64,000 bases of DNA, taken from assembly GCA_016278325.1 (NCBI GenBank), contig JADQCB010000016.1, forward strand, positions 124,001 through 188,000, read 5' to 3'. A program made the position numbers and the translations under genes. The notes below the pieces were generated by a model. It did not search any database. It saw only the letters and a list, made by a program, of their open reading frames with translations, and had not been told where the DNA came from. Of the stretch, positions 1-64,000 are shown piece by piece. Source of the stretch: Actibacterium sp. (lineage in GTDB: Bacteria > Pseudomonadota > Alphaproteobacteria > Rhodobacterales > Rhodobacteraceae). The first letter of the stretch is position 1. Each line of letters starts with the position of its first letter.

Positions 1-40
1 GGGATTTGATTCCCACGAAATTGGATGTCAGATCGGCCAT
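1..40 (-). CDS. preA: NAD-dependent dihydropyrimidine dehydrogenase subunit PreA, N-terminal fragment
   Basis: Only the first 13 codons lie in the window; they read MADLTSNFVGIKS, the typical start of the PreA (FMN/Fe-S, dihydroorotate-dehydrogenase-like) subunit. An AGGGAG ribosome-binding site sits about 10 bases before the ATG. It follows the preT stop codon by 25 bases on the same strand, which is the expected preT-preA order. PreTA reduces uracil and thymine to their 5,6-dihydro forms with NADH, the first step of reductive pyrimidine breakdown. The identification rests on the short peptide plus the neighbour. Confidence 0.8.
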   Translation of the reverse strand, partial: MADLTSNFVGIKS

Positions 41-65
41 CGTGCTGATCTCCCTGTTCTGTGGC

Positions 66-1388
66 TCAGCCCATCAGGCTGGCATGGATGTCCTCGGCGG
101 CGTCGCGGCCCTGGGCCACGGCCGTCACGGTCAGGTCCTCGCCGCCGGCGGCGCAGTCGCCCCCGGCCCAGACCCCCTTGAGGCTGGTGCGCCCGGCGCC
201 GGTGACGGCGATCTTGCGGCCGTCGAGCTTGGGCAGTTCCTCGCCCTCCAGCGTCTGGCCGATGGCCTTGAAGACCTGGTCGGCGGGCAGGCGGAAGGTC
301 TGGCCGGTGGGGGCGAGATCGTCGTCGGTATATTCGAACTCGATCTCGCGCACCGCGCCGTTGCCGTGGATTGCGCGGGGAGTGGCATTGGTGATGATCC
401 GCACGCCCTTGGAGGCGGCCAGATCCTGCTCAAAGCGGCTGGCATTCATGCGCTCGCGCCCGCGGCGGTAGACGAGCGTGACGTTGAGCGCGCCCAGAAG
501 CCGCGCCTGCACGGCCGCGTCGATTGCCGTCATGCCGCCGCCGATCACCACCACGTCGCGGCCGATGGGCAGTTTTGAAAGGTCGCCGGCCTGGCGCAGC
601 TCGGCGATGAAATCGACGGCGTCGGCGATGCCGTCCTTGTCCTCGTCCTCGAGCCCGAGCGCGTTGACCCCGCCCAGCCCGATGCCCAGAAAGACGGCGT
701 CGAACCCTGCCCGCAGCGTGTCGAGCGACAGATCCCGGCCCAGCCGCTTGCCGGTCTCGACGGTGATTCCGCCGATCTGCAGAAGCCAGTCGACCTCGGC
801 CTGGGCGAAATTGTCGACGGTCTTGTAGGCGGCGATGCCGTACTCGTTGAGCCCGCCGGGTTTCTGATGCGCGTCATGGAGCGTCACGTCATGGCCGCGC
901 ATGGCCAGGCGGTGCGCGCAGGCCAGCCCGGCCGGCCCGGCCCCCACCACGGCGACGCGCTTTCCGGTCGGTGCGGCGCGGGTGAAGGGGTGGCTGTTCC
1001 TGGCCATCAACCTGTCGGTGGCATAGCGCTGCAACCGGCCGATCAGAACCGGTTTTCCTTCGGCCGCCTCGCGCACGCAGGCCTGTTCGCACAGCGTCTC
1101 GGTCGGGCAGACGCGGGCGCACATGCCGCCCAGGATGTTCTGGCCGAGGATCGTCTCGGCCGCCGCCTCGGGCGTGCCGGTGGCGATCTGGCGGATGAAA
1201 AGCGGGATGTCGATCTCGGTCGGGCAGGCGGTGATGCAGGGCGCGTCGTGGCAGAAATAGCACCGGTCGGCAGCCACGAACGCCTCGTGATCGTCGAGCG
1301 GCGGATGCAGGTCGGCGAATTTGTCGGCATAGGCATCCGGGTCGAGCCGGCCGGCCACGATGCCCGGGGTCAGCGCGTTCTGGGTCAA
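66..1388 (-). CDS. preT: NAD-dependent dihydropyrimidine dehydrogenase subunit PreT
   Basis: 440-residue flavoprotein/Fe-S subunit that passes electrons from NADH to PreA. Seen: an N-terminal cysteine-rich [4Fe-4S] domain with Cys at about 43, 46, 51, 55 and 90, 94, 100, 104; a GAGPAG dinucleotide loop at 149-154 for FAD; a second GGGMTA loop near 283 for NAD(P); and a C-terminal GGDCA motif typical of GltD-like oxidoreductases. I chose the TTG at 1388 because GGAGG lies 7 bases upstream; a GTG at 1424 in the same frame has no such site. GltD (glutamate synthase small subunit) is the close paralogue, but the adjoining preA start decides the call. A palindrome 50 bases upstream may be the operator. 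Confidence 0.88.
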   Translation of the reverse strand: MTQNALTPGIVAGRLDPDAYADKFADLHPPLDDHEAFVAADRCYFCHDAPCITACPTEIDIPLFIRQIATGTPEAAAETILGQNILGGMCARVCPTETLCEQACVREAAEGKPVLIGRLQRYATDRLMARNSHPFTRAAPTGKRVAVVGAGPAGLACAHRLAMRGHDVTLHDAHQKPGGLNEYGIAAYKTVDNFAQAEVDWLLQIGGITVETGKRLGRDLSLDTLRAGFDAVFLGIGLGGVNALGLEDEDKDGIADAVDFIAELRQAGDLSKLPIGRDVVVIGGGMTAIDAAVQARLLGALNVTLVYRRGRERMNASRFEQDLAASKGVRIITNATPRAIHGNGAVREIEFEYTDDDLAPTGQTFRLPADQVFKAIGQTLEGEELPKLDGRKIAVTGAGRTSLKGVWAGGDCAAGGEDLTVTAVAQGRDAAEDIHASLMG

Positions 1389-1787
1389 GTTATCCTCCAC
1401 TGGTTGCCGGAGCGTTGGAATCACTATGCCACAGGATTATTTTTTATCAAACGGTAAAAAATGGCGTGCGACATACAAGAGGGATTTTCCAGGACCGTTC
1501 GCGTTGTAAAACTCGTGTGAAACCTGATCCGCTATCGGGATGAACGGCACCGGACTCGGTTTTCGTTCGCGAACAGCCGGCAACCGATTGCCTGACACCT
1601 GCGCTGATTCAGGACGATCTGCGCAATCACGGGCCTGACGAAGCGATGCTGTCGCGTGGCGATACGCCCTCAGCCGGCTGGCCGAGGGCGCAGCGTCGAA
1701 TGCGGATCGTGGCGCATCACGTCAGGTCAGCACCGGAGCGACGTTGTCGCATGCAGACAGGGAGGCAATTCTCGGCTCGGAGAGCAC
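1389..1787. other. Intergenic region between preT and the SLC13 permease gene
   Basis: About 400 bases with no convincing gene. The part nearest preT is A/T-rich and carries a 24-base inverted repeat (listed separately). The rest is ordinary G/C-rich sequence in which I see no terminator, RNA gene or conserved short frame. Confidence 0.6.
1439..1462. promoter_or_regulatory. Inverted repeat upstream of preT, candidate operator
   Basis: Perfect 8-base arms ATTTTTTA and TAAAAAAT separated by 8 bases, 50 bases before the preT start codon and in otherwise G/C-rich DNA. The inner bases ACCG/TTTGAT give a weak TACC...GATA dyad. Position and symmetry fit a transcription-factor site for pyrimidine-catabolic genes; the regulator is unknown. 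A simple A/T-rich promoter spacer is the alternative. Confidence 0.45.
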
Positions 1788-3593
1788 TCACAGCGGCCAG
1801 AAGAACGGGATAAGCGCCGAGGCCAGAAGCCCGACGCTGAGGTTCAACGGAATCCCGACCTTCATGAAATCGGTGAAACGATAACCGCCAGGACCGTAGA
1901 CCAGGGTGTTGGTCTGGTATCCGATGGGCGTTGCAAAGCTGCACGAAGCGGCCACCATGACTGCCACCACCAGTCCGCGCGGATCAACGCCCAGCGCCTG
2001 GCCCAGCGCAATCGCAATGGGCGTGACGACCACCGCGACCGCGTTGTTCGTTACCAGTTCGGTCAGCACCGAAGTCATCAGGAAAACCGACCAGATCAGC
2101 AGGAAGGGCGGAAGGTCGGTCATCGCAGGGCTGATCGCCTCGACGATCATCCTGACCGCACCCGAATGATCCAGCCCGGCGCCCACCGCGAGCATCGAGA
2201 AGATGAGCACCAGCAGCCGCGCCTCGACGGTGGCAAAGGCTTCTTCGGAGTCGATGCTGCGGCTGAGCAACAGCACCGCGACGGCCAGGATTGCCAGCAG
2301 AAGGATGGGCGCCACGCCGAGCGCCGCAAGGATCACCAGGCCGGCAAGGGCGCCCAGTGCCAGCGGCGCGTGGTCGCGGCGATAAGCGCGGCCGGCGGGC
2401 TCGGAAATATCGATCAGTTCCATGTCGGTGGACAGGCGCCGGATATCCGCGGGCGCGCCTTCCAGCAAGAGGGTGTCGCCGACGCGCACCACCAGGTCAT
2501 CCAGCTGGCGGCCGATATTCTGGTTTCGCCGATGCACCGCCAAAGGATACACGCCATAGCGTCGACGCAGTCGCAACTCGCCCAGCGACCGACCGACCAT
2601 CCTGCAACCCGGCGAGATCAGAGCCTCGACCGTCTTGGTCTCGACCGAAGACAGCTTGTCCACCATCCGCAACTTCTTGCTTTGCTGGAGGCCAAGCAAT
2701 TCGGACATTTCCGTGCGCAGCACGACCCGGTCACCCGCTTCCAGCGTCACATCGTCCATGCCACGGCGCAACGAGGCATCGCCGCGAAGCACGTCGATCA
2801 GGCGAACGCCATCACGCTTGAACAGGTCGACCTCGGTCACCTTCTCGCCGATCAGTTCGCTATCCTCGGGGACCGCGACCTCGGTAAAGAATTTCATCCG
2901 GCTGCGATCGGACAGAAGCTCTGCCATCGATTCCCGCCTCGGCAGAAGGTGGCGACCGATGAACCGGATATAGATCATGCCCCAGAACACCAGGATCAGC
3001 GCCAGGGGCGTGACCTCGAAGATGGTGAAGGGGGCCAGCCCCGCTTCGCGCGCCACCCCATCGACCAGCAAGTTCGTCGAGGTGCCGATCAGCGTGGTCA
3101 TGCCCCCGAGAATGGCGGAATAGGACAAGGGAATCAGCAGCTTCGAAACCGACAATCCCATCTTTCGCGCCAGCTTTACCACGACCGGGATCATCATGAC
3201 GACAACAGGCGTGTTGTTCATGAAGGCCGAGGCCAGAATAACGAACCCGAGCAGCCCGGCGATACCGACCATCGGCGAACGTGCGACGCTGCGCTCGGCA
3301 AGGCGGACGAATTCGTCCAGCGCACCGGTCCGCGTCAACGCCGCCATCACCACGAACATCGCCGCGATGGTCCAGGGGGCCGGGTTGGCAAAGACCTCGA
3401 GCGCGGCGTCATAAGGCAGGATTCCCAGCAGCAGCATCACCGACCCGCCGGCCAGCGCGACAACCTCGGTGGGATAGCTTTCGCGCACGAACAGGACGAA
3501 CATCCCGAGCACGATCGCGATCGCGGCATAAGCCTCGGTCGTCTGTGAAAGCGCTAGATCGATCATTCGGTGCCGGCCCATGGACGTTTCCAT
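1788..3593 (-). CDS. SLC13-family (DASS) permease with two RCK_C domains
   Basis: 601-residue inner-membrane transporter of the sodium/dicarboxylate/sulfate (SLC13, CitT/DASS) type. Two membrane halves carry the paired signature motifs: NNTPVV followed by GTSTN in the first half, and TNNAVAVVVTP followed by TPIGYQTN in the second. Between the halves, roughly residues 215-390, lie two cytosolic TrkA-C (RCK_C) domains, each ending in a GDRVVL or GDTLLLEG stretch; these usually bind a ligand and gate transport. The chosen ATG has AAGG upstream. It is the last gene of a minus-strand run after guaD and the ymdB-like gene, with 49 bases between them. Substrate (sulfate or a dicarboxylate) cannot be told from sequence alone. 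Confidence 0.85.
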   Translation of the reverse strand: METSMGRHRMIDLALSQTTEAYAAIAIVLGMFVLFVRESYPTEVVALAGGSVMLLLGILPYDAALEVFANPAPWTIAAMFVVMAALTRTGALDEFVRLAERSVARSPMVGIAGLLGFVILASAFMNNTPVVVMMIPVVVKLARKMGLSVSKLLIPLSYSAILGGMTTLIGTSTNLLVDGVAREAGLAPFTIFEVTPLALILVFWGMIYIRFIGRHLLPRRESMAELLSDRSRMKFFTEVAVPEDSELIGEKVTEVDLFKRDGVRLIDVLRGDASLRRGMDDVTLEAGDRVVLRTEMSELLGLQQSKKLRMVDKLSSVETKTVEALISPGCRMVGRSLGELRLRRRYGVYPLAVHRRNQNIGRQLDDLVVRVGDTLLLEGAPADIRRLSTDMELIDISEPAGRAYRRDHAPLALGALAGLVILAALGVAPILLLAILAVAVLLLSRSIDSEEAFATVEARLLVLIFSMLAVGAGLDHSGAVRMIVEAISPAMTDLPPFLLIWSVFLMTSVLTELVTNNAVAVVVTPIAIALGQALGVDPRGLVVAVMVAASCSFATPIGYQTNTLVYGPGGYRFTDFMKVGIPLNLSVGLLASALIPFFWPL

Positions 3594-3642
3594 CGCACCT
3601 TAGCGGCACGAATTGTCCGGGCAAGGACGGATTCGACGGCCT

Positions 3643-4455
3643 TCAGGGTGCCGCCGGTTCCAGCAGCCCGCCCTGCCGTATCATCCGCACGGCCGTGGCC
3701 TTGCCGCTCCGGTCGTCGGTTTCGACATAGAGGCCGGACAGGGTCGCCTCGCCGGTCGCGGCCGAAAAGCGGGTTCTGGACATGCCGGTGATGAAACGAC
3801 GCATGGGTTCGTCCTTGTTCATCCCGATGACCGAGTCGTAATCGCCACACATCCCCGCATCGCTCTGATAGGCGGCGCCGCCCGGCAGGATCTGCGCGTC
3901 GGCAGTGGGCACATGCGTGTGGGTGCCGACCACCACGCTGGCGCGCCCGTCGCACCAATGCCCCATCGCCATCTTTTCCGACGTGGCCTCGCAGTGGATA
4001 TCGACCAAGGCGGCCTGCACGCTGCTTCCCAGCGGCGCAGACCTGAGCACCTTGTCGATGGCCGAAAAGGGATCGTCGAAGGGGCGCTTCATGAACACCT
4101 GGCCCAGCACCTGCGCAACCAGTATGCGGCGCCCGCCCGGCGCGTCAAAGACCCGCGCGCCCTTGCCGGGGGCGCCCTTGGCAAAGTTCAGCGGACGCAG
4201 GACACGCGGCTCGGTCTCGATGAACTGAAGCATGTCCTTCTGGTCGAAGGCATGATCGCCCAGCGTCACGCAATCGGCCCCGGCGTCCAGAAGCGCGGAG
4301 GCATGGGCGCCGGTCAACCCTGCGCCCGATGTCGCGTTCTCGCCATTGACCACGACGAAATCGAGACCCCACTCCGCGCGCAGCCCCGGCAGCCGCTCGG
4401 TGATCGCCCGCCGGCCGGACCGGCCCACCACATCGCCCAGGAAAAGCATCTTCAT
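3643..4455 (-). CDS. TIGR00282-family metallophosphoesterase (YmdB-like)
   Basis: 270-residue cytosolic phosphoesterase of the YmdB/DR1281 family. Metal-ligand motifs are visible in the right order: GDVVG at the N-terminus, NGENAT, GDHAFD, then HCEATSEK and the GTHTHVPTAD motif near the C-terminus. Characterised relatives hydrolyse 2',3'-cyclic nucleotides and affect biofilm and RNA turnover in Bacillus; the physiological substrate here is unknown. Its length matches the family. The gene sits 52 bases after guaD and 49 before the SLC13 permease on the same strand, so the three may be one operon. Confidence 0.88.
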   Translation of the reverse strand: MKMLFLGDVVGRSGRRAITERLPGLRAEWGLDFVVVNGENATSGAGLTGAHASALLDAGADCVTLGDHAFDQKDMLQFIETEPRVLRPLNFAKGAPGKGARVFDAPGGRRILVAQVLGQVFMKRPFDDPFSAIDKVLRSAPLGSSVQAALVDIHCEATSEKMAMGHWCDGRASVVVGTHTHVPTADAQILPGGAAYQSDAGMCGDYDSVIGMNKDEPMRRFITGMSRTRFSAATGEATLSGLYVETDDRSGKATAVRMIRQGGLLEPAAP

Positions 4456-4507
4456 GGGCCGAATGCCTAGGCCGCCTGCCGCCCTAGGGCAAGGGCCTGC
4501 TGCCGTT

Positions 4508-5815
4508 TCAATCCTGCGGCGGGCGGGAGTGAACGCAGCATCCGTTTACCCAGACCGCCCGCGTCGCGCGGTCGTCGCCCATCATGATCGTGGGAAACAG
4601 GGCCTGCCAAATGTCGTCGGCGCGCGCGGCACGCTGGGCGATGGCCGGGGTCGAGGCCAGGTCGAGCACCACCAGATCGGCCTCCAGCCCCGGCGCCAGA
4701 TTGCCGATACGCGCATCCGCGCGCAGCGCCCGCGCCGAACCGACCGTGGCAAGCCAGTAAAGCTCTGCCGGGTGCAGCGCGCGGTGGCGCAGCTGGGCGA
4801 TCTCGTAGGCCGCGGCCATGGTGCGCAGCATCGAGAAGGACGACCCGCCGCCGGTGTCGGTGGCCAGCCCGATCCGGTGGCCCTCGATCGTCAGCCCGTC
4901 CATGTCGAACAGCCCCGAGCCGATGAAGGTGTTGGAGGTGGGGCAATGGATCAGGCTCGACCCGGTTTCGCGCAGCATGGCGCGCTCGCGCTCTTCCAGG
5001 TGAATGGCATGGCCGAACAGCGCGCCGGGCCCCAGCAGGCCGTGGCGTTCGTAGGTGTCCAGGTAATCGCGCGCCTCGGGGAACAGGGCGCGAACCCAGT
5101 CGATCTCGTCGCGCTGTTCGCTCAGATGGGTCTGCATCAGGCAATCGGGATGCTCGGACCACAGCACGCCCATCGCCTCCAGCTGTTCAGGCGTCGAGGT
5201 CGGCGAAAAGCGCGGCGTGATGACATATTCCAGCCGGTCGGTCCTGTGCCATTTCTTCAGCAGCGCCTTGCTGTCGTCATAGGCCGACTGCGCGGTATCG
5301 CGCAGCGCATCGGGCGCGTTGCGGTCCATGCAGGTCTTTCCCGCGAAGGCGCGCATGCCGCGCCCGCGCGCCGCGGCAAAGAAGGCATCGACGCTTTCGG
5401 AATGGGTCGTGCAGAAAGAACAGACGGTGGTGGTGCCGTTCGACACCAGCAGGTCGAAATAGCGCGCCGCGATCGCCGCGGCATAATCCGAATCGCCGAA
5501 CCGCATCTCTTCGGGAAAGGTGTAGCTGTTCAGCCAGTCGATCAGCCGCTTGCCCCAGGAGGCGATCATCGCCGTCTGCGGATAATGCGCGTGGGCATCG
5601 ACGAACCCCGCGGTGATCAGTGCGTCGCCGTAATCGGTGATGCGCGCCTGCGGGAATCTTGTGCGCAGATCGTCGGCCGCGCCCAGCTCGGCAACGCGCC
5701 CGCCGGCGATCAATACCGCGCCCCGGTGCGTGTGTCGGGCCGCGCCGATGCCCTCGGCGAAAGGATTGCCTGCAAAGCCCAGCGTCTGGCCCAGAAGAAG
5801 GTGCGTTTCCGTCAT
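4508..5815 (-). CDS. guaD: Guanine deaminase
   Basis: 435-residue zinc amidohydrolase that converts guanine to xanthine. Seen: the HAHYPQ zinc motif after a GFVD strand near residue 74, QTHLSEQ and GHAIHL carrying later histidine ligands, and TDTGGG with the catalytic aspartate. These match guanine deaminase more closely than chlorohydrolases. The ATG at 5815 (MTETHLLLG) is preferred over an in-frame ATG at 5875 because a GGGGAA site precedes it and the family begins there. It is the first gene of a minus-strand run with ymdB-like and SLC13 genes and is divergent from mgtE across 122 bases. It adds to the purine/pyrimidine salvage theme of the window. Confidence 0.92.
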   Translation of the reverse strand: MTETHLLLGQTLGFAGNPFAEGIGAARHTHRGAVLIAGGRVAELGAADDLRTRFPQARITDYGDALITAGFVDAHAHYPQTAMIASWGKRLIDWLNSYTFPEEMRFGDSDYAAAIAARYFDLLVSNGTTTVCSFCTTHSESVDAFFAAARGRGMRAFAGKTCMDRNAPDALRDTAQSAYDDSKALLKKWHRTDRLEYVITPRFSPTSTPEQLEAMGVLWSEHPDCLMQTHLSEQRDEIDWVRALFPEARDYLDTYERHGLLGPGALFGHAIHLEERERAMLRETGSSLIHCPTSNTFIGSGLFDMDGLTIEGHRIGLATDTGGGSSFSMLRTMAAAYEIAQLRHRALHPAELYWLATVGSARALRADARIGNLAPGLEADLVVLDLASTPAIAQRAARADDIWQALFPTIMMGDDRATRAVWVNGCCVHSRPPQD

Positions 5816-5937
5816 GTCGTTCCCCGGCTTGGCCCTCCAGACTAGGGCGCGGTCGCGGGAAGGTAAATCATGCATCTTGCCCTGTCGCTCGGGCGCGGGT
5901 TTGGGTAACGTCGCGACGAACCGCGAAGGGGGCAGCC

Positions 5938-7326
5938 ATGGCCGAGGACACCACCGAGACGCTGGAGCGCGACGAGGAAAGCTACGGCCTCGACATCCGT
6001 GTGATTCCGGCGCTTCGCGATGTTGTCGAGGCGGGCGATCTTGCCCGGCTGACCGAAGTGCTGGAGCCGCTGCACGCCGCCGACATCGCCGACCTGCTGG
6101 AACAGGTGGACAGCGACCTGCGCACGGCGGTGGTCGAACTTGGCGGCGGGCTGGTCGTCGATGGTGACGTTCTGTCGGAACTCGATGACAGCATCCGCGA
6201 CGAAGTGATCGCGGCGCTGCCCCCCGACATTCTGACCGATGCGGTGCGCGACCTTGAATCGGACGACGTTGTCGATCTGGTCGAGGACATGGAAGAGCCG
6301 CAGCAGGCGGCGATCCTGAGCGCGCTGGAAGATGCCGACCGGGTGGCGGTGCAACAGGCCCTGAGCTATCCGGATTATTCCGCGGGCCGCCTGATGCAGC
6401 GCGAGGTGGTGATCGCGCCCGAGCACTGGACGGTCGGCGCCGCGATCGACTTCATGCGCGCCAATGCCGAGAACCTGCCCGAGCAGTTCTATCACCTGAT
6501 CCTGGTCGATCCGAAGCTCAAGCCGATCGGGCAGGTCACATTGGGCCGGATCCTGTCGGCGCCGCGCGAGACCCGCCTGATCGACATCGTCGAGGATGGC
6601 TTTCGCACCATTCCGGTGATCCAGCCCGAAGCGGACGTGGCCTATGCCTTCAACCAGTATCACCTGATCTCGGCGCCGGTGGTCGATGATGACGGGCGGC
6701 TTGTCGGCGTCATCACCATCGACGACGCGATGATCGTTCTGGACGAGGAAAACGAAGAGGACATCCTTCGCCTGGCCGGCGTCGGCGAGGAAAGCCTGAG
6801 CGACCGGGTGCTGGATGTTGCCCGCGGCCGGTTCCTCTGGCTCTTCGTCAACCTGATGACGGCGATCCTGGCCTCAGTGGTGATCGCGCAATTCGAGGAT
6901 TCGATCGCGCAGATCGTGGCGCTGGCGGTGCTGATGCCGATCGTCGCCTCGATGGGCGGCAATGCCGGCACCCAGAGCATGGCGGTGGCGGTGCGGGCGC
7001 TGGCGACCCGCGACCTGACCGGCTCGAACACCCGCCGCGTGATCTGGCGCGAGATGATCGCTGGGTTGTTGAACGGACTCGGTTTTGCCCTGATCATGGC
7101 GGTGGTGGCCACGCTGTGGTTCGGCCAGCCGATGATCGGCGTTGTGATCGCTATGGCAATGGTGCTGACGCTGGTCGCGGCAGCGGTCGGGGGTATCGTG
7201 ATCCCGATCCTGCTGGAACGGCTGGGTATCGACCCGGCGCTGGCCTCGGGCCCGTTCGTGACCACGGTCACCGATGTCGTCGGCTTCTTCGCGTTCCTCG
7301 GGCTGGGCACGGTGATCCTGTTGTGA
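5938..7326 (+). CDS. mgtE: Magnesium transporter MgtE
   Basis: 462-residue homodimeric Mg2+ channel. The cytosolic N-domain (about 20-130) has the acidic superhelical repeats characteristic of MgtE, followed by a CBS pair (about 135-255), a connecting helix, and five membrane helices in the C-terminal 170 residues with the conserved PIVASMGGNAGTQ segment of the pore. The acidic N- and CBS domains act as the Mg2+ sensor that closes the channel when cytosolic Mg2+ is sufficient. The ATG at 5938 is preceded by AAGGGGG; the frame is open far upstream but that part is not MgtE-like. Its stop codon lies 14 bases before the cyclo-ligase ATG. Confidence 0.93.
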   Translation: MAEDTTETLERDEESYGLDIRVIPALRDVVEAGDLARLTEVLEPLHAADIADLLEQVDSDLRTAVVELGGGLVVDGDVLSELDDSIRDEVIAALPPDILTDAVRDLESDDVVDLVEDMEEPQQAAILSALEDADRVAVQQALSYPDYSAGRLMQREVVIAPEHWTVGAAIDFMRANAENLPEQFYHLILVDPKLKPIGQVTLGRILSAPRETRLIDIVEDGFRTIPVIQPEADVAYAFNQYHLISAPVVDDDGRLVGVITIDDAMIVLDEENEEDILRLAGVGEESLSDRVLDVARGRFLWLFVNLMTAILASVVIAQFEDSIAQIVALAVLMPIVASMGGNAGTQSMAVAVRALATRDLTGSNTRRVIWREMIAGLLNGLGFALIMAVVATLWFGQPMIGVVIAMAMVLTLVAAAVGGIVIPILLERLGIDPALASGPFVTTVTDVVGFFAFLGLGTVILL

Positions 7327-7340
7327 GTGGGCTGGGCGAA

Positions 7341-7889
7341 ATGAAATCTGCGGCGCGCAGGGCGGCCCTTTCCCGGCGCCGGGCACTGCCCGATGACGCC
7401 CGCGCCGCTGCGGCGGCGGCGCATCTTCTGGCGGTTCTCGCGGCCCATGCCGGCAAGGTGATCGCCGGCTACATGCCGATCCGCACCGAGATCAGCCCGC
7501 TGCCCGCCATGGCCGGGATCGCCGATCGCTCACCGGTTTGCGTGCCGGTGATCCAGGGCGAGGGCCTGCCGCTGCTGTTTCGCGAATGGCATCCCGGCGC
7601 GGCGATGATCGACGGCCCGTTCGGTGCGCTGGTTCCCGCCTCGGGCGCGTTCCTGGAACCACGGGTGCTGATCGTGCCGCTGCTGGCCTTCGACCGGCGC
7701 GGTTTTCGCCTCGGCTATGGCGGCGGTTTCTATGACCGAACGCTCGCGTTGCTGCGCGGCGCCGGCCCGGTCACGGCCATCGGCCTTGCCTTTGCCGGGC
7801 AGGAGGTGCCCGAGGTTCCGACCGAATCCACCGATCAACCGCTGGACCTGATCGTGACCGAGGAGGGGTCGATCACGCCACGGCGCTGA
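7341..7889 (+). CDS. 5-formyltetrahydrofolate cyclo-ligase
   Basis: 182-residue enzyme that uses ATP to turn 5-formyl-THF into 5,10-methenyl-THF, returning the storage/inhibitory folate to the one-carbon pool. Seen: the basic N-terminal KSAARRAALSRRR helix, the YMPIRTEISPL substrate strand near residue 40, and the GYGGGFYDRTL nucleotide motif near 130. The ATG at 7341 follows a purine-rich stretch; a GTG at 7323 overlapping the mgtE stop is an alternative. Its end is 7 bases from the convergent FAD oxidoreductase gene. The neighbouring glyA (24 kb away in the window) uses the same folate pool, but no operon link is visible. Confidence 0.9.
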   Translation: MKSAARRAALSRRRALPDDARAAAAAAHLLAVLAAHAGKVIAGYMPIRTEISPLPAMAGIADRSPVCVPVIQGEGLPLLFREWHPGAAMIDGPFGALVPASGAFLEPRVLIVPLLAFDRRGFRLGYGGGFYDRTLALLRGAGPVTAIGLAFAGQEVPEVPTESTDQPLDLIVTEEGSITPRR

Positions 7890-7896
7890 TGCCGCG

Positions 7897-8955
7897 TCAC
7901 GGCGATGCGTCGAGCCGGAACGCATCGGGGATCGTGTCGCGCCCCTCCAGAACCAGCTCGGCCATCACCTGCGCGACCTTCGGCGCCATGCCGAAGCCGA
8001 TCTTGAATCCGCCATTGGCGACGAAATGGCCCGGCCGATCCGGGTGCGGCCCAAGCAACGGCGCACGGCTTTTCGCGCGGGGGCGGACGCCGGCCCAGCG
8101 TTGCAGGATCGGGGCATCGGCAATCTGCGGCACTGCCGCCACCGCACGCGCATGCAGCGCGTCAAGCTGGTCGTCGGTTGTATCGGGCCCGGAAAACGCC
8201 CGCTCGGAGGTCGAGCCGACGGCGAGCGTGCCGTCGGCATGCGCAACGAAATGCAGCGCGTCGGCGAACAACTGCGGCCGGTCGCGCCGGTCATGCGCCA
8301 GAAGCAGGGCCTGCCCCTTGACGCCGTCACCGACCGGACGGCCCAGCGCGTGCGTCAAGGCGGCCAGCCCCTCGTGCCCCGTGGCCCAGACAACGGCGCG
8401 CCCCGGCGGCCCCATGTCTTCGGCCTCGGCCCCGGTCACGATCTCGCCGCCCAGCGCAACGATCGCGCCGGCCAGCGCGGCGCAGGCCCGGGCGGGGTGC
8501 AGCCGCGCGCTCAGCGTGTCGTGGATCAGCATTCCGGTGGGGCTGTGCGGTGCCCAGCCGGCGTGATCGGACAGCCCCACCACGCGCCACCGGGCCTTGC
8601 CCTGCCACAGCTCTTCCGCCTGGACGGCACGATCGCGGGCGATCGCCAGCGCATGCGCATCCGCGATCGGTTGCAGCCGGCCGCAGCGGGCATAGCCGCT
8701 GGACAGGCCCGACAGACGCTCGGCCTCGGCCCAGAATGCCGGCGCCATCATCAGGCTTTCGAACTGGAAGGCCTTCTTGGCGTTCCAGCGTTCGGGCGTG
8801 TGCGGCGCCAGCGCCCCGACGATCCCGCCAGAGGATCCCGCGCCGACCCGGCGCTTTTCGATCACCCGCACCGTCGCGCCACGCCGGGCGCAGGCGAATG
8901 CGACCGACAGGCCGAAGGCACCCGCGCCCATGATCGTGACATCAACCGTTGCCAT
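7897..8955 (-). CDS. FAD-dependent oxidoreductase (DAO family), likely MnmC-C counterpart
   Basis: 352-residue D-amino-acid-oxidase-fold flavoprotein. The N-terminal Rossmann motif GAGAFG lies at about 10-15, with an ATP-grasp-free DAO domain and a C-terminal FVANGGFKIGFG motif typical of DAO proteins. It is divergent from mnmD over only 61 bases. In gammaproteobacteria MnmC is a fusion of an MnmD-like methyltransferase with a DAO-type oxidase that removes the carboxymethyl group from cmnm5U34 of tRNA. The divergent pair here suggests the two activities are encoded apart. That role is inferred from context; a glycine/sarcosine-oxidase-like role cannot be excluded. Confidence 0.75.
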   Translation of the reverse strand: MATVDVTIMGAGAFGLSVAFACARRGATVRVIEKRRVGAGSSGGIVGALAPHTPERWNAKKAFQFESLMMAPAFWAEAERLSGLSSGYARCGRLQPIADAHALAIARDRAVQAEELWQGKARWRVVGLSDHAGWAPHSPTGMLIHDTLSARLHPARACAALAGAIVALGGEIVTGAEAEDMGPPGRAVVWATGHEGLAALTHALGRPVGDGVKGQALLLAHDRRDRPQLFADALHFVAHADGTLAVGSTSERAFSGPDTTDDQLDALHARAVAAVPQIADAPILQRWAGVRPRAKSRAPLLGPHPDRPGHFVANGGFKIGFGMAPKVAQVMAELVLEGRDTIPDAFRLDASP

Positions 8956-9016
8956 TGCCTGCGCCCTTTCGCATTGTCGCGCCCGATGAACCGGCGTCCC
9001 CCGTGTAAGGTAACCC

Positions 9017-9694
9017 ATGTCCGCAGGCCAGACCGCAGAACTCGACTGGAAAGAGGGGCATACGCCGGTGTCCCGTCGTTTCGACGACCCGTATTTCTCG
9101 GTGCAGGACGGGCTGGCCGAAACGCGGCATGTGTTTCTTGGCGGCAATGACCTGCCCGCGCGGTTCACTCCGGGGTTTCATGTCGCCGAACTGGGGTTCG
9201 GCACGGGGCTGAACATGCTGGCGGCGCTGATTGCCTGGCGCGGCGCCGGTGCGGCCGGCCCCCTGCGGTTCACCAGCTTCGAGGCATATCCGATGACGGC
9301 CGATGATATTGCCCGCGCCCTCGACGCCTTTCCCGAGGCGGCCGCCGTGGCCGGGCCTTTCGTCGAGCAATGGGCGGCCGGGCGCCGGGTGATCGAGATC
9401 CCCGGATTGCGCGCCGAAATCGTAATCGGCGATGCCCGAGAGACGCTTGCGGCCTGGCCGCACCGGGCCGATGCCTGGTTTCTCGACGGCTTCGCACCGG
9501 CCCGCAATCCCGAACTGTGGGGCCACGCGCTGATGGCACAGGTCGCCGACCATACCGCGCCCGGCGGCAGTTTCGCCACCTACACGGCCGCCGGGCATGT
9601 GCGCCGCGCGCTCGCGCAGGCCGGGTTTGCGGTCGAACGCCGCGCAGGGTATGGCCGGAAACGACACATGAGCACGGGAAGACTGACGTCATGA
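9017..9694 (+). CDS. mnmD: tRNA (5-methylaminomethyl-2-thiouridine) methyltransferase MnmD
   Basis: 225-residue SAM-dependent methyltransferase of the MnmC N-domain type, acting on uridine 34 of tRNAs. Seen: the family start with SRRFDDPYFS near 20-29, the SAM motif ELGFGTGLN near 59, DGFAP at the active-site strand and ATYTAAGHVRRAL near 190. A TAAGG ribosome-binding site precedes the ATG. The final codon overlaps the ATG of the downstream EamA permease (ATGA). It lies head-to-head with the DAO-type oxidoreductase that resembles the other half of MnmC. Confidence 0.9.
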   Translation: MSAGQTAELDWKEGHTPVSRRFDDPYFSVQDGLAETRHVFLGGNDLPARFTPGFHVAELGFGTGLNMLAALIAWRGAGAAGPLRFTSFEAYPMTADDIARALDAFPEAAAVAGPFVEQWAAGRRVIEIPGLRAEIVIGDARETLAAWPHRADAWFLDGFAPARNPELWGHALMAQVADHTAPGGSFATYTAAGHVRRALAQAGFAVERRAGYGRKRHMSTGRLTS

Positions 9695-10563
9695 CCGAAC
9701 AGAATACCCGCCTGGGCATCCTGCTGATGGTTGTCACGACGCTGATCTTCGCATCGCAGGACGGCATCTCGCGCCACCTGGCGGGCGAATACAACGTCTT
9801 CATGGTGGTCATGATCCGCTATTGGTTCTTCGCCGCCTTCGTGATCGTCGTGGGCGCACGCAAGGCCGGCGGATTGCGGGCGGCCGCGGCCACGCGGCAG
9901 CCGGTGCTACAGGCGATCCGCGGCCTGCTGCTGGCCACCGAGGTCTGTGTCATGGTCGGCGGTTTCGTTCTGCTGGGACTGGTCGAAAGCCATGCGATCT
10001 TTGCCTCCTACCCGCTGCTGATCGCGGCCTTGTCCGGCCCGATCCTGGGCGAGCGGGTGGGCTGGCGGCGCTGGAGCGCGATCGCGGTGGGGTTCGTCGG
10101 GGTGCTGGTGATCCTGCAACCGGGCTTCCGGGTGTTTTCGCCGGCCGCCCTGGTGCCGCTGGCTGCGGCGCTGATGTTCGCGCTTTACGGCCTGTTGACC
10201 CGCTATGTGGCGCGCAAGGACAGCGCCGCGACCAGCTTTTTCTGGACCGGAACGGTGGGCGCGCTTGCGGCGACGGCCTATGGGCTGTGGTTCTGGGAAC
10301 CGATGACGCCGGTCGACTGGGCCTGGATGGCCGCGCTTTGCGTTACCGGGGCGCTGGGCCATTTCACCCTGATCAAGTGCTACGAGGTGGCCGAGGCCAA
10401 TGCCGTTCAGCCCTTTGCCTATCTGCAACTGGTCTTCGCGTCGGCCGTGGGGATGAGCGTGTTCGGCGAAACGCTGCGGGTCAATGTCGCGGTCGGAACC
10501 GCGATCGTCATTGGCGCCGGGCTGTTCACCCTGTGGCGCGAACGGTCGGTCAGAAAGACCTGA
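9691..10563 (+). CDS. EamA/DMT-superfamily permease
   Basis: 290-residue inner-membrane protein with ten predicted helices in two EamA repeats (about 8-140 and 150-285). The hydrophobic pattern, the GISRHLAGE segment after helix 1 and the GERVGWRRW loop between repeats are typical of drug/metabolite transporters of the RhaT/EamA kind. It starts inside the mnmD stop (ATGA overlap), so translation is probably coupled. Its 3' end overlaps the convergent transglycosylase gene by 14 bases. Substrate unknown. Confidence 0.88.
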   Translation: MTEQNTRLGILLMVVTTLIFASQDGISRHLAGEYNVFMVVMIRYWFFAAFVIVVGARKAGGLRAAAATRQPVLQAIRGLLLATEVCVMVGGFVLLGLVESHAIFASYPLLIAALSGPILGERVGWRRWSAIAVGFVGVLVILQPGFRVFSPAALVPLAAALMFALYGLLTRYVARKDSAATSFFWTGTVGALAATAYGLWFWEPMTPVDWAWMAALCVTGALGHFTLIKCYEVAEANAVQPFAYLQLVFASAVGMSVFGETLRVNVAVGTAIVIGAGLFTLWRERSVRKT

Positions 10564-12550
10564 GAACGCTGCTCAGCCGCAGATCCTGCGCCTCGCCACT
10601 CAGCCGGGCGCGATAGACGGCCAGCGATTCGGTCACCCGCATGACATAGTTGCGCGTTTCGCGAAACGGGATCATCTCGATCCAGTCCACCACGTCCACC
10701 CCGGCGCTTCGCGGATCCCCGCGATCGGCGATCCAGGCGCGTGCGCGGCTGGGTCCGGCATTGTATGCCACGGCAACCAGAACCGGGTTCGGGCCGAACT
10801 CGTCGATCAGGCGCGCCAGATAGGCCGTGCCAAGCCTGGCATTATAGGCCGCATCGCGCAGCAGCGCATCGGCCGAGAAATCAAGTGACAGCCGGTCGGC
10901 CATCGACTGCGCGGTCGCGGGCATGAGCTGCATCAGCCCGCGCGCCCCGGCGCCGCTGGATGCGGCCGCGTTGAACTCGCTTTCGCGGCGTGCGACTGCC
11001 AGCACCAGTTCGCGCGGGACGGTCGTTCCTTCCGTTGCAATATCGGGGGCGGGAAAATAGGCGCGCGGCAGGATCGTGCCCTGCTCGGCCGCGACCTTGG
11101 CCACCCGCAACGCCAGATAGGGTTCGTCCAGGACCAGGGCGCGTGCTGCCAGCGCGGCCTGGTCTTCCGGGCCCAGCGTCTCGGCCAGGTGCGACAGGAA
11201 CCACCCGGCAAGCGGGCGCTCACCGGCCTGTGCAAACAGCATCGCCGCCTGATAGACGCTGCGATCGGCAAAGACATCGCCCGGCGCCCTCGCAACGGGC
11301 TCGTCGCCGGTCAGGGCCGGGTCCATCGGCAGGCCCGCGCGTTCGGCCGCCAATTGCCCGTAGAAACTGGTCTGATGCTGCCCGCCGCGCGCATAGGCGA
11401 CCTGCGCCTCGGCCGGGCGATCCAGCGCTTCCAGCGCGCGGCCCTCCCAGTATCCGGCGCGGCCCAGGCTGATCGGCGTTTCGACCGCGGCGGCAAGGCG
11501 ACGGAAATGCGCCAGCGCAAGCTCCGGTTCGGCCAGTTGGCGCAAGGCGATATAACCGGCCAGCCATTCCAGATCGGCGTAATCGGCACCGCCCGTCAGG
11601 AAATGGTTGGCGGCCAGCCGATAGGCCAGTTCCGCCTGCCCGTCGCGCATCATGCGGCGGGCAAAGATCCGGCGCCAGTTGGCCCAGCGTTCGGGCCGGC
11701 CCAGGCTGTCGACGGAGATGCTGCGTTCGTCCAGCAGGGCGATGGCATCATCGCCGCGGTTCTTCTCGATCCGCCAGTTGAACCGTTCCCACGCCAGGCC
11801 GCCGTTGCCGGCCAGTTCGGCCGGAACCGCCGAGATCAGCGCGTCCACCCCGGGGTCTTGGGCGCGAAGCGCCATCCGCGCCACCGCAAGCGCGCGCCAG
11901 CCCCGCGGCACCAGGTCGAGCATCAGCCGGGCCGAGTCGGTTGCGTCCTGCCACAACAGCGCATCGAGCCGCGCCACATGATGCGGCGCCAGGATCGGGC
12001 CGTAATGGTCCAGAAGATAGGCATGATCCGGCGCGCGCAACGCCATGCTGCGCCAGGTCAGCACCGCCTGCGCCTGGGCGTCGCCGCTGCGCCCCAGCGC
12101 CCGATAGGCCCGTGTCAGGCGCACCGCGCCGGATCCGGTGGCCGGCTGTGCATCGGCGAAGAAGTCCACGATCGCCTGCGGGTCTGCATCCGGCGGTATC
12201 ACGGCCTCGCCCCGCGCGCGTATCTCGTCCAGCGCCGGCCAGCCCGGATTGCGGGCCAGGAAATCGCGCACCTGCCCGAAATCCCCCTTGTCGGCCCGCA
12301 GAAAACGCCAGGTCACGATATCCTCGACGAGCTGCCCGGCGGGACGGGCCAGCGCGCGGGCATCTTCCCAATCGTCGGCGCGCACAGCGGACATTACCGC
12401 CACCAGCGCGGGGGGCGGCGGGCCTGCTTGCGCCGCTGCGGCGGGCACGGGCGCGCCGTTGCGGGTCGGCACGGCATCGGCGCGATCCTGCCCATGCGCC
12501 GCGCCCGATGTGACCAGGCAGAAGATCGCGACCAGGAAGTTTCTGTTCAT
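10550..12550 (-). CDS. Soluble lytic murein transglycosylase (Slt family)
   Basis: 666-residue periplasmic enzyme that cleaves the MurNAc-GlcNAc bond of peptidoglycan to give 1,6-anhydro ends. It begins with a signal peptide (basic MNRN, hydrophobic stretch, cut near AHG-QD). A long alpha-helical superhelix of about 470 residues follows, as in Slt70. The C-terminal SLT domain has the catalytic glutamate in ARRESEFN near residue 523, then GLMQLMPATA and AYNAGPSRARAW. The ATG at 12550 gives the signal peptide directly; earlier in-frame starts do not. The size matches Slt70-like proteins. Divergent from dapA over 185 bases. Confidence 0.92.
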   Translation of the reverse strand: MNRNFLVAIFCLVTSGAAHGQDRADAVPTRNGAPVPAAAAQAGPPPPALVAVMSAVRADDWEDARALARPAGQLVEDIVTWRFLRADKGDFGQVRDFLARNPGWPALDEIRARGEAVIPPDADPQAIVDFFADAQPATGSGAVRLTRAYRALGRSGDAQAQAVLTWRSMALRAPDHAYLLDHYGPILAPHHVARLDALLWQDATDSARLMLDLVPRGWRALAVARMALRAQDPGVDALISAVPAELAGNGGLAWERFNWRIEKNRGDDAIALLDERSISVDSLGRPERWANWRRIFARRMMRDGQAELAYRLAANHFLTGGADYADLEWLAGYIALRQLAEPELALAHFRRLAAAVETPISLGRAGYWEGRALEALDRPAEAQVAYARGGQHQTSFYGQLAAERAGLPMDPALTGDEPVARAPGDVFADRSVYQAAMLFAQAGERPLAGWFLSHLAETLGPEDQAALAARALVLDEPYLALRVAKVAAEQGTILPRAYFPAPDIATEGTTVPRELVLAVARRESEFNAAASSGAGARGLMQLMPATAQSMADRLSLDFSADALLRDAAYNARLGTAYLARLIDEFGPNPVLVAVAYNAGPSRARAWIADRGDPRSAGVDVVDWIEMIPFRETRNYVMRVTESLAVYRARLSGEAQDLRLSSVLRSF

Positions 12551-12735
12551 CGGTGTTCTCGGGGATGTCGCGCCGGCCATGCCGGGGCCGTCGATGAATA
12601 TTCTTTCATTCTGTCCTGCATTGGGGCAATTCACAAACTTGGCAACCTGCGCCCGGCCATATAGGGTCCGCCGCGTTTGCCCCGGGCTGGCGACTCACCC
12701 CGGGACGTTCGCAACCAGATAGGAGGAAGCGTGTC

Positions 12736-13611
12736 ATGATCAAAGGGTCCATTCCAGCCCTGGTGACGCCGTTCAAGGACGGCGCCGTGGATCGGGATGC
12801 GCTGAAGGCGCTGGTCGAATGGCATGTCGCCGAGGGGAGCCACGGGCTCGTGCCGGTCGGCACCACCGGCGAAAGCCCGACCCTGACCCATGCCGAGCAT
12901 GAAATGGTCGTCGAAGAGGTCGTCAAGGCCGCCGCCGGGCGGATCCCCGTCATCGCCGGTGCCGGGTCGAACAGCACCGCGGAAACCGTGCGCCTGATGC
13001 AGCACGCCGAAAAGGTGGGCGCCGATGCCGCGCTGGTGGTCACGCCCTATTACAACAAGCCCACCCAGGCCGGGCTGATCGCGCATTTCACCGCCGTCCA
13101 CGATTGCTGCGAACTGCCGATCATCATCTACAACATCCCCGGACGTTCGGTGGTCGACATGATGCCGGACACGATGGGCGAGCTGGCAAAGCTGCCCCGC
13201 ATCATCGGGGTCAAGGATGCCACCGGCGACCTGGCCCGTGTGCCGCAGCAACGGATCACATGCGGCAAGGACTTCATCCAGATCTCGGGCGAGGACGCCA
13301 CCGCGCTGGGGTTCAACGCGCATGGCGGCACCGGGTGCATCTCGGTCACCGCGAATGTCGCGCCTAAGCTCTGCGCCAAGTTCCAGGAGGCGACGCTGGC
13401 CGGCGATTATGCCACGGCGCTGGACTATCAGGACCGTCTGATGCCGCTGCATATCGCGATCTTCGCCGAGCCGGGCGTGGCCGGCGCGAAATACGCCCTG
13501 TCGCGGCTGGGCCGGTGCGAGGACATTGTCCGTTCGCCCCTGACCTCGGTGACCGAACCCACCCGGGTGATGATCGACGAGGCGATGCGCCATGCCGGGC
13601 TGGTCAACTGA
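12736..13611 (+). CDS. dapA: 4-hydroxy-tetrahydrodipicolinate synthase
   Basis: 291-residue TIM-barrel aldolase condensing pyruvate with aspartate semialdehyde, the entry to lysine and meso-diaminopimelate. Seen: GTTGES at 42-47, the Tyr132 region IIYNIPGRS, and the Schiff-base Lys160 in GVKDATGD. The ATG has AGGAGG upstream at about 9 bases. A possible promoter (TTGGCA at 12639 with TAGGGT 17 bases on) lies in the intergenic region. trmO follows after 10 bases. The window also encodes a dapC-like aminotransferase (48229-49410). Confidence 0.96.
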
Positions 13612-13621
13612 TCGGCGCCGG

Positions 13622-14119
13622 ATGAGCGACACGCAAAAACCGCCCCGCCCGGGCGAGGTCGTGCTGGATGTGACACCCGGCGCCGCGGCCGCCGGTCCGT
13701 CGCTGGAATTCATCGGCGAGATCCGCACCCCCTGGGGGCCCGACGATTGCCCGCGCAACCTGATACAGGCGCGCGAAACGGGCGCCGCGGCGCGGGTGAT
13801 CCTGCGGCCGGAGTTCCGGCCCGGTCTGCTGGGGCTGGAACCGGGACAGCACGTGATCCTGCTCTACTGGATGGATCGCGCGCGGCGCGACCTGATCCGG
13901 CAGAACCCGCGCCACGGCGCCGGGCTGCGCGGTGCTTTCGCGCTTCGCTCCCCGATACGGCCGAACCCGGTATCGCTGGCCACGGTGCGGATCACCACGC
14001 TGGATGCGCAAACGGGCGAGCTGGGGATCGACGCGATCGACTGTTTCGACCGCACGCCGCTGCTTGATATCAAACCGTGGAAGCCCGGCATCGACATCCC
14101 GGACGGCCGGGCGCCCTGA
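13622..14119 (+). CDS. trmO: tRNA (t6A37-N6)-methyltransferase TrmO (TsaA-like)
   Basis: 165-residue protein of the TsaA/VirR fold, which uses SAM to methylate N6-threonylcarbamoyladenosine at position 37 of tRNA-Thr. Seen: the FIGEIRTPW start of the beta-barrel near 31, DCPRN, the RPNPVSLATVRI strand near 115, and the C-terminal DRTPLLDIKPW motif. It starts 10 bases after dapA and is probably co-transcribed. Its end is close to the convergent smc gene. The methyltransferase activity is known from E. coli TrmO; here it is inferred by similarity. Confidence 0.85.
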   Translation: MSDTQKPPRPGEVVLDVTPGAAAAGPSLEFIGEIRTPWGPDDCPRNLIQARETGAAARVILRPEFRPGLLGLEPGQHVILLYWMDRARRDLIRQNPRHGAGLRGAFALRSPIRPNPVSLATVRITTLDAQTGELGIDAIDCFDRTPLLDIKPWKPGIDIPDGRAP

Positions 14120-14146
14120 GCCGACGGGCGAGCGCCCGCAGCGGGC

Positions 14147-17100
14147 TCACGCGACCAGTTGCTCGGCCTTCTTCAGATCCACCGACACAAGCTGACTGAC
14201 ACCCTGTTCCTGCATGGTGACGCCAAAAAGCCGGTCCATCCGGCTCATGGTGACCGCGTGGTGGGTGATGATCAGAAAGCGGGTGTCCGCCTGGCGGGTC
14301 ATTTCGTCCAGCAGGTCGCAGAACCGCGTGACATTGGCGTCGTCCAGCGGCGCGTCCACCTCGTCCAGAACGCAGATCGGCGCCGGGTTTGCCAGGAACA
14401 CCGCAAAGATCAGCGCCATCGCCGTCAGCGTCTGCTCGCCGCCCGACAGCAGGCTGAGGGTCGACAGCTTCTTGCCCGGGGGCTGGCACATGATCTCGAG
14501 CCCGGCTTCCAGCGGATCGTCCGATTCCACCAGCACCAGCTTGGCCTCGCCACCGCCGAACAGATGCGTGAACAGCATGGCGAAATTGTCGTTCACCTGC
14601 TCGAATGCCGTCAGCAGCCGTTCGCGGCCCTCGCGGTTCAGGCTGGCGATGCCGCCGCGCAGGGCCTTGATCGCCTGTTCCAGGTCCTGCTTTTCGCTGA
14701 CCAGCGTGTCATGCTCTTCCTGCACCTCGCGGGCGTCTTCCTCGGCGCGCAGGTTGACCGCGCCCAGCGCGTCACGCTGACGTTTGAGCCGGTTGACGTC
14801 ATCCTCGATCGTTTCGGCGGCGGGCATGGCGTCGGGATCGGCATCCAGCGTTTCCAGCAATTCCCCGGGCGTGACCTCCTGCTCTTCCTCGATCCGGTCG
14901 GCGGCCCGGGCCAGCATCTCGCGGGCGGCGTCGGCCCGCGCCTCTGCACGCGCGCGGGCCTCGCGCGCCTCCGAGGCCGCACGCTCGGCGTCGCGCTCGG
15001 CATGTTCGGCGGCGCGCAGCGCGGCCTCGGCCGTGGCCAGCGCATCGGCGGCGGCGCGGCGCCGGGTTTCGGCATCGGCGATGGCATCGTCGAGATCGGC
15101 ACGCCTGGCGGCGATTTCACCCGGCGCGGCGGCGGCCTCTTCCAGGTCCGCCTCCGAAGCGTCCTTGCGCGCGGCCAGCTCGCCGATCCGTTTCTCGGCC
15201 GTCTCCAGCCGGTACCGCCATCCGCTGATTTCCTTGACGATTTCCTGCCGGCGCCGGGTCCGCGCCTCGCCCTCGCGCTTCAGCTCGTCATGGGCCGAGC
15301 GTTTCGTCATCATCGTCATCCGTGCGGCCTCGACCGTCATCCGGACATCCTCGATCTCGGCGCGGGCGGCGTCGAGATCCTCCAGCGCGTCCACCCCGGC
15401 CTGCGCTTCCCGCAGGCGGGTGCGCGCCTCCATCGCCTCTTGCTCGTGACGGGTCACGGCAAGCTGCGCACTTTCCAGCTTGGTTTCGGCGATCGAGCGG
15501 TCGGCCTCGGCCCGTGACAGGGCGCGCCCGGATTCGGCCACCATGCGGTCGGCATCGCGCCGGGCCTGGCGTGCCAGCCGGTCGGCTTCGGTCAGGTCGG
15601 CCAGACGTCGTTTCAGCACCTCATGCGCGCGGGCGGCGCCGGCCGCGCGGGCGTCGGCGTCTTCCAGATCGCGCTTGAGTTCGACGAGGCGATTGAGCTG
15701 TTGCAGCCGCAGCGCCGCGGCCGAGGGCGCATCTTCGGCACTGGCGCGAAACCCGTCCCAGCGCCACAGGTCGCCCGCGCGGCTGACCAGGCGCTGCCCC
15801 GGTCGCAGCTGCGCCTGAAGGCGGGGGCCGTCGGCGGGATCCACCAGGCCGATCTGCCTCAGCCGGCGGGCCATCGCCGCCGGGCCGCTGACATGATTCG
15901 ACAGCGCGGCCACGCCCGCGGGCAGCGCCTGTATCTCGTGATATCCGGGCAGCGTTGCCCAGCCCGAACCGACATCGCCGGCCACCTCGGGGCTGTGCAG
16001 ATCTTCGCCCAGCGCCGCGCCCAGCGCCTTTTCATAGCCCGGCGCGACATGCAGCTGGTCCATGATCTGACCGCCCTCGGCGGCATCGCGATCGACCAGC
16101 CGGGCCAGCGCGGCGACCTCGGCGCGCAGGGCGTTGGCCTCGCCCTCGGCCTGCGAATGCTCGGCGCGGGCCTCGGCCTCGCGGCCCTGCGCGTCGGCGC
16201 GGGCGTCGTCGGCGGCGACCAGCGCGGCCTCGGCCTCTTCGGCGACCGCCACCGCCCTGGCCTGGGCCTGTCCGGCGGTTTCGGCCTCTTGCGTCGCCTG
16301 GGCCAGCGCGGTCTCCGCCCCGGTCACCGCGTCGCGGGCGCGGCTTGCCTCGGCCTCGTTGCGATCCCGGGTCTTGCGCGTGTCTTCCAGCAGGCGATGT
16401 GCCGATTGGTGCCGCGCGGCCAGCCGGGCCACATCCTCGGTCAGTTCCGACAGATTGCCTTCGCGGGCCTGCAACACCTCGGCGGCATCGCGCGCGGCCT
16501 GGGCGGCGGCCGCCAGCGCCGCGTCATGACCTTCGCCGGCCTTCAGCAGTTGTGCCTGTTCCCATTCCAGCCGTTCGATGGTCTCGCCCGCGTCGCGGTT
16601 CAGCCCGGTCTCGCGCGCGATGTCGTGGGTCAGCTGCTCGACCCGGGCCGTCAGGGTCTCGACGGTCTGCCTGGCGCGGGCTTCCTGATCGCCCAGCGCG
16701 TCACGCTGAACCTGAAGCCGTTGCAGCACCGCGGCGGCGATGGCCTCTTCCTCGCGCAGGGGGGGCAGTTTCGCATCGGCCGCTTCGCGGGCGGCGGCCG
16801 CCTGCCTGGCGGCGGTTTCGGCCCGTGCGGCGGCGCGGGTGCTTTCCGTCAGCTCGGCGGTGGCGGTGGCGGCTGCCGCGTCGGCCTCTTTCCAGCGCCG
16901 ATAGAGCAACAGCCCCTCGGCGCGTCGCAATTCCTTGCCGATCTCGCGATATCGCGCCGCCTGGCGTGCCTGGCGGGCCAGCGCCGTGAGCTGACCGGCC
17001 AGTTGCTCGACCACGTCATCCACCCGGGCCAGGTTGGTTTCGGCGCCCCTGAGTTTCAACTCGGCCTCGTGCCGGCGCTGGTAGAGGCCGGAGATCCCGG

Positions 17101-17602
17101 CCGCCTCCTCCAGGATGCGCCGGCGCGATTTGGGCTTGGCATTGATCAGCTCGGCGATCTGCCCCTGCCGCACCAGCGCGGGGGAATGCGCCCCGGTCGA
17201 TGCGTCGGCGAACAGCATCTGCACGTCGCGGGCGCGCGCGTCCTTGCCGTTGGTCTTGTAGGCCGAGCCGGCATCGCGGGTGATTCGGCGCACGATTTCG
17301 AGCATGTCCTGGTCATTGAACCCCGAGGGCGCCAGCCGCTCGGTATTGTCCAGGGTCAGGCTGACCTCGGCGAAGTTGCGGGCCGGCCGGGTCGAGGCGC
17401 CGGCGAAAATCACGTCCTCCATCCCGCCGCCCCGCATCGCGGTCGGGCGGTTCTCGCCCATGACCCAGCGCAGCGCCTCCAGCAGGTTCGACTTGCCGCA
17501 ACCGTTCGGACCGACGACGCCGGTCAGCCCGTCCGCGATCACCAGATCGGTCGGATCGACGAAGCTCTTGAAGCCGTTCAGTCTGAGACGGGTAAATCGC
17601 AA
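14147..17602 (-). CDS. smc: Chromosome segregation protein SMC
   Basis: 1151-residue condensin ATPase. The N-terminal head has FKSF and the Walker A loop GPNGCGKSN at 31-39; two long Ala/Glu/Arg-rich coiled coils flank a hinge at about 500-640; the C-terminal head has the LSGGEQTLTAMAL signature and Walker B VLDEVDAPLDDAN. I place the start at the TTG at 17602 (reading MRFTRLRLNGF), preceded by AGGGTCGGAA; this gives the usual family start. A longer frame from 17677 adds 25 residues not seen in the family. A DnaA-box-like TTATCCACA lies about 100 bases upstream. scpA and scpB are not in the window. Confidence 0.95.
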   Translation of the reverse strand: MRFTRLRLNGFKSFVDPTDLVIADGLTGVVGPNGCGKSNLLEALRWVMGENRPTAMRGGGMEDVIFAGASTRPARNFAEVSLTLDNTERLAPSGFNDQDMLEIVRRITRDAGSAYKTNGKDARARDVQMLFADASTGAHSPALVRQGQIAELINAKPKSRRRILEEAAGISGLYQRRHEAELKLRGAETNLARVDDVVEQLAGQLTALARQARQAARYREIGKELRRAEGLLLYRRWKEADAAAATATAELTESTRAAARAETAARQAAAAREAADAKLPPLREEEAIAAAVLQRLQVQRDALGDQEARARQTVETLTARVEQLTHDIARETGLNRDAGETIERLEWEQAQLLKAGEGHDAALAAAAQAARDAAEVLQAREGNLSELTEDVARLAARHQSAHRLLEDTRKTRDRNEAEASRARDAVTGAETALAQATQEAETAGQAQARAVAVAEEAEAALVAADDARADAQGREAEARAEHSQAEGEANALRAEVAALARLVDRDAAEGGQIMDQLHVAPGYEKALGAALGEDLHSPEVAGDVGSGWATLPGYHEIQALPAGVAALSNHVSGPAAMARRLRQIGLVDPADGPRLQAQLRPGQRLVSRAGDLWRWDGFRASAEDAPSAAALRLQQLNRLVELKRDLEDADARAAGAARAHEVLKRRLADLTEADRLARQARRDADRMVAESGRALSRAEADRSIAETKLESAQLAVTRHEQEAMEARTRLREAQAGVDALEDLDAARAEIEDVRMTVEAARMTMMTKRSAHDELKREGEARTRRRQEIVKEISGWRYRLETAEKRIGELAARKDASEADLEEAAAAPGEIAARRADLDDAIADAETRRRAAADALATAEAALRAAEHAERDAERAASEAREARARAEARADAAREMLARAADRIEEEQEVTPGELLETLDADPDAMPAAETIEDDVNRLKRQRDALGAVNLRAEEDAREVQEEHDTLVSEKQDLEQAIKALRGGIASLNREGRERLLTAFEQVNDNFAMLFTHLFGGGEAKLVLVESDDPLEAGLEIMCQPPGKKLSTLSLLSGGEQTLTAMALIFAVFLANPAPICVLDEVDAPLDDANVTRFCDLLDEMTRQADTRFLIITHHAVTMSRMDRLFGVTMQEQGVSQLVSVDLKKAEQLVA

Positions 17603-17683
17603 TTCCGACCCTGCCTTGATTCCGGATGGTCCGGAAGTCTTTGGCCTGCGCAGGCGCGAGTCAAGCGCGCACCCCACGATATG

Positions 17684-17707
17684 GCCTAAAATAGGCAGTT
17701 ATCCACA
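17684..17707. promoter_or_regulatory. Short palindrome and DnaA-box-like site upstream of smc
   Basis: GCCTA-AAA-TAGGC (17684-17696) is followed two bases later by TTATCCACA (17699-17707), the exact E. coli DnaA-box consensus. The pair lies 80-105 bases upstream of the smc start and 130 bases upstream of the GNAT gene, in a locally A/T-rich stretch that is a good place for a promoter. Whether DnaA binds here is not shown by sequence. Confidence 0.4.
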
Positions 17708-17839
17708 ATATATCGACAGATCGGCCTTGATCATGGGGGCGTGTCGGGCGCGCGCGTCCGATTTGGCGTTGACGCCTGGCGTGACGCTCATGGATAACGC
17801 TTGCGCATCGAACCGACCGGCACGGGGCAAAGGGACGAG

Positions 17840-18313
17840 ATGAGCATTGAAGTTCGCGCCGAGTCGCCCACCGATCCCGATGGCCAAGCGCTCATCGACG
17901 CCAGCCGGCGGGCGCTGCGCGCGATCTATCCCCCCAAGCAGGATTTCGGCCTGGAGGCCAGCGACATGGCAACCCCGGACACGCGCTTCCTGGTGGCGCG
18001 TCTCGACGGCAGGGCGCAGGGCTGCGTGGCACTGGTGGACAAGGGCGGCTACGGGGAAGTCAAGGGCCTGTTCGTCAGGCCCGAGGCGCGCGGGAAGGGC
18101 GTCGGACGGGCGCTGATGGCAGCGCTCGAGGCGGCGGCGCGCGATCTCGGCCTGACATGCCTGCGGCTTGAAACCGGTCGTGAACTCGGCGCGGCAACCC
18201 GGCTTTACCGCGCCCTGGGGTTCCATGACCGCGACGCTTTCGGCACATACCCGGCCGAGGCATCGTCGCTGTTCATGGAAAAGCCGATCGATGCCGCGGC
18301 GCCGCGGGCGTGA
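17840..18313 (+). CDS. GNAT-family N-acetyltransferase
   Basis: 157-residue acetyltransferase. Seen: the acetyl-CoA pyrophosphate loop RPEARGKGVGRAL near 85-97 following the beta-4 strand VKGLFV, and a C-terminal LYRALGFHDRDAF typical of small-molecule GNATs. The ATG at 17840 is preceded by AAAGGGA; an ATG 13 codons earlier lacks a site. It stands alone, divergent from smc and 300 bases before yidC. The substrate cannot be predicted. Confidence 0.85.
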   Translation: MSIEVRAESPTDPDGQALIDASRRALRAIYPPKQDFGLEASDMATPDTRFLVARLDGRAQGCVALVDKGGYGEVKGLFVRPEARGKGVGRALMAALEAAARDLGLTCLRLETGRELGAATRLYRALGFHDRDAFGTYPAEASSLFMEKPIDAAAPRA

Positions 18314-18615
18314 TCTTCACGGCCCGGCGCAGCGGCAATTCCGCCCGCGACTCCGGGCCCGGGCCCTCGGCGCGGTCGCCCGGTTGTTTGATCGAGGTGC
18401 AAATCGGGTGACACGGCGCATCGGCGCCGCGTCTGCAGTGCCGGGGATCGATCATTCGTTGCCGGATGTTCCCGCAGCACGCCACCGCGCGCGCCGTTTC
18501 AGAATGCCAGGGCAAAGCCCGTTTCGCCGAACGACCGCGGGGAAAACCGCTTGACCTTCCTTGCGGCGTTCTGTTGAACCACCCTCACCCGTTTCCAAGG
18601 ATGATTGGCGGCCCC
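18314..18615. other. Intergenic region upstream of yidC
   Basis: 302 bases without a recognisable gene. rpmH, rnpA and yidD, which precede yidC in many bacteria, are not here. A TTGACC at 18551-18556 is a reasonable -35 element for yidC, but no clear -10 follows at the right distance. No terminator-like hairpin was found after the GNAT gene. Confidence 0.5.
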
Positions 18616-20442
18616 ATGGACGATCAGAACAAGAATCTCATTCTCGCCTCGGCGCTCAGCTTTCTGGTGATTCTCGCCTGGTTCGTCCTGTTCCCGCCCG
18701 AAAAGCAGACCCCCAAACCCGAGCCAGAGACGATCGCCCGCAGCGACCAGGCCGCGCCGCCCGCCAATGTTGGCCAGGCGCCGCCAACGGCAGGCGCGCC
18801 GGACCCCGCCACAACCGCCAGCAATTCCGCCGACAAGGTGGCCGCCGCCCCGCGCCTGAAGATCGAAACCCCCAGCCTTGCCGGGTCCATCTCGCTTCTC
18901 GGGGGGCGGATCGACACGCTTTCACTGACGAATTACGACCAGACGCTTGCCCCGAACTCGCCCAATGTGGAGCTGCTGGCGCCGGCCGGCGCAGAGCGGC
19001 CCTATTACGCGCTCTATGGCTGGGCGCCGGCGGGCGATGTGACCAATGCGCAGGTGCCGGGCCCGGAAACCCTCTGGACGCTGACGGCGGGCGACACGCT
19101 GAGCCCGGGCAACCCTGTGACCCTGACATGGGACAATGGCGCGGGGCTGGTGTTCCATCGCGACATCGCGGTTGACGAGCAGTTCATGTTCACCGTCACC
19201 CAGCGCGTCGAGAACAACAGCGGCGCGCCGGTCCGGATGCTGCCCTATGGCATCGTCGCGCGCCAGGGCAAACCCGACGGCACGAATTTCTTCATCCTGC
19301 ATGAAGGCGTCGTGCGCCAGAACGACAACGAATTGCAGGAAATCGCCTATGGCGACATGCCCGACATGGAGGTCGTCCCGCGCGAAGGCAGCCCGGCCGA
19401 TATTGCCGCGATCGAGCAGAACGGCTGGATCGGGTTCACCGACAAATACTGGATGACCACGCTTATTCCCAAGCCGGGCCAGCCTTTTACCTCGGTCGCG
19501 AAATACGTGCCGCGCAACGACATCTACCAGGTCGAAACGCGGCAACCGGTGATGACCGTCCCGGCAGGGGAAACCGGCCAGGTCGAAACGATGCTATTTG
19601 CCGGCGCCAAGCAATGGGAAGCGATCCGCCATTACCAGAACGACCTGGGAATTCACCGCTTTGTCGACTCGATCGACTGGGGCTGGTTCTTTTTCCTGAC
19701 CAAGCCGATCTTCCGCGTGCTGCACTTCCTCAATGCGTTGATCGGCAACATGGGCTGGTCGATCATCGCCCTGACCTTCTTCCTGAAGGCGCTGCTGTTC
19801 CCGCTGGCCTACAAGTCATATGTCTCGATGGCGAAGATGAAGGAACTCCAGCCGGAAATGGAGAAGATCAAGGAGCGCGCCGGCGACGACCGCCAGAAGC
19901 TCCAGCAAGAGATGATGCAGCTCTACAAGAAGGAAAAGGTGAACCCGGCCTCGGGCTGCCTGCCGATCCTGCTGCAAATCCCGATCTTCTTTTCGCTTTA
20001 CAAGGTGATCTTCGTCACGATCGAGCTGCGCCATGCCCCCTGGATCGGCTGGATCCGCGACCTGTCGGCGCCCGACCCCTCGTCCATCCTGAACCTGTTC
20101 GGGTTGCTGCCCTTTGCGCCGCCGGGGCCTGATTCGATGCTGGCGATCCTGTCGCTGGGCGTGCTTCCGATCCTGCTGGGCATCTCGATGTGGCTGCAAC
20201 AGAAGCTGAACCCGGCGCCGACCGACCCGGCACAGAAGATGATTTTCGCCTGGATGCCCTGGGTCTTCATGTTCATGCTGGGCCGGTTCGCCAGCGGGCT
20301 GGTGCTGTACTGGATCACCAACAACACCATCACCTTCACCCAGCAATACCTGATCATGCGGCTTCAGGGCTACAAGCCGGACGTGTTCGGCAACATCATG
20401 TCGACCTTCCGCAAAACCCCGAAATCGGGCAAGAGCAAGTGA
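18616..20442 (+). CDS. yidC: Membrane protein insertase YidC
   Basis: 608-residue inner-membrane insertase and chaperone (Oxa1 family). An N-terminal anchor helix (about 8-24) is followed by a Pro/Ala-rich linker, a large periplasmic beta-sandwich domain (about 75-350), and five C-terminal helices with the cytosolic hairpin KMKELQPEMEKIKERAGDD. The VNPASGCLPILLQIPIF segment is diagnostic. The basic tail KTPKSGKSK is short. I prefer the ATG at 18616 (MDDQNKN), the usual family start; an ATG at 18601 is possible. The stop overlaps the GTG of the MOSC gene. Confidence 0.96.
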   Translation: MDDQNKNLILASALSFLVILAWFVLFPPEKQTPKPEPETIARSDQAAPPANVGQAPPTAGAPDPATTASNSADKVAAAPRLKIETPSLAGSISLLGGRIDTLSLTNYDQTLAPNSPNVELLAPAGAERPYYALYGWAPAGDVTNAQVPGPETLWTLTAGDTLSPGNPVTLTWDNGAGLVFHRDIAVDEQFMFTVTQRVENNSGAPVRMLPYGIVARQGKPDGTNFFILHEGVVRQNDNELQEIAYGDMPDMEVVPREGSPADIAAIEQNGWIGFTDKYWMTTLIPKPGQPFTSVAKYVPRNDIYQVETRQPVMTVPAGETGQVETMLFAGAKQWEAIRHYQNDLGIHRFVDSIDWGWFFFLTKPIFRVLHFLNALIGNMGWSIIALTFFLKALLFPLAYKSYVSMAKMKELQPEMEKIKERAGDDRQKLQQEMMQLYKKEKVNPASGCLPILLQIPIFFSLYKVIFVTIELRHAPWIGWIRDLSAPDPSSILNLFGLLPFAPPGPDSMLAILSLGVLPILLGISMWLQQKLNPAPTDPAQKMIFAWMPWVFMFMLGRFASGLVLYWITNNTITFTQQYLIMRLQGYKPDVFGNIMSTFRKTPKSGKSK

Positions 20443-21188
20443 CCGGCCATATCGCGGGGCTGTGGCGGCATCCGATCAAGTCGCATGGTCGGGAAACGCT
20501 GGACAGCGTCGTGCTGACCGCCGGGCAGACGATGCCATGGGACAGGGTCTGGGCCGTCGCGCATGAACGTTCCAGTGCGGACGGGCACGCCTGGGCCCCT
20601 TGCGCGAACTTTTCGATCGGGGCAAAGGCCCCCGGGCTCATGGCGATCGACGCCCGGCTGGACCAGACGACGCGCACGGTTCACCTGACCCATCCCGACC
20701 GCCCGCCGCTGAGCGTGCGGCCGGACGATGCGCCCGACGAGCTGATCGCCTGGGCGGCGCCGCTGATGCCCGCGGATCGGCTGGCCTCGGCCCGGGTCGT
20801 GCGGGTGCCCGGCCGCGGCATGACCGATACCGCCTATGCGTCGGTTTCGATCGGCAACCTGGCCAGCCACCGCGCTGTCGAGGCGCGGATCGGCGGGCCG
20901 TTGTCGGCCTGCCGTTGGCGGCTGAATATCTGGCTCGACGGGCTGGATCCCTGGGCGGAATTCGACTGGATCGGGCGGCATCTGCGGCTCGGCGGGGCGC
21001 GTCTTGAGGTGGTCGAGCGTATCCGGCGCTGCCGCGCGACCGAGGCGAACCCCGATACCGGCCAGCGCGACGCCCCGACCCTGGAGGTGCTGGACCAGGG
21101 CTGGGGACACCGCGATTTCGGCATCTATGCCCGCGTGACCGACGGTGGCCCCGTCGGCCTTGGCGATGCGATCGAGGTGATCGGATGA
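20439..21188 (+). CDS. MOSC domain-containing protein
   Basis: 249-residue protein with an MOSC_N beta-barrel (GLWRHPIKS near 7, where the lysine is conserved) and a C-terminal MOSC domain including the CRATEANPDTGQRD segment with its conserved cysteine. MOSC proteins (MoCo sulfurase C-terminal) handle molybdenum-cofactor-dependent reductions or sulfur transfer. The start is the GTG overlapping the yidC stop (GTGA), and its end overlaps engB (ATGA), so the three are translationally coupled. Exact substrate unknown. Confidence 0.82.
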   Translation: MTGHIAGLWRHPIKSHGRETLDSVVLTAGQTMPWDRVWAVAHERSSADGHAWAPCANFSIGAKAPGLMAIDARLDQTTRTVHLTHPDRPPLSVRPDDAPDELIAWAAPLMPADRLASARVVRVPGRGMTDTAYASVSIGNLASHRAVEARIGGPLSACRWRLNIWLDGLDPWAEFDWIGRHLRLGGARLEVVERIRRCRATEANPDTGQRDAPTLEVLDQGWGHRDFGIYARVTDGGPVGLGDAIEVIG

Positions 21189-21835
21189 GCCTTCGATTCC
21201 CGCTGGCCGAGCTTCCCGACCCCGCCGCGGCCGAAATGGGCCGCAAACTGTTTGCCGGGCCCACCGATTTCCTCAAGGGCGTGGTCGCCATGGATGGCTT
21301 GCCGCCGGCCGACCGCCCCGAGGTCTGTTTCGCCGGGCGGTCCAATGTCGGGAAATCGACCCTTATCAACGCGCTGACAGGGCGCAAGGGGCTGGCCCGG
21401 GCCTCGAACACGCCGGGCCGCACCCAGGAAATCAACTATTTCACGCTCGGCGAAAGCCGCTATCTGGTGGATCTTCCCGGCTATGGCTATGCCGAGGCAC
21501 CGTTGCCGGTCGTGCGCAAATGGCAGCGTCTGCTCAAGGCCTATCTGTCGGGGCGCCAGACGCTGCGCCGTGCCTTCGTGCTGATAGATGCGCGCCATGG
21601 GATCAAAAAGGTGGATGAAGAGATCCTGAGCCTGCTGGACCAGGCCGCCGTCACCTTCCAGGTGGTGCTGACCAAGGCCGACAAGCTGAAGACCCGGGAC
21701 CGCGACGCGGTGCTGGCCCAGGTGCGCGCCGCGCTTTGCGACCATCCCGCCGCCTTTCCCGAAATCGTCGAAACCAGCGCCGAAACGGGCGACGGAATCG
21801 TGACCCTGCGGGCGATCATCGCGGCGCTCGAATGA
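21185..21835 (+). CDS. engB: Ribosome-biogenesis GTP-binding protein EngB (YsxC/YihA)
   Basis: 216-residue GTPase needed for large-subunit ribosome assembly. G motifs: GRSNVGKST at 51-59 (G1), the TPGRTQ switch (G2), DLPGYGYA (G3), TKAD (G4) and ETSAETG (G5). It overlaps the MOSC gene by four bases and precedes argB by 62 bases, the order common in Rhodobacterales (yidC-MOSC-engB-argB). Confidence 0.95.
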   Translation: MSLRFPLAELPDPAAAEMGRKLFAGPTDFLKGVVAMDGLPPADRPEVCFAGRSNVGKSTLINALTGRKGLARASNTPGRTQEINYFTLGESRYLVDLPGYGYAEAPLPVVRKWQRLLKAYLSGRQTLRRAFVLIDARHGIKKVDEEILSLLDQAAVTFQVVLTKADKLKTRDRDAVLAQVRAALCDHPAAFPEIVETSAETGDGIVTLRAIIAALE

Positions 21836-21897
21836 TCCGCGGGCTTGTCGCCGGGCGCGGTCCGGTCTACCACCATGCCTGAATATCCGGGGCCGCA

Positions 21898-22770
21898 ATG
21901 ATGAAGAAGCAGACCGCCATGACCCGCGACTGGATCGCGACAGCCCGCACCCTGTCCGAAGCGCTGCCCTATCTTCAGCGCTATGACGAGGCGACCGTCG
22001 TCATAAAGATCGGCGGCCACGCCATGGGCGATGACGAGGAAATGGCCACCTTCGCGCGCGACGTGGTCTTGATGCGGCAGGTCGGCGTCAACCCGGTGGT
22101 CGTTCACGGCGGCGGCCCGATGATCAACGAGATGCTTTCCCGCCTGGGGGTCAGATCGGACTTCGTGAACGGCAAGCGCGTCACCGACGCCGAGACCGTG
22201 AAGGTCGTCGAGATGGTCCTGTCGGGCTTCGTGAACAAGCGGATCGTGCAGGCCATAAACGCCCAGGGCGGCAAGGCCGTCGGCCTGTCGGGCAAGGATG
22301 CGAACCTGATGTTCTGCGAGCAGACCAACCCGGATCTGGGGTTCGTGGGCACCCCGTCCGAGATGAACCCGGCGGTGCTGCATCAGCTTTTCGCGTCCGA
22401 GATCATTCCCGTCGTGGCGCCGCTGGGCGCGGGCCGCAGCGGCGAGACGTTCAACGTCAACGGCGATACCGCAGCGGGCGCGATTGCCGCCGCGTTGAAG
22501 GCCGATCGCCTGCTGTTGCTGACCGACGTGGCCGGGGTGAAGGATTCCAGCGGCGAAGTCGTGACCGAGCTGACCCCCGATCAGATCGTCAGCATGACCG
22601 CCGAAGGCATCATTGCCGGCGGCATGATCCCCAAGACCGAAACCGCGCTTGCCGCGATCGAGGGGGGTGTCCGCGCCGTGGTGATCCTTGACGGGCGGGC
22701 GCCGAACGCCTGTTTGCTGGAACTCTATACCGAACACGGGGCGGGATCGCTCATTCGCCAGCCGCGTTAG
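21898..22770 (+). CDS. argB: Acetylglutamate kinase
   Basis: 290-residue amino-acid-kinase-fold enzyme; second step of arginine synthesis (N-acetyl-L-glutamate to its 5-phosphate). Seen: [12 protein letters not shown] near 34, [10 protein letters not shown] near 72, [19 protein letters not shown] for acetylglutamate, and [11 protein letters not shown] near the C-terminus. The N-terminal helix (residues 1-25) is the type found in arginine-sensitive hexameric enzymes, so feedback inhibition is likely. The gene starts ATGATG, so two adjacent starts are possible. A hairpin at 22831-22862 may end the yidC-argB transcript. Confidence 0.95.
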
Positions 22771-22830
22771 GGATCGAACGTCAAGTTGCCCTGCCCCGGG
22801 CGGTGAACGCGCGATCGTGACTGCACCGGC

Positions 22831-22862
22831 GGCGCGGGCCACCCTTTCGGGCCGCCCGCGCC
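22831..22862 (+). terminator. Hairpin downstream of argB, possible terminator
   Basis: Perfect 9-base arms GGCGCGGGC and GCCCGCGCC with a 14-base loop, 60 bases after argB. Only GTTTC follows, so the U-tract is weak. It could also help end transcription from the convergent glyA gene. Confidence 0.45.
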
Positions 22863-22890
22863 GTTTCAGACCGGGCCCGGGCGCATGCGC

Positions 22891-24186
22891 TCAGAGCCCG
22901 GGATAGATCGGGAAGCGCGCGCAGAGCTGGGCGACCTCGGCGCGGACCGCGGCCTCGACCTCGGCATTTCCATCTTCGCCATTGACGGCCAGGCCATCGA
23001 CGACGCGGGTGATCCAGTCGGCAACCTGGCGGAATTCGTTCTCGCCGAAGCCGCGCGTGGTGCCGGCCGGGGTGCCCAGGCGCACCCCCGAGGTGACTGT
23101 CGGCTTTTCCGGGTCGAAGGGGATGCCGTTCTTGTTGCAGGTGATATGCGCGCGCCCCAGCGCCTTTTCGGTGGCATTGCCCTTGACGCCCTTGGGCCGC
23201 AGGTCGACCAGCAGCACATGGGTGTCGGTGCCGCCGGTGACGATGTCCAGCCCGCCCTTCATCAACTGGTCGGCCAGGGCCTGGGCGTTGCGGATGACCT
23301 GGATCGCGTAATCCTTGAACTCAGGGCGCTGCGCTTCGCCGAAGGCGACGGCCTTGGCCGCGATGACATGCATCAGCGGGCCGCCCTGAATGCCGGGGAA
23401 GATGGCCGAGTTCACCTTCTTTGCGATCGTCTCGTCATCGGTCAGGATCATCCCGCCACGCGGGCCGCGCAACGTCTTGTGCGTGGTCGTGGTGGCGACA
23501 TGCGCATGCGGGAAGGGCGAGGGATGCTGCCCCCCGGCCACCAGCCCGGCGAAATGCGCCATGTCCACCAGAAGATACGCGCCGACGCTGTCGGCGATTT
23601 CGCGCATTCTTGTGAAATCCACCTGGCGCGGAATGGCCGACCCGCCGGCGATGATCATTTTCGGGCTGTGTTCGCTGGCCAGCGCCTGCACCTGGTCATA
23701 GTCGATGCGGCTGTCCTGCCTGCGCACACCATATTGCACGGCGTTGAACCATTTGCCCGACTGGTTGGGTTTTGCCCCATGCGTCAGGTGACCGCCGGCA
23801 TCCAGGCTCATACCCAGGATGGTATCGCCCGGCTGCAACAGCGCGGTGAAAACCCCCTGGTTGGCCTGGCTGCCCGAGTTCGGCTGGACATTGGCAAAGC
23901 CGCAGCCGAAAAGCGCTTTCGCCCGGTCGATCGCCAGGGTCTCGGCGATGTCGACGAACTGGCACCCGCCGTAATACCGCCGCCCGGGATAGCCTTCGGC
24001 GTATTTGTTGGTCATCACCGATCCCTGCGCTTCCATCACGGCGCGGGACACGATGTTTTCCGATGCGATAAGCTCGATCTCGTCGCGCTGTCGGCCAAGC
24101 TCGAGCTCGATGGCCTTGGCAATTTCCGGGTCGCGCGACCCGAGGGTTTCGGTGAAAAAGCCGGAATCACGATGCGGTGCGTTCAT
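22891..24186 (-). CDS. glyA: Serine hydroxymethyltransferase
   Basis: 431-residue PLP enzyme interconverting serine and glycine with transfer of the C1 unit to tetrahydrofolate. The PLP lysine is Lys237 in [25 protein letters not shown] near 38, the [11 protein letters not shown] loop near 65 and MAHFAGLVA near 209 are all present. An AGGAG site lies 7 bases before the ATG. It faces argB at its 3' end and is divergent from nadK over about 200 bases. No glycine riboswitch pattern was recognised in that region. Confidence 0.97.
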
Positions 24187-24389
24187 TGAGCGTCTCCTGA
24201 ATGCAGCGGAATTGCCGGGTGTTTAGCCTGAAAAGCCGAGACAAAAAAGGGGCGTTCGCGACTTGCCGGATCGCGGGCGCGAAACCGGCGCGAAAACCGC
24301 GTGGACCTGCGCGATTCAAGGGCCGCAATTCGGCGCTTGAGTTTCGCGTTGCGCGCGGCGAACAATGCGCCCGAGGAAGGATCGCGACC

Positions 24390-25154
24390 ATGCCCGACAC
24401 GCAAATCGCCTTCATGGCGAGCGATACCGAGATTGCGCAGGCGGCACGGCGCCACCTGTCGATGGAATATGGCGACGCGCCGCTGGAAAAGGCCGACGTG
24501 ATCGTGGCACTGGGTGGCGACGGCTTCATGCTTCAGACGCTGCATGGCACGCAGCACCTGGATACCCCGGTCTATGGCATGAATTGCGGGACGGTCGGGT
24601 TCCTGATGAACGAATACCATGAGCCCGGCCTGATCGACCGCCTGGCCGCCGCCGAGGAAGAGGTGATCCACCCGCTGAGAATGCGCGCCATCGGGGCCAA
24701 CGGATCGGTGCACGAGGCGCTTGCGATCAACGAGGTGTCGCTGCTGCGCGCCGGGCCACAGGCGGCCAAGCTGCGGATCTCGATCGACGGCAAGCTGCGG
24801 CTGGAAGAGCTGGTCTGCGACGGGGCGCTGGTGGCGACGCCGGCCGGCTCGACCGCATACAACTATTCGGCGCATGGGCCGATTCTGCCGATCGGTTCCG
24901 ACGTCCTGGCGCTGACGGCGATGTCGGCATTCCGGCCCCGGCGCTGGCGCGGGGCTTTGCTGCCCAGCGAGGCGAAAGTCCGGATCGACGTGGTGAACCC
25001 GTCGAAGCGACCGGTGATGGCCGATGCCGACAGCCGCTCGGCCGGGATCGTCGTGTCAGTCGAGATCGAGACCGCGCGCGACGTGAGCCACCGCATCCTG
25101 TTCGATCCGGGCCACGGGCTGGAAGAGCGTCTGATCCGCGAGCAATTCGTCTAG
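24390..25154 (+). CDS. nadK: NAD kinase
   Basis: 254-residue ATP-NAD kinase making NADP. The catalytic GGDG is at 42-45, INEVSL near 110 and the [18 protein letters not shown] motif near 150. A short N-terminus, without the extra domain of some family members, is usual for alphaproteobacteria. The ATG at 24390 has AGGAAGG upstream. The last bases are shared with the convergent response-regulator gene (both end in TAG on opposite strands), so no terminator separates them. Confidence 0.93.
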
Positions 25155-26554
25155 GCGCGATTCTTGCGGTCTTTCGCCCATGCCTCACGCTTGCGATAAA
25201 GCGTCGAGGGCGAGACGTTCAATTCGCGGGCGGCTTGGGGCACAGAACCATCGTGACGGTCGATCGCCGTCTCGATCACCAGCCGCTCGATCTCGGCCAG
25301 GGTCTTGCCGGCCAACCCGTCGAGCGCCCCCCCCGGACCGGAGGTTTCGGCCGATGCGCAGCGGGCATCGGCGGGCCTGGTACGGCCCGTGCGCTCCAGG
25401 TCGGGTGGCAGCATGTCCAGGGTCAATATCGGACCCTCGTTCAGCACGACCGCATGCCGCACGGCGTTCAGCAGTTCGCGCACGTTGCCGGGCCAGTCCA
25501 ACTGGCGAAACAGCGCTTTCACATCGTCCGAAATCGCGGTGAAGCTGTGCCCCTCTTCGGCGGCGAAACGGGCCAGCGCGTCCTCGGCGATCATGATCGC
25601 ATCTTCGCCGCGCGCGCGCAGCGGCGGCAGGTGAATCGGCACGACATGCAGGCGGTAATACAGATCCTCGCGAAACCGGCCGCGGCGGATCTCTTCCATC
25701 GGGTCGCGGTTGGTGGCGCAGATGATGCGCACGTCGACCTTGTGCGGGCGGGTCGCGCCGACCGGCTGGATCGTCGATGTCTGAAGGAATCGCAGCAGCT
25801 TGGTCTGCAGATTCATGTCCATCTCGCAGATCTCGTCCAGGAACAGGGTTCCGCCATCGGCCACCGCCGCCGCGCCGGGCTTGTCGGCAATGGCGCCCGT
25901 GAACGACCCCTTGAGATGGCCGAAAACCTCTGATTCCAGCAAATCGGTCGGAATCGCGCCGCAGTTGAGCGGCACGAACGGCCCCGATGCCCGGTGCGAG
26001 CCGTCATGGATCGCCTGGGCGCAAAGCTCTTTTCCGGTGCCGCTCTCGCCGGTGATGAACACCGTGGCCATAGACCGCCCGACCGAGCGGATGCGCGTGA
26101 AGACCGCCTCCATCGCAGGCGAGTTGCCGGTGAAGACGCTGAACATGGCCCGCCCCCGGCCTGCCGGGTCCGGGGGCGCGTCCTGCTTTCGGCCCGCGTC
26201 GGCAAGCGCGCTTTCGACAGCGTTCAGGAACCGCTGTTCATTGAATGGCTTGAGCAGGAAATCGTGCGCGCCCAGGCGCATCGCCTCGACCGCGCGATTG
26301 ATCGAGCCGTTCGCGGTGATGACGATCACGCATGTATCGGGGCGCTCTTCCATCATCTCGCGCATCAGATCCAGCCCCGAGCGGTCGGGCAGCACCAGGT
26401 CCAGCAGGACAACCTGCGGCGCGTGCTTGCGCAAGGCGCCCAGCCCGTCCCGGGCGGTTCCTGCCGAGACCACGCTGTAACCGGCGCCCTGCAGGATCGA
26501 TTCGTACACCAGTTGCAACGAGGGCGTATCCTCGATCAACAGCAGCGGCGTCAT
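25151..26554 (-). CDS. LuxO-like sigma-54-dependent response regulator
   Basis: 467 residues: receiver domain 1-120 (phospho-acceptor Asp52, Lys102), AAA+ domain about 140-370 (Walker A GESGTGKE 169-176, FLDEI Walker B, arginine-finger region [11 protein letters not shown]), and a C-terminal Fis-type helix-turn-helix ending in [17 protein letters not shown]. The sigma-54 contact loop reads GSFTGA (216-221) instead of the canonical GAFTGA. The kinase gene directly upstream overlaps its ATG by four bases, so the two form a phosphorelay. The domain order and closest recognised type are LuxO/NtrC-like. Target genes are unknown and no -24/-12 promoter was recognised in the window. Confidence 0.88.
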
Positions 26555-28089
26555 GCGGCACCTGCCTTCAGCCGCTCGGCATATTCGGATTCGATCAGCT
26601 CCAGCACAGATCCGATCTGACGCACCACCTGCCGACCGGTTTCCGCGGCGCGGCCGCTGTCGCGATCATGCGCCGCACGGTTGAGCGTTTCGGCCATCGA
26701 CTGAAGCTGATCGGCGCCGATCGCCCCGGCCAGCGAAATCAGAACATGGGTGCGTGCGCGCAACAGCGCGAAATCCGGTTCGCTGAGCCCCGCCTGGACC
26801 CCGGTGCGAACCGTGCGGAAATCCTGCGTCAGCCGGCTCAGAAGTTCGGCCCCGTTCTCGTCGCCGGCCAGGGCAAGCAACCGGTCCAGGTGCAACGTGC
26901 TGAAAGCCGGGGCATTGCCGGTCTCGGGGCCGCTCTCGGCGTGATCGCGTCCTTTCAGCACGGCACCGATCGCCTCGCCGAAGGACTCGATGCTCATGAT
27001 CGGTTTCGCGAGAATGCCGTCCGCCCCGGCATCATATATCTCGACCCGGTTGGCATTCAGGACATAGGCGGTGATCGCCAGGATTGGCAGCGGCGCCGCG
27101 CGCCGCATCCGGGTCTCGTGCCGCCGCACGCCGCGGATCACGTCCAGCCCGGACAGGCGCGGCATCTCGATGTCGATCAGCGCCAGGTCGAAATCCGCGC
27201 TCTCCAGCAGGGCCTGCGCGGCTTGCCCGTCCTCTGCGAGGCGCGGTGCGGCGCCCAGGGTTTCGAGCATCTGGCGAAGAAGCAGCTGATTGGTCTGATT
27301 GTCCTCGGCCACCAGAACGTCGAACCCTGTCAGGTCCGGCAGGGCGGCCGGACCGCGGACGGTGACACCGGGCGCCCAGGCGGCGCGCGGCAGGCGCAGC
27401 GCCACCTCGGCCCCGCCGCCGGCCCGGTTGGCCACGTCCATCCGCGCGCCGATCTTCCGGGCCAGGTCGCGAACGATATGCAGCCCCAGACCGCTGCCCG
27501 GCGTGTCGCTTTGCGGGGCGCGTCCGCCGGCCTCGAACAGCTGCGCCATTGCGGCATCGCTTATCCCCGGACCTGTATCGCGCACCGTCAGTGTCAGCGT
27601 TTCGCGCCGCTGCATCCCCACGCTCAGCGTGACTTCACCGGAAACGGTATGCTTCATCGCATTGCCGATCAGGTTGGCAAGGATCCGCTCCAGCGCCGTG
27701 CGGTCAATGCCGATCACCGCCGGCAGGTCCGCCGCCCGCTCGACCGTGAAGCGCAGGCCGCGGCCGCGGGCATGCGGGGCCCAACGCGCCTCGATGTCAT
27801 CCAGGAACGCGGGCAGGCGGGACCCGCCCCCGGCCCGGCCCGTCGGGGCATCCCCCGCGATCAGCGCCAGAACCTCGTCGCTGAGCCGGGCCAGTTGCTC
27901 GCCGGCGCTGCGCACGCGCTGGAGTTGTTGGCGCGATGGCGCGTCCAGCGGCGCGAGATCGGCCAGCGCCAGGCCGCCCAGGATGTCGCTGACCGCATTC
28001 CCGATGTCGTGGCCCAGCAACGCGGCGCGCTTGCGGAATTCGGCACCGTCATCCGAAGATTCGGAATTCTGCGTCTTGCCGTGCTTCAA
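26551..28089 (-). CDS. Hybrid histidine kinase with receiver and Hpt domains, no input domain
   Basis: 512 residues with no signal peptide, membrane helix or sensor domain. DHp helix with His27 in LLGHDIGNAVSD; HATPase with N box NLIGNAMKH (Asn143), DTGPGIS and GSGLGLHIV; a receiver domain about 255-375 with Asp306 (LIDIEMP) and the KPI lysine; then a C-terminal Hpt-like helix bundle with His448 in RARTHVLISLAGAIG. A four-step His-Asp-His-Asp relay to the downstream sigma-54 regulator is thus possible. The usual Hpt lysine after the histidine is not obvious. With no input module, the signal must come from a partner protein, from the short N-terminus, or from the relay itself. Confidence 0.85.
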   Translation of the reverse strand: MKHGKTQNSESSDDGAEFRKRAALLGHDIGNAVSDILGGLALADLAPLDAPSRQQLQRVRSAGEQLARLSDEVLALIAGDAPTGRAGGGSRLPAFLDDIEARWAPHARGRGLRFTVERAADLPAVIGIDRTALERILANLIGNAMKHTVSGEVTLSVGMQRRETLTLTVRDTGPGISDAAMAQLFEAGGRAPQSDTPGSGLGLHIVRDLARKIGARMDVANRAGGGAEVALRLPRAAWAPGVTVRGPAALPDLTGFDVLVAEDNQTNQLLLRQMLETLGAAPRLAEDGQAAQALLESADFDLALIDIEMPRLSGLDVIRGVRRHETRMRRAAPLPILAITAYVLNANRVEIYDAGADGILAKPIMSIESFGEAIGAVLKGRDHAESGPETGNAPAFSTLHLDRLLALAGDENGAELLSRLTQDFRTVRTGVQAGLSEPDFALLRARTHVLISLAGAIGADQLQSMAETLNRAAHDRDSGRAAETGRQVVRQIGSVLELIESEYAERLKAGAA

Positions 28090-28184
28090 TGTGGTAAGCC
28101 CTTACAGGTAACCGACGCCTGCCGGGCGACATGCCCGCCAGGGTTGCACTTGAACTCATACCTCAAGGGCATCCCTGCCCCAAC

Positions 28185-28202
28185 CTGTCGATATCGACAG
28201 GC
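28185..28202. promoter_or_regulatory. 18-base perfect palindrome between prpE and the hybrid-kinase gene
   Basis: CCTGTCGATATCGACAGG reads the same on both strands. It lies 17 bases after the prpE stop codon and 95 bases before the kinase start codon, a normal place for an operator. It could also fold as a 7-base stem with an ATAT loop, but only TTGGGG follows on the transcribed strand, which makes a terminator less likely. Confidence 0.45.
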
Positions 28203-28219
28203 GCGGCGACAGTCAGGCC

Positions 28220-30115
28220 CTATCGCCCGACAGGGTAACCCAATTCTTTCAGCGCGTCTGCGATTTCATCGAGGATCGCCGGGTCGTCGATCGTGGCGGG
28301 CATCTTGAAATCCTCGCCATTGGCGATCCTGACCATCGTGGCGCGCAAGATCTTGCCCGAGCGGGTCTTGGGCAGACGATCGACCACGCAGGCCAGCTTG
28401 AACGCGGCAACGGGGCCGATCTGGTCGCGGATCATCGCGACGCATTCACGGGTGATTTCCTCATGCGGGCGGTTCACGCCCTTGGTCAGGCATATGAAAC
28501 CCAGCGGAAGATTGCCCTTCAACTCATCCGCGACACCGATCACGGCGCATTCGGCCACGTCGGGATGGTTGGCCAGCACCTCTTCCATGCCGCCGGTCGA
28601 CAGGCGGTGCCCGGCCACGTTGATCACGTCGTCGGTGCGCGCCATGATGTAGAGATAGCCGTCTTCGTCGATATGGCCTGCATCGCCGGTTTCATAATAG
28701 CCGGGGAAATGGTCCAGATAGGATTTTCGAAACCGGTCCTCGGCGTTCCACAGCGTGGGCAGCGTGCCCGGCGGCAGCGGCAGCTTCACCGCCACCGCAC
28801 CCAGCGTGTCCGGCCCGACCGGCTTGCCCGAGTCATCGAGGATCTGCACATCGTATCCCGGCATCGGCACGCCGGACGAGCCGATCTTGACCGGCATCCG
28901 TTCCAGCCCCATCGGGATCGCGGTGATCGGCCATCCCGTTTCGGTCTGCCACCAGTGATCGATCACCGGCACCTTGAACTGATCCTGCGCCCAGTGGATC
29001 GTGTCGGGATCGGCCCGTTCGCCCGCAAGATAGAGCACGCGCAGACAGCTGAGGTCGTATTTCTTCACGAACTCGCCCTTGGGATCCTCGCGCTTGATCG
29101 CGCGAAAGGCCGTGGGGGCGGTGAAAAAGCTGCGCACATTGTGGTCCCGGATCACCCGCCAGAAGGTGCCGGCATCGGGGGTGCCCACCGGCTTGCCCTC
29201 GAACACGACGCTGGTGTTGCCGTGGATCAGCGGGGCATAGGCGATGTAACTGTGACCGACCACCCAGCCCACGTCGGAGGCGGCCCAGAAAACCTCGCCC
29301 GGATCCACGTTGAAGATGTTCTTCATCGTCCAGTTGAGCGCCACCAGATGCCCGCCCGTGGGGCGGACCACACCCTTGGGCTGGCCGGTGGTGCCGGATG
29401 TGTAAAGGATATAGACGGGGTGGTTGCCCTCGACCGGGACGCATTCGGCCGGCGCCACACCGTATTGGAAGCCGTGCCAGTCGTAATCGCGGCCGTCTTC
29501 CAGTTGGGCGACCTCCTGCTCGCGCTGGAAGATCACGCAGAAATCCGGCTGATGGCTGGATTGTGCCAGCGCGCCGTCGAGCAGCGGCTTGTAATGCACG
29601 ACCCGGCCCGGCTCGATCCCGCAGGAGGCCGCGATGATCGCCTTGGGCCGGGCATCGTCGATGCGCACCGCCAGTTCATGGGCGGCAAAACCGCCGAACA
29701 CGACGGAATGGATCGCGCCCAGCCGGGCGCAGGCCAGCATCGCTTCGATCGCTTCGGGCACCATGGGCATGTAGATGATGACGCGATCGCCCTTTTCGAC
29801 ACCCTTGGCCCTGAGCGCCCCGGCCAGGCTGGCCACGCGATCGCGCAGTTCGGCAAAGGTGATTTCATGTGTGCTGTGGGTCACCGGGCTGTCATGGATC
29901 AGCGCCACCTGGTCGCCACGGCCATTTTCCACATGGCGATCCACCGCATTCCAGCAGGTGTTCACCAGCCCGTCGTTGAACCATTCGTAAAGCGGCGCGT
30001 TTTCATCGAACAGGGCCCGGGACGGAAAGCGATGCCATTCGATCGCCCGGGCTGCCTGCATCCAGAATCCCTCGGGGTCGGCCTTCCAGGCTTGATACAT
30101 GTCAGCGTAGCTCAT
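28220..30115 (-). CDS. prpE: Propionyl-CoA synthetase
   Basis: 631-residue acyl-adenylate-forming enzyme that activates propionate to propionyl-CoA. The N-terminal ACAS domain has the SYADMYQAWKADPEGFW start; the ATP loop is YTSGTTGQPKGVVRPTGG near 237; DHWWQTETGWPI near 390 and YETGDAGHIDEDGY near 485 are typical of PrpE rather than AcsA; the C-terminal KTRSGKILRATM carries the lysine that is acylated in regulation of the family. GGAGGAGGG precedes the ATG. The upstream region has a cluster of TTTGCAAA-type sites (30209-30298), which suggests control by a short-chain acyl-CoA regulator. Confidence 0.93.
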   Translation of the reverse strand: MSYADMYQAWKADPEGFWMQAARAIEWHRFPSRALFDENAPLYEWFNDGLVNTCWNAVDRHVENGRGDQVALIHDSPVTHSTHEITFAELRDRVASLAGALRAKGVEKGDRVIIYMPMVPEAIEAMLACARLGAIHSVVFGGFAAHELAVRIDDARPKAIIAASCGIEPGRVVHYKPLLDGALAQSSHQPDFCVIFQREQEVAQLEDGRDYDWHGFQYGVAPAECVPVEGNHPVYILYTSGTTGQPKGVVRPTGGHLVALNWTMKNIFNVDPGEVFWAASDVGWVVGHSYIAYAPLIHGNTSVVFEGKPVGTPDAGTFWRVIRDHNVRSFFTAPTAFRAIKREDPKGEFVKKYDLSCLRVLYLAGERADPDTIHWAQDQFKVPVIDHWWQTETGWPITAIPMGLERMPVKIGSSGVPMPGYDVQILDDSGKPVGPDTLGAVAVKLPLPPGTLPTLWNAEDRFRKSYLDHFPGYYETGDAGHIDEDGYLYIMARTDDVINVAGHRLSTGGMEEVLANHPDVAECAVIGVADELKGNLPLGFICLTKGVNRPHEEITRECVAMIRDQIGPVAAFKLACVVDRLPKTRSGKILRATMVRIANGEDFKMPATIDDPAILDEIADALKELGYPVGR

Positions 30116-30446
30116 GATGTCCCTCCTCCGGAATGTGCCCGTTCTTAGGCAGTCGCCGGGTTTCAGGCAACGATGTTACCGATCACAAGCTTCGTGCCGA
30201 AGCAATTATTTGCAGATATTTGCGCTCCGGCACAGCAAAGTTTTGCAAACCATGTGAATAATCTGCGTGAGCCGTGAAAATCGGGGATGATTTGCAAATT
30301 CCGGCGCGCCCTCCTGGATGGCGCGGCGGATGACGCGTTTACGACCTGCGCCTGGTCGAAAATCTGCGCGAAATCCTACCCGGCCCGTGTCATCGTATCA
30401 TCCAGGAGGCGGCATTTCGCCCTTCCACCAAGAGGATTGCGTTGCC
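30116..30446. other. Intergenic region between prpE and a small downstream gene candidate
   Basis: 331 bases. The prpE-proximal half holds its ribosome-binding site and the TTTGCAAA cluster. The other half, before the small candidate gene at 30447, has no recognisable promoter boxes, RNA gene or repeat. Confidence 0.5.
30209..30298. promoter_or_regulatory. Cluster of TTTGCAAA-type sites upstream of prpE
   Basis: Perfect TTTGCAAA octamers lie at 30242-30249 and 30291-30298. Half-matches TTTGCAGA (30209), TTTGCGCT (30219) and ACAGCAAA (30232) join them, giving two pairs with centres 10 bases apart. The block is 95-185 bases before the prpE start codon. ScfR-family regulators such as PccR of Rhodobacter sphaeroides are reported to bind TTTGCAAA repeats at propionyl-CoA carboxylase genes, so PccR-like control of prpE is a good guess. 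The spacing differs from the reported repeat. Confidence 0.55.
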
Positions 30447-30503
30447 ATGGTCGACAAGAAACAGAAACCCGAGAAACCGGGCGCAAAGACGATCAAGAAG
30501 TAA
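30447..30503 (+). CDS. Candidate 18-residue Lys-rich small protein
   Basis: ATG to TAA, 18 codons, reading MVDKKQKPEKPGAKTIKK: seven lysines, highly charged and soluble. AGAGGA lies about 10 bases before the ATG, and a strong 12-base-stem terminator starts 12 bases after the stop, so a short dedicated transcript is plausible. It is too short to identify by family. It could be the end of a small regulatory RNA instead. The clean gene-like boundaries are the main support. Confidence 0.4.
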   Translation: MVDKKQKPEKPGAKTIKK

Positions 30504-30515
30504 TATCCGTTCCAC

Positions 30516-30548
30516 CGGTGCCGCCACTCTCCCCGTGTGGCGGCACCG
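30516..30548. terminator. Terminator between the 18-codon gene candidate and maeB (convergent)
   Basis: Perfect 12-base arms CGGTGCCGCCAC and GTGGCGGCACCG with a 9-base loop, followed on the plus strand by TTCTT. It begins 7 bases after the maeB stop on the other strand, so it may serve both transcripts, with the better U-tract on the plus strand. Confidence 0.75.
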
Positions 30549-30554
30549 TTCTTG

Positions 30555-32834
30555 TCAGCCGTATTGCGTCACCGGCATCCCTGCCAGCGCCGAGATGTTC
30601 AGCAGGCCCCGCGCGGTGATCGAGGGCGTGACGATATGCGCCCTGTTGCCCATTCCCATCAGGATCGGCCCGACCTCCAGCCCGCCTGCGCGCATCTTCA
30701 GGATATTGCGCACGCCCGAGGCCGCATCCGTATCGGCGAAGACCAGAACATTCGCGGCCCCTTGCAGGCGGGCGCCCGGAAAGATCCGTTCGCGCAGCAC
30801 CGGATCCAGCGCCGCGTCGACATGCATCTCGCCCTCATAGGCAAAATCGGGATCGCATGCCTTGAGCAGTTCCATCGCCGCCCGCATCCGCCGGCCCGAG
30901 TCGATGTCGAGATTGCCGAACTGCGAATGCGAGCAGAGCGCGATATTGGGGTCCAGCCCGAAGCGGCGCACATGACGTGCCGCGCCGATGACGGTTTGCG
31001 CGATCTGCTCGGGCGTCGGCATCGGGTGAACCTGCGTGTCGGCGACGAACAGGGGGCCGTCTTCGAGGATCATCAGCGATAGCGCCCCCACCGGGTGCAG
31101 CCCGTCCCGGCCAAGCACCTGTTCGATATATTTCAGATGCCACAGGTATTGCCCGAACGTGCCGCAGATCAGGCTGTCGGCCTCGCCGCGGTGGACCATC
31201 ACCGCGCCGATCGCGGTCGAGTTGGTGCGCATGATGGCCTTGGCCAGATCGGGGGTCACGCCCCGCCGGGCCATCAATTCGTGATAGGTGCCCCAGTAAT
31301 CGCGATAGCGGGGGTCGTTTTCGGGGTTCACGATCTGGAAATGCTCGTCGGGGCGAATCGTCAGGCCGGCCCTCTGGCTGCGCGCCTCGATCACCTCGGG
31401 GCGGCCGATCAGGATCGGCCGGTCGGTCATCTCCTCGACCATGGCCTGCGCGGTGCGCAGGATGCGCTCGTCCTCGCCCTCGGCAAACACGATGTTGCGC
31501 GCGGCCTGCCGGGCAGCGGCGAAAACCGGGCGCATGATAAGCGCCGAACGGAAGACCGATCCGTCCAGCCGCTCCTTGTAGGCTTTCATGTCCTCGATCG
31601 GGCGGGTGGCCACGCCCGAGGACATCGCGGCCCTTGCGACCGATGTCGCGACGACGCCCATGAGCCGCGGATCGAACGGTTTCGGAATCAGGTAATCGCG
31701 TCCGAAGGTCAGCTTTTCCTCGCTATAGGCGGCGGCGGCTTCGGCGCTTGTGGTCGCGCGCGCCAGCGCGGCGATCCCCTCGATGCAGGCGATCTGCATG
31801 GCGTCGTTGATCTCGGTCGCCCCCACGTCAAGCGCGCCGCGGAAGATGAACGGGAAACACAACACGTTGTTGACCTGGTTCGGATAATCCGAGCGGCCGG
31901 TGGCGATGATCGCCTCGGGCGCGACTTCGCGCACCGCATCGGGCATGATCTCGGGCGTCGGATTGGCCAGCGCGAAGATGATCGGGCGCGGCGCCATCTT
32001 CTCGACCATCCCGGGGCTCAGAACGTCCGGCCCCGAAAGCCCCAGGAACAGGTCGGCGCCGCCGATCACGTCATCCAGGGTTCGCAGTTCCGAGGCTTGC
32101 GCGAAGGCCGCCTTTTGCGGATTCATGTCCACCTGCCGGCCCGCGTGAACCAGCCCGTGAATATCGCAAAGCCAGACATTTTCGCGCTTCACGCCGAGTT
32201 TCAGCAACATGTTTAGGCAGGCGATGCCGGCCGCACCGCCGCCGGTCGAAACGATCTTGATGTCCTCGAACCGCTTGCCCGCCACGCGCAGCGCGTTGGT
32301 GGCGGCCGCGCCGACCACGATCGCGGTGCCGTGCTGGTCGTCGTGGAAGACGGGGATATTCATCCGCTCGCGGCAGATACGTTCGACGATGAAACAATCG
32401 GGGGCCTTGATGTCCTCCAGGTTGATCGCGCCAAAGGTGGGCTCCAGCGCGCAGACGATATCGGCCAGCCGTTCGGGATCGGATTCGTCGAGTTCGATGT
32501 CGAAGCAATCGATATCGGCGAATTTCTTGAACAGGACGGCCTTGCCCTCCATCACCGGCTTGCTGGCCAGCGCGCCGATATTGCCAAGACCCAGCACCGC
32601 GCTTCCATTGGTGACCACGGCAACCAGGTTGCCGCGCGTGGTGTAATCGGCTGCGGTTTTCGGGTCGTTGCGGATCTCGATACAGGCCTCGGCCACGCCC
32701 GGGGAATAGGCGCGCGCAAGATCGCGGCCATTGGCAAGCGGTTTGGTCGCGCGGATTTCCAGTTTTCCGGGCTTGGGGTGCGCGTGATAGTCCAGCGCCG
32801 CTTCGCGGGCGGATCGGTTCGTGGTGTCGGTCAT
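30555..32834 (-). CDS. maeB: NADP-dependent malic enzyme (MaeB, malic-PTA fusion)
   Basis: 759-residue enzyme that decarboxylates malate to pyruvate with NADP. N-terminal malic domain with [13 protein letters not shown] near 79 and the catalytic [10 protein letters not shown] near 168; NAD-binding domain with [12 protein letters not shown] near 200; then a phosphotransacetylase-like C-terminal domain from about 435 ([16 protein letters not shown] near 460), usual for MaeB and generally regulatory (acetyl-CoA inhibition). GGGAGGGG precedes the ATG at 32834. A perfect inverted repeat lies 17 bases upstream of the start. Divergent from the cdd-deo operon. Confidence 0.94.
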
Positions 32835-32850
32835 GGCCCCTCCCGGAATA

Positions 32851-32868
32851 TGGTTTAGTGTTAAACCA
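32851..32868. promoter_or_regulatory. Inverted repeat upstream of maeB, candidate operator
   Basis: TGGTTTA-GTGT-TAAACCA: perfect 7-base arms with a 4-base spacer, immediately upstream of the maeB ribosome-binding site and in the divergent maeB/cdd region. A repressor bound here would block maeB transcription or its early elongation. The cognate regulator is not recognised. Confidence 0.5.
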
Positions 32869-33045
32869 AAAGCCGTTTCCGTGATACGGTCCGGCAGGTT
32901 CCCGTGCAAGGCGAAGTTTCCCGGCGACGGCCCCGGCCGCCATCCCGCGGGGCGGCGTTTCGCGGGGCGGTAACGGCAGGCACCGGGCGGGCAGGCTTGC
33001 ATCGGCCTGCCCCCGGCCGCACAGTGCTGCAAGGGAGGTTGCGAC

Positions 33046-33435
33046 ATGAGGCTTCTGGATGCCGCGCTGTCGGTGCGCGAAAACGCCCATGCGCCCTATT
33101 CGGGCTTCAAGGTCGGCGCGGCGGTCCGCGGTGCCGCGGGCGGGATCTTTTCCGGCTGCAATGTCGAGAACATTTCCTATCCCGAAGGCACTTGCGCCGA
33201 GGCGGGCGCGATCGCCGCGATGTGCGCCGCGGGCGAATACCGGATCGTCGAGGTGGCGATCGTTGCCGACAGCCCGGTGCCGGTGTCGCCCTGCGGCGGG
33301 TGCCGCCAGAGACTGGCGGAATTCGCCGCGCCGGACGTTCCGGTCACCATGTCCACGCTCGGGGCGGAGCAAAAGACGATGAGCGTGGGCGAGCTTCTTC
33401 CCGGGGCCTTCGGCCCGGATCACCTGGAGGCCTGA
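33046..33435 (+). CDS. cdd: Cytidine deaminase
   Basis: 129-residue homotetrameric-type zinc enzyme deaminating cytidine and deoxycytidine. Zinc ligands Cys50, Cys83 and Cys86 and catalytic Glu52 are visible in GTCAEAG and SPCGGCRQ. GGGAGG lies before the ATG. First gene of cdd-deoA-deoB-(86-aa gene)-upp, all within a few bases of each other. Its product uridine/deoxyuridine feeds the pyrimidine phosphorylase next door. Confidence 0.95.
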   Translation: MRLLDAALSVRENAHAPYSGFKVGAAVRGAAGGIFSGCNVENISYPEGTCAEAGAIAAMCAAGEYRIVEVAIVADSPVPVSPCGGCRQRLAEFAAPDVPVTMSTLGAEQKTMSVGELLPGAFGPDHLEA

Positions 33436-33440
33436 CAGGA

Positions 33441-34748
33441 ATGGACGCGCGCGTCATCATCGCGAAATTGCGGGACGAACAGCCGTTGACCGGCGATGAA
33501 ATCGAATGGTTCGCCAAGGGGCTGGCCGATGGTGGGGTCAGTGACGCACAGGCCGGGGCCTTTGCGATGGCGGTGCTGCTGAACGGCCTGGAAAAACCCG
33601 AAAGGGTAGCCCTGACCCGCGCCATGCGCGACAGCGGCCTGGTGATGGAATGGGACCTGCCGGGGCCGGTGCTGGACAAGCATTCGACCGGCGGAATCGG
33701 CGATTGCGTATCCTTGCTGCTGGCCCCGGCGCTGGCGGTCTGCGGCGCCTATGTGCCGATGATCTCGGGGCGGGGGCTGGGCCATACCGGCGGGACGCTC
33801 GACAAGCTCGAGGCGATTCCGGGCTATCAGGCCGAAGTCGGGATAGAGCGTCTGCGCCAGGTCACGGCCAGCATCGGTTGCGCCATCGTCGGCGCCTCGG
33901 CCGAGATCGCGCCGGCGGACAAGCGGCTCTATGCGATCCGCGACGTGTCCGGCACGGTCGAAAGCATCGACCTGATCACCGCCTCGATCCTGTCCAAGAA
34001 ACTGGCCGCGGGGCTGGAGGGGCTGGTGCTGGACGTCAAGGTCGGTTCGGGCGCGTTCATGAAACACATGGACGAGGCCGAGGACCTGGCCGAGGCCCTG
34101 GTCGAGACGGCACAGGGCGCGGGCTGCATGACCACCGCGCTGATCACCGACATGAGCCAGCCGCTGGTTGCCGCGGCCGGCAACGCGCTGGAAGTGATCG
34201 AGGTGATGGAGACGCTGACAGGCTCTGGCGTCACCCCGGCGCTGTGGGATCTGACCTGCGCGCTGGGTGGCGAGCTGCTGGCGCTGGGCGGGTTGGCCGC
34301 CGATGCCGCGGACGGGGCCGGGCGCATCGCCGATGCGATGGACAGCGGCGCCGCCGCCGAACGCTTTGGCGAGATGGTGGCCGAACTTGGCGGGCCGGTG
34401 GATTTCGTGGAACGCTGGCCCGACCGGCTGCCCTCGGCGCCGGTGGTGCGCGAGGTCACGGCGGGCGCGGCCGGGTTCGTCACCGAGATCGACTGCCATG
34501 CGCTGGGAATGGCGGTGGTGGGGCTGGGCGGCGGGCGCAAGCGCGGCGGTGAACGGATCAACCCCTCGGTCGGCCTGTCCGAACTGGCACCGCTTGGCGA
34601 ACAGATGACGGCCGATCTGCCACTGGCGCTGATTCATGCGGCCGATCCGGACGCCGCCGACCGGGCCGAGGCCGAGGTGCGCGCGGCCTATCGGATCGGC
34701 CCGGTGGCGCCGGCGGTTCCGCCGCTGGTGCACCGGCGGTTGCGCTGA
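33441..34748 (+). CDS. deoA: Thymidine phosphorylase
   Basis: 435-residue nucleoside phosphorylase of family II: phosphorolysis of thymidine/deoxyuridine to base plus deoxyribose-1-phosphate. Signature KHSTGGIGDCVS near 80, then SGRGLGHTGGTLDKLEAIPG near 107, and the second-domain VKVGSGAFMK near 190. GGAG lies 12 bases before the ATG. It starts 5 bases after cdd and its stop overlaps the deoB start by one base (TGATG), so the genes are coupled. Confidence 0.95.
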   Translation: MDARVIIAKLRDEQPLTGDEIEWFAKGLADGGVSDAQAGAFAMAVLLNGLEKPERVALTRAMRDSGLVMEWDLPGPVLDKHSTGGIGDCVSLLLAPALAVCGAYVPMISGRGLGHTGGTLDKLEAIPGYQAEVGIERLRQVTASIGCAIVGASAEIAPADKRLYAIRDVSGTVESIDLITASILSKKLAAGLEGLVLDVKVGSGAFMKHMDEAEDLAEALVETAQGAGCMTTALITDMSQPLVAAAGNALEVIEVMETLTGSGVTPALWDLTCALGGELLALGGLAADAADGAGRIADAMDSGAAAERFGEMVAELGGPVDFVERWPDRLPSAPVVREVTAGAAGFVTEIDCHALGMAVVGLGGGRKRGGERINPSVGLSELAPLGEQMTADLPLALIHAADPDAADRAEAEVRAAYRIGPVAPAVPPLVHRRLR

Positions 34749-35944
34749 TGCCACGCGCCTTTCTGGTGGTGATGGATTCCGTCGGCTGCGGTGGTGCGCC
34801 CGATGCCGGTGCGTTCGACAATGCGGGCATTCCCGACAGCGGCGCCAACACGCTTGCGCATATCGCCCAGGCCTGCGCCGACGGCCGGGCCGAGGACGGG
34901 CGCAGCGGCCCGCTCAGCCTGCCGAATCTGGACCGGCTGGGCCTTGGCGCGGCGATCACGCTTGCCTCGGGCGCCGTTGCGCCCGGCCTGTGGACGATAC
35001 CACGGGGCCTGTGGGGCGCGGCCACCGAGGTTTCCGCGGGCAAGGACACGCCTTCGGGGCATTGGGAGCTGGCCGGGGTTCCGGTGCCGTGGAAATGGCA
35101 TTATTTTCCGCGCCGGATCCCGGCCTTTCCCGACGACGTTGTGGCCGCGGTCTGCCGCCTGGCGGGCAGCGATGGCATCCTGGGAAATTGCCACGCCTCG
35201 GGCACCGCCATCGTGCAGGAGCTGGGCGCCGAACATATGCGCAGCGGCAAGCCGATCTGCTATACCTCGGCCGACAGCGTGTTCCAGATTGCCGCGCATG
35301 AGCGGACCTTCGGGCTGCAACGGCTTCTCGACCTTTGCGCGGCGCTTGCGCCCATGCTGCACGCGATGAAGGTGGGCCGGGTGATCGCCCGTCCCTTCAC
35401 CGGCGATCCGGACAGGGGGTTCGTCCGGACCGCGAACCGCCGCGACTTTGCCATCGCCCCGCCAGGCCCCACGCTGTGCGACTGGGCCCGGGCCGCGGGG
35501 CGCCGGGTGCATGCGGTGGGAAAGATCGGCGACATCTTCTCGATGCAGGGCATCGACGATCTGCGCAAGGGACCGGATGCAAGGTTGATGCAGCATATGG
35601 CCGATCTGCTGGACGATGCCGAAACGGGCAGCCTGACATTCGCCAATTTCGTGGAATTCGACAGCCTGTACGGGCATCGCCGCGACGTTGCCGGCTATGC
35701 CCGCGCGCTGGAATGGTTCGATGCGCAATTGCCCGCGCTTTTCGACCGCGCGCGCAAGGATGACCTGATCCTGTTCACGGCCGATCACGGCAATGACCCG
35801 ACCTGGCCCGGCACCGACCACACCCGCGAACGGGTTCCCGTTCTGGCGCATGGCCCGGGCGCGGGCGGGCTGGGCCTGATCGACCTTGCCGGGGTGGCCG
35901 ATATCGTTGCCGCGCATCTGGACCTCGGCAGGCACGCGCGATGA
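34748..35944 (+). CDS. deoB: Phosphopentomutase
   Basis: 398-residue metalloenzyme of the alkaline-phosphatase superfamily; converts (deoxy)ribose-1-phosphate to the 5-phosphate. Metal and nucleophile motifs: MDSVGCGGAPDAG at the N-terminus, ATEVSAGKDTPSGHWE near 91-106 with the activated threonine, and C-terminal FTADHGNDPTWPGTDHTRE with the metal ligands. It is one-base overlapped with deoA and four-base overlapped with the next small gene. deoC is not in the window. Confidence 0.95.
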   Translation: MPRAFLVVMDSVGCGGAPDAGAFDNAGIPDSGANTLAHIAQACADGRAEDGRSGPLSLPNLDRLGLGAAITLASGAVAPGLWTIPRGLWGAATEVSAGKDTPSGHWELAGVPVPWKWHYFPRRIPAFPDDVVAAVCRLAGSDGILGNCHASGTAIVQELGAEHMRSGKPICYTSADSVFQIAAHERTFGLQRLLDLCAALAPMLHAMKVGRVIARPFTGDPDRGFVRTANRRDFAIAPPGPTLCDWARAAGRRVHAVGKIGDIFSMQGIDDLRKGPDARLMQHMADLLDDAETGSLTFANFVEFDSLYGHRRDVAGYARALEWFDAQLPALFDRARKDDLILFTADHGNDPTWPGTDHTRERVPVLAHGPGAGGLGLIDLAGVADIVAAHLDLGRHAR

Positions 35945-36201
35945 GCCGGCGACAATCGACAAGGGTCGCGCTTCGCCTGACCCGCGCCGTGCCGGAACGC
36001 GGCGCGACGGTTGCGGTCTCGACCGGCCCTTTGGCATTCTGTCGCGCGACGCCGCACCGCGAATGCGATCGCCTGGCGCGGGCCATCGGCTGGCATGATA
36101 CGGGATTTCGCCCGTTCAACAGGATTGCCGCCGCCGCCGCGTTCTGTGATGAAACCACCCGGAAGACCCTGACCACCCGCCTGGAGCAAAACGATGCCTG
36201 A
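35941..36201 (+). CDS. Small uncharacterised protein in the deo operon
   Basis: 86 residues, very basic (many Arg), with three cysteines and no recognisable domain or membrane segment. The start overlaps the deoB stop (ATGA) and the end overlaps the upp start by 8 bases. Third-position G/C is high, like its neighbours. This tight packing and codon use favour a real gene. In related operons an adenosine deaminase gene sits at this place; I see no resemblance to it. It could also be a chance open frame across the deoB-upp gap. Confidence 0.4.
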
Positions 36202-36826
36202 TCACCTGACTGTCGTTCGACACCCGCTCGTGCAGCACAAGCTGACCCTGATGCGCGACAAGGATACGGCCAGCGCCGGCTTTCGCCGGCTGTTGCGCGA
36301 AATCTCGCACCTGCTGGCCTATGAGGTGACCAGGGATCTGAAGCTGACCAACACCAGTATCGAGACACCGCTGCAAGAAATGGAATCGCCGATACTGGCG
36401 GGCAAGAAGCTGGCGCTGATCTCGATCCTGCGGGCCGGCAACGGGTTGCTGGACGGCATCCTGGACCTTATCCCATCGGCGCGCGTGGGCTTTGTCGGCC
36501 TTTATCGCGATGAAAAGACGCTTCAGCCGGTGCAATATTACTTCAAGGTGCCCGAGGGGCTGAACGACCGCGTGGTGATCGTCGTCGATCCGATGCTGGC
36601 AACCGGAAATTCCTCGGCCGCGGCGGTCGACCTGCTGAAACAGGCCGGCGCCACCAATATCCGCTTCGTCTGCCTTCTGGCCGCACCCGAAGGTGTCGAG
36701 CGGATGCACCAGGCACATCCGGACGTGCCGGTCGTCACAGCATCTGTGGATGAAAAGCTGAACGACCATGGATATATTGTCCCAGGCCTAGGGGATGCGG
36801 GTGATCGGATGTTCGGCACGAAATAA
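36194..36826 (+). CDS. upp: Uracil phosphoribosyltransferase
   Basis: 210-residue salvage enzyme making UMP from uracil and PRPP. The PRPP loop [15 protein letters not shown] is near 125-140, [12 protein letters not shown] near 77 and the C-terminal [18 protein letters not shown] binds uracil. GGAG precedes the ATG at about 10 bases. Last gene of the nucleoside-salvage operon; together with cdd and deoA it lets the cell reuse pyrimidine bases, in competition with the degrading PreTA enzyme. Confidence 0.95.
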
Positions 36827-36892
36827 GGTAGATTTCGCTTTACTGATTGTGGATGATTCGGCATCATTCCCCAAGATTTTGTGGGGATTGAA

Positions 36893-38122
36893 ATGCGAGC
36901 GTATAAACTGTTGTCGGTTATGACCCTCGCGGTCGCCCTTCAGGCAGGCATCACACAAGCTCGGACCCTGAGCAGCGACGACGGCCCGGCGGAAACGCCG
37001 CCACCCGGCTACAGCGACCGTCAGTATATCGACAGCCGCGGATGCGTTTATGTGCGCGCGGGGTTTGGCGGCCAGGTGCAGTGGATTCCGCGCCTGTCGC
37101 GTGATCGCAAGGTGCTGTGCGGTTTCAAGCCGACATTCGCGGCCGCGCCGACGCCGCCGCCTGCACCCAGTCCGGTCGCGGTGGCGAAACCGGCGCCCCC
37201 GGCCGATCCCACCGCCGCACCGTCCCCTGTGGCAGAACGCAAACCCGCAGCGCAACCCGTGACAGGCATGGCGCAGCCCCGGGCCCGCGCCACGCCGCGG
37301 CAACGGACGGCAATCGCCGAAGCCAGGGCGCAGGATGCCTGCGGTGCCGCCGAGATCCGCTCGGCCCGCTATGTCCGCGATGGCGCCGCGGTGGCGGTTC
37401 GCTGCGGCGAGATCCCGCCCCCCGAAACCGCGTCCGCGCCGGCGCCCGCGCGCAGGCCCGCCGAGCCCCGGCAGAGTGACCCCTGGTATACGGCCGCCGC
37501 GGAAAACCTTTGCGGCGGCGGGGCCATTCTGTCGGCCCGCCATATGGATATCGGCAAAGCGATCGAGGTCAGCTGCGGCCCGAAGCCGGAGCCGGCCGAT
37601 GCAGAACCGTCGCCCAGGCCCTTGTCGCTGACCGTCAACCGCCCCGCGCCGCCGGCGCCGGTAAAGGTGGCGATACCGCATGGCTATGAGCCCGCCTGGA
37701 AGGATGGGCGGCTGAACCCGCGGCGTGCGCAGGGCACGCCGGACGGCGAGGCGGCGATGCGCCGGATCTGGACCGATACGGTTCCGCGCCGTCTGGTGGC
37801 GGCCTATGTGAAACGCCAGCCGCGGCCGGCGCCGTCGGTGCGGCCAGACCAGGTCATGTCCACCAAGGCGATGCCGGTGGAAAGTCGCGTTGCGAGTGGC
37901 CGTTTCATCCAGGTCGGCGTCTTCGGCGAGGCCGCCAATACCCGCCGCGCGCTTGCACGGCTGCGCGACGCGGGTCTGCCGGTGGATGTTACCCCGGTCG
38001 TATCCGGGGGGCGGTCGCTGCAACGGGTGCAGGTCGGGCCGCTCGGGTCCGGCGAAGAGATTCAGGCCGCGCTCGCGGCCGCAAGAGTGGCGGGCTACCG
38101 GGACGCATTCCTGCGCAGATAG
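36893..38122 (+). CDS. SPOR-domain protein with duplicated Cys-pair modules
   Basis: 409-residue exported protein. A signal peptide (basic MRAYK, hydrophobic core, cut near TQA-RT) is followed by a Pro/Ala-rich region and a C-terminal SPOR domain (about 330-409, RFIQVGVFG...QVGPLG) that binds denuded septal peptidoglycan. Between them are two copies of a module with Cys-Gly ... Cys-Gly and exactly 20 residues between the cysteines (CGAAEIRSARY and CGGGAILSARH begin the copies), and an earlier related Cys pair near 47-72. The cysteines may form disulfides. The ATG at 36893 has GGGG upstream. Role in division or cell-wall remodelling is inferred from SPOR. It is convergent with the next gene. 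Confidence 0.8.
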   Translation: MRAYKLLSVMTLAVALQAGITQARTLSSDDGPAETPPPGYSDRQYIDSRGCVYVRAGFGGQVQWIPRLSRDRKVLCGFKPTFAAAPTPPPAPSPVAVAKPAPPADPTAAPSPVAERKPAAQPVTGMAQPRARATPRQRTAIAEARAQDACGAAEIRSARYVRDGAAVAVRCGEIPPPETASAPAPARRPAEPRQSDPWYTAAAENLCGGGAILSARHMDIGKAIEVSCGPKPEPADAEPSPRPLSLTVNRPAPPAPVKVAIPHGYEPAWKDGRLNPRRAQGTPDGEAAMRRIWTDTVPRRLVAAYVKRQPRPAPSVRPDQVMSTKAMPVESRVASGRFIQVGVFGEAANTRRALARLRDAGLPVDVTPVVSGGRSLQRVQVGPLGSGEEIQAALAAARVAGYRDAFLRR

Positions 38123-38138
38123 GAAACCGGGCAGTGCG

Positions 38139-38170
38139 CAACGCCCCGTCGATACTTTGGCGGGGCGTTG
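38139..38170. terminator. Bidirectional terminator hairpin
   Basis: Perfect 10-base arms CAACGCCCCG and CGGGGCGTTG with a 12-base loop, placed between two convergent genes (SPOR protein and the M48-like membrane protein). The U-tract is poor on both sides, but position and stem strength fit a shared terminator. Confidence 0.65.
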
Positions 38171-38183
38171 TCGTGTCTGCCGG

Positions 38184-39200
38184 TCAACCGCCGCAAATGC
38201 CCTGCAGCCGCACCCAATCGGCGTCTGACAGCCCCGGCGAAACATCACCGTCGCCGAGCGGATCGGCGACGATCAGCCCCGACCGGGTTTCGCCCGACGG
38301 GTCCAGCGCCCTTGCATAGGGGGCCGTCGGCACGCCGGCCGCGGCGAAATGATCAAGCAGCGCCTTTTGCGGCACCGGCGCGGGCCGTTGCGTCAGGATC
38401 GTCCGGGCATAGTCGTCGAGTGTCTTGTCCGACATCATGCCGGTGGTCAGCAGCCGGAAGGTGGCGATCGGCCCGGTCGCGCGCAGCATCTGCAACAGTG
38501 GATCGTTCAGCTCGGCGCGGGCCCTTTCGGCCAGGATGAAACCGGCGGTCACGGCAATATCCTGATGATCCTCGATCACGCTGCGATTCAACAGCACGGT
38601 TCCGCCGGGAAGATGCGTCGCCATGACTGCGCCGCCGGGCAGGACAACCGGCGGCGGAACGTCTGCGGGCAGCAGCCAGGCGCCCATCCTGGCAAGCGCC
38701 CGGTCTCCGGCGCTGTTGTGACATGGCGGGCCGGCAATGCGGCCGATACGGGCCAGCAATTGCCGACCGATCTCGTCGCGGACCGTGGGCGGCACGACCT
38801 CGGCCGTGTGGCGACGCAGGGCGCCGGGCATCCAGAACACGAGCAACCCGATCACCAGCGCCAGCGCCGAGCCCAGCACGATCTGGCGCAGCCGCCCCGG
38901 CCGGGGGCGGGCGCGCTCGATCGCCGCGATGACCGTGCCGATCGCGGCAATCATCGTCTCGTCCTCGATCTCAAGCTCTTCGCCGCTTTCGGGGCCGGGA
39001 ACGAGACGGGCCGGCAGGCTTCCGGGATTGCATCGCTCGACGGCGGCCAGCGACCAATGCGCCAGCGCCGCGTCGTTATGATCGCTGATCACCAGCGAGG
39101 CATCGCCGAAGGAAACGATGACGTCGCGGCGCTGTGCGCCGGGCGCCTCGCGCCAGAGGCCGGGGCATTCGAGCCTTTGATATCGTGAAAGCGCCGTCAT
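38184..39200 (-). CDS. Membrane protein resembling an M48 peptidase without catalytic histidines
   Basis: 338 residues, one membrane helix (about 106-124), a cytosolic-side N-terminal region of about 100 residues and a large C-terminal domain. Around 197-230 the sequence HLPGGTVLLNRSVIED...AGFILAERARAEL has the layout of M48 metallopeptidases (LPGG, then an HExxH helix some 25 residues later). The HExxH is replaced by AERAR, so both zinc histidines are missing. I infer a non-catalytic M48-like fold. No function is known. The ATG has AGGAA about 12 bases upstream. It follows the acyl-CoA synthetase gene on the same strand after 88 bases. Confidence 0.7.
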   Translation of the reverse strand: MTALSRYQRLECPGLWREAPGAQRRDVIVSFGDASLVISDHNDAALAHWSLAAVERCNPGSLPARLVPGPESGEELEIEDETMIAAIGTVIAAIERARPRPGRLRQIVLGSALALVIGLLVFWMPGALRRHTAEVVPPTVRDEIGRQLLARIGRIAGPPCHNSAGDRALARMGAWLLPADVPPPVVLPGGAVMATHLPGGTVLLNRSVIEDHQDIAVTAGFILAERARAELNDPLLQMLRATGPIATFRLLTTGMMSDKTLDDYARTILTQRPAPVPQKALLDHFAAAGVPTAPYARALDPSGETRSGLIVADPLGDGDVSPGLSDADWVRLQGICGG

Positions 39201-39288
39201 CGCGGCCGTGTTCCTGCCGTCTGATCTGTTCGAACCACATCATGCTATCGTCTTGCAGGAAAGACCACAATGTTGTGGCCGCGTCGCG

Positions 39289-40926
39289 TCAATCCGTCAG
39301 GCCCTGCGCGATCCGCCGCAGTTCGAATTTCTGGATCTTGCCGGTGGACGTCTTTGGCAATTCGGCAAAGACGATCCGCTTGGGCGTCTTGAACCCGGCC
39401 AGATGCGCGCGGCAGAAAGCGATCAGCGCCTCTTCCGACACGGTTTCCCCCGCGCGCAGTTCGACAAAGCCGCAGGGCACCTCGCCCCAGGTCTCGTCCG
39501 GCTTGGCGACCACCGCGCACAGCTCGACGGCGGGGTGGTGCATCAACACGCCTTCGACCTCGACCGAGCTGACATTCTCGCCACCCGAAATGATGATGTC
39601 CTTGGCGCGATCGGTGATCTTGATATAGCCGTCGGGATGGCGGAAGGCCACGTCGCCCGAGTGGAAATAGCCGCCCTGGAAACTTGCACGGGTCGCCTCG
39701 GCGTTCTTGTAATAGCCCTTCATGACGATATTCCCGCGCATCATGATCTCGCCGCTGGTTTCGCCGTCGCGCGGCACCGGGGCCATGTCCTGATCCAGAA
39801 CGGTGGCTTCTTCCAGCATCGGCATGGCAACCCCGGTGCGGGCCTTGATCGCGGCGCGGTCCGCCTGCGCCAGTGCCCCCCACCGATCTTCCTGCCAGGT
39901 GCATTCGGTGGCGGGCCCATAGGTTTCGGTCAGCCCGTAGACCTGCGTGACGTTGAAGCCCAATGGCTCGATCCGTGCCAGGGTCGCGGCCGCTGGCGGC
40001 GCGCCGGCGGTGAAGACCTCGACCACATGATTGAACGGCATCCGGTCCGATTCCTTGGCATTGACGATGGCGTTCAGGACGATCGGTGCGCCGCCGAAAT
40101 GCGTCGCCCCATCGACAGAGATCGCGTGATAGATGTTTTTCGCGGTGATGTCTCGGCAACAGATGGTCGTGCCGCCAAGCGCCGGCATCATCCAGGGGTG
40201 GCACCAGCTGTTGCAATGAAACAGCGGCACGATGGTCAGAAGCCGCGGGTGCATGACCATCCGCCAGGAAATGATCTGACCCATGGTCGAAAGATAGGCG
40301 CCGCGGTGGTGATAGACCACGCCCTTGGGCTGCCCGGTGGTGCCGGACGTGTAGTTGAGCGCGATACTCTCCCACTCGTCTTCGGGCATCACCCAGCGAA
40401 AGCCCGGGTCGCCACCGGCCAGGAGATCCTCGTATTCGGTGTATTTCCCCCCTGGAAAATTCCCGGCCTGGTGGTCGGCGACCTCGATTATCTCTGGCGC
40501 GGAATCCGCGCCCACGCGCGATACGGCATCCTCGGCCAGGGGCAGAAGCGTGCTGTCGCACAGCAGCACCCTGGCCCCGCCATGCGACAGGATGTAGGTC
40601 ACGGTTTCGGCCTCGAGCCGCGTGTTGATCGTATTCAGAACCGCGCCACAGGCGGGCACGCCGAAATGCGCCTCGACCTGGGCGGCAATGTTGGGAAGCA
40701 GGGTGGCAACGACATCCCCCGGCGCGACGCCGTGATCGGCGAGCGCGGCGGCCAGGCGTGTCACCCGTTCATGCATCTGAGCATAGGTGAAGCTGTGCCC
40801 GCGATCCACCAGCGCCTGTACCTGTGGAAAGACATCGGCCGCACGGTTCAGATGCGACAGCGGAGTCAGCGGAACATGGTTCGCCGCGCATTTCTCCAGC
40901 CCGGTTTCGTCGGCAAGCCAGCCCAT
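39289..40926 (-). CDS. Acyl-CoA synthetase (AMP-forming)
   Basis: 545-residue adenylate-forming ligase. The ATP loop YTSGTTGQPKGVVYHH is near 190, VYGLTETYGP near 330, the hinge GYIKITDRAKDIIISGGEN near 430-450 and the C-terminal KTSTGKIQKFELR catalytic lysine is present. GGGAGGAAAG precedes the ATG at 40926. It belongs to the group of bacterial medium/short-chain acyl-CoA or aryl-CoA ligases that in roseobacters includes methylmercaptopropionate-CoA ligases; the substrate cannot be told from these motifs. It is divergent from a sulfotransferase gene over 104 bases. Confidence 0.88.
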   Translation of the reverse strand: MGWLADETGLEKCAANHVPLTPLSHLNRAADVFPQVQALVDRGHSFTYAQMHERVTRLAAALADHGVAPGDVVATLLPNIAAQVEAHFGVPACGAVLNTINTRLEAETVTYILSHGGARVLLCDSTLLPLAEDAVSRVGADSAPEIIEVADHQAGNFPGGKYTEYEDLLAGGDPGFRWVMPEDEWESIALNYTSGTTGQPKGVVYHHRGAYLSTMGQIISWRMVMHPRLLTIVPLFHCNSWCHPWMMPALGGTTICCRDITAKNIYHAISVDGATHFGGAPIVLNAIVNAKESDRMPFNHVVEVFTAGAPPAAATLARIEPLGFNVTQVYGLTETYGPATECTWQEDRWGALAQADRAAIKARTGVAMPMLEEATVLDQDMAPVPRDGETSGEIMMRGNIVMKGYYKNAEATRASFQGGYFHSGDVAFRHPDGYIKITDRAKDIIISGGENVSSVEVEGVLMHHPAVELCAVVAKPDETWGEVPCGFVELRAGETVSEEALIAFCRAHLAGFKTPKRIVFAELPKTSTGKIQKFELRRIAQGLTD

Positions 40927-41030
40927 GCTTTCCTCCCTGTCCAGTGCCGGGATATTGGCGATGCCGGAGACGGATGAAAAGAGGCAAACGCATCTTGGCG
41001 TTCGTGGCACGCCCGCGGTAGGCTGGCACC

Positions 41031-41681
41031 ATGATCATTTCGCGCGGGCGTCGCTTCATCTTCGTTCACATCCCCAAGACCGGCGGCACCGCGCTTGCGC
41101 AGGCATTGGAGGCGCATGCGCTGGCAGATGACCTTCTGATCGGCGACACGCCCAAGGCGCGGCGCCGCAAGCGGCGCCTTGCCGGCGTGCAGACGCGCGG
41201 GCGGCTTTGGAAACATTCGCGGCTTGGCGATATCGACGGCCTGGTGACGCCGACAGAGATCACCGGCTTTTTCAACTTCACACTGGTGCGCAACCCGTGG
41301 GATCGCGTGGTCAGCTATTATCACTGGCTGCAATGCCAGAGCTTCGCGCACCCCGCCGTCGAGCTGGCAAGGTCGCATGATTTCAGCGATTTTCTGAACG
41401 CGCCGCACACGCAGGCCACGCTCGGGGCCGACAGTTACGGCCACTACATGCGCGACGCGACCGGGGTCGAGCGGTGCAGCGCCTTCGTGCGGCTGGAACA
41501 TCTCGACAGGGATCTCGCCCCGGTGCGCGCGCATCTGGGCCTGCGGCTGGATGACATTCCGCGCCGGAATGCCTCGCCCCGGCGCCGCGATTACCGAAGC
41601 TATTACAGCACGGCCGATGCCGAACGGGTCGCGATCCTTGCCGCCGAGGATATCGCCCGGTTCGGCTATCGCTTCGAGTGA
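41031..41681 (+). CDS. Sulfotransferase family protein
   Basis: 216 residues. The 5'-phosphosulfate loop HIPKTGGT is at 13-20 and the 3'-phosphate motif RNPWDRVVSYYHW near 87-99; these are the PAPS-binding motifs of the Sulfotransfer_2 family. No signal peptide or membrane segment. Such genes often add sulfate to cell-surface glycans in Rhodobacterales, but the acceptor is unknown. It is followed by a Hint-domain gene and a decayed IS66 fragment, so this stretch looks accessory compared with its neighbours. Confidence 0.82.
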   Translation: MIISRGRRFIFVHIPKTGGTALAQALEAHALADDLLIGDTPKARRRKRRLAGVQTRGRLWKHSRLGDIDGLVTPTEITGFFNFTLVRNPWDRVVSYYHWLQCQSFAHPAVELARSHDFSDFLNAPHTQATLGADSYGHYMRDATGVERCSAFVRLEHLDRDLAPVRAHLGLRLDDIPRRNASPRRRDYRSYYSTADAERVAILAAEDIARFGYRFE

Positions 41682-41866
41682 TCCTTCGGATTGTTGTCAA
41701 ATCCGGGGCAATCCGTACGCCGTCGGGCAGTTCTCGGGCCGGGGGTCACCAATGCCACAATATATGTCGCATGATGCCGAAATTCTGGCCATCTGGCAGG
41801 GTCTTCTGCACCGGCGCGCCAGGCAGAAGCCGGGGCGTGCCACCACGACCAGAACGAGGCAGGTTG

Positions 41867-42514
41867 ATGCGGGTGCCATGGAAGCCGCCTTTCGGCGGGT
41901 CGAAAAGTCCGGACCGGGTTGCGCCGCGATCTGGCGGCCTGACGCAGGCAGCCGTGGTGGCGACGCCAGAGGGGTGGTGCCCGGTCGAACGGCTGGTCGC
42001 GGGGACGCTGGTGCTGACCTTCGACGCCGGGCTGAAACCCTTGCGTGGGGTGCAACGGCGGCAGATGTGGGCGCAAAAGGGCCCGAGCCCCGAACTGACC
42101 TGGCCGCTGGATGTGCCGCGCGGCGTGCTGGGCAACCGCTCGCCGGTGCTTTTGCCGCCCGATCTGAACCTCCTGGTCGAATCCGACCTTGCGGAACAGC
42201 TTTACGGCGACCCCTTTGTCCTGATCCCGATCAAGGCGCTTGACGGCATGCTGGGGATCGAACGGAAGCGCCCGGATGGCCCGCTGGAGGTGGTGAACCC
42301 GATCTTCGATACCGATCAGGTGGTCTTTGCAAACGGCGCGACTCTGGTGCATTGCCCGGCGGTGCCGGGCCAGACCGACGCGGCGTATAACCTGCTCCGG
42401 GGCAAGGCCGCGCGCGACGTGGCGCAGGATTTCGCCGCCAACGGTGCGGCCTCTTGTGACTCGTCTGTCCTGTCCGGTCAGGCCGCGCGCGCCGAAGGGG
42501 CAAAGCGGTCATAG
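41867..42514 (+). CDS. Hint_2-type domain protein with altered first block
   Basis: 215 residues. The Hint (Hedgehog/intein) core is recognised by VVATPEGWCPVERLVAGTLVLTFDAGLKPLRGV at the start, VPRGVLGNRSPVLLPPDLNLLVESD in the middle and YGDPFVLIPIKAL later. The position that holds the self-splicing cysteine in true Hint domains is not Cys here, so autoprocessing is doubtful. GAGG lies 7 bases before the ATG at 41867. The last 20 or so residues are unlike the family and run into an IS66 remnant, so the 3' end may have been replaced. Function of these small proteins is not known. Confidence 0.68.
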   Translation: MRVPWKPPFGGSKSPDRVAPRSGGLTQAAVVATPEGWCPVERLVAGTLVLTFDAGLKPLRGVQRRQMWAQKGPSPELTWPLDVPRGVLGNRSPVLLPPDLNLLVESDLAEQLYGDPFVLIPIKALDGMLGIERKRPDGPLEVVNPIFDTDQVVFANGATLVHCPAVPGQTDAAYNLLRGKAARDVAQDFAANGAASCDSSVLSGQAARAEGAKRS

Positions 42515-42690
42515 ATGGGCAAGCGGCGGCTGCGGCCCCCGCAGTGTCAGCTTGACGGGGGAAATCCAGGGCAGGAGTTTGTCGATGCGGCCTTGCCGAT
42601 GGCCGGCGGTGATCGTTGCGCCAGAGGCGTGTTTCCAGCACGCCGCCATCGCGGTCGACCACCTCCTTCAACTTGCGCCGGGCATGGGCC
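42511..42690 (-). pseudogene. Remnant of an IS66-family transposase (tnpC)
   Basis: On the minus strand, AHARRKLKEVVDRDG (from 42690) matches an internal IS66 TnpC segment, and after a +1 frame change TAGHRQGRIDKLLPW matches the extreme C-terminus. In intact IS66 transposases these two blocks are more than 100 residues apart, so an internal deletion has joined them. No terminal repeats are seen. The scar lies between the 3' ends of the Hint gene and hspQ and overlaps the last two or three bases of the Hint gene. Confidence 0.6.
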
Positions 42691-42696
42691 CGGGAC

Positions 42697-43023
42697 CTAG
42701 TTCAACTGGAAATGCAGCGGATAGTGGCCGTCCTCGAAATCCCCGAAAAGGTCGGGCAGATCGGGGTGGTCCACCGGCTCGCCTGTATCGTCCGGTAGCA
42801 GGTTCTGCTCGGACACATAGGCGACATAGTAGCTTTGGTCGTTTTCGGCCAGGAGGTGATAAAAGGGCTGGTTCTTCGACGGGCGGCTATCCTCGGGGAT
42901 GGCCGCATACCATTCTTCCGAATTGGAAAACGTCGGATCCACATCAAAGACAACGCCCCGGAACGGATGCTTCCGATGCCGGACCACCTGGCCAATATGA
43001 TATTTCGCGTGCGTCTTCAGCAT
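42697..43023 (-). CDS. hspQ: Heat shock protein HspQ (hemimethylated-DNA-binding, YccV)
   Basis: 108-residue protein of the YccV/HspQ family: KYHIGQVVRHRKHPFRGVVFDVDP at the N-terminus, then NQPFYHLLAENDQSYYVAYVSEQNL near 60-85. The E. coli homologue binds hemimethylated DNA at oriC and is an adaptor/substrate of Lon protease. GGGGG lies about 12 bases before the ATG. It is divergent from the AEC transporter gene, and its 3' end abuts the IS66 remnant, leaving the coding region intact. Confidence 0.92.
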   Translation of the reverse strand: MLKTHAKYHIGQVVRHRKHPFRGVVFDVDPTFSNSEEWYAAIPEDSRPSKNQPFYHLLAENDQSYYVAYVSEQNLLPDDTGEPVDHPDLPDLFGDFEDGHYPLHFQLN

Positions 43024-43107
43024 GTCATTGCAACCCCCGGGTCCCGTTAGTAATGCGTTCCGGTGGCAAATGTCCATCCACGGCCCGGAAAAACAGGGAA
43101 ACACTGT

Positions 43108-43989
43108 GTGATCATAGCCCTGACAGTGCTGGAAATCGTCGCGCCCGTGTTCATCCTGGCCGCGATCGGTTTCGCCTGGGTAAAACTCGGGTTCGAATAC
43201 CGGGTGGAATTCGTCACTCGGCTGGCGATGACGCTTTCGGTGCCCTGCCTGATCTTCACCGCGCTGATGCAGACCGAGGTCGACCCCGTCGCGCTGACGA
43301 CGCTGTCGCTGGCCGCCCTGGTCTCTTACGGGGTCCTTACCCTGGCGTTCCTGGCGGTGATCACCGTGGCGCGGCTGGACCGGCGCAGCTATCTGGCGCC
43401 GCTGATCTTCGGCAATACCGGGAACATGGGCCTGCCGCTGGCGCTGTTCGCGTTCGGGGATGAAGGGCTGGGATATGCCGTCGTCGTTTTCGCGGTCATG
43501 GCGATATATTCCTTCACCTTCGGGATCTGGCTGGTCTCCGGCGGCGGTTCTCCGCTGAAGGTGCTCAAAGAGCCGATGGTCGCCGGCACCCTGCTGGGCG
43601 GGGTGTTTCTGTGGCAAGGCTGGCAAACGCCGGTCTTCCTGACCAACACGCTGGAGCTGATCGGGCAAATGGCAATCCCGGTGATGCTGATCACCCTGGG
43701 CGTGGCCGTGGCGCGATTGCACCCCGGCCGGCTGGGGCGTGCGGCCTGGTTGTCGCTGCTCAAGGCGGCGATCTGCATCCTGGTGGGCTGGGCGGTCGGC
43801 CGGTGGTTCGCGCTGCCCCCGGTGGCCTTTGCGGTGCTGGTGCTGCAACTTGTCACGCCGGTCGCGGTCACATCCTACCTGCTGGCGGAAAAATACGGCG
43901 CGGATGGCGATGCCGTTGCCGGCCTGGTGGTGGTCTCGACGCTGCTTTCGGTGGTGGTGATTCCGCTGACCCTCGGATTTTTGATCTGA
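43108..43989 (+). CDS. AEC-family transporter (auxin efflux carrier type)
   Basis: 293-residue inner-membrane protein with about ten helices in two inverted repeats. The central GNTGNMGLPLALFAFG segment with the broken helix is the AEC hallmark, and ITLGVAVARLHPGRLG marks the second half. Bacterial members move malonate, malate or similar organic acids. I use the GTG at 43108 because AGGGA precedes it at 8 bases; the frame is open further upstream, where it overlaps the hspQ promoter region. Substrate unknown. Confidence 0.85.
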   Translation: MIIALTVLEIVAPVFILAAIGFAWVKLGFEYRVEFVTRLAMTLSVPCLIFTALMQTEVDPVALTTLSLAALVSYGVLTLAFLAVITVARLDRRSYLAPLIFGNTGNMGLPLALFAFGDEGLGYAVVVFAVMAIYSFTFGIWLVSGGGSPLKVLKEPMVAGTLLGGVFLWQGWQTPVFLTNTLELIGQMAIPVMLITLGVAVARLHPGRLGRAAWLSLLKAAICILVGWAVGRWFALPPVAFAVLVLQLVTPVAVTSYLLAEKYGADGDAVAGLVVVSTLLSVVVIPLTLGFLI

Positions 43990-44063
43990 CCGCGCCGGTC
44001 ATCGTTTGATCGAAACGGCGCTTTCTCGTATCCTTCGGGAAAACACAAGAATGCGAGAGGCAG

Positions 44064-44639
44064 ATGAGCAGACTTCTTCGCGTGGCGATATTCGTTGTGC
44101 TGGCCGGGTGCGGCGGTGGTGACATGCGCCCGCCGCGCAACCTGGACAATGCCTGCAGCATTCTGGACCAGCGTCCGCAATACAAGCGTGCCTTCCGTGC
44201 GACCGAGCGGCGCTGGGACGTGCCGATTCACGTCCAGATGGCGACGATCTATCAGGAAAGCCGGTTCGACGGGGATGCGCGCACGCCGCTGCGATTCGCC
44301 CTGGGCGTGATCCCGATGGGGCGCCAGAGCTCTGCCTACGGATATTCGCAGGCACTGGATGGCACTTGGGACGATTACCGGAACTCCACCGGAAACCGCT
44401 TTGCCCGGCGTGACCGGATCGAGGATGCGACGGATTTCATGGGCTGGTACATGAACGAGACACGGCGCCGCAACGGCGTGGGGCTGAACGACGCCCGCAA
44501 CCAGTATCTCGCCTATCACGAGGGGCACGCCGGGTTCGACGACCGCAGCTATAACCGGAAAGGCTGGCTGCTGCGCGTTGCCGATGAGGTCGCCGCCCGC
44601 GCGGAAACATATCGCGCGCAACTGGCCCGCTGCCGCTGA
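44064..44639 (+). CDS. Lipoprotein with SLT-like transglycosylase domain
   Basis: 191 residues. A short signal peptide ends in the lipobox LAGC (Cys16 acylated), placing it in the outer or inner membrane facing the periplasm. The body has YKRAFRATERRWDVPIHVQMATIYQESRFDGDAR, with the ESRF glutamate of lytic transglycosylases, and SAYGYSQALDGTW for substrate contact, as in the SLT_4 family. GAGAGG precedes the ATG. Convergent with lolA, whose product carries lipoproteins of this kind to the outer membrane. Confidence 0.83.
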   Translation: MSRLLRVAIFVVLAGCGGGDMRPPRNLDNACSILDQRPQYKRAFRATERRWDVPIHVQMATIYQESRFDGDARTPLRFALGVIPMGRQSSAYGYSQALDGTWDDYRNSTGNRFARRDRIEDATDFMGWYMNETRRRNGVGLNDARNQYLAYHEGHAGFDDRSYNRKGWLLRVADEVAARAETYRAQLARCR

Positions 44640-44651
44640 GGCGCGCGAGGC

Positions 44652-45260
44652 TTACTGACGCATGCGTTCTTGCGTTTCCAGAACGATATTGAACAGGCTG
44701 GAGCGCAGATCCACCCCGGTCGTCATGTCGCCCAGGATCACGGTGGTTTCACCCCCGGCATTGTCGGTGATCACCCATTGACGCAACTGCACCGGGTCGT
44801 CGGTAAAGACCAGGCGGATATTGCCGTATTCGGGATGTTCGGGATCCTGCGCCACGACCGAGGTTGTCGTGCCGTCGCTGCTGTGCGCGACGACCATCCG
44901 TTCGTTCGACAGCGCGACATTGCGCGCCAGGATGATGTTCAGCGGGGTCCGGGAAAGCGGATATTGCTCGGGCGGCTGGTTCGACTTGGGATCGTAGATC
45001 GCCACCTGGCTGCCGCCGGCGATCACCAGCGCATCGTTGGGCGGGGCATATTCGAACCGCGCCCGGCCCGGCCGCTTGATGAACAGGGTTCCGGTGGAAA
45101 TCGTGCCGTCGCCATTGACCTGGGTGAACTCCGCCTTCGCGGTGACGAAGCTGTTCAGATAGGCCGAGATCCGGGCAAGCGGAATCTTCGCCTCGGCCGA
45201 GGCGGAACCGGCGCAGAGCGCGGCGGCAAGGGCAAGAACCAGGGTGCGAATCATGATCAT
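44652..45260 (-). CDS. lolA: Outer-membrane lipoprotein carrier protein LolA
   Basis: 202-residue periplasmic chaperone that takes lipoproteins from LolCDE to the outer membrane. A signal peptide (cut near SASA-EA) is followed by the open beta-barrel with EFTQVNGDGTISTGTLFIKRPGRARFEY near 45-70. Two starts (45260 and 45254) are close together. It lies 68 bases after ftsK on the same strand and is probably in the same transcript (ftsK-lolA is a common pair). Confidence 0.9.
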   Translation of the reverse strand: MIMIRTLVLALAAALCAGSASAEAKIPLARISAYLNSFVTAKAEFTQVNGDGTISTGTLFIKRPGRARFEYAPPNDALVIAGGSQVAIYDPKSNQPPEQYPLSRTPLNIILARNVALSNERMVVAHSSDGTTTSVVAQDPEHPEYGNIRLVFTDDPVQLRQWVITDNAGGETTVILGDMTTGVDLRSSLFNIVLETQERMRQ

Positions 45261-45328
45261 GAGATCAATCTAGGCACCGGCCGCGCGAATTTCACCTGCC
45301 CGATACTCACGAAAAGGCGACGACGGCA

Positions 45329-48217
45329 TCATTGCTGCTCGGGCACCAGGATATCGCGCTTGCCGACATGGTTGGCCCGGCTGACCACGCCCTGTTCTTC
45401 CATCTGTTCGACCAGGCGCGCGGCCTTGTTATAGCCGATCGCCAGCTTGCGCTGGATATAGGATGTCGAGCATTTGCGGTCCTTCAGGACGATCGCAACG
45501 GCCGTGTCGTAAAGCGCATCCTCCATGTCCGTGTTGCCGCCCGAGGACAGGCCCAGCACCAGATCGATATCGCTCTCCTTGTCCTCGTCCGGCCCGTCGA
45601 GCACGCCACCCACATAATCGGGCGGGCCATAGGCCTTGAGGAAATTGACGATCTCCTCGACCTCCTCGTCCGAGACGAAGGGGCCATGAACGCGGGTGAT
45701 GCGTGCCCCGCCGGCCATGTAGAGCATGTCGCCCATGCCCAGCAACTGTTCGGCGCCCTGCTCGCCCAGGATGGTGCGGCTGTCGATCTTCGATGTGACC
45801 TGGAAACTGATCCGGGTCGGGAAATTCGCCTTGATGGTGCCGGTGATGACATCGACCGAGGGGCGCTGCGTGGCCATGATCAGGTGAATGCCGGATGCCC
45901 GCGCCATCTGGGCCAGGCGCTGGATGCAGGCCTCGATCTCCTTGCCGGCCACCATCATCAGGTCGGCCATCTCGTCGACGATCACCACGATATAGGGGAT
46001 CGTTTCGGGTGCGAATTCCTCGGTCTCGAACACCGGTTCGCCGGTTTCGTCGTCAAAACCGGTCTGGACGGTGCGGCTGAACATTTCGCCGCGCTCCAGC
46101 GCGTCATGCACCCGGCCGTTATACCCCTCGATGTTGCGCACGCCCATCTTGGACATCTTGCGATAGCGTTCCTCCATCTCGCCGACCACCCATTTCAGGG
46201 CGACGACCGCCTTCTTGGGGTCGGTGACAACGGGTGACAGAAGATGCGGGATGCCGTCATAGACCGAAAGTTCCAGCATCTTCGGATCGATCATGATCAG
46301 CCGGCATTCATCCGGCGTCAGCTTGTAGAGAAGCGACAGGATCATGGTGTTGATCGCCACCGACTTGCCCGAGCCGGTGGTGCCCGCGATCAGCAGATGC
46401 GGCATCTTGGCCAGGTTCGCCACCACCGGATCGCCGCCGATATCCTTGCCCAGCGCAAGCGGCAGCTTCATGTTGCTGTCGCCGAAATCGCGGGCCGACA
46501 GGATTTCGCGCAGGACCACCTTTTCACGGCTCGCATTGGGCAGTTCGATGCCGATCACGCTGCGCCCCGGCACGGTCGAGACGCGCGCCGACAGCGCCGA
46601 CATCGAGCGCGCGATATCGTCGGCCAGCCCGATCACCCGGCTGGCCTTGAGGCCCGGCGCCGGTTCCAGTTCGTACATCGTGACCACGGGGCCGGGGCGA
46701 ACGCTGACGATCTCGCCCTTCACACCGTAGTCGTCCAGCACATTCTCCAGCATCCGCGCATTCTCTTCCAGCGCCTCGTCGGAAAGATGCAGCCGCTGGA
46801 TATTGACCGGATTGGTCAGCAGGTTCAGCGGCGGATGCTCGAACGCGGTGGCCCGATCGTCGAATTGCAGATCCGGCTGCGCCTCCTGCCGGGCCTGGCG
46901 CGAGGGCTGGAACGTCTTCCTGGGTGCGTGCTGAACCACCTTGCGCGGCTCGCTCACCGGCGGTGAAAAGGCGGTTTCCGGCGGGGTCGTCAGGTTGTCG
47001 ATGGTTTCCTCGCGATCCAGCACAAGCGGCGCATCTTCCTCGCGCGTCAGCTCTGGCCGCGGCGGGACGGCGGACGGCCCCGGCCGGGCAGCTTGCGGGG
47101 CGCCCTGCGCGATCAGCGGTTTGGGCGCGTTGCGCCGTGCCACGGCTTGCGCCGCGACACCCGAATCGCCGGTCAGCCGCGGCTCGGCCCGCCAGGATTG
47201 CAGCGGCGGTTCGGGGCGGATCGCGGCGGTCGCCGGCGCACCCTGCCGCGCCCGGTTCCGGATCACGTCGGCGATACGCGCCTTGATGCGGTCCTCGGAT
47301 ACCGGGCGAATGTCGTCTGCCGAGGAGTGCAATTCAGGCTCGACCAGTTCGGGCTGCGGATCGGGGACACGCCGGATCAGGCCGGGAAGCCGTGCCAGCA
47401 GCCCGGCACGGGCGGGGGCCGGATCATCGCTCGTGTCTTGCGATGCGACGTCCGTGGTCGGCGGGCGATGGACCACGGGGCCGTCTGACGGCTCTGACAT
47501 ATGCGGATCGGCGCGCCGATGCCGGCGCCGCTCGTTCAATGCCACGGCCCCGCTTGCCGCGCGCCGCGCCCCATGCCCCAACAGCCGCATCAGCGCGTCG
47601 AAGGCCAGAAGCAACCCGAACAGCAGGAACCGGCCCAGCCAGGCCAGCTCGGGCCGGTCGAAACCGAGAACGAACAGGGCCATGCCCAGCATCGCGAAAA
47701 AGACCAGCCCGGCGACGACCCGCAGCCCCAGCGCAGGGTCGAGCGGCAAGCCGCTGAGAACCGCGCCAAGCACCGTGTCGCCGAACAGCCCGCCCATGCC
47801 GAATTCATGTTCCCAGCCGAAGGTCGGGGTCAGTGTCGCGGCATAGACCGAGGCCAGCGCGATCGCGATCGGGGCAAAGATCGCCCGCCCCGGGGCGCGC
47901 TCTTCGCCCCGGTGCAGGACGAAGCGCAGCCCCCAGACGCCAAAGACCACCGGAAAGCCCCACGCCCCCATCCCGGCGATCACATGCAGCGGCGAGGCGA
48001 TGGAGGCCCCCACCCGGCCCAGCAGGTTCGCCGCCGGTTCGTCGGTGGCCGACAACCAGCTCGGATCCTCGGGAACATAAGAGCCGATCAGCATCGCCGA
48101 GAGCACGGCCAGAACCAGAAGGCCAAGGCCCAGAACTTCCTTGCCGCGCCGCTCGATCGCGGCCTGCATGTTGGTGTCGAAAAGCGGATCACGCTGCTTC
48201 ATCTGGTATGACGCCAT
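45329..48217 (-). CDS. ftsK: DNA translocase FtsK
   Basis: 962 residues: an N-terminal part with four membrane helices (about 27-200), a Pro/Arg/Ala-rich linker to about 470, and the RecA-like motor with GTTGSGKS near 612, [27 protein letters not shown] and the translocation motifs. The C-terminal gamma winged helix (about 900-962, [19 protein letters not shown] type) reads KOPS DNA sites. FtsK links division with chromosome dimer resolution by XerCD. It starts 11 bases after the dapC-like gene, so the two are co-transcribed. Confidence 0.96.
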
Positions 48218-48228
48218 GCCCCTCGTCC

Positions 48229-49410
48229 TTAATTGTAGAGACTGTCACGGATCTGCGTCAGCCCGTGTCTTGTTTCGTCGTCCGGGGCCACCATCGCGAC
48301 CCTGACATAGCCCTTGCCCGGGTTCGACCCGCCGACATCGCGGGCCAGAAAGGCCCCGGGCAACACCCGAACGCCGGTTTCCGTCCACAGCTTCAGCGCG
48401 GCGGCCTCGCCATCGGGGACCGGCAGCCACAGAAAAAACCCGCCCGCCGGACCACGATAGCCCGGCACACCGGCAAAGATCTCGTCCGCCAGCGCGTATT
48501 TCTTCTGATAGAGCGCGCGGCTGGCATCGACATGCGCCTCGTCCGACCACAGCGCCGCCGAAGCCGCCTGGATCGGCAGCGGCAACGGCGCACCCGAATA
48601 GGCCCGAAGCTGCCTGATCCGCCCGACGCCTTGCGGGCCGCCGGCCACGAATCCCGAGCGCAGGCCCGGCATGTTCGACCGTTTCGAGAGCGAATGAAAG
48701 ATCACCACCCGTTCCGGGTCGGCCCCGATTTCCTCCGCCACCTGCAATGCGCTTGCCGGCGCGGCATCGCGCCAGATCTCGGAATAACATTCATCGGCGA
48801 AGATGCGGAAATCGTGCTTCTCGGCCAGCCCGATCAGTTCGGCCCAGTAATCGCGCGACGCGACGGCCCCCTGGGGGTTCGACGGCGAACACAGATAGGC
48901 AATCGCCACGCGATCCAGAAGCGCGGCATCCAGACTGGCGTAATCCGGCAGAAAGCCGGTCTCGGAGCGCGCGGGCACGAAGACCGGCTCGGCACCGGCG
49001 GCAAGCGCGGCGACGGCATAGACCTGGTAGAACGGGTTCGGCATCAGAACAGCCGGCCGCGCCCCGCGCACGGTTTCCGGGCACAGCGCCAGCGCGGCGT
49101 TGAACAACCCCTCGCGCGATCCGTTCAGCGCCATGACCTGGCGGTCGGGGTCCGCACTGATGCCGAACCTGCGCTTCAGCCAGGAACCGATCGCGTCCAG
49201 CAACGCCCCGGTGCCGTCATTCGGCGGGTATTTTCCGAACCCGGCGACATTCTCGGCAATGATCCCCGCCATCCAGTCGGGAAACGGGTGACGTGGCTCG
49301 CCGATGGTCATGTGCACGACATCACCGCCCGGCGCATATGCGTCGAGAAGCCGCCGCAGCCGCGGAAATGCGTATTCTGGCAGGTTCGAAAACCGCTCGG
49401 GAAAGGTCAT
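48229..49410 (-). CDS. dapC: Aminotransferase, DapC-like (succinyl-DAP transaminase type)
   Basis: 393-residue fold-type I PLP aminotransferase. Asn178 in SPSNPQG, Asp206/Tyr209 in IFADECYSE and the PLP Lys243 in [15 protein letters not shown] are visible. The HSLSKRSN...GLRSG form, an arginine-rich C-terminus and the lack of features of aspartate or histidinol-phosphate transaminases fit the N-succinyl-diaminopimelate aminotransferase group. It would supply meso-diaminopimelate for lysine and peptidoglycan, in line with dapA elsewhere in the window and ftsK next door. The substrate is an inference. Confidence 0.82.
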
Positions 49411-49539
49411 GGGACCCGCTGTTCTGCCTCGTCAATCGGGATCGTTATCGCCCCGTTCGCGCCGAGCATAGCCACATCCCCCCGCCCGGTCCACAAAAAG
49501 CCCCGGAATTCCGCCGCTTGCGAACAAGAGTTGTGGCAT

Positions 49540-50871
49540 TTAGGCCAGTGCCGCCTCGGCCGCCGCCCCCAGGCGCAGCAGGCGCTCTTCCCCCCAGGGG
49601 TGGCCCAGGAACATGATCCCGGTGGAAGGCACGCCGGTGGGAAGGGTCAGCGATGCGCCGCCCATCAGGTTGCCGATACGCGTGTTGCGCAGCGTCAGCA
49701 GGTTTTCGGTGACGTAATAGCCCTCGTCGCGCATCAACCGTCCGGCATCCGGCGGCATGTTGGGGGTGGTCGGCAGGATCGCCGCATCATACCCGGCCAT
49801 CCGCTCGGCCCAGAGGGCGCGCAACGCCTCCAGCTTCTGCCACGCCGCGACGAAATCGACCGCCCCATGCCGCGCCCCGCTGCGAAACCGCTCCAGAACC
49901 TGCGCGAACATCTTTTCCGGCGCCGCCTCGATCGTGTCTTTCCATGTGGCATAGGCCTCGGACGCGTACAGAACCGGGGTCAGGGCCATCGCCTCTTCCA
50001 CCTCGGGGGCGGTGCCCGGCTCGACCATGGCGCCGGCCCGTTGCAGCCGCTCGACCGACCGGTCGAACCCGGCCATCGGCCTTTCGGCGACATCCTCCAG
50101 CGCCGCGGTCTGCAACAGCAGGAACCGCGCCCCCTTCAGATCGGCGCCGCGCAGGTCCGCCGCGCGCCGTCCCTCCAGCGCCGCCAGCATCAACGCCGCG
50201 TCCTCGACATTGCGCGCCAGCGGCCCCACCGTGTCGAACCGCGCGGCCAGGGGAACGACCCCGGCCAAGGACAGCCGCCCCGCGGAGGTCTTCAGCCCGA
50301 CCAGATCGTTCCAGGCCGCCGGCACCCGAACCGACCCCCCGGTATCCGATCCGATGGCGATCGGCGCCAGGCCGAAACCGACCGAGGTCGCCGCCCCCGA
50401 GGACGAACCGCCGGCAACCGAATCGGCGAAATTGACGCAGGGCGGGGTGGCGGTTACCGGGTTCAGCCCCAGCCCGGAAAATGCGAGTTCGGACATGTGC
50501 GTCTTGCCAAGGCAGACCGTCCCGGCCGCCGTCGAATTGCGCAACACCTCGGCATCGCGGCCGGGCACGCGCCCTGCCAGAAGTGCCGATCCCGCCTCGG
50601 TCGCCACGCCCGCGGTGTCGAACAGATCCTTCCAGCTGACCGGCACGCCGTCGAGCGGCCCCAGCCGCTGGCCGGCCCGCGCGCGGCCCTCGGCGGCCGC
50701 GGCTTCGGCCATCGCGCGTTCGGGTGTCAGCCGCGCATAGATGCGCTTGCCCAGCGGATGCGCCTCGATCGCATCCAGGAAATGCCGGCTCAGCGCCACC
50801 GGGCCGATCTCGCCCGCCCCGATCGCACGGCCCAGTGCCGCCGCGCCCATCTTCAACCACTCATCGCTCAT
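49540..50871 (-). CDS. Amidase (amidase-signature family)
   Basis: 443-residue amide hydrolase. The Ser-cisSer-Lys triad is visible: Lys81 in SWKDLFDTAG, GGSSSGAA at 154-161 and the nucleophile Ser180 in GSDTGGSVRVPAA. It resembles general amidases related to GatA, but no gatB or gatC is near, so a stand-alone amidase is more likely. GGGAGGCGG precedes the ATG. Divergent from ubiH over 82 bases. Substrate unknown. Confidence 0.88.
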   Translation of the reverse strand: MSDEWLKMGAAALGRAIGAGEIGPVALSRHFLDAIEAHPLGKRIYARLTPERAMAEAAAAEGRARAGQRLGPLDGVPVSWKDLFDTAGVATEAGSALLAGRVPGRDAEVLRNSTAAGTVCLGKTHMSELAFSGLGLNPVTATPPCVNFADSVAGGSSSGAATSVGFGLAPIAIGSDTGGSVRVPAAWNDLVGLKTSAGRLSLAGVVPLAARFDTVGPLARNVEDAALMLAALEGRRAADLRGADLKGARFLLLQTAALEDVAERPMAGFDRSVERLQRAGAMVEPGTAPEVEEAMALTPVLYASEAYATWKDTIEAAPEKMFAQVLERFRSGARHGAVDFVAAWQKLEALRALWAERMAGYDAAILPTTPNMPPDAGRLMRDEGYYVTENLLTLRNTRIGNLMGGASLTLPTGVPSTGIMFLGHPWGEERLLRLGAAAEAALA

Positions 50872-50953
50872 GTCCGCCTCCCGCATGGTTGCCGGAACGG
50901 TAGCGGTCCGACGCCGCATGGACAATCCCGGCCACAGGCGCATATTGCGGGGC

Positions 50954-52180
50954 ATGACACAGGATTACGATGTGCTGATCGTGGGCGGCGGGCTGAATGG
51001 CCCGGCGCTGTCGCTGGCCCTGGCCCGGAACGGGCTGTCGGTCGCGGTGATCGACGCGCTACCGCTCGCCGAGCGGCAGGAAACCCGGTTCGACGGCCGC
51101 GCCTATGCGTTGGCAATCAGTTCGCAGCGCCTGCTGTGGGCGATCGGCCTCTGGCCCGATATCGCCGACAAGGCCCAGCCGATCCGCGAGATAAAGATCA
51201 GCGACGGCCATGCCGGGGCGGGGGCCGCGCCCTTCGTGCTCGGTTTCGATCACGCCGAGATCGAGGAAGGCCCGATGGGCTTCATGATCGAGGATCGTTT
51301 CCTGCGCCGCCCACTTCTCGACGCGATGGCCCAAGAGCCCCGAATCCGGCACCTGTCGGGCGAAACCGTCGTCGCGCAGGATGTCCAGGCGTACCGCACA
51401 ACGATCACGCTCGGTTCGGGCAAGACGCTCTGCGGGCGGGTTCTTGCCGGCTGCGACGGGCGCCAGAGCGGCACGGCACAACGCGCCGGCATCCGGCGCA
51501 CCGGCCGGGATTATGGCCAGACGGCACTTGTCTGCGCCGTCGCCCATGAAAACCCGCATCGCGCGATCGCGCATCAGTTCTTCATGCCGCCGGGCCCGCT
51601 GGCCATCCTTCCGCTTCCGGGCAACAGATCCTCGATCGTCTGGACCGAAAGCCACGAGACCGCCGCGCATATCCATGCGCTCGACGATGCCGGCTATATC
51701 GCCGCGCTGCGCCCGCGCTTCGGCGACTTCCTCGGACCGATCGAACTTGCCGGCGCACGCTTCACCTATCCGCTGACGCTTACCCTGGCCAATGCGCTCG
51801 TGAAGGATCGTCTGGCGCTGGTCGGCGACGCGGCGCACGGTATCCACCCGATTGCCGGACAGGGACTGAACCTCGGCCTTCGTGACATCGCCGCGCTGGC
51901 CGAGGTGCTGGTCCATGCGAACCGCCGCGGCGAAGATATCGGGACGATCGGCGTGCTGGAACGCTATCAGCGCTGGCGCCGTTGGGACACGGCCACGCTG
52001 GCGCTTGCCACGGACGGGTTCAACCGGCTGTTCTCGAATGACAACCCGGTGCTGCGTGGCGCGCGCGATCTGGGCCTCGGCCTGGTCAACGCCGTTCCCG
52101 GCCTGCGCCGCACCTTCATCCGCGAGGCCGCCGGGCTGAACGGCGACCTGCCCCGGCTGATGACCGGGCAGCCGCTCTGA
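50954..52180 (+). CDS. UbiH/COQ6-family ubiquinone-biosynthesis monooxygenase
   Basis: 408-residue FAD monooxygenase. The N-terminal GGGLNGPALSLAL loop near 11, the middle RDYGQTALVCAV strand and the C-terminal GDAAHGIHPIAGQGLNLGLRD motif near 295 are those of UbiH/UbiF/UbiL/COQ6 enzymes that hydroxylate the ubiquinone ring. Which ring position it acts on cannot be told; alphaproteobacterial UbiL-type enzymes are the alternative. GGGG precedes the ATG. Confidence 0.87.
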   Translation: MTQDYDVLIVGGGLNGPALSLALARNGLSVAVIDALPLAERQETRFDGRAYALAISSQRLLWAIGLWPDIADKAQPIREIKISDGHAGAGAAPFVLGFDHAEIEEGPMGFMIEDRFLRRPLLDAMAQEPRIRHLSGETVVAQDVQAYRTTITLGSGKTLCGRVLAGCDGRQSGTAQRAGIRRTGRDYGQTALVCAVAHENPHRAIAHQFFMPPGPLAILPLPGNRSSIVWTESHETAAHIHALDDAGYIAALRPRFGDFLGPIELAGARFTYPLTLTLANALVKDRLALVGDAAHGIHPIAGQGLNLGLRDIAALAEVLVHANRRGEDIGTIGVLERYQRWRRWDTATLALATDGFNRLFSNDNPVLRGARDLGLGLVNAVPGLRRTFIREAAGLNGDLPRLMTGQPL

Positions 52181-52189
52181 CACCATGTC

Positions 52190-52279
52190 TTCCCCTCGGG
52201 GAAAATACTCCGGGGGTGCCAGAGGGGGCAGCGCCCCCTCATACTGCCCGTAGGGCAAGATATCTTGCGCCGCAGGCGC
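52190..52279. repeat. Mosaic of four short palindromes, repeat-like intergenic element
   Basis: Between ubiH and clpB lie TTCCCC-tc-GGGGAA (52190-52203), GAGGGGGC-agc-GCCCCCTC (52222-52240), TGCCC-gta-GGGCA (52245-52257) and GCGCC-gca-GGCGC (52267-52279), with AAAATACTCCGGGGG in between. The block looks like the short interspersed palindromic elements common between genes in Rhodobacteraceae. Only one copy is present in this window, so its repeated nature is recalled, not shown. Confidence 0.5.
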
Positions 52280-52314
52280 GCATCCGGGTCAAACCGGGCG
52301 CCCGGCGCAAACGA

Positions 52315-52338
52315 AACGGGGGGCCGAAGCCCCCCGTT
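52315..52338 (-). terminator. Rho-independent terminator of clpB
   Basis: Perfect 10-base arms AACGGGGGGC and GCCCCCCGTT with a UUCG tetraloop on the minus strand, followed by TCGTTTG. It starts 9 bases after the clpB stop codon. It may also stop plus-strand transcription from ubiH. Confidence 0.8.
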
Positions 52339-52346
52339 CCCGCTGT

Positions 52347-54962
52347 TCAGTGAACGACCACGTCCTCGGGGGGATCCCGGCGGGTCGCGCCCACCCGGTC
52401 CCCGATGATCAGGCCGTCGCCGCCGGCCCGAACCGGGATCGTGTCGCCATCGGCAATGTCGCCGGCCAGCAGGCGTTCGGCCAGCGGATCCTGCAAGCGA
52501 TGCTGGATCACCCGCTTCAGCGGGCGTGCGCCATAGACCGGATCATAGCCCGCGTCGGCCAGCCATTTCCGGGCGCTGGCATCCACGTCAAGCGTGATCT
52601 TCCGGCCGGCAAGCCGCTTCTGAAGCAGGTTCAGCTGGATATCGACGATGCCATTCATGTCTTCGCGGCTCAGCCGGTCGAAGATGATCGTCTCGTCGAG
52701 GCGGTTCAGGAACTCCGGGCGGAAATGCGCCCGCACGGCCTCCATCACGTCGCGCTTGGCCTGTGCCGAATCGGCGCCGTCGGGCAGCTGGCTCAACGCC
52801 TGGCTGCCCAGGTTCGACGTCAGCACGATCAGAGTCTGCTTGAAATCGACATGCCGGCCCTGCCCGTCGGTCAGAACGCCGTCATCGAGCACCTGGAGCA
52901 GCACGTTGAAAACGTCCGGATGCGCCTTTTCGACCTCGTCGAACAGGATCACCTGGTACGGACGGCGCCGCACCGCTTCGGTCAGCGCGCCGCCCTCGTC
53001 ATAGCCGACATAGCCCGGGGGTGCCCCGATCAGCCGGGCGACCGCATGCTTTTCCATGTACTCGCTCATGTCGATCCGGACCATCGCCTGGTCGTCGTCG
53101 AACAGGTATTCGGCCACCGCCTTTGTCAGTTCGGTCTTGCCGACGCCGGTGGGCCCGAGGAACAGGAACGAGCCCAGCGGCCGGTTCTCGTCCGACAGCC
53201 CGGCGCGCGACCGGCGCACCGCGTTGGCGACGGCGGTCAGCGCCTCGCGCTGGCCGATGACCCGGCGGCCGAGTTCCTCTTCCATCTTCAGCAGCTTCTC
53301 GCGCTCGCCCTCCAGCATCTTCGAGGTCGGGATCCCGGTCCAGCGTTCGACGACCTGCGCGATCTGCTCGGGGCGCACGGCCTCTTCGACCATGAAATCG
53401 TCGTCCTGCGCTTCGGCCTCGGCAAGTTTGCGCTCAAGCTCGGGGATCACGCCATAGGACAGTTCGCCGGCGCGGGTCAGGTTCCCCTCGCGCTTGGCGT
53501 GGTCCAGTTCCGCGCGGGCCCGGTCCAGCTGTTCCTTCAACTCGCGTGCACCTTCCAGCTTGTCGCGCTCGGCCTGCCACTTGGCCGTCATCTCGGCCGA
53601 GGTTTCCTGAAGCCCGGAAAGTTCCTTTTCCAGTTTCTCCAGCCGGTCGCGACTTGCGGCGTCATCCTCCTTCTTCAGCGCTTCCGCCTCGATCTGAAGC
53701 TGCAGGATCTGCCGGTCGAGCTGGTCCAGCTCCTCGGGCTTGCTGTCCACTTCCATCCGCAGGCGGCTGGCCGCCTCGTCCATCAGGTCGATAGCCTTGT
53801 CGGGCAGAAAGCGGTCGGTGATATAGCGGTGCGACAGGGTCGCCGCCGCCACCAGCGCGGAATCGCTGATCCGCACGCCGTGGTGCAGCTCGTATTTTTC
53901 CTTGATGCCGCGCAGGATGCTGATCGTGTCCTCGACCGTCGGCTCATCCACCATCACCGGCTGGAACCGGCGTGCCAGGGCCGCGTCCTTTTCGACATGC
54001 TTGCGATACTCGTCAAGCGTGGTGGCGCCGATGCAGTGCAGCTCGCCCCGTGCAAGCGCGGGCTTGATCAGGTTGGCCGCATCCATCGCGCCTTCGGACT
54101 TGCCGGCGCCGACCAGGGTGTGCATCTCGTCGATGAACAGGATGATTTCACCTGCGGCGGCGGTGATTTCGGACAGGATCGCCTTCAGGCGCTCCTCGAA
54201 CTCGCCGCGATATTTCGCCCCGGCCACCAAGGCGCCCATGTCGAGGGCCATCAGCCGCTTGTTGCGCAGGCTCTCGGGCACGTCACCATCGATGATGCGC
54301 AGCGCCAGGCCTTCGGCGATCGCGGTCTTGCCGACGCCCGGTTCACCGATCAGCACGGGGTTGTTCTTGGTGCGGCGGCTGAGAACCTGCATGGCGCGGC
54401 GGATTTCCTCGTCGCGGCCGATGATCGGGTCGATCTTGCCCTGTTCGGCGGCCTCGGTCAGGTCGCGCGCATATTTCTTGAGCGCCTCATAGCCTTCCTC
54501 GGCCGACGCGCTGTCGGCCGTGCGGCCCTTGCGCAGGTCGTTGATCGCGCTGTTGAGGTTCTGCGCGGTGACGGCCCCGGCATCCAGCGCGTCCTTGGCG
54601 CCCGAGCGGACAATCGTCAGCGCGGTCAGGATCCGTTCGACGGGAACGAAACTGTCACCCGCCTTTTTCGCGATCTTTTCCGCCTCGTCCAGCACCTTGC
54701 CGGTCTGCTGGTCAAGATAGGTCTGCCCCGCATCGCCGGTGACCTTGGGCATTTTCGACAATGCCAGATCCAGCGCTTCGCGCACCCGCTCGGGCGATCC
54801 GCCCGCGCGCTTGATCAGGTTGGACGCCAGCCCCTGATCGTCGTCCATCAGCGCTTTCAGAAGGTGTTCGGGCGCCAGCCTCTGGTGGCTCTCGCGCATG
54901 GCAATGGTCTGTGCGGCCTGAATGAAACCACGCGACCGTTCCGTGAACTTCTCAAGGTCCAT
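52347..54962 (-). CDS. clpB: ATP-dependent disaggregase ClpB
   Basis: 871-residue Hsp100 chaperone that, with DnaK, pulls proteins out of aggregates. An N-domain (Clp_N repeats, about 1-145) is followed by AAA1 with GEPGVGKT near 205, a long coiled-coil M-domain (about 400-530, rich in Lys/Glu/Leu) that distinguishes ClpB from ClpA/ClpC, and AAA2 with GPTGVGKT near 605. The pore loop [12 protein letters not shown] and the second GYVGYDEGG are present. AAGGAGAGA precedes the ATG. A CTTGAAA motif upstream could be part of a heat-shock (RpoH) promoter. Confidence 0.96.
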
Positions 54963-55067
54963 CGGTCATCTCTCCTTTTCGTTAAGCCCCCGGTCCCTCG
55001 GCCGCCCGCATCGCGGCACGCCCCTGCCCGGGTCTTCGACAAATGAGGTGGCGACGGAGATATGCGT

Positions 55068-55074
55068 TTTCAAG
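55068..55074 (-). promoter_or_regulatory. CTTGAAA box upstream of clpB, possible RpoH -35 element
   Basis: On the minus strand CTTGAAA lies about 105 bases before the clpB start codon, matching the -35 box of heat-shock sigma-32 promoters. The best -10-like sequence (CCTCATTT) is about 20 bases further, somewhat too far for a good match. Expectation from clpB regulation elsewhere makes it worth listing. Confidence 0.3.
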
Positions 55075-55160
55075 CATCCGTGATCGGAAAAACGGGTCAC
55101 TGCCGGATCTTGACCCGGCCCGGCCGGATCGCCAATAGGGGCGGCGAACAGGAGACCCCG

Positions 55161-55856
55161 ATGCCCGATGACCGCCTGATTGTCGCCCTCGACGTTCCCA
55201 ACGCCCATGTCGGGCTGGAGCTTGCCACCCGGATCGGCGATGCCGCATCCTTCTACAAGATCGGCCTGGGAATGCTGAGCGGGGGCGGCCTGGCGCTGGC
55301 GCGCGAGCTGAAGGACGAGCAGGGCAAGCGCATCTTCCTGGACATGAAACTGTTCGACATCGGCGCCACCGTCGAGGCGGCGGTCAGGGGCCTGGCGCAG
55401 TTCGACCTGGATTTCCTGACCGTGCATGGCGATCCGCATGTCGTGCGTGCCGCCGCCACCGGCAAGGGGGGATCGGCGATGAAGATCCTAGCGGTGACGG
55501 TGCTGACCTCGCTGGACCGGGCCGATCTGGACGCCAGCCTGATCAAGCCCGGCGACATCAGCCAGATCGTGCAGGAGCGCGCCGCCCGCGCCCTGTCGGC
55601 CGGCGCCGACGGGGTGATCGCCTCGCCGCGGGAGGCCGCGCTGATCCGCGCCCTGCCCGAGGCCGAGGGCAAGCTGATCGTCACCCCCGGCGTGCGCCCT
55701 GCCGGCAGCGCCATGGGCGACCAGAAACGCGTGGCCACCCCGGCGCAGGCGATTGCCGACGGGGCCGACCACATCGTCGTGGGCCGCCCCGTCTGGCAGG
55801 CCGACGACCCGCGCGCCGCGGCGCAATCCATCGCGGCAGAGCTGGCGCGTCCCTGA
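55161..55856 (+). CDS. pyrF: Orotidine 5'-phosphate decarboxylase
   Basis: 231-residue TIM-barrel enzyme making UMP, the last step of de novo pyrimidine synthesis. The catalytic Asp61-x-Lys63-x-x-Asp66 set is in FLDMKLFDIG, and VTPGVRP plus VVGRPVW near the C-terminus bind the phosphate. AGGAGA precedes the ATG at 55161. It is divergent from clpB and 86 bases before dinB. pyrD, the fourth step, is 3.5 kb downstream. Confidence 0.95.
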   Translation: MPDDRLIVALDVPNAHVGLELATRIGDAASFYKIGLGMLSGGGLALARELKDEQGKRIFLDMKLFDIGATVEAAVRGLAQFDLDFLTVHGDPHVVRAAATGKGGSAMKILAVTVLTSLDRADLDASLIKPGDISQIVQERAARALSAGADGVIASPREAALIRALPEAEGKLIVTPGVRPAGSAMGDQKRVATPAQAIADGADHIVVGRPVWQADDPRAAAQSIAAELARP

Positions 55857-55942
55857 CCCCGGCCACGCGCGGTCGGAAATTTCGCTACACCTGCGGGCCG
55901 CCACGCGGTATCACCCGGGCAGGCCGCAACGGACGCATCGCC

Positions 55943-57196
55943 ATGCCCGCCCTCTGCCGCGACTGCCTGGAAAGCTTCGATGACGCGCGCCGCTGCCCCG
56001 CCTGCGCCAGCCCGCGGATCGTTGCCCATCGCGAACTGCTCACGCTTTCCATCGCACATATGGATTGCGACGCCTTCTATGCCTCGGTGGAAAAGCGCGA
56101 CAATCCCGCGCTTGCCGACAAGCCGGTGATCATTGGCGGCGGCCGGCGGGGCGTCGTGTCGACCGCCTGTTACATCGCGCGCATAAAGGGCGTCCGCTCG
56201 GCGATGCCGATGTTCCAGGCGCTCAAGCTCTGCCCCGAGGCAGTGGTGATCAAGCCCCGCGGCGCGGCCTATGCCGCCGCCTCGCGCGAGATCCGCGCGA
56301 TGATGGAGGAATTGACCCCGGCGATCGAGCCGCTGTCGCTGGACGAGGCCTTTCTCGACCTGTCCGGCACCGAAAGGCTGCACGGCCATCCGCCGGCCGT
56401 CATGCTGGCGCGGCTGATCCGGCGGATGGAGCGCGAGTTGCGCCTTTCGGGCTCGATCGGGCTTTCGCACAACAAGTTCCTGGCCAAGATCGCCTCGGAT
56501 CTCGACAAGCCGCGCGGATTCGCGGTGATCGGGCGGGCCGAGACGATGGATTTCCTGGAAAACCGCCCGGTCCGGATGATCTGGGGCGTGGGCGCGGCCG
56601 GCCAGGCGGCGCTGGAGCGCGCGGGAATCCGCAGCTTCGCCGATCTGCGCCGCTGGTCCAGGCGCGACCTTAACGCCCGGTTCGGCAATTTCGGAGAGCG
56701 CCTTTTCCATCTCGCCCGGGGCGAGGACCGGCGCCGGGTCACCGCAAATGCCCCGGTCAAGAGCATCTCGAACGAAACCACCTTCTTCGAGGATACTTCT
56801 GACCCCGAGATCCTGGACGGGCACCTCTGGCGGCTGGCCGAAAAGGTCGCCGACCGGGCCAAGGCCAAGGGACTGGCCGGCCGGGTGGTGACGCTGAAGC
56901 TGAAGCACGCGAACCACAGCCTGATCACCCGGCGCATCGCCCTGCGCGAGTCGACGCAGATGGCCCACCGCCTCTATCGCGCGGCACGCGACCTGCTCGA
57001 TCAGGTCGGCGCGGAACATCCATTCCGGCTGATCGGGGTGGGCCTGTCGGAGCTGAGCAACGCCAGCGATGCGGACCGCACCGACGACCTGCTGGACGCG
57101 GATGCCCCCAGGCGCAGCAAGGCCGAACGCGCGACCGACGCGATCCGTCAGCGTTTCGGCCCCGATGCCATTCGCAGGGGCCGGGGCTTGCGATAG
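55943..57196 (+). CDS. dinB: DNA polymerase IV (DinB) with N-terminal Cys4 motif
   Basis: 417-residue Y-family translesion polymerase. The catalytic metal aspartate is in HMDCDAFYASVE (Asp41) and the second pair in LSLDEAFLDLSG near 140; GVGAAGQAALERAG near 210 is a thumb/HhH element. Before the polymerase core there is an extra CRDC...CPAC pattern (Cys5, Cys8, Cys18, Cys21) that looks like a small zinc ribbon. No LexA-type box (GTTC-N7-GTTC) was found upstream, and the ribosome-binding site is weak. It follows pyrF and precedes mipZ on the same strand. Confidence 0.92.
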   Translation: MPALCRDCLESFDDARRCPACASPRIVAHRELLTLSIAHMDCDAFYASVEKRDNPALADKPVIIGGGRRGVVSTACYIARIKGVRSAMPMFQALKLCPEAVVIKPRGAAYAAASREIRAMMEELTPAIEPLSLDEAFLDLSGTERLHGHPPAVMLARLIRRMERELRLSGSIGLSHNKFLAKIASDLDKPRGFAVIGRAETMDFLENRPVRMIWGVGAAGQAALERAGIRSFADLRRWSRRDLNARFGNFGERLFHLARGEDRRRVTANAPVKSISNETTFFEDTSDPEILDGHLWRLAEKVADRAKAKGLAGRVVTLKLKHANHSLITRRIALRESTQMAHRLYRAARDLLDQVGAEHPFRLIGVGLSELSNASDADRTDDLLDADAPRRSKAERATDAIRQRFGPDAIRRGRGLR

Positions 57197-57205
57197 GCCG
57201 CGCCC

Positions 57206-57227
57206 GGCACGCGCGATCGCGCGTGCC
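57206..57227 (+). terminator. 22-base perfect palindrome after dinB
   Basis: Arms GGCACGCGC and GCGCGTGCC around a GATC centre form a fully self-complementary 22-base sequence, 10 bases after the dinB stop. As RNA it can form a 9-base stem with a GAUC loop. There is no U-tract, so a protein-binding site is an alternative to a terminator. Confidence 0.4.
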
Positions 57228-57292
57228 CGAAAACAACACATTGCCCCTTGCCGATGCGCTTGCCCCCGCTGACGGCTTTCAATAGCAACCTG

Positions 57293-57308
57293 CACAACAT
57301 ATGGTGTG
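57293..57308. promoter_or_regulatory. Imperfect palindrome upstream of mipZ
   Basis: CACAACATATGGTGTG is a 16-base dyad with one mismatched pair of arm positions, 48-63 bases before the mipZ start codon, in an A/T-rich patch that probably holds the promoter. Could be an operator; no regulator is recognised. Confidence 0.3.
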
Positions 57309-57355
57309 AAACAACAAGACGCGGACAATGTCTGATCCGCGCTGGGGAACGGAAC

Positions 57356-58165
57356 ATGGCGCATATCATCGTTGTCGGGAACGAAAAGGGCGGCGCGGGC
57401 AAATCCACCGTCACAATGCATGTGGCCACCGCGCTGGCCCGGATGGGCCACAAGGTGGGCGCGCTGGACCTGGATCTGCGCCAGCGCAGCTTTGGCCGCT
57501 ACATGGACAACCGGCGCGCTTTCTGCGCGCGCGAAGGGCTGGAGCTGCCCACGCCGGAATTCCGCGACCTGCCCGAGATCGAGAACGCCCAGCTTGACCC
57601 CGGCGAAAACATCCATGACCGGCGGCTGTCGGCCGCCGTCGCCGGGATGGAACAGGAGGTCGATTTCATCCTCATCGACTGCCCCGGCTCGCACACCCGG
57701 CTCAGCCAGGTGGCGCATTCGCTGGCCGACACCCTGATCACGCCGCTGAACGACAGCTTCATCGATTTCGACCTGCTGGCACGATACGATCCCAAGGATG
57801 GCAAGATCATCGGCCCGTCGATCTATTCGGAGATGGTCTGGAGCGCGCGACAGTTGCGCGCGCAGGCGGGCCTTCCCGCGATCGACTGGATCGTGCTGCG
57901 CAACCGGCTGGGCGCGCAGCAGATGCACAACAAGCGCAAGATGGGCGAGGCGCTGAAGAACCTGTCGCGCCGCATCGGCTTTCGCGTCGCGCCCGGCTTC
58001 AACGAGCGGGTGATCTTCCGCGAGCTGTTTCCCAACGGGCTGACGCTGCTGGATCTCAAGGATATCGGCGTTCAGGGGCTGAACATTTCCAACATCGCCG
58101 CGCGGCAGGAATTGCGCGACCTGATGACCGGCCTGAACCTGCCGGGGGTGCGTGTCGATTTCTGA
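57356..58165 (+). CDS. mipZ: Cell-division positioning ATPase MipZ
   Basis: 269-residue ParA/MinD-type ATPase. The deviant Walker A KGGAGKS with signature lysine is at 11-17, DLDLRQRSFGRY near 38 and FILIDCPGSHTRL near 103; DSFIDFDLLARYDP and the C-terminal ERVIFRELFPNGLTLLDL block are diagnostic of MipZ rather than of plasmid ParA. MipZ forms a gradient from ParB at the poles and blocks FtsZ polymerisation, so that division occurs at midcell. GGGGAACGGAA precedes the ATG at 57356. It is convergent with the SRAP gene. Confidence 0.92.
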   Translation: MAHIIVVGNEKGGAGKSTVTMHVATALARMGHKVGALDLDLRQRSFGRYMDNRRAFCAREGLELPTPEFRDLPEIENAQLDPGENIHDRRLSAAVAGMEQEVDFILIDCPGSHTRLSQVAHSLADTLITPLNDSFIDFDLLARYDPKDGKIIGPSIYSEMVWSARQLRAQAGLPAIDWIVLRNRLGAQQMHNKRKMGEALKNLSRRIGFRVAPGFNERVIFRELFPNGLTLLDLKDIGVQGLNISNIAARQELRDLMTGLNLPGVRVDF

Positions 58166-58182
58166 GCGGCCGGCGCGCCCTG

Positions 58183-58848
58183 TCAGTCTTTCAGCGGCTC
58201 GATCAGCGTCGGCCCGGATGCGCGGTTGGAGTTCACCGCCATCCCGACCCGGTGCATCGCAAGGGTATCCTCGGCCGGCGGATCCATCAACGCGGCGGCG
58301 CCCTTTCCGGCCTCGCCCAGCCAGAGCGGCCAGTCCGGTTGCGCGATACTGACCGGCATCCGGTGGTGGATCGACGCCATCGCCCGGTTGGCCCGGGTGG
58401 TGACGATGGCGACCGTGGTCAGCCGCGCGTCGCCGCCGTCCCAGTCCTGCCAAATCCCGGCCATGGCGATCGGCGCCCCGTCCGCGCGATGGATATACCA
58501 GGGCAGGCGCCGGCCGTCCTCGCCCTTGCTCCATTCAAAGAAACCGTCGGCCGGAACCAGGCAGCGCCGCGCCCGCGCCGCCGCCCGGAAGGCGGGCTTT
58601 TCGGCCAGGGTCTCGGCCCGTGCGTTGATCAGCAAGGGCCCGTCCGAGGGCGTGTCATACCAGTGCGGAATGAACCCCCAGCGCATCGGGCGAAGCCGTC
58701 TTGACGCGCCCTCCGAGGTCACCACCGCCACCGGGTTCGTGGGGCAGACATTGTAATTCGGCACCGGCGGCAGGTCGTTCGAGGGCACCGCCGCGAACAG
58801 CCGCGCCATTGCCGCGTCAGGTTGGGTGATCACGAATCGGCCGCACAT
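58183..58848 (-). CDS. SOS response-associated peptidase (SRAP/YedK)
   Basis: 221-residue protein that forms a stable thiazolidine DNA-protein crosslink with abasic sites in single-stranded DNA. The start MCGRF leaves Cys2 as the N-terminal nucleophile after methionine removal, which fixes the start codon. The other active-site motifs are present: NARAET, FFEWSKG and HHRMPV. No LexA box was recognised upstream. It is convergent with mipZ and divergent from the DUF952 gene. Confidence 0.93.
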
Positions 58849-59039
58849 GCACACAAGCCTATCCGCAGCGCCGCGCCCGGTCAGCCCTGCGCACACTGCG
58901 CGTTTGGCGGGCATGACGCGGGCCGAACGGCCTTCCCCGCGCCCCATGCCCGATTCGGCATGTCGGCATCCGGCACCGCCGGCCCCGGCGCCGCGCGGCA
59001 GGATTGACCACGGCACCGGAAACCGGCATTTGGGGTGCC

Positions 59040-59378
59040 ATGCTGGTCTTCAAGATCTTCCTTCGCCCCGAATGGGATGCCTTCCGCGCCGCCGGTTTCA
59101 CCGCAGGCGCGCCGATCGACCGGGCCGACGGCTTCATCCATTTCTCCACCGCCGAGCAGGTGACCGAAACCGCCGCGAAACATTTCGCGGACCAGAGCGA
59201 CCTGGTGCTGGTCGCCTTCGAAGCCGAGCGTATGGGCGACGCCCTGAAATGGGAAGCCTCGCGCGGGGGCGCGCTGTTCCCGCATCTCTACCGGGATCTG
59301 CTCCTGGAAGAAGTGGTCTGGGACAAGTCGCTGCCGCTGGGTGCCACCGGCCACATATTCCCCGAGGGCCTGGTGTGA
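59040..59378 (+). CDS. DUF952 family protein
   Basis: 112-residue soluble protein with the DUF952 pattern: [12 protein letters not shown] at the start, [12 protein letters not shown] near 30-42 and the C-terminal [13 protein letters not shown]. The family is distantly similar to glutathione-S-transferase-like or ADP-ribosylation-related folds, without a settled function. The stop overlaps the pyrD GTG (GTGTGA), so the two are translationally coupled. I start at the ATG at 59040; a TTG at 59004 would add 12 residues but has its ribosome-binding site too close. Confidence 0.82.
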
Positions 59379-60445
59379 CCGGTCTTGAGCGGCTCGGCCT
59401 TTGGGCCCTGCACCGGATCGACCCCGAACACGCGCATGCGCTCTCGCTCGCGGCATTGCGCCTGGGGCTGGTGCCGTTGCCCGGCGTGGTCTCGACCCCG
59501 CGGCTGGAAACAAGGCTGGCCGGGCTGACCCTGCCCAACCCGGTGGGGCTGGCGGCTGGCTTCGACAAGAACGCGGTGGCCCTCCGGGCGCTGGCGCGGG
59601 CCGGGTTCGGCTTTGCCGAGGTGGGGGCCGTCACGCCCCTGCCGCAACCCGGCAACCCGAAACCGCGGCTGTTTCGCCTGTCGCCCGATCGGGCCGTCAT
59701 CAACCGCTTCGGTTTCAACAATGACGGAATGGCGGCGATCGGCGCCCGGCTGGCGGCGCGCCCGCCGGGTTTCGTGCTGGGCCTGAACCTCGGCGCGAAC
59801 AAGCAAAGCGCGGACCGTGCGGGGGATTTCGCGCGGGTGCTGGCGCATTGCGGCCCGTCCGTGGATTTCGCCACCGTCAACGTGTCCTCGCCCAATACCG
59901 AGAAGCTGCGCGATCTTCAGGGCAAGGCCGCGTTGTCGGAGCTGCTTGCCGGGGTGATGGAAACCCGCGACGGGCTGGCCCGCCCGATCCCGGTCTTCCT
60001 GAAGATCGCGCCCGATCTGGAGCCGGCTGCGCTGGCCGACATCGCGCAGGTTGCACTGCTGCGCGGCGTGGACGGGATCATCGCCACCAATACCACGCTG
60101 AAGCGGACCGGGCTGAGCGACAGCCAGCGCGGGCAGGCCGGCGGCTTGTCGGGCGCGCCGCTGTTCGAGAAGTCGACCCGCGTCCTGGCGCAACTGTCGC
60201 AACTGACCGATGGCGCGCTGCCGTTGATCGGGGTCGGCGGAGTGGGCTCTGCCGAACAGGCCTATGCCAAGATCCGCGCCGGGGCTTCGGCGGTGCAGCT
60301 TTATTCGGCGCTGGTCTACCAGGGGCTTTCGCTGGTGCCCCGGATCGTTCGCGGCCTCGATGCGCTGCTTGCCCGGGACGGGTTTTCGAACGTGGCCGAG
60401 GCGGTCGGCACCGGGCGAAAGGAATGGCTGTCGCCGGGGCTCTGA
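59375..60445 (+). CDS. pyrD: Dihydroorotate dehydrogenase, class 2 (quinone)
   Basis: 356-residue membrane-associated flavoenzyme oxidising dihydroorotate to orotate with ubiquinone. The N-terminal [19 protein letters not shown] helices mark class 2 and dock on the membrane. [12 protein letters not shown] near 67, [10 protein letters not shown] near 115, [15 protein letters not shown] near 175 (Ser base) and [12 protein letters not shown] near 294 bind FMN and substrate. The start is the GTG that overlaps the DUF952 stop. Together with pyrF it provides two of the de novo pyrimidine steps. Confidence 0.93.
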
Positions 60446-60483
60446 TCCGGCACGATCCGCGCGGCTCGGGACGCGGCGATCAC

Positions 60484-61803
60484 TCAGACCTCTGCGGCGG
60501 TCTCCAGCGCCGGATAGCGCAGCGCCAGGGTCACGCCGCGTGCGGCGAAAGAGATCAGAAAGGCCAGCCACAACCCGTGATTGCCGAGTGCCGGCACCAG
60601 CACCAGCGCGGCCGCCACATAGATGAGAAAGGACAGCGCCATCATGTTGCGCATGTCCGCGGTGCGGGTGGCGCCGATGAAGATTCCGTCGAACATCCAG
60701 GCCGCCAGCCCCAGCAATGGCGCGAACACCATGTAGATCAGGTAGGCGCGCGCCGCCTCGCGAACCGCGGGGGCGGTGGTCATCAGGTCGATGATTCCGC
60801 CCCCGAACAGCGCGAAACCCGCTGCCAACGCGGTGACGCAGATCAGCCCCCAGAACGTGGTCATCAGCGCGGCCCGGCGCAACGCGCTGCGCGCCCCGGC
60901 GCCCAGGGCATAGCCCACCAGCGCCTCGGCGGCGAAGGCGAACCCGTCCAGCGCATAGGCCGTCACGTTCAGGAATTGCAGCAGGATCTGGTTTGCCGCC
61001 AGCGTGACGTCCCCGAACCGGGCCCCGACGAACAGGAACGAGATGAACACCGCCTGCAACAGCAGCGACCGGATAAGGATATCCGAATTGACCTGGGCCA
61101 TCCGCTTGAGCCGGGACCGGTCGAACACCCGCGGCCAATCCTTCCAGGCGGTGCCGCCAAAGGCGTCGCGGCACAGCCACAACCCCAGCGCCAGGCCCGA
61201 CCATTCGGCCAGGAAAGTGGCCACGGCCACGCCTTCGACGCCCCAGCCCAGCCCGGTGACGAACCACAGGTCGAGCACGATATTGAGCCCGTTCATCCAG
61301 ACCTGGATCGCCAGCACGGCGCGGGTGCGTTCGAGCGCGATCAACCAGCCATTGACCCCGTAAAGCGCGATCATCGCCGGGGCAGACCAGACGCGGATGC
61401 CGATATAGTCACGCGCCAGCCCCTCGACCTCGTCGCTTGCAGGCGCGACCAGGAAAGCGGCGTGGAACAGCGGCCATTGCATCACGATCAGTGTCGCCCC
61501 CGCCGAAAGGCCGATCATCAGCACCCGGGTCAGCAGCGCATCGACCTCGGCCCCGTTGGCGCCGCCCCGTGCCTGGCTGGTCAGGCCGGTGGTGCCCATC
61601 CGCAGGAAGCCGAAGATCCAGTAAATGCCGGTGATGATGATCGCGCCGATCCCCACCGCACCGATCGGCGCCGCCTGGCCCAGTTGCCCGACGACACCGG
61701 TATCCACCGCCCCCAGGATCGGCACCGTCGCATTCGACAGCACGATCGGCAGGGCGATGTGAAGAACGCGCCGATGGCTCAGGCGCGGGGGCGCGTCAGC
61801 CAT
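60484..61803 (-). CDS. MATE-family efflux transporter (DinF-like)
   Basis: 439-residue inner-membrane antiporter with twelve helices. The N-terminal PIVLSNATVPILGAVDTGVVGQLG and the FGFLRMGTTGLTSQARGG segment are typical of the DinF/NorM branch. It probably exports organic cations or other toxic compounds with Na+ or H+. It overlaps the upstream thioesterase gene by 8 bases and is convergent with pyrD. Substrate unknown. Confidence 0.88.
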   Translation of the reverse strand: MADAPPRLSHRRVLHIALPIVLSNATVPILGAVDTGVVGQLGQAAPIGAVGIGAIIITGIYWIFGFLRMGTTGLTSQARGGANGAEVDALLTRVLMIGLSAGATLIVMQWPLFHAAFLVAPASDEVEGLARDYIGIRVWSAPAMIALYGVNGWLIALERTRAVLAIQVWMNGLNIVLDLWFVTGLGWGVEGVAVATFLAEWSGLALGLWLCRDAFGGTAWKDWPRVFDRSRLKRMAQVNSDILIRSLLLQAVFISFLFVGARFGDVTLAANQILLQFLNVTAYALDGFAFAAEALVGYALGAGARSALRRAALMTTFWGLICVTALAAGFALFGGGIIDLMTTAPAVREAARAYLIYMVFAPLLGLAAWMFDGIFIGATRTADMRNMMALSFLIYVAAALVLVPALGNHGLWLAFLISFAARGVTLALRYPALETAAEV

Positions 61804-62305
61804 CGCGCGGCGGCATCAGGAAATGCCCGGTGGCCTGGGCGAAGATGCGGGCGCGATTGTCCTGCCAGCCTTCGACATGGACGCTGGCATAGCGCCGCCC
61901 CGAGCGGTTGACCCGCGCCCGCGCATAGGCGTCGCGCGGCAGGCCCGACCGCAGGTAATCCACGGTGAAATCGATGGTCTTGGGCATCCGCGGCAGATGC
62001 TGCGGGTCGAGCGTCATCGGGTCCAGCGCGCCGCTTTCCATCTGCTCCCACAGGATCGACCAGCTCATCCCGACGATCGCCGTCACCTCCAGGAAGGCCG
62101 AGGTGACCCCGCCATGCAGCGCGGGCAGCATGGGATTGCCGATCAGGTCGTCGCGATAAGGCAGGATCGCCGTCAACTCGTCACCGCGACGGTCGAATTC
62201 GATACCCAGATAGCGGATATAGGGCACCCCGTGAATAAGCGCGTTCAGCGCCGCATCGCGGCGCTGCTTGATCACCTGAACCGGTTCGGGCGGCCTTCGT
62301 TTCAT
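61796..62305 (-). CDS. PaaI-family hotdog thioesterase
   Basis: 169 residues. The hotdog helix motif LPALHGGVTSAFLEV near 59-73 and the IDFTVDYLRSGLPRDAYARARV strands place it with PaaI/YigI-like acyl-CoA thioesterases. The conserved HGG is present. It starts inside the stop of the preceding thioesterase gene (ATGA) and ends inside the MATE gene, so the three form one operon. Substrate unknown. Confidence 0.85.
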   Translation of the reverse strand: MKRRPPEPVQVIKQRRDAALNALIHGVPYIRYLGIEFDRRGDELTAILPYRDDLIGNPMLPALHGGVTSAFLEVTAIVGMSWSILWEQMESGALDPMTLDPQHLPRMPKTIDFTVDYLRSGLPRDAYARARVNRSGRRYASVHVEGWQDNRARIFAQATGHFLMPPRDG

Positions 62306-62739
62306 GTCTCGGTCTCCGCCGGCCGTTCCACCATGAAAGCCCCGGCCGCCGATGCGACCGGCCTGTGGCGATCCTCATCCGTCGCCGTGGCGCGAACGAA
62401 GGCCACGGTGCGCGTGACGTGATAGCATTCGGCGCGCGCGGTGATCCTTTGCCCTGGCGTGGCGGCGCGCATGTAGTCGATCCTCAGGTCAAGCGTCGCG
62501 GTGCCTGCCGGCGCGTCCGGATGGCACATCACCGCGGCACCGCCGCAGGTATCCATCAGCGACGAAACCGCGCCGCCGTGAATCACGCCGGTCTGCGGAT
62601 CACCCACGAAGCGTGGATCATAGGGCATCGAAATCTCGGCCACCCCGTCGCCGAGGTGATCGAGACGCATCGACATTGCCGCGGCATGTGGAATTGCCGC
62701 GATGAACTGTCGCGTTATTTCCGCTTTCTTCTCGTCCAT
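62302..62739 (-). CDS. PaaI-family hotdog thioesterase (first of a tandem pair)
   Basis: 145 residues with GVIHGGAVSSLMDTCGG near 51-67 and LDLRIDYMRAATPGQRITARAE, the standard PaaI hotdog layout with a catalytic aspartate in SLMDT. AGGAG precedes the ATG. It overlaps the second thioesterase gene by four bases. The two proteins are clearly different in sequence, so they may have different substrates or form a heteromer. Confidence 0.87.
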   Translation of the reverse strand: MDEKKAEITRQFIAAIPHAAAMSMRLDHLGDGVAEISMPYDPRFVGDPQTGVIHGGAVSSLMDTCGGAAVMCHPDAPAGTATLDLRIDYMRAATPGQRITARAECYHVTRTVAFVRATATDEDRHRPVASAAGAFMVERPAETET

Positions 62740-62827
62740 TGGCGGCGCTCCTTTCCATCGTTATTGGCGCTCGGCATTCGCTCTTCAAGCGCAAATTGCC
62801 GTCCCAAGCGCGATCGTGGCGACGCGC

Positions 62828-62854
62828 GTCAATGCCATTGACCTCGTCAATGAC
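62828..62854. promoter_or_regulatory. Triple GTCAATG motif in the thioesterase/MerR divergent region
   Basis: GTCAATG-c-CATTGAC (62828-62842) is followed three bases later by GTCAATGAC (62846-62854), so one half-site occurs three times. It lies about midway between the divergent thioesterase and MerR genes and could be an operator for either. Confidence 0.4.
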
Positions 62855-62908
62855 CGGTTTGCCCCGTGATCGGGAAGCGGTTAACCTTGCGTCACCCGAC
62901 AATCGCGG

Positions 62909-63286
62909 ATGGCGAGCGTGACCGAGCGGACCCTGACATTCAAGGACATGTGCGAAAGGTTCGGCGTAACCCCCCGCACCCTGCGATATTACGAATACAT
63001 CGAGCTTCTGTCCCCGCTGAAAGAGGGACGCAGGCGCATTTACACCCCGCGCGAGGTCGCCCGCATGACCCTTGTCATGCGAGGCCGGCGCTTCGGTTTC
63101 GGGTTGGAAGAAATCCGTCAATGGCTGGAAATATATCACGACCGTGGCACCGAAGCGCAGATGCAAGCCTGGGTCGAACGTGCCGATCGTCAGCTCGTCG
63201 TGCTTCGTGCGCAATATGACGAGCTGGCGGAAGCGATCGGCGACCTGCAGAAATTGCGCGACGACGTGGCCGCCCGCAACGACTGA
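62909..63286 (+). CDS. MerR-family transcriptional regulator
   Basis: 125 residues. N-terminal winged helix with CERFGVTPRTLRYYEYIELLSP, then a C-terminal coiled coil for dimerisation. There is no cysteine pattern for metal sensing, so it is not a metal-responsive MerR. The ATG at 62909 and a GTG nine bases later are both possible. It is 156 bases upstream of a second MerR gene and of an acyl-CoA dehydrogenase, suggesting control of fatty-acid or branched-chain acyl-CoA breakdown. Confidence 0.85.
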   Translation: MASVTERTLTFKDMCERFGVTPRTLRYYEYIELLSPLKEGRRRIYTPREVARMTLVMRGRRFGFGLEEIRQWLEIYHDRGTEAQMQAWVERADRQLVVLRAQYDELAEAIGDLQKLRDDVAARND

Positions 63287-63359
63287 ACGGCAAAGGGCGC
63301 GTCCGGCGCAGGCGGCGCGATGCAGGACCCCGCAGCCTGGGGATGACGCGACGTCTTGC

Positions 63360-63374
63360 TTACGTTAACGTCAA
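63360..63374. promoter_or_regulatory. ACGTTAACGT palindrome upstream of the second MerR gene
   Basis: TTACGTTAACGTCAA with a perfect 10-base core ACGTTAACGT (63362-63371) lies about 70 bases before the second MerR start codon. LiuR-type MerR regulators of branched-chain amino acid and fatty-acid degradation are reported to recognise closely related palindromes, so autoregulation by one of the two MerR proteins is likely. Confidence 0.5.
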
Positions 63375-63442
63375 CGGCACTTGCATCATGTAGCCGTTGC
63401 CCGCAGATTCGCGGCAATTCAACGACAAGAGGGTGCGCCCCG

Positions 63443-63841
63443 ATGACCGACGAGTTACTACCCATTCGCAAGATGTGCGACGCCTTCGACGTCACCCCGC
63501 GCACCTTGCGCTTCTACGAAGCGAAAGAATTGCTGTTCCCGGTGCGTGATGGCCAGAAGCGGCTTTTCACCCGCCGTGACCGCGCCCGGCTGAAGCTGAT
63601 CCTGCGCGGCAAGCGCTTCGGCTTCAGCCTGGAGGAAATTCGCGAGCTTCTGGATCTTTACGATATCGGCGACCGCCAGGAAACGCAGTTGCGCCGCGCG
63701 CATGAGGCCGCCACGATCCATCTGGCCGACCTGGAGCGGCAGCGCGCCGAGCTGGACGAGGCAATCGCCGAGCTCAAGGCACAGATGGCCTGGGCCGAGA
63801 CCCGGCTGTATGGTGCCCGCAGCGATCAAGCGGCCGAATAG
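63443..63841 (+). CDS. MerR-family transcriptional regulator (LiuR-like)
   Basis: 132 residues. The N-terminal helix-turn-helix has CDAFDVTPRTLRFYEAKELLFP and the following wing RDGQKRLFTRRDRARLKLILRGKRFGFSLEEI; the C-terminal helix is the dimer coiled coil. It is similar to the MerR protein just upstream (the same TPRTLR-YE and RGKRFGF/RGRRFGF blocks), suggesting an old duplication. AGAGGG precedes the ATG. Ten bases after its stop an acyl-CoA dehydrogenase gene begins, so they are co-transcribed. Confidence 0.87.
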   Translation: MTDELLPIRKMCDAFDVTPRTLRFYEAKELLFPVRDGQKRLFTRRDRARLKLILRGKRFGFSLEEIRELLDLYDIGDRQETQLRRAHEAATIHLADLERQRAELDEAIAELKAQMAWAETRLYGARSDQAAE

Positions 63842-63851
63842 GGAGACTCCG

Positions 63852-64000
63852 ATGCCGGTCTATTCCGCCCCCGTCAAGGACATCCAGTTCGTGCTTCACG
63901 ACCTCCTCAAGGCCGGCGAAAGCGATATCCCGGGCTATCAGGAGCTGTCGCGCGAATTCACCGCGGCGGTTCTGGCCGAGGCCGGCAAGCTGGCAAGCGA
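63852..64000 (+). CDS. Acyl-CoA dehydrogenase, N-terminal fragment
   Basis: The first 49 codons, MPVYSAPVKDIQFVLHDLL..., match the start of FadE/acyl-CoA dehydrogenase proteins found in Rhodobacterales, where such genes follow two MerR regulators. AGGGAGA precedes the ATG. The catalytic part lies beyond the window. It would catalyse the first step of beta-oxidation of fatty acyl-CoA. Confidence 0.8.
   Translation, partial: MPVYSAPVKDIQFVLHDLLKAGESDIPGYQELSREFTAAVLAEAGKLAS

Follow-up and report, generated by a model that had tools for sequence, protein, structure and literature searches.

Predicted ScfR-Type Control of Propionate Metabolism

In Rhodobacter (Cereibacter) sphaeroides, PccR is reported to control the propionyl-CoA carboxylase genes, pccB (Carter and Alber, 2015, as cited in excerpts of PMC12632250 and PMC10370305), and the regulator has been reported in such excerpts to activate genes of the methylmalonyl-CoA pathway. 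Deletion of pccR in R. capsulatus SB1003 led to poor growth on propionate, while deletion of a gene of the PccR group in Paracoccus denitrificans left growth and the ccr and icl reporters unchanged under the conditions tested (PMC10370305, excerpts). PccR of R. sphaeroides has a Trp at the position of Phe155 of Mycobacterium tuberculosis PrpR, a residue tied to the response to propionyl-CoA (PMC6765138, excerpts). That a propionate regulator controls propionate activation is in itself an old idea, since PrpR is described as governing prpE in E. coli, and comparable phenomena in Salmonella and M. tuberculosis (PMC6023979, excerpts).

Here we examined a 64-kb stretch of an Actibacterium genome (the window, referring to the whole stretch of DNA that was analysed) in which a cluster of ScfR-type boxes lies upstream of a probable prpE gene. 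The cluster is very probably a PccR operator of prpE, predicted from its sequence and that of its relatives to respond to propionyl-CoA and most likely to activate. A sequence-only reading had proposed ScfR/PccR-type control of prpE, and this proposal is supported by the presence of the regulator gene, by a motif shared with pccB and pccR, by the conserved position and spacing of the boxes, and by the co-occurrence of regulator and operator.

The Box Cluster and the prpE Promoter

Direct reading of positions 30209-30298 confirmed the two perfect octamers and three partial copies previously noted in the prpE promoter region, including the two close pairs 10 bases apart (starts 30209/30219 and 30232/30242). 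The features are given in Table 1. The spacers amount to 2 bases within each close pair and 41 bases between O1 and O2. The octamer TTTGCAAA at pccB of R. sphaeroides is reportedly the target of PccR, and two octamers are said to lie 4 bases apart there; this 4-base spacing does not appear in a consensus drawn from 24 pccB promoters in relatives. A small hairpin, GCTTCGTGCCGAAGC, is located at window positions 30189-30203, between O3 and the putative -35 element of prpE.

Table 1. Coordinates of the prpE gene, its predicted promoter elements and boxes (window positions), and of the PccR-type regulator gene (genome and contig position).
Feature	Position	Strand	Description
O1	30291..30298		perfect octamer TTTGCAAA, -183..-176 from prpE ATG
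O2	30242..30249		perfect octamer TTTGCAAA, -134..-127 from prpE ATG, 49 bp from O1
half-site beside O2	30232..30239		ACAGCAAA (prpE strand: TTTGCTGT); centre-to-centre distance to O2, 10 bp
half-site beside O3	30219..30226		TTTGCGCT, 10 bp from O3
O3	30209..30216		one-mismatch octamer TTTGCAGA (prpE strand: TCTGCAAA); distance to O2, 33 bp
putative -35 element	30165..30170	-	TTGCCT; CTTGC block conserved in 23-promoter alignment
putative -10 element	30142..30147	-	TAAGAA; 17 bp from -35; conserved gCcTAAc block
probable ribosome-binding site of prpE	30122..30129	-	GGAGGAGG; assigned from sequence; conserved in 23-promoter alignment
prpE	28220..30115	-	ATG at 30115; 631 aa; probable AMP-forming propionyl-CoA synthetase (propionate--CoA ligase)
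PccR-type regulator	G000:C53:230407-231780		HTH PF01381, M78/IrrE-like PF06114 and ScfRs PF09856, all above cut-off

The gene downstream of the boxes is probably prpE, serving propionate activation. Its product has its best NCBIfam matches with PRK10524 (729.7 bits) and TIGR02316 (701.1 bits), both of which are propionate--CoA ligase models, at scores below their curated cut-offs of 955 and 827.4, respectively. The cut-offs for acetate--CoA ligase are exceeded by a separate gene of the same genome (C54:102273-104135), which makes prpE the most likely, though not certified, name. A plain sigma-70 promoter scan of positions 30100-30560 returned no promoter, and the core promoter was placed by conservation; on this placement, transcription would start approximately 20 bp before the ATG.

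Two other modes of control were considered and set aside. An RNA element was rejected, as positions 29900-30700 gave no Rfam match at the gathering threshold. Control of a methylcitrate route was likewise rejected: the genome contains no prpD above cut-off (best match 6.5e-6) in a search that covered prpD alone among prpB, prpC, and prpD.

Box Density in the Window and the Genome

Sites with no more than one mismatch to the octamer number 10 in the window, compared with a mean of 10.21 in shuffled sequences. As this count equals the shuffled expectation, single near-matches provide no evidence, and they were dropped as support. Perfect octamers are found 17 times in the whole 3.25-Mb genome, and two of these precede prpE, one pccB, and one pccR; by arithmetic from the genome-wide count, about 0.005 would be expected in three 300-bp promoters together. 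Of 20,000 simulated 331-bp regions, drawn from an order-1 Markov chain fitted to this same promoter region, 4 contained at least two octamers. The homotypic cluster score reaches 53.1 at prpE, as against 15.1 for the runner-up within the 64 kb.

We also scanned the window with a weight matrix derived from 115 sites found upstream of 28 pccB and 30 pccR genes of other genomes, with neither prpE nor the Actibacterium genome included. The sites at 30291, 30242, and 30209 ranked first, second, and third in the 64 kb, and what the matrix adds is mainly A/T flanks, since its training sites were picked by their likeness to the octamer. In the Actibacterium genome, no two perfect octamers form a tight pair with a gap of 1-12 bases. 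The only other perfect octamer in the window (42326-42333) lies inside a reading frame and looks incidental.

Conservation of the Layout Among prpE Relatives

We compared 59 prpE loci of at least 68% identity, a set that includes the Actibacterium copy itself (L133) and two fragments without a true start (L155 and L160). At least one octamer is present within 300 bp upstream in 27 of these loci and at least two in 22, and the 47 more distant prpE loci have no octamer in the same interval. Across 79 usable prpE loci, the 300-bp stretches ahead of the gene hold 36 octamers in total, as against 7 for all the rest of the sequence (503,843 bases).

After removal of loci whose match starts after residue 5, 58 cleaned upstream regions were available, and the O1/O2 pair was identified in 23 of them, at a spacing of 49 bp (14 regions), 48 bp (6), 58 bp (2), or 50 bp (1). 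Each base of the TTTGC half-site located at +10 from O2 shows 83-96% conservation across the 23 promoters with a pair. In 21 of these promoters the best O3 match, which has 0-2 mismatches and usually reads TCTGCAAA, is found at a distance of 32-34 bp from O2. The half-site beside O3 is located outside the strongly conserved columns of this alignment. A genome of the same genus (G044) has kept both octamers at -183 and -134, and its 41-bp spacer matches at 16 of 41 positions. The same two positions are occupied in R. capsulatus SP108 (L037), in a layout identical to that of Actibacterium.

Searches of entire genomes also placed the pair before prpE. Two octamers 47-51 bp apart occur in 15 of 39 genomes that had been selected for carrying a prpE relative, once in each (reversed control, 0), and all but one of these 15 pairs precede prpE, the exception being L167. 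In the larger sample, a pair at 48-49 bp was detected in 116 of 395 family genomes, with 118 matches in total (reversed control, 0). Thirty of the 118 loci were read; 28 precede prpE, and L222 and L226 do not. Counting both samples, which overlap (at least four genomes share PccR gene coordinates), 42 of 45 pair loci are located before prpE, with the pair starting 162-264 bp upstream. One of the exceptions, L222, belongs to a genome with two such pairs (G172), and its pair, of the same spacing, lies approximately 80 bp before another acyl-CoA ligase-like gene.

Some octamer-free relatives contain a different element. In a survey in which the strand was misread in several rows (L133, L135, L141, and L143, which appear there without the octamers they do have), TTAGCGC-like palindrome halves were seen 79-119 bp before the start in seven octamer-free prpE promoters (L023, L026, L031, L032, L034, L142, and L145). 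These halves resemble what we take to be CceR sites, and prpE in these relatives may perhaps be under an alternative, CceR-like control.

The PccR-Type Regulator and Its Other Boxes

A search of the Actibacterium genome for the ScfRs domain gave a strong match at C53:231298-231768 (E 4.4e-70). The absence of a PccR orthologue had previously been named as a finding that would refute the proposal; the genome does encode such an ScfR protein, and it does so near pccB. A single transporter-like gene (identified by eye) separates the pccB-like gene from that of the regulator, all three being within 4.5 kb, and a pccA-like gene and methylmalonyl-CoA mutase (mcm, above cut-off) are found on the same 20 kb as the regulator. 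The names pccB and pccA are based on resemblance and neighbourhood, with pccB below the cut-off of its best model. The regulator aligns over 397 residues with M. tuberculosis PrpR structures and has a Trp at the position of MtPrpR Phe155, as judged from the alignment with residues counted by hand. The orthologue in R. capsulatus SP108 is 76% identical.

In the Actibacterium genome, an octamer is present before both pccB and pccR. The same is true of pccB in 26 of 30 distinct loci (Actibacterium included, two repeat-genome rows removed) and of pccR in 27 of 30 genomes. In 26 of these 27 genomes the pccR octamers start 17-61 bp ahead of the ATG, and in L113, where the start is uncertain, the distance is 97 bp; some of the octamers sit between plausible -35 and -10 elements. 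At pccB in relatives, the proximal box is a single octamer and the distal one a triple half-site.

The genome also encodes a second, weaker ScfR-like protein (P0002, C54:95506), with an HTH and a weak ScfRs domain. No M78 domain was seen in P0002, its likeness to PccR is distant, and no octamer occurs in the 20 kb around its gene. This gene is approximately 6.5 kb from the acetate--CoA ligase gene, and similar genes are approximately 300 bp apart in G055.

A further perfect octamer of the genome is located at C42:51182 (L013, 1501-1508), followed at 42 bp by a second TTTGCAAG, between a LysR-type gene and mmsA. The octamer lies approximately 80 bp upstream of mmsA, which encodes methylmalonate-semialdehyde dehydrogenase, on the route from valine to propionyl-CoA. 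It is possible that mmsA is another PccR target.

Co-occurrence of PccR and the Operator

PccR orthologues were called at E <= 1e-160, with the regulator minus its first nine residues as the search query (P0001), and were identified in 330 of the 395 family genomes. Of the 116 genomes with the pair, 115 carry an orthologue, as do 215 of the 279 that lack the pair (Fisher p 4e-10, without correction for kinship). The underlying 2 x 2 table was read from lists, and 45 PccR-negative genomes are those missing from the positive list. The pair is thus nearly always accompanied by PccR, and PccR is often found without the pair, which indicates that most of the family has lost the link, has it in degenerate form, or lacks it. 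In the one exception, G348 (locus L214), the pair is 264 bp before prpE and the sole PccR match is weak (7.1e-8). This would fit loss of pccR after the operator arose, an assembly gap, or use of the pair by another protein.

Proposed Mechanism and Competing Explanations

For this locus, we infer binding, ligand, activation, and transcription start. PccR would bind the three TTTGCAAA boxes, which relative to the predicted transcription start are located at about -160 (O1), -110 (O2), and -77 (O3), all upstream of the putative prpE core promoter, and in its propionyl-CoA-bound form would most likely activate prpE. PrpE would then supply the proposed ligand of PccR, which would make induction self-reinforcing, and the co-induced carboxylase would drain the PrpE product. 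The direction of control is deduced from box positions and the literature: the boxes at prpE and pccB lie upstream of the putative promoters and are therefore read as those of an activator, and the closeness of the pccR boxes to the ATG is read as autorepression. A wider picture may be drawn, although we regard it as speculative and rather doubtful as a whole. PccR might be a feed-forward controller of propionate entry in Rhodobacteraceae that activates prpE through a fixed three-box operator and pccB through a different operator, represses itself, and possibly controls mmsA, such that PrpE synthesis would be driven by the enzyme's own product for as long as the carboxylase lags behind.

The strongest competitor concerns the sign of control and would leave the operator as it is. 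PccR may bind the boxes but repress prpE, or act both ways, as it may do on its own gene, where the closeness of the octamers to the ATG (17-61 bp in 26 of 27 genomes) and the placement of some between plausible -35 and -10 elements suggest autorepression. All boxes of prpE, however, are upstream of its predicted core promoter, and likewise at pccB, and we therefore consider repression unlikely. The identity of the binding protein could also be mistaken, as ScfR proteins share sites; the PrpR of M. tuberculosis, which protects TTTGCAAA, binds the promoters of icl1 and ramB as well (PMC3420887, excerpts). The boxes might thus be bound by another ScfR-type protein, either P0002 here, with its HTH and weak ScfRs domain, or RamB or MccR in relatives, and G348 has the pair with one weak PccR match alone. 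This is nevertheless quite improbable, given that P0002 has no M78 domain, is distant from PccR, and has no octamer in the 20 kb around its gene, that the octamers mark pccB and pccR both here and in relatives, and that PccR accompanies the pair in all but one of 116 genomes.

A different target is less plausible still. The octamers are located between two divergent reading frames, and they could in principle serve the 18-aa frame at 30447-30503 instead of prpE, but 42 of the 45 pair loci precede prpE with the pair starting 162-264 bp upstream, and a coarse filter, which misread the strand in several rows, picked up the small ORF in 1 of 56 relatives. Such a role seems very remote. The frame itself is on the plus strand, is rich in Lys and Pro (MVDKKQKPEKPGAKTIKK), and has a clear relative (MGDKKSKPSKPGEKTVKK) upstream of the prpE gene of L031. 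Finally, the octamers might be AT-rich chance occurrences without function, as the equality of near-match counts with the shuffled expectation would allow. This we find barely credible, since the exact pair recurs in 116 of 395 genomes against none in the reversed control, nearly all loci read lie before prpE, and the prpE cluster is the top of the window. PccR acting as an activator at prpE thus remains our preferred explanation.

Implications and Comparison With Known Systems

If this prediction is true, the reported propionyl-CoA carboxylase regulon extends to the enzyme that makes propionyl-CoA, and a single ligand-sensing switch would govern both how a reactive intermediate enters and how it is removed. 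Being fixed in more than 100 genomes, the box geometry also lends itself to testing how spaced boxes are read by ScfR regulators, which have been little studied. Should prpE be off in the pccR mutant of R. capsulatus SB1003, its poor growth on propionate (PMC10370305, excerpts) would have a second cause.

Our literature search, whose coverage did not extend to the original article of Carter and Alber (2015), found no paper that ties PccR to prpE. Both words occur in PMC6023979 and PMC11362209, and no link is drawn in the portions of these papers available. As PccR papers, PMC7083601 and PMC11362209 were discarded, because in their available portions "PccR" refers to the promoters of ccrM and ccrC.

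Among ScfR systems, the Actibacterium locus most resembles PccR/pccB of R. sphaeroides, with which it shares the ScfR regulator near pccB, TTTGCAAA before pccB and pccR, and the pathway. It differs in its predicted target, which is prpE and hence the step that makes propionyl-CoA, and in having three boxes at 49 and 33 bp, in contrast to the arrangement at pccB of relatives. M. tuberculosis PrpR at prpDC and icl1 also belongs to the ScfR family, has perfect and imperfect TTTGCAAA boxes, and has propionyl-CoA as its proposed signal (PMC3420887 and PMC6765138, excerpts). By contrast, its boxes are 1 bp apart and serve the methylcitrate cycle in the same excerpts, whereas no prpD above cut-off was found here. 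RamB of P. denitrificans at the glyoxylate-cycle operon is likewise an ScfR activator with two boxes upstream, although with an 18-bp spacer and in another pathway; the likeness is one of layout, as described in excerpts of PMC10370305. What appears to be new at this locus is the predicted prpE target and the conserved operator layout within a known regulon, and not a new kind of system.
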